8,305 nucleotides of DNA from Elusimicrobiota bacterium (GTDB taxonomy: Bacteria > CG03 > SLGR01 > PWQF01), in NCBI GenBank assembly GCA_003557485.1, contig PWOI01000074.1:1-8305 (forward strand), given 5' to 3'. A model generated the notes under the pieces. The model was not told the origin of the DNA and made no database searches. It worked only from the letters and a program-made list of their open reading frames with translations. The translations under genes and the position numbers were made by a program. How positions within the stretch are numbered: position 1 is the first letter of the stretch; each line of letters starts with the position of its first letter. Positions 1 through 8,305 of this stretch are shown here, piece by piece.

Positions 1-1
1 T

Positions 2-1465
2 AATTCTTTTTACGGCAAAATCAATGACAAGCTGTATTCCCAGAGCATTCCTAACATAGGTCTGGCATATCTGGCCGCAGTTGTTGAGCGGGATCATAAC
101 GTATGTTTGATAGACACCACTTTTCATATTAATGAATACAGAAAATACATAGCGGAAAAAATCAAAAATTTCAAGCCGGATGTGGTTGGGTTTTCAGCTA
201 TGACGTTCAATTTTAAGAGTAGCCTGGAAATTGCCGGATTTATAAGAAAACACTTTGTGGCTCCTGAAATTCCTTTTATATGGGGTGGGGTGCACTCTAC
301 GATTGTTCCCGAGAGCGCTCTCGCAGGACCCCTTGTTGATGCGGTATGCATCGGGGAGGGGGAGGTTAGTTTTCCGGCTTACCTTGAAGCGATTGGAGCC
401 GGGCGGGAACCTTACGGGATAGAAGGGATTTGGTTTAAAAATAAGGAAAATAAAATTATTAAAAATAGTCTCCGACCGTTTATAAGTGACCTTGACACTC
501 TTCCTTTTCCGGCCTGGGATTATTTTGAGTTAGACAGGTATCTGAAGTTTAGTACCATTGATCCCATGTTTCTTACTTCGCGGGGTTGCCCCTTTAAGTG
601 TGCTTTCTGTGCCAGTCCGGGTATACATGAAAAAATTCCAGGAAAATATTACAGGGTAAGGAGCCCGGTAAAGGTAATTGAAGAAGTGTTGGATTTTAAA
701 AAAAAATACTCTGTTGAAAAGTTCAGGCATATTTATTTTTCTGATGAAACTTTCGGTCTCAACTTCAACCAATTCAAGGGGATATGCGAGGGATTTAAAC
801 AGGAAGATGCCCTGCGCGATGTTATATGGAGTTGCGAAACACGCGCCAATGTGATAACTCAAGAATGGGCAAAGGCGGCAGCCGGATCCGGATGTGCTTT
901 AATACACTTGGGGATTGAATCCGCTGATGAGAAAATACGAAACTGTATTTACGGAAAAGATATATCCGACCATGATATAGGGAAAGCGGTTAGGGCTCTT
1001 GATAAGTGCGGGATAAAGTATATATTTCTTATGCTTGTTGGTTCGCACCTCGAGTCCCGTTGCAGTATGAAAAAGAATATTGAACTGATTAAAAGGCTGA
1101 AACCCCTGTCTTTTCGCTTGTACGAGTACTGCCCCGCTCCCGGAACGGAACTTTACAGATTAAACCGAAAAAACCTGCCGAAGGGAAAATGTAACGAAAA
1201 CGCTGTTCCCGAACCTGTTCCTGTGCTTCCGATGAGAGTCTACAGGCTGAGATTTAAAATTCTTAAGCTCCGGTTTTACCTGGTAAATGGATACCGGCGG
1301 CGGGGGATATTTTTTCTTGCGGATTCAGCTACGGCTTTTATGCGAAGCCTTCGGTTTACTATCAGGTCAGCCCGGTTTTCAGAAGGAATCTTATATGCGG
1401 GAATATACTCGCTGACCAGGTTTCTTATTGAAATGGTTACGGATGTTTTTCTTGCAAGGGAGTGA
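2..1465 (+). CDS. B12-binding radical SAM protein, 5' end outside the window
   Basis: This is a cobalamin-dependent radical SAM enzyme of the BchE-like (class B) type. Such enzymes cleave SAM at a [4Fe-4S] cluster and often methylate or rearrange unactivated carbons. Numbering from the first complete codon at base 2, it has a Rossmann-like B12 domain (about 1-165) with GGVHS at 95-99 and IGEGE at 117-121. A radical SAM barrel follows, with cluster cysteines C196, C200 and C203 (CxxxCxxC). Later landmarks are a DETF strand, GIES and a PGTELY segment. The C-terminal ~80 residues are basic and hydrophobic. A TTG at 107 could pass for a start, but the frame is open to the edge and the upstream codons align without gaps with the next gene, so only about 8 residues are missing. 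The usual PGET-type loop after the GIES strand reads GSHLES. The substrate is unknown. Confidence 0.93.
   Translation, partial: NSFYGKINDKLYSQSIPNIGLAYLAAVVERDHNVCLIDTTFHINEYRKYIAEKIKNFKPDVVGFSAMTFNFKSSLEIAGFIRKHFVAPEIPFIWGGVHSTIVPESALAGPLVDAVCIGEGEVSFPAYLEAIGAGREPYGIEGIWFKNKENKIIKNSLRPFISDLDTLPFPAWDYFELDRYLKFSTIDPMFLTSRGCPFKCAFCASPGIHEKIPGKYYRVRSPVKVIEEVLDFKKKYSVEKFRHIYFSDETFGLNFNQFKGICEGFKQEDALRDVIWSCETRANVITQEWAKAAAGSGCALIHLGIESADEKIRNCIYGKDISDHDIGKAVRALDKCGIKYIFLMLVGSHLESRCSMKKNIELIKRLKPLSFRLYEYCPAPGTELYRLNRKNLPKGKCNENAVPEPVPVLPMRVYRLRFKILKLRFYLVNGYRRRGIFFLADSATAFMRSLRFTIRSARFSEGILYAGIYSLTRFLIEMVTDVFLARE
1456..1462 (+). promoter_or_regulatory. Shine-Dalgarno site of the truncated paralogue
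   Basis: AAGGGAG lies 10 bases before the ATG at 1473 and overlaps the last codons of the preceding gene, whose TGA is at 1463-1465. The site and the 7-base gap between the genes support co-transcription and active translation of the second copy. Confidence 0.6.
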
Positions 1466-1472
1466 TTATTAG

Positions 1473-2018
1473 ATGGATGTTCTTATTGTAAATCCTAACT
1501 CATTTTTTTCGTCAACAGTTGATCTGTTAAACGCACAAATAACGCCTAATCTCGGAATTGCTTACCTGATATCCTCAATTGAACATGAACACAGGGTCCG
1601 TTTGGTAGATACAACCTTTCACTCTGAAAATTTCCGCCAATATATATCCGGTAAAATTAAAGGTTTCAATCCGGATGTGGTAGGTATTTCAACTCTTTCA
1701 TTTAACTTTCAGGCCAGCCTGAAAATAGCATGCCTGCTGAAAGAAATATTGCCTGATCCTGATATCCCTTTTATATGGGGCGGTGTGCACTCCACGGTTG
1801 TTCCGGAAGCAGTTCTTTCAGAACCCTTGGTTGACGCCGTATGTATAGGGGAGGGTGAGAGGAGTTTCCCGGCGTATCTTGAACGGCTGAAATACAAAGA
1901 AGAGCCTTATGGAGTGGAAGGAATATGGTTCAAAAATAAGGAAGGCAAGATAATAAAAAACAGTCTTAGGCCTTTCATACAGGATCTTGACAGTCTATTG
2001 CCAAGGCCGGGTTATTAA
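1473..2018 (+). CDS. Truncated B12-binding radical SAM paralogue (cobalamin-binding half only)
   Basis: This 181-residue product is a tandem paralogue of the gene before it. A hand alignment without gaps gives about 62% identity from N9 to L175. It has the start expected for the family (MDVLIVNPN), a GGVHS segment, IGEGE and the block leading to DLDSL. It ends as LLPRPGY where its neighbour continues into LPFPAWDYF and the radical SAM barrel. The CxxxCxxC cluster motif and the whole catalytic domain are therefore absent, and the next gene starts 55 bases later. Downstream of the double stop TAA-TAA, the same frame reads YF, a possible remnant of the neighbour's DYF. It may be a decaying pseudogene, a stand-alone B12-binding subunit, or an assembly or sequencing error. 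Its good ribosome binding site and mostly synonymous divergence argue against long-standing decay. Confidence 0.85.
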   Translation: MDVLIVNPNSFFSSTVDLLNAQITPNLGIAYLISSIEHEHRVRLVDTTFHSENFRQYISGKIKGFNPDVVGISTLSFNFQASLKIACLLKEILPDPDIPFIWGGVHSTVVPEAVLSEPLVDAVCIGEGERSFPAYLERLKYKEEPYGVEGIWFKNKEGKIIKNSLRPFIQDLDSLLPRPGY

Positions 2019-2073
2019 TAATATTTTGGAGTGATATGGTAAGAGAACTTATCCAGGAAAGCGGATCAAGGCG

Positions 2074-3549
2074 ATGAAAATCCTTCTTATAAATCCCTCA
2101 ATAAGTAAATCTAATAAAAACGGACTTGATGACGGTCTCTCTCCGGTCTTTACGGACTTTCAGCTCAGACCTTACTGCCTTCCGTTCGGGATAATGTATA
2201 TTGCCGCAGTTCTGATAGAAAATAATTTCAGTGATCTTATGGTGCTTGATGCCAACGCTGAGTCCCTGAGCCTCAGTGAAGCAGCAGCCAGGGCGGAAAG
2301 CTTCAGGCCTGATATAATAGGCATAACCTGCATGACTTTTACTTATGTATATACGCTTAAACTTGCTGAATTGTTAAAGGCAAAAACTATGGCGCCTATT
2401 GTAGTGGGCGGCCCCCATGTCAGCTTATACCCCCGGGAAGTTATCTCTCATGAATGTTTTGACCTGGGGGTAATAGGAGAAGGAGAATATGTTTTTTTAA
2501 GAGTGGTTGAGATTTTAAATAATAAAAAAACGCTTTCGGCGGATGCCGTAAAACAGGAACTGGAGACTGTTCAGGGGCTGGTATACCGCTGTGGGGAAGA
2601 ACTGATAAAAAAATCTCCCGAAGTTCTGGATGATATAGATGCGCTTCCGTTTCCGGAAAGGGCCCGGGCTGAGAAAAATTTCAATAATCCTGATAAGATA
2701 TGTGATCCGCATATAGATATTTTGTCTATGAGAGGATGCGTATATAATTGTATTTTCTGCTCCCATACGAGATGGTATAACAGGGTGCGTAGGCATTCCC
2801 CTGGGTATGTATTCAAAGAAATGATTCATTGCATAGAGAGGTACGGGATCAGAAAATTTAATTTCTATGATGATGTTTTTACGGTAGAGAAGGAAAGGAC
2901 TCTTGAATTGTGTCGTTTGATTTCAGGATGCGGTTACAATATCAGTTTTTCTATCATGACCAGGCCAGATCTATTTGATGATGAATTAGCCCGCAGTTTG
3001 AAACAGGCGGGTTGTTGCAGTATTAATTTTGGGGTGGAGACCGGAGATCAGGATATACTTGACGGAATAAGAAAAGGTCTTGACATAGAAAAGGTAAAGG
3101 AAAAATTTATTATCTGCCGGAATAATGGAATAAATTTTACGGTCAATTTCATGATCGGCTTTCCGGAAGAAACCCCTGAGAGCATAGAAAGTACGCGCAG
3201 GCTTATTAAAGATTTAAATCTTGATTCCTACAAGGTAAATATTCTTATTCCGTATCCGGGGTCTCTGTTGTACAGAAAGCTGCTGAAAGAACAAAAAATA
3301 GATGACTTCTGGAAAGAGATGACCTTAAAAGGGGAAACACCTCGTGTGCCGGATATATGCAGCAGATTTTCAAGAGCTGATCTTGAAAAGATAAGGAGCA
3401 GAATCGAGCTTATTCCGTATCTGAGATTAAAGACATATTTATTAAACTGCAGGAAAATTTTTATTCCCGGCTTTATCAGATATCATATTAAACTGTTCTC
3501 GAAACTAATTCTGAAGTATGCCGGAATACTTCCAGACAACAGGAATTAA
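2074..3549 (+). CDS. B12-binding radical SAM protein
   Basis: A complete 491-residue class B radical SAM enzyme that presumably catalyses a cobalamin- and SAM-dependent methylation or carbon-skeleton reaction. The start MKILLINPS is canonical for the family. The B12 domain (about 1-170) has GGPH at 112-115 and GEGE at 135-138. The barrel carries cluster cysteines C222, C226 and C229, then DD at 266-267, GVE at 320-322, FPEET at 363-367 and a YPGSLLY segment. At the usual DxHxxG position the sequence is D59-A-N61, so the histidine ligand is missing. The last ~80 residues are rich in Lys/Arg and aliphatic residues, suggesting peripheral membrane contact. Only a weak AAGG lies directly before the ATG. 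It is clearly diverged from the upstream tandem pair, and its length is close to the later gene at 6355. The substrate is unknown. Confidence 0.95.
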   Translation: MKILLINPSISKSNKNGLDDGLSPVFTDFQLRPYCLPFGIMYIAAVLIENNFSDLMVLDANAESLSLSEAAARAESFRPDIIGITCMTFTYVYTLKLAELLKAKTMAPIVVGGPHVSLYPREVISHECFDLGVIGEGEYVFLRVVEILNNKKTLSADAVKQELETVQGLVYRCGEELIKKSPEVLDDIDALPFPERARAEKNFNNPDKICDPHIDILSMRGCVYNCIFCSHTRWYNRVRRHSPGYVFKEMIHCIERYGIRKFNFYDDVFTVEKERTLELCRLISGCGYNISFSIMTRPDLFDDELARSLKQAGCCSINFGVETGDQDILDGIRKGLDIEKVKEKFIICRNNGINFTVNFMIGFPEETPESIESTRRLIKDLNLDSYKVNILIPYPGSLLYRKLLKEQKIDDFWKEMTLKGETPRVPDICSRFSRADLEKIRSRIELIPYLRLKTYLLNCRKIFIPGFIRYHIKLFSKLILKYAGILPDNRN

Positions 3550-3595
3550 GAAGAGATCAGTTGCACTGTTATATTGAAATACCTGAATCGGTAAA

Positions 3596-3624
3596 TTGAC
3601 AGCAATAGGAAAACACATTATAAT
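3596..3624 (+). promoter_or_regulatory. Consensus sigma70 promoter
   Basis: TTGACA at 3596-3601 and TATAAT at 3619-3624 are separated by exactly 17 bases. Both hexamers and the spacer match the housekeeping consensus. Transcription would begin near 3631, leaving a leader of about 105 bases before the ATG at 3736. The position, in the 186-bp gap between two genes on the same strand, suggests that the PaaK-like gene and those after it form their own transcription unit. No clear intrinsic terminator lies between the preceding stop codon and this promoter. Confidence 0.8.
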
Positions 3625-3727
3625 TAAGTTCCATAATCGTCTGAAAATTATACTCTTTTAACAGTTTTTAAAGATTGCGGTAACTTAGAATAAAAATTTG
3701 TAATTACGGATGCAGAGACTGGATAGG

Positions 3728-3733
3728 TAGGAG
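3728..3733 (+). promoter_or_regulatory. Shine-Dalgarno-like site before the PaaK-like gene
   Basis: TAGGAG ends only two bases before the ATG at 3736, closer than the usual 5-9 base spacing. The protein from this ATG already contains the complete N-terminal helix region expected of the family, so the start is retained despite the tight spacing. Confidence 0.45.
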
Positions 3734-3735
3734 AT

Positions 3736-5046
3736 ATGATACACAGAAAAGCAAGCTATTTGTACAGAACAGACAGGTATCAGTGGCTTTCAGAAAAAAA
3801 AGCCCGGGCAAAGCAGCTTGAAAAATTAAAAAAAATAATCGAATATGCGTACTCCCACAGTCGATTTTACAGAGATACATTCGACCGTGCAGGGGTGAAA
3901 CCATCCGATCTAAAAAATTTTGATGATATCAGAAAATTTCCTTTAACCTCTAAAGAAACAATCCGTGAAAATCTTGATAGTGTTCTTACTGTAAAAAGGA
4001 ACAGCAGGCGCCTTAAGTTCATAAAAACTTCCGGTTCCTGCGGAGATGCGATGGAGATTGTTTACAGCAACAGAAGCTGGGATTATACCTCTGCGGTATA
4101 TGCAAGAAATCTCTTTGCGATGGGATATAAGCCTTGGCAGAAAATAGCATTTTACTGGGAGCCTGACCCTGTGTTTATAAAACATGCTACGGCTTTTTAC
4201 CATAAAATCGGGATAATGAAGAAATGTTGGATATATAGTACCGATCCGCCTGAAAAGCAGCTAAACCTTATCGCAAGTCTTAACCCGCCTGTAATCATCG
4301 GTTTTCCCTCATCATTAAAACTTTTGTGCCGGCTTATCCGGGAAAACAGTTATAAAAGCGCTATAACTCCGAATATGATAGTTTCTTCCTTTGAAGTTTT
4401 GAGTGAAGAGACCCGGACTTTTATAGAAGAGACTTTCAATGCTCCGGTTTACAACTGGTACACATCAACGGAATTTATGGGTATGGCCGGAGAATGCCAA
4501 AAGAGAAGCGGGCTGCATATTAACACCGATAGTATTTTCGTTGAGATATTAAAAAACGGCGCAAATCTGAGAGAAGGAGGTTCGGGTGAACTGGTTGTTA
4601 CGGGTCTGGAGATGGAGGCGATGCCTCTTATCAGGTACCAACTGAAAGATTACGGGGTATTGAGCAGTGAGCGATGCTCCTGCGGAAGAAACCTTCCTTT
4701 GCTGACATCTCTGGAGGGGCGAAATGATGATTTTATACTTTTGAAGAACGGGGAGTTCATAGGACCTCGCAGTATTGTAGGCTTGATGGATAAAGCTGTT
4801 CTTTATAACGGGCAGGTAAAGAATTTCAGGGTTATCCAGAAGGCAGAGAGCAAAGTTGTTGTTAAAGTGGTCAGGGACAGTAATTTTCACGCAGGAACTT
4901 TAACTGAAATACGCCGTGTTCTATCGGGTCTGTTCAAAAATTTAATGGATATTGAGATAATATCTGTTGAAGTTATAGAGAAAAACCGGAGGGGGAAGTT
5001 GCGTTTTGTGATATCAGAACTTGATAAAAACCTGTGGCGCATATAA
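3736..5046 (+). CDS. PaaK/CapK-family adenylate-forming enzyme (phenylacetate-CoA ligase-like)
   Basis: This 436-residue protein has the normal length for the family, which adenylates a carboxylate with ATP and usually passes the acyl group to CoA. The phosphate-binding loop is TSGSCG at 98-103 (usually TSGSTG or TSGTTG). Next come YTSTE at 242-246, an ELVVTGL strand, and YQLKDYG at 301-307, where D305 would be the ribose-binding aspartate of the usual Y-R-x-G-D motif. CSCGR follows at 314-318, and NRRGK near the end places the probable C-domain lysine at K421. C254, H261, C314 and C316 lie where some PaaK-like enzymes bind a structural zinc ion, so a zinc site is plausible. It is the first gene after the consensus promoter. 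In polysaccharide clusters such proteins are often labelled CapK. The acid it activates is unknown; aryl, fatty and other organic acids are all possible. Confidence 0.9.
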   Translation: MIHRKASYLYRTDRYQWLSEKKARAKQLEKLKKIIEYAYSHSRFYRDTFDRAGVKPSDLKNFDDIRKFPLTSKETIRENLDSVLTVKRNSRRLKFIKTSGSCGDAMEIVYSNRSWDYTSAVYARNLFAMGYKPWQKIAFYWEPDPVFIKHATAFYHKIGIMKKCWIYSTDPPEKQLNLIASLNPPVIIGFPSSLKLLCRLIRENSYKSAITPNMIVSSFEVLSEETRTFIEETFNAPVYNWYTSTEFMGMAGECQKRSGLHINTDSIFVEILKNGANLREGGSGELVVTGLEMEAMPLIRYQLKDYGVLSSERCSCGRNLPLLTSLEGRNDDFILLKNGEFIGPRSIVGLMDKAVLYNGQVKNFRVIQKAESKVVVKVVRDSNFHAGTLTEIRRVLSGLFKNLMDIEIISVEVIEKNRRGKLRFVISELDKNLWRI

Positions 5047-5146
5047 CCGGAGAAGTTTGAAAAGAGATTTTTAGATACACTTTTTACCCTTCCGGATTTA
5101 TAAATTATGTTTCCGAATTCATTTTACTATTTAAAGAGAAAGACTA

Positions 5147-5221
5147 ATGGCTTCTGTTGTCACTATAGGTAAACCCTTAAAACTGAACCTGAGGTGGTTT
5201 TTCGGATTTCTCCTATTATGA
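5147..5221 (+). CDS. Possible 24-codon leader ORF coupled to the SGNH gene
   Basis: An ATG at 5147 opens a 24-residue frame (starts MASVVTIGKPLKL, ends RWFFGFLLL). Its TGA at 5219-5221 overlaps the ATG at 5218 in an ATGA arrangement. A purine-rich AAAGAGAAAG lies just upstream as a weak ribosome binding site. The following gene has no convincing site of its own, so this ORF could couple its translation. The peptide is basic and then hydrophobic. It could equally be the true N-terminus of the next protein separated by a frameshift, or chance. Confidence 0.25.
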   Translation: MASVVTIGKPLKLNLRWFFGFLLL

Positions 5222-6189
5222 AGATATTACTTGTTTTCGTTTCCATGTTGGGAGCAGTTTGTATAGGAGAAATTTTGGTTCGGGTTTTGCCTTTGGAGAC
5301 GAGTTTCAGTAAATATGACCTTAAATGGGAGCATTGGAGGCTCTGTAAGGCCGGCGGTGCGGATTTTTATACCGACAAGCTCAGCTATCACCCTGATATA
5401 GGGTATGAGAAGCCTGAGGCTTATAAGGAAATACAAAGAATTTTGAGTGAAAATAAAGACAGCTTTAAAATTCTTTTTTTAGGGGATTCAGTGACACACT
5501 GGGGCGCATATGTAGAGTATTTTGAAAAACTGGCAAAAGGCGATTATCAGGATGGCAGTATCGAGATGGTAAATGCCGGAACAATGGGGTATGATATGAG
5601 CCTTGTTTACCGCTATCTTAAATTCAGAGGTCTCAAGTTGCAACCAGATTTGGCGGTTATCCAGTTCAATCCCAATGATTTTGTAAGCACTCCGGTTATT
5701 ATAAAAGAAAATGACAGTTGGTTTGCATATGACCGAAGGGAAATTCACAGGTTTTTAAGTCCTTTTCTGTTTTCCCGGTCAAAACTTTACAGGACTATTT
5801 TCTTGCGAGCGATGGCTTATTCCGGATTGCATGATGATTACAAAAACAATGTTAAGGAACCGTTAAAGAACATTAAATCTCTTCTTGGGAAGCATGGGAT
5901 TCCTTTCTATGTATTATATTTTCCGCCTCTTGTTGAAGAAAAACCAGATTGGGCGGAAAAATTCCACAGGTATTTTTATGAGATTGTTTATGAGATTGAT
6001 CTTTGGCCGCACCTTATTGAACTGGTAAAAGAGCATCCGGTATCTTCTCTGGAAGGGATTAGCTATGATATATATCATCTAAATGATAAGGGACATAGAA
6101 TTGCTGCTGAGGTCCTGTTCAGGAGATTAAGCCCGTTTTTGGCTTCAGAGATAAAGAATAAGGATAAGTTTAAAGGTAAAGGGAAATAA
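5218..6189 (+). CDS. Membrane-anchored SGNH/GDSL hydrolase-like protein
   Basis: This 323-residue protein has one N-terminal hydrophobic segment (about residues 3-24), probably an uncleaved signal anchor that places the domain outside the cytoplasmic membrane. The SGNH fold follows. Block I is LGDSVT with nucleophile S91, block II is the glycine in NAGTMGYD, block III is N153 in NPND, and block V is D284-x-x-H287 followed by LNDKGH, so the full catalytic set is present. Family members are esterases, deacetylases or acyltransferases acting on lipids or glycans. Here it may add or remove an acyl group on an envelope product. A GTG at 5194 in frame would add 8 residues; ATG 5218 is preferred because it overlaps an upstream stop and starts MKILLV. 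Neither start has a good Shine-Dalgarno sequence. The preceding 5047-5193 gap shows no strong promoter or terminator. The substrate is unknown. Confidence 0.9.
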   Translation: MKILLVFVSMLGAVCIGEILVRVLPLETSFSKYDLKWEHWRLCKAGGADFYTDKLSYHPDIGYEKPEAYKEIQRILSENKDSFKILFLGDSVTHWGAYVEYFEKLAKGDYQDGSIEMVNAGTMGYDMSLVYRYLKFRGLKLQPDLAVIQFNPNDFVSTPVIIKENDSWFAYDRREIHRFLSPFLFSRSKLYRTIFLRAMAYSGLHDDYKNNVKEPLKNIKSLLGKHGIPFYVLYFPPLVEEKPDWAEKFHRYFYEIVYEIDLWPHLIELVKEHPVSSLEGISYDIYHLNDKGHRIAAEVLFRRLSPFLASEIKNKDKFKGKGK

Positions 6190-6215
6190 TTTGAGCTTAC
6201 AGAAAAGCATTGAAA

Positions 6216-6244
6216 TTCTGAGGTTTTCTTTCCTTCCCTCAGAA
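6216..6244 (+). repeat. 8-bp perfect inverted repeat downstream of the SGNH gene
   Basis: TTCTGAGG at 6216-6223 pairs exactly with CCTCAGAA at 6237-6244 across a pyrimidine-rich 13-base loop, starting 26 bases after the stop codon. No run of T follows, so it is not a standard intrinsic terminator. It may be an mRNA-stabilising hairpin, part of the next gene's leader, or incidental. Confidence 0.4.
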
Positions 6245-6303
6245 CAAACTCGGCAACCTTTGAAGTACGGACTCTTTAAATTTTTCACGGGGTGTTTTTA
6301 GGG

Positions 6304-6320
6304 TAATATTGAAAATATTA
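6304..6320 (+). repeat. Inverted repeat TAATATT-GAA-AATATTA
   Basis: Two perfect 7-base arms (6304-6310 and 6314-6320) flank a 3-base centre, 34 bases before the start codon at 6355. The compact, AT-only symmetry resembles a dimeric regulator's operator, but AT-rich sequence yields such dyads by chance fairly often. Confidence 0.3.
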
Positions 6321-6325
6321 ATAAC

Positions 6326-6349
6326 AGTGTAAGCAAAGACTTACTCACT
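6326..6349 (+). promoter_or_regulatory. Possible hairpin beside the start of the third complete B12-radical SAM gene
   Basis: AGTGTAAG (6326-6333) can pair with CTTA (6340-6343) and CACT (6346-6349), leaving a 2-base bulge and a 6-base loop. The structure ends 5 bases before the ATG at 6355 and takes the place where a Shine-Dalgarno sequence would lie; none is visible. It could influence initiation, but the stem is modest and needs conservation to be believed. Confidence 0.3.
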
Positions 6350-6354
6350 TCTGA

Positions 6355-7836
6355 ATGACTGAAGTAGTTTTAATCAATCCTCCGGATTTTATTAAGGGAG
6401 AGGGTAAATTTTTTTCAAAATTTCTTTCAAGAGAGAAGATCCTTCCGCCCCTGGGACTGGCTTACATTGCTTCTGTCCTAAAACAAAACGGGATAAGTGT
6501 AAAAATAATAGACATAAATGCGCTTGGAGTTCCCGGCAAAAGATTGAAAGAGATTTTAGTAATGATGAACCCTTCTATAGTGGGGATTACCTGCAATACT
6601 TTTACCTTTCGTGCCGCCATGGATACAGCAAGAATAGTTAAAGATTCTCTCCCGGGGGTTTTTCTTGTTATGGGGGGGCCTCATATTACCGTTTTAGGAG
6701 AGGAAACACTGAGATATCATAAGGAAATAGATTGCGGGATCGTATCCGAAGGAGAGGCGCCCATGCTGGAGGTTGCCAGGGAATATCTTTCCGGAGGAAA
6801 CTGGTGTGCGACCGATAATATTATATACCGGAAAAACGGTTGCGTAATTACAAATAGAAGAAATGACAGGCCTGCTGAAGTCAACTCCATTCCCATGCCA
6901 GCCCGGGAACTTCTTCCTGAGAACTCTTATCGCGAGTTCTTTTCACATGGAAAAACTACCAGCCTGGTTACTTCCAGAGGATGCGCTTTCGCATGCGCGT
7001 TCTGCGCAAAATGGCTGAAAAGCGGATTACGGCTGAGGTCCCCTGAGAACATAATTCTGGAATTGGAAAAGCTGGTAAACGGGTGCGGGTATAGGAATAT
7101 TATTTTTTATGATGACACTTTTACTGTATCGGAGGATAGGATAAGAAAATTATGCAGATTGATTATAGGCAGGAGACTGAAATTCAGATGGAGCTGTTTT
7201 ACCCGGGCAGACCGTATAAATCCGGACCTGCTACTGGATATGAGAAAAGCAGGCTGCCGAAGGGTATCACTGGGTATTGAATCCGCTTCCCAAAGAGTGC
7301 TGGATAATCTGAAAAAGGGGATAAGTATGGAGGATGCGGCAAGAGCAGTCAGGCTTATAAGGGAAGCTGGAATCCAGTCTGTTGCTTACTTTATGTATGG
7401 GTCACCCGGAGACACTCCCGGAACAATGAAACAGACCTTCAGATTTTCCCGGGAACTTCAGCCGGATTATGCTTATTATTCAATTACCATACTGCATCCC
7501 GGGACAGAGTTATACGACTATGCCGAAGAGAGAGGGTATATATCCAGAGATTACTGGAGGCAGTATGTAGAGCGGAACGGAAGTTTCCCCGGCCGGCCTC
7601 CTTATCTTATTGAACGGGGTGTGACTCCGGAATTTCTTGAGAGATTTCAAAGAAATTCTTACTTGTTTTTTTATATGCGACCGGGTTATATTTTAAAAAA
7701 GATTTTACATAATAAAGGGAAAGAAAGCATTAAAGTTTTTTTTAAGGTATCCAGGATTGCTTTTGCTCTGGCAGGAAACTTTATATACTTAAAGATACTC
7801 AGGATACTTAAAAAAGGTAGCCTGAAAGGAGCATAA
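6355..7836 (+). CDS. B12-binding radical SAM protein
   Basis: A complete 493-residue cobalamin-dependent radical SAM enzyme. The start MTEVVLINPPD is canonical, and an in-frame TGA lies directly before the ATG, so no earlier start is possible. The B12 domain has D53-I-N55-A-L-G58 in the DxHxxG position (Asn for the ligand His), GGPH at 107-110 and SEGE at 131-134. The barrel has C210, C214 and C217 (CxxxCxxC), DD at 253-254, GIE at 307-309, SPGDT at 350-354 and HPGTELY at 381-387. The C-terminal ~70 residues, after a YLIERG segment, are strongly basic and hydrophobic. No Shine-Dalgarno site is visible; the 165-base leader instead holds three inverted repeats. It follows the SGNH gene on the same strand and is probably in the same transcription unit. 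The chemistry is likely methylation, cyclisation or C-C bond formation on an unknown, possibly lipid, substrate. Confidence 0.95.
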   Translation: MTEVVLINPPDFIKGEGKFFSKFLSREKILPPLGLAYIASVLKQNGISVKIIDINALGVPGKRLKEILVMMNPSIVGITCNTFTFRAAMDTARIVKDSLPGVFLVMGGPHITVLGEETLRYHKEIDCGIVSEGEAPMLEVAREYLSGGNWCATDNIIYRKNGCVITNRRNDRPAEVNSIPMPARELLPENSYREFFSHGKTTSLVTSRGCAFACAFCAKWLKSGLRLRSPENIILELEKLVNGCGYRNIIFYDDTFTVSEDRIRKLCRLIIGRRLKFRWSCFTRADRINPDLLLDMRKAGCRRVSLGIESASQRVLDNLKKGISMEDAARAVRLIREAGIQSVAYFMYGSPGDTPGTMKQTFRFSRELQPDYAYYSITILHPGTELYDYAEERGYISRDYWRQYVERNGSFPGRPPYLIERGVTPEFLERFQRNSYLFFYMRPGYILKKILHNKGKESIKVFFKVSRIAFALAGNFIYLKILRILKKGSLKGA

Positions 7837-7888
7837 GCACAGTATCGGGGAGTTTAAGATTTTTACTATAGAAACTAAAATACTTTAA

Positions 7889-8305
7889 ATGAGATATATA
7901 AAGGCCATTTTATTTATATCAGTACTGTTTTATCTTGTCGGGATCTTGGATATTAATTTTCACGGCGCCGATGAGCCCATTTATTTCGCCTATACTGCCA
8001 GCTTAATTGATGACGGAGATTTAAATATTGTTAACTACTACCCTGCGCATACATTAATTGTAAGCCCTACATATAACTTTCCGGCAGCTACCAGCCACGG
8101 GGGGGTGGTTCTGTGGGCCCCGTTTTATACGTACGCCCGCACACTGTACTCTGCGGCAGTAAGACTTGGTATCCCCGGTATTGCCTCTGCCGGGCTTGAG
8201 AAGTTAAGCAAATGTGTGCTCTCATTCAGCAACCTTATTGCGGGAATCCTTTTTATTGTCTTTACTTTCTTTCTTGAATCGGGGTGCTTTATAAAAAAAC
8301 ATGTG
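7889..8305 (+). CDS. N-terminal part of a polytopic membrane protein, probable PMT/ArnT-like glycosyltransferase
   Basis: An ATG at 7889, with TAA directly before it in frame, opens 139 codons without a stop to the window edge. The product starts MRYIKAILF and has a transmembrane helix at about residues 4-20. A loop with HGADEP follows (D28-E29), then a DDGDLN stretch, SHGGVVLWAPFY at 69-80 and a second long hydrophobic helix at about 110-128. Acidic residues in the first outer loop and the later H-x-G...APF segment are typical of GT-C enzymes such as the PMT_2 and ArnT-like families. These transfer sugars from polyprenyl-phosphate donors outside the membrane. Only about a quarter of a typical protein is present, so the family call is tentative. 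The 52-base gap after the preceding gene and the shared strand suggest co-transcription; there is no visible Shine-Dalgarno site. Confidence 0.7.
   Translation, partial: MRYIKAILFISVLFYLVGILDINFHGADEPIYFAYTASLIDDGDLNIVNYYPAHTLIVSPTYNFPAATSHGGVVLWAPFYTYARTLYSAAVRLGIPGIASAGLEKLSKCVLSFSNLIAGILFIVFTFFLESGCFIKKHV

Follow-up and report, generated by a model that had tools for sequence, protein, structure and literature searches.

A contig with three B12-radical SAM genes as a possible fragment of a lineage-variable envelope-glycan locus

The window, an 8305-bp stretch of DNA that makes up an entire contig of a fragmented MAG, may well be a fragment of a lineage-variable envelope-glycan locus, a reading to which we give an even chance. 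With the window spanning the complete contig, the locus is truncated on either side. This reading is the best supported one; counted in its favor are the loci of the GT-C paralogues, the 52-bp spacing between the genes for radical SAM enzyme 3 and the GT-C-like protein (both on the + strand), an excess of GT2 genes around radical SAM relatives, recurrent GT2 pairs, the SGNH loci of genome G009 and the absence of several of the genes from genome G012. Hints against it are the tree positions of the ligase and gene 1, a promoter-like site inside the locus and the gene content: no flippase, polymerase, GT2 or nucleotide-sugar gene, and no ABC exporter, was found on the 8305-bp contig with its two cut ends.

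Results and discussion

Gene content and layout of the window

The window contains the following features.

2..1465, + strand: B12-binding and radical SAM enzyme 1; 5' end missing at the contig edge; PF02310 1.6e-19, PF04055 6e-15; CPFKCAFC
1473..2018, + strand: B12-binding domain only (PF02310 only; 181 aa), apparent truncated tandem duplicate of gene 1
2074..3549, + strand: B12-binding and radical SAM enzyme 2; PF02310 and PF04055 above cut-off; CVYNCIFC
3596..3624, + strand: candidate sigma-70-type promoter, TTGACA-17-TATAAT, by consensus match (12/12 positions)
3736..5046, + strand: PaaK-like adenylate-forming ligase; PDB 4r1l 3.9e-36 and NCBIfam scores
5194..6189, + strand: SGNH-type protein with N-terminal hydrophobic segment; GDS97, NPND159, DIYH292; PF13472 1.7e-5, below cut-off
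6355..7836, + strand: B12-binding and radical SAM enzyme 3; PF04055 9e-28, PF02310 3e-20; CAFACAFC
7889..8305, + strand: GT-C-like membrane protein, N-terminal part; 3' end missing at the contig edge; similarity to paralogues C59 and C102

ORF coordinates place all seven ORFs on the + strand. The gene set described in the first-pass annotation, namely three B12-radical SAM enzymes, a B12-only ORF, PaaK-like and SGNH-like proteins and the start of a GT-C-like protein on one strand, was borne out by the ORFs, Pfam matches, motifs and paralogues. Genes 1, 2 and 3 qualify by their domains as B12-dependent radical SAM enzymes, with PF02310 and PF04055 both above cut-off and an intact CxxxCxxC motif. 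The 181-aa ORF at 1473-2018 does not qualify, and neither Pfam nor comparison with gene 1 revealed a radical SAM domain in it. This ORF aligns collinearly to residues 1-173 of gene 1 (61-62% identity in amino acids and 64% in nucleotides; 61% across 172 codons, with dN of 0.31 and a saturated dS of ~2.9), and the DNA similarity breaks off sharply at ~1996. Because this point lies just ahead of the radical SAM domain, the ORF is, judged from the alignment, a tandem duplicate of gene 1 that was cut before that domain. A small open frame that follows it, IFWSDMVRELIQESGSRR, was considered as a remnant of the deleted C-terminus and dropped as too short.

The candidate promoter at 3596-3624 sets the first three genes apart from the four that follow. 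Given this perfect sigma-70-type consensus before the ligase gene, the locus likely comprises two transcription units. The gaps between the middle genes are 186, 147 and 165 bp. Rfam detected no cobalamin riboswitch in the window or in four other contigs of the source genome, and a search for tRNAs in the window came up empty. The MAG yielded no 16S rRNA, so the organism was placed by way of a genome from its order.

GT-C paralogues and radical SAM relatives lie in glycan loci

The GT-C-like ORF, cut at 139 aa, has no Pfam match of its own. Its two paralogues in the source genome, G000:C59 (52%) and G000:C102 (43%), match PMT_2 (PF13231) above cut-off, and the one on C102 has 11 predicted membrane segments. 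Both sit in glycan loci. The C102 locus encodes a GT2, a Gfo/Idh-like protein, a nitrilase (PF00795), a NodU-like carbamoyltransferase and a TPR-SGNH protein, with a B12-radical SAM gene adjacent; GT2-like, SDR-like and YfhO-like genes are present in the C59 locus.

Radical SAM enzyme 2 falls in one clade (SH-aLRT 97) with radical SAM genes paired to polyprenyl-phosphate GT2 enzymes, and an AglJ/ArnC-like GT2 lies directly upstream of a gene of this clade in five different families. G004:C40:7671-9095 is one GT2-paired relative. Among 110 genes at most two positions away from radical SAM relatives, 18 have a Glycos_transf_2 match (Pfam), compared with at most 1 of 110 genes picked at random from those genomes (Fisher 2e-5). 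Another count, which is less independent, placed a GT2 within two genes of 37/103 radical SAM genes as compared with 4/234 random genes. Searches of the non-subscription literature returned nothing relevant on a polysaccharide or dolichol-phosphate context for B12-radical SAM genes.

In the scheme that we propose for an envelope-glycan locus, the GT-C protein would move a sugar from a polyprenyl-phosphate donor at the outer face of the cytoplasmic membrane. Before this transfer, the B12-radical SAM enzymes (mainly enzymes 2 and 3) may carry out a radical C-modification of the sugar or its lipid-linked form; methylation is the commonest chemistry of the B12-radical SAM family. The PaaK-like ligase would activate a carboxylic acid for attachment, and the SGNH protein, predicted to be exported, might add or remove an acyl group extracellularly. 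A separate unit with a less clear role would consist of gene 1 and the truncated duplicate.

A more general proposal, which we put forward as a long shot, is that enzymes of the radical SAM 2 and 3 type act on polyprenyl-phosphate-linked sugars: a DPM/AglJ-like GT2 would synthesize the lipid-linked sugar, and after its radical modification a GT-C enzyme would transfer it. Many uncultured phyla would then have surface glycans with C-methyl groups or other radical-derived modifications. Uncultured bacteria carry very large numbers of B12-radical SAM genes, mostly without a known substrate; the radical SAM/polyprenyl-phosphate glycosyltransferase pair, repeated in five families, offers a concrete and testable substrate for one large group. 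If true, radical C-modification would join the known ways of decorating surface glycans, and the window would be one truncated example of this radical SAM/glycan association.

Gene 1 and the class B radical SAM families

The window enzymes share the domain order and the CxxxCxxC motif of class B radical SAM enzymes (BchE, HpnJ, HpnR, ladderane rSAM, PhpK and ApyD), with scores of ~60-180 bits. They fall far below the cut-off of each family, as in BchE (180/481) and HpnJ (175/578); across the NCBIfam equivalog models for BchE, HpnJ, HpnR and ladderane rSAM, the scores are ~1/10 to 2/5 of the cut-offs. Among solved structures, AprD4 (PDB 6fd2), a radical SAM dehydratase of aminoglycoside biosynthesis, is nearest in sequence to enzymes 1 and 3, but the window enzymes do not reach the NCBIfam cut-off for AprD4. 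AprD4 itself uses an aminoglycoside as substrate and works without B12.

Within the source genome, gene 1 has its nearest paralogue on contig C133 (37-40% identity); this paralogue has no glycan context and groups with gene 1 in the tree. Its neighbors are a Tes/TrsS-like radical SAM enzyme, outside the window and below both cut-offs (Tes 157/450 bits, TrsS 170/490), and an IlvE-like aminotransferase. Tes is described as making archaeal membrane-spanning lipids (PMC8941075). This run of genes favors the idea, put forward in the first-pass annotation, that a lipid or acyl chain is radically modified stepwise, is activated through the PaaK-like ligase and ends up on an envelope glycan, as does the match of the ligase to FlxY, a presumed acyl-CoA ligase in flexirubin synthesis. 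In addition, the two sister ligases (100/98), from genome G203, adjoin three other B12-radical SAM genes; however, these belong to another subfamily (~25%), and the same locus carries the methanofuran gene mfnB. Also against a lipid substrate, every lipid-family model score is far below cut-off, and the contig has no acyl carrier protein, ketosynthase, acyltransferase or polyprenyl gene. We consider such a lipid pathway unlikely; a mixed reading is possible.

The PaaK-like ligase

The ligase matches phenylacetate-CoA ligases (PDB 4r1l, 3.9e-36). Its best NCBIfam score, to DVU_1553 (NF045666), fails the cut-off at 170 vs 300 bits; FlxY gives 159/520, and the PaaK equivalog cut-off (TIGR02155) is likewise missed (148 vs 646 bits). 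The PaaK/CapK-type ligases of EPS loci are of the same adenylate-forming family, and a Rubrivivax gelatinosus biofilm screen recovered insertions in one CapK gene (PMC3684757; compare PMC1569441), but the window ligase branches outside the EPS-associated CapK-like clades, grouping (97/91) with ligases lacking a glycan context. A plain CapK of an EPS cluster was rejected on this tree position. Constant linkage of the ligase to radical SAM genes was tested by a profile search in 386 genomes around G203, which returned no additional close member.

The DVU_1553 match, together with the TrsS-like protein beside the gene 1 paralogue, could suggest a secondary-metabolite or cofactor cluster such as a relative of the Trs (TrsS/DVU_1553) system. 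Both scores are well under cut-off (170/300 and 170/490 bits), the ligase and the TrsS-like protein are encoded on separate contigs and no further Trs component was found; a cluster of this kind is very improbable.

Recurrence of the gene set

The full gene set was absent from all phylum genomes searched and from all 117 neighborhoods of homologues, and no other locus examined combined the ligase, the SGNH protein and a B12-radical SAM gene. B12-radical SAM genes were present in only 2/75 ligase neighborhoods, and the SGNH type occurs in 2/290 genomes. The first-pass annotation had read the genes as a possible single dedicated pathway ending on an envelope glycan. These counts argue against a dedicated pathway, as does the comparison of homologue neighborhoods suggested with it, in which homologues were mostly scattered without a shared neighborhood; the envelope-glycan part is upheld by the glycan loci of the GT-C paralogues and radical SAM relatives. 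Genome G012, from the same genus and 82% complete, yielded no match to gene 1, the ligase, the SGNH protein or the GT-C protein, as expected for a variable surface locus.

The lack of recurrence also favors at least two unrelated units that lie side by side with no common product, one with gene 1, the truncated duplicate and radical SAM enzyme 2, the other with the ligase, the SGNH protein, radical SAM enzyme 3 and the GT-C protein. The promoter consensus and the gaps between the middle genes point the same way, and so do the separate positions of genes 1, 2 and 3 in the radical SAM tree and the abundance of B12-radical SAM genes across the phylum. Against such a juxtaposition, all genes share a single strand, relatives of radical SAM enzymes 2 and 3 occupy loci of one kind, and B12-radical SAM genes are also found near relatives of the SGNH and GT-C proteins. 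We regard it as rather unlikely.

The SGNH-type protein and its relatives

The SGNH protein carries the motifs GDS97, NPND159 and DIYH292 and one predicted hydrophobic segment, at the N-terminus; a search of viral contigs with it found no relative. Putative catalytic motifs (the GDS, ND and DxxH blocks), an N-terminal hydrophobic segment and relatives in glycan loci are shared with the AlgX/AlgJ-type and GDSL SGNH proteins of polysaccharide loci. It differs from these in a sub-threshold Pfam GDSL match (25.9 vs 32.9 bits) and in the lack of an MBOAT partner on the contig. Three radical SAM loci of genome G009 contain SGNH genes. One of these SGNH genes adjoins a B12-radical SAM gene near an ABC-2 exporter (G009:C1), and a capsule-like cluster holds an AlgX-like SGNH gene next to two B12-radical SAM genes (G009:C55).

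Gene content and transcription units

The window is one entire contig (C98, 8305 bp) of a 2.07 Mb MAG that comprises 212 contigs and is 86.6% complete. It carries seven ORFs, all on the plus strand. Three of these (radical SAM 1 to 3, or genes 1 to 3) score above cut-off for a B12-binding as well as a radical SAM domain and keep an intact CxxxCxxC motif; another has a B12-binding domain without a radical SAM domain. The adenylate-forming ligase is PaaK-like, and the SGNH protein bears GDS, NPND and DIYH motifs and a single hydrophobic segment close to the N-terminus. The final ORF, cut short by the contig end, encodes the N-terminal part of a GT-C-like protein and is recognised through two full-length paralogues. 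The gene content described in the first-pass annotation holds, with two refinements. One concerns the B12-only ORF, which is, on its sequence, a truncated tandem duplicate of gene 1. It is collinear with gene 1 residues 1-173 (62% amino acid and 64% nucleotide identity), and the DNA likeness ends at about 1996, exactly ahead of the radical SAM domain. Synonymous sites between the two are saturated, so the duplication is old. Radical SAM 2 starts 55 bp past the stop of this ORF, which may be either a decaying remnant or a retained B12-binding protein. The other refinement is a candidate promoter, a perfect match to the sigma-70-type consensus (TTGACA-17-TATAAT, window 3596-3624) between radical SAM 2 and the ligase gene. 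This match, together with the 147-186 bp gaps flanking the middle genes, favours two transcription units over a single one.

Probable glycan context of the radical SAM enzymes

Glycan loci are over-represented among the neighbourhoods of relatives of the radical SAM enzymes. Two or more glycan genes were present in 10/20 loci of gene 2 and 3 relatives and 7/22 of gene 1 relatives, compared with 1/20 random stretches of the same genomes, the glycan seeds being drawn partly from such loci and self-hits taken out. An independent Pfam count gave Glycos_transf_2 in 18/110 neighbours of the radical SAM relatives and in at most 1/110 random genes. Both GT-C paralogues of the window's genome sit in glycan-gene loci, one adjoining a B12-radical SAM gene. 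In another genome, G009, SGNH proteins lie inside radical SAM loci, two of which have capsule-type genes or an ABC-2 exporter. Most likely, the window covers part of a variable locus for an envelope glycan, in which the B12-radical SAM enzymes are accessory; all catalytic steps are proposed from family membership and gene neighbourhood.

Two further arrangements were observed. In the C102 glycan locus of the window's genome, TPR repeats are fused to an SGNH protein that also has a hydrophobic segment at its N-terminus (L017:6855-8330). In G009, seven B12-radical-SAM-like genes and one other radical-SAM-like gene are interspersed in a nearly unbroken array (L072:4247-16994, contig C12).

Placement of the ligase and gene 1

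A lipid or mixed reading of the locus is possible, since the placements of the ligase and gene 1 do not fit the glycan reading. In a tree of 75 sequences, the window ligase is closest to two ligases of contig G203:C48 (100/98) and next joins archaeal and other ligases that have no glycan genes nearby (97/91). EPS-cluster ligases, which resemble literature CapK genes (PMC3684757, PMC1569441), fall in other clades; the window ligase lies outside them, which speaks against its being an EPS-cluster (CapK-like) ligase. On G203:C48 (L234), the methanofuran synthesis gene mfnB (MfnB, PF04476) and a putative MfnE-like kinase are surrounded by the pair of PaaK-like ligases and by three B12-radical SAM genes that belong to another subfamily. 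No further close ligase members came out of a profile search around G203. Gene 1 clusters with a paralogue on contig C133 of its own genome (L018, G000:C133:1-6316). The run of genes around that paralogue also encodes an IlvE-like aminotransferase, a membrane-like protein and two other radical SAM proteins, one MoaA/TrsS-like and one Tes/TrsS-like with an HMPTM zinc ribbon; the IlvE-like and Tes/TrsS-like assignments are all well under family cut-offs.

Recurrence of the gene set

Among 16 genomes of this small phylum, the window's included, the ligase was matched in three (its own among them) and the SGNH protein in two; the same-genus genome gave no match for the ligase, SGNH, GT-C or gene 1. 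Gene neighbourhoods were compared at 22 loci with a relative of gene 1, 20 with a relative of gene 2 or 3 and 75 with a relative of the ligase (55 named records and 20 genomes), a few of which overlap. None contained ligase, SGNH and B12-radical SAM genes together, and only 2/75 ligase loci (G240:C23 and G203:C48) had a B12-radical SAM gene; homologues are therefore largely scattered as far as the system as a whole is concerned. The single undescribed pathway proposed in the first-pass annotation was not borne out. G100, a congener of G240, keeps the ligase and its adjoining gene and lacks the radical SAM gene. In two genomes of one genus (L231:6694-9289, L229:3203-5815), a PP-loop-like gene (FSGGTDST) adjoins a shared ligase, along with a small CCGKIDKTMQAGK protein.

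A GT2-radical SAM gene pair

The more interesting lead was found outside the window. In the clade containing radical SAM 2 (SH-aLRT 97, quick tree), a GT2 gene lies directly upstream of five members, each from a different family.

GT2 and B12-radical SAM gene pairs
L286:8317-10593, GT2 + B12-radical SAM pair
L294:3081-5388, GT2 + B12-radical SAM pair
L295:8239-10704, GT2 + B12-radical SAM pair
L296:8176-10583, GT2 + B12-radical SAM pair
L064:6825-9095, GT2 + B12-radical SAM pair

The pair's link to the window is indirect, because no GT2 gene was seen within its 8305 bp, cut at both ends, and radical SAM 2 forms a long branch within the GT2-paired clade. The paired GT2 proteins share 36-44% identity with that of L064 and best resemble, below cut-off, AglJ, dolichyl-phosphate hexose transferase and ArnC, all of which charge polyprenyl or dolichyl phosphate with sugars. 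Such lipid-linked sugars serve GT-C enzymes as donors. The order of events would be GT2 action, radical modification and then transfer by GT-C.
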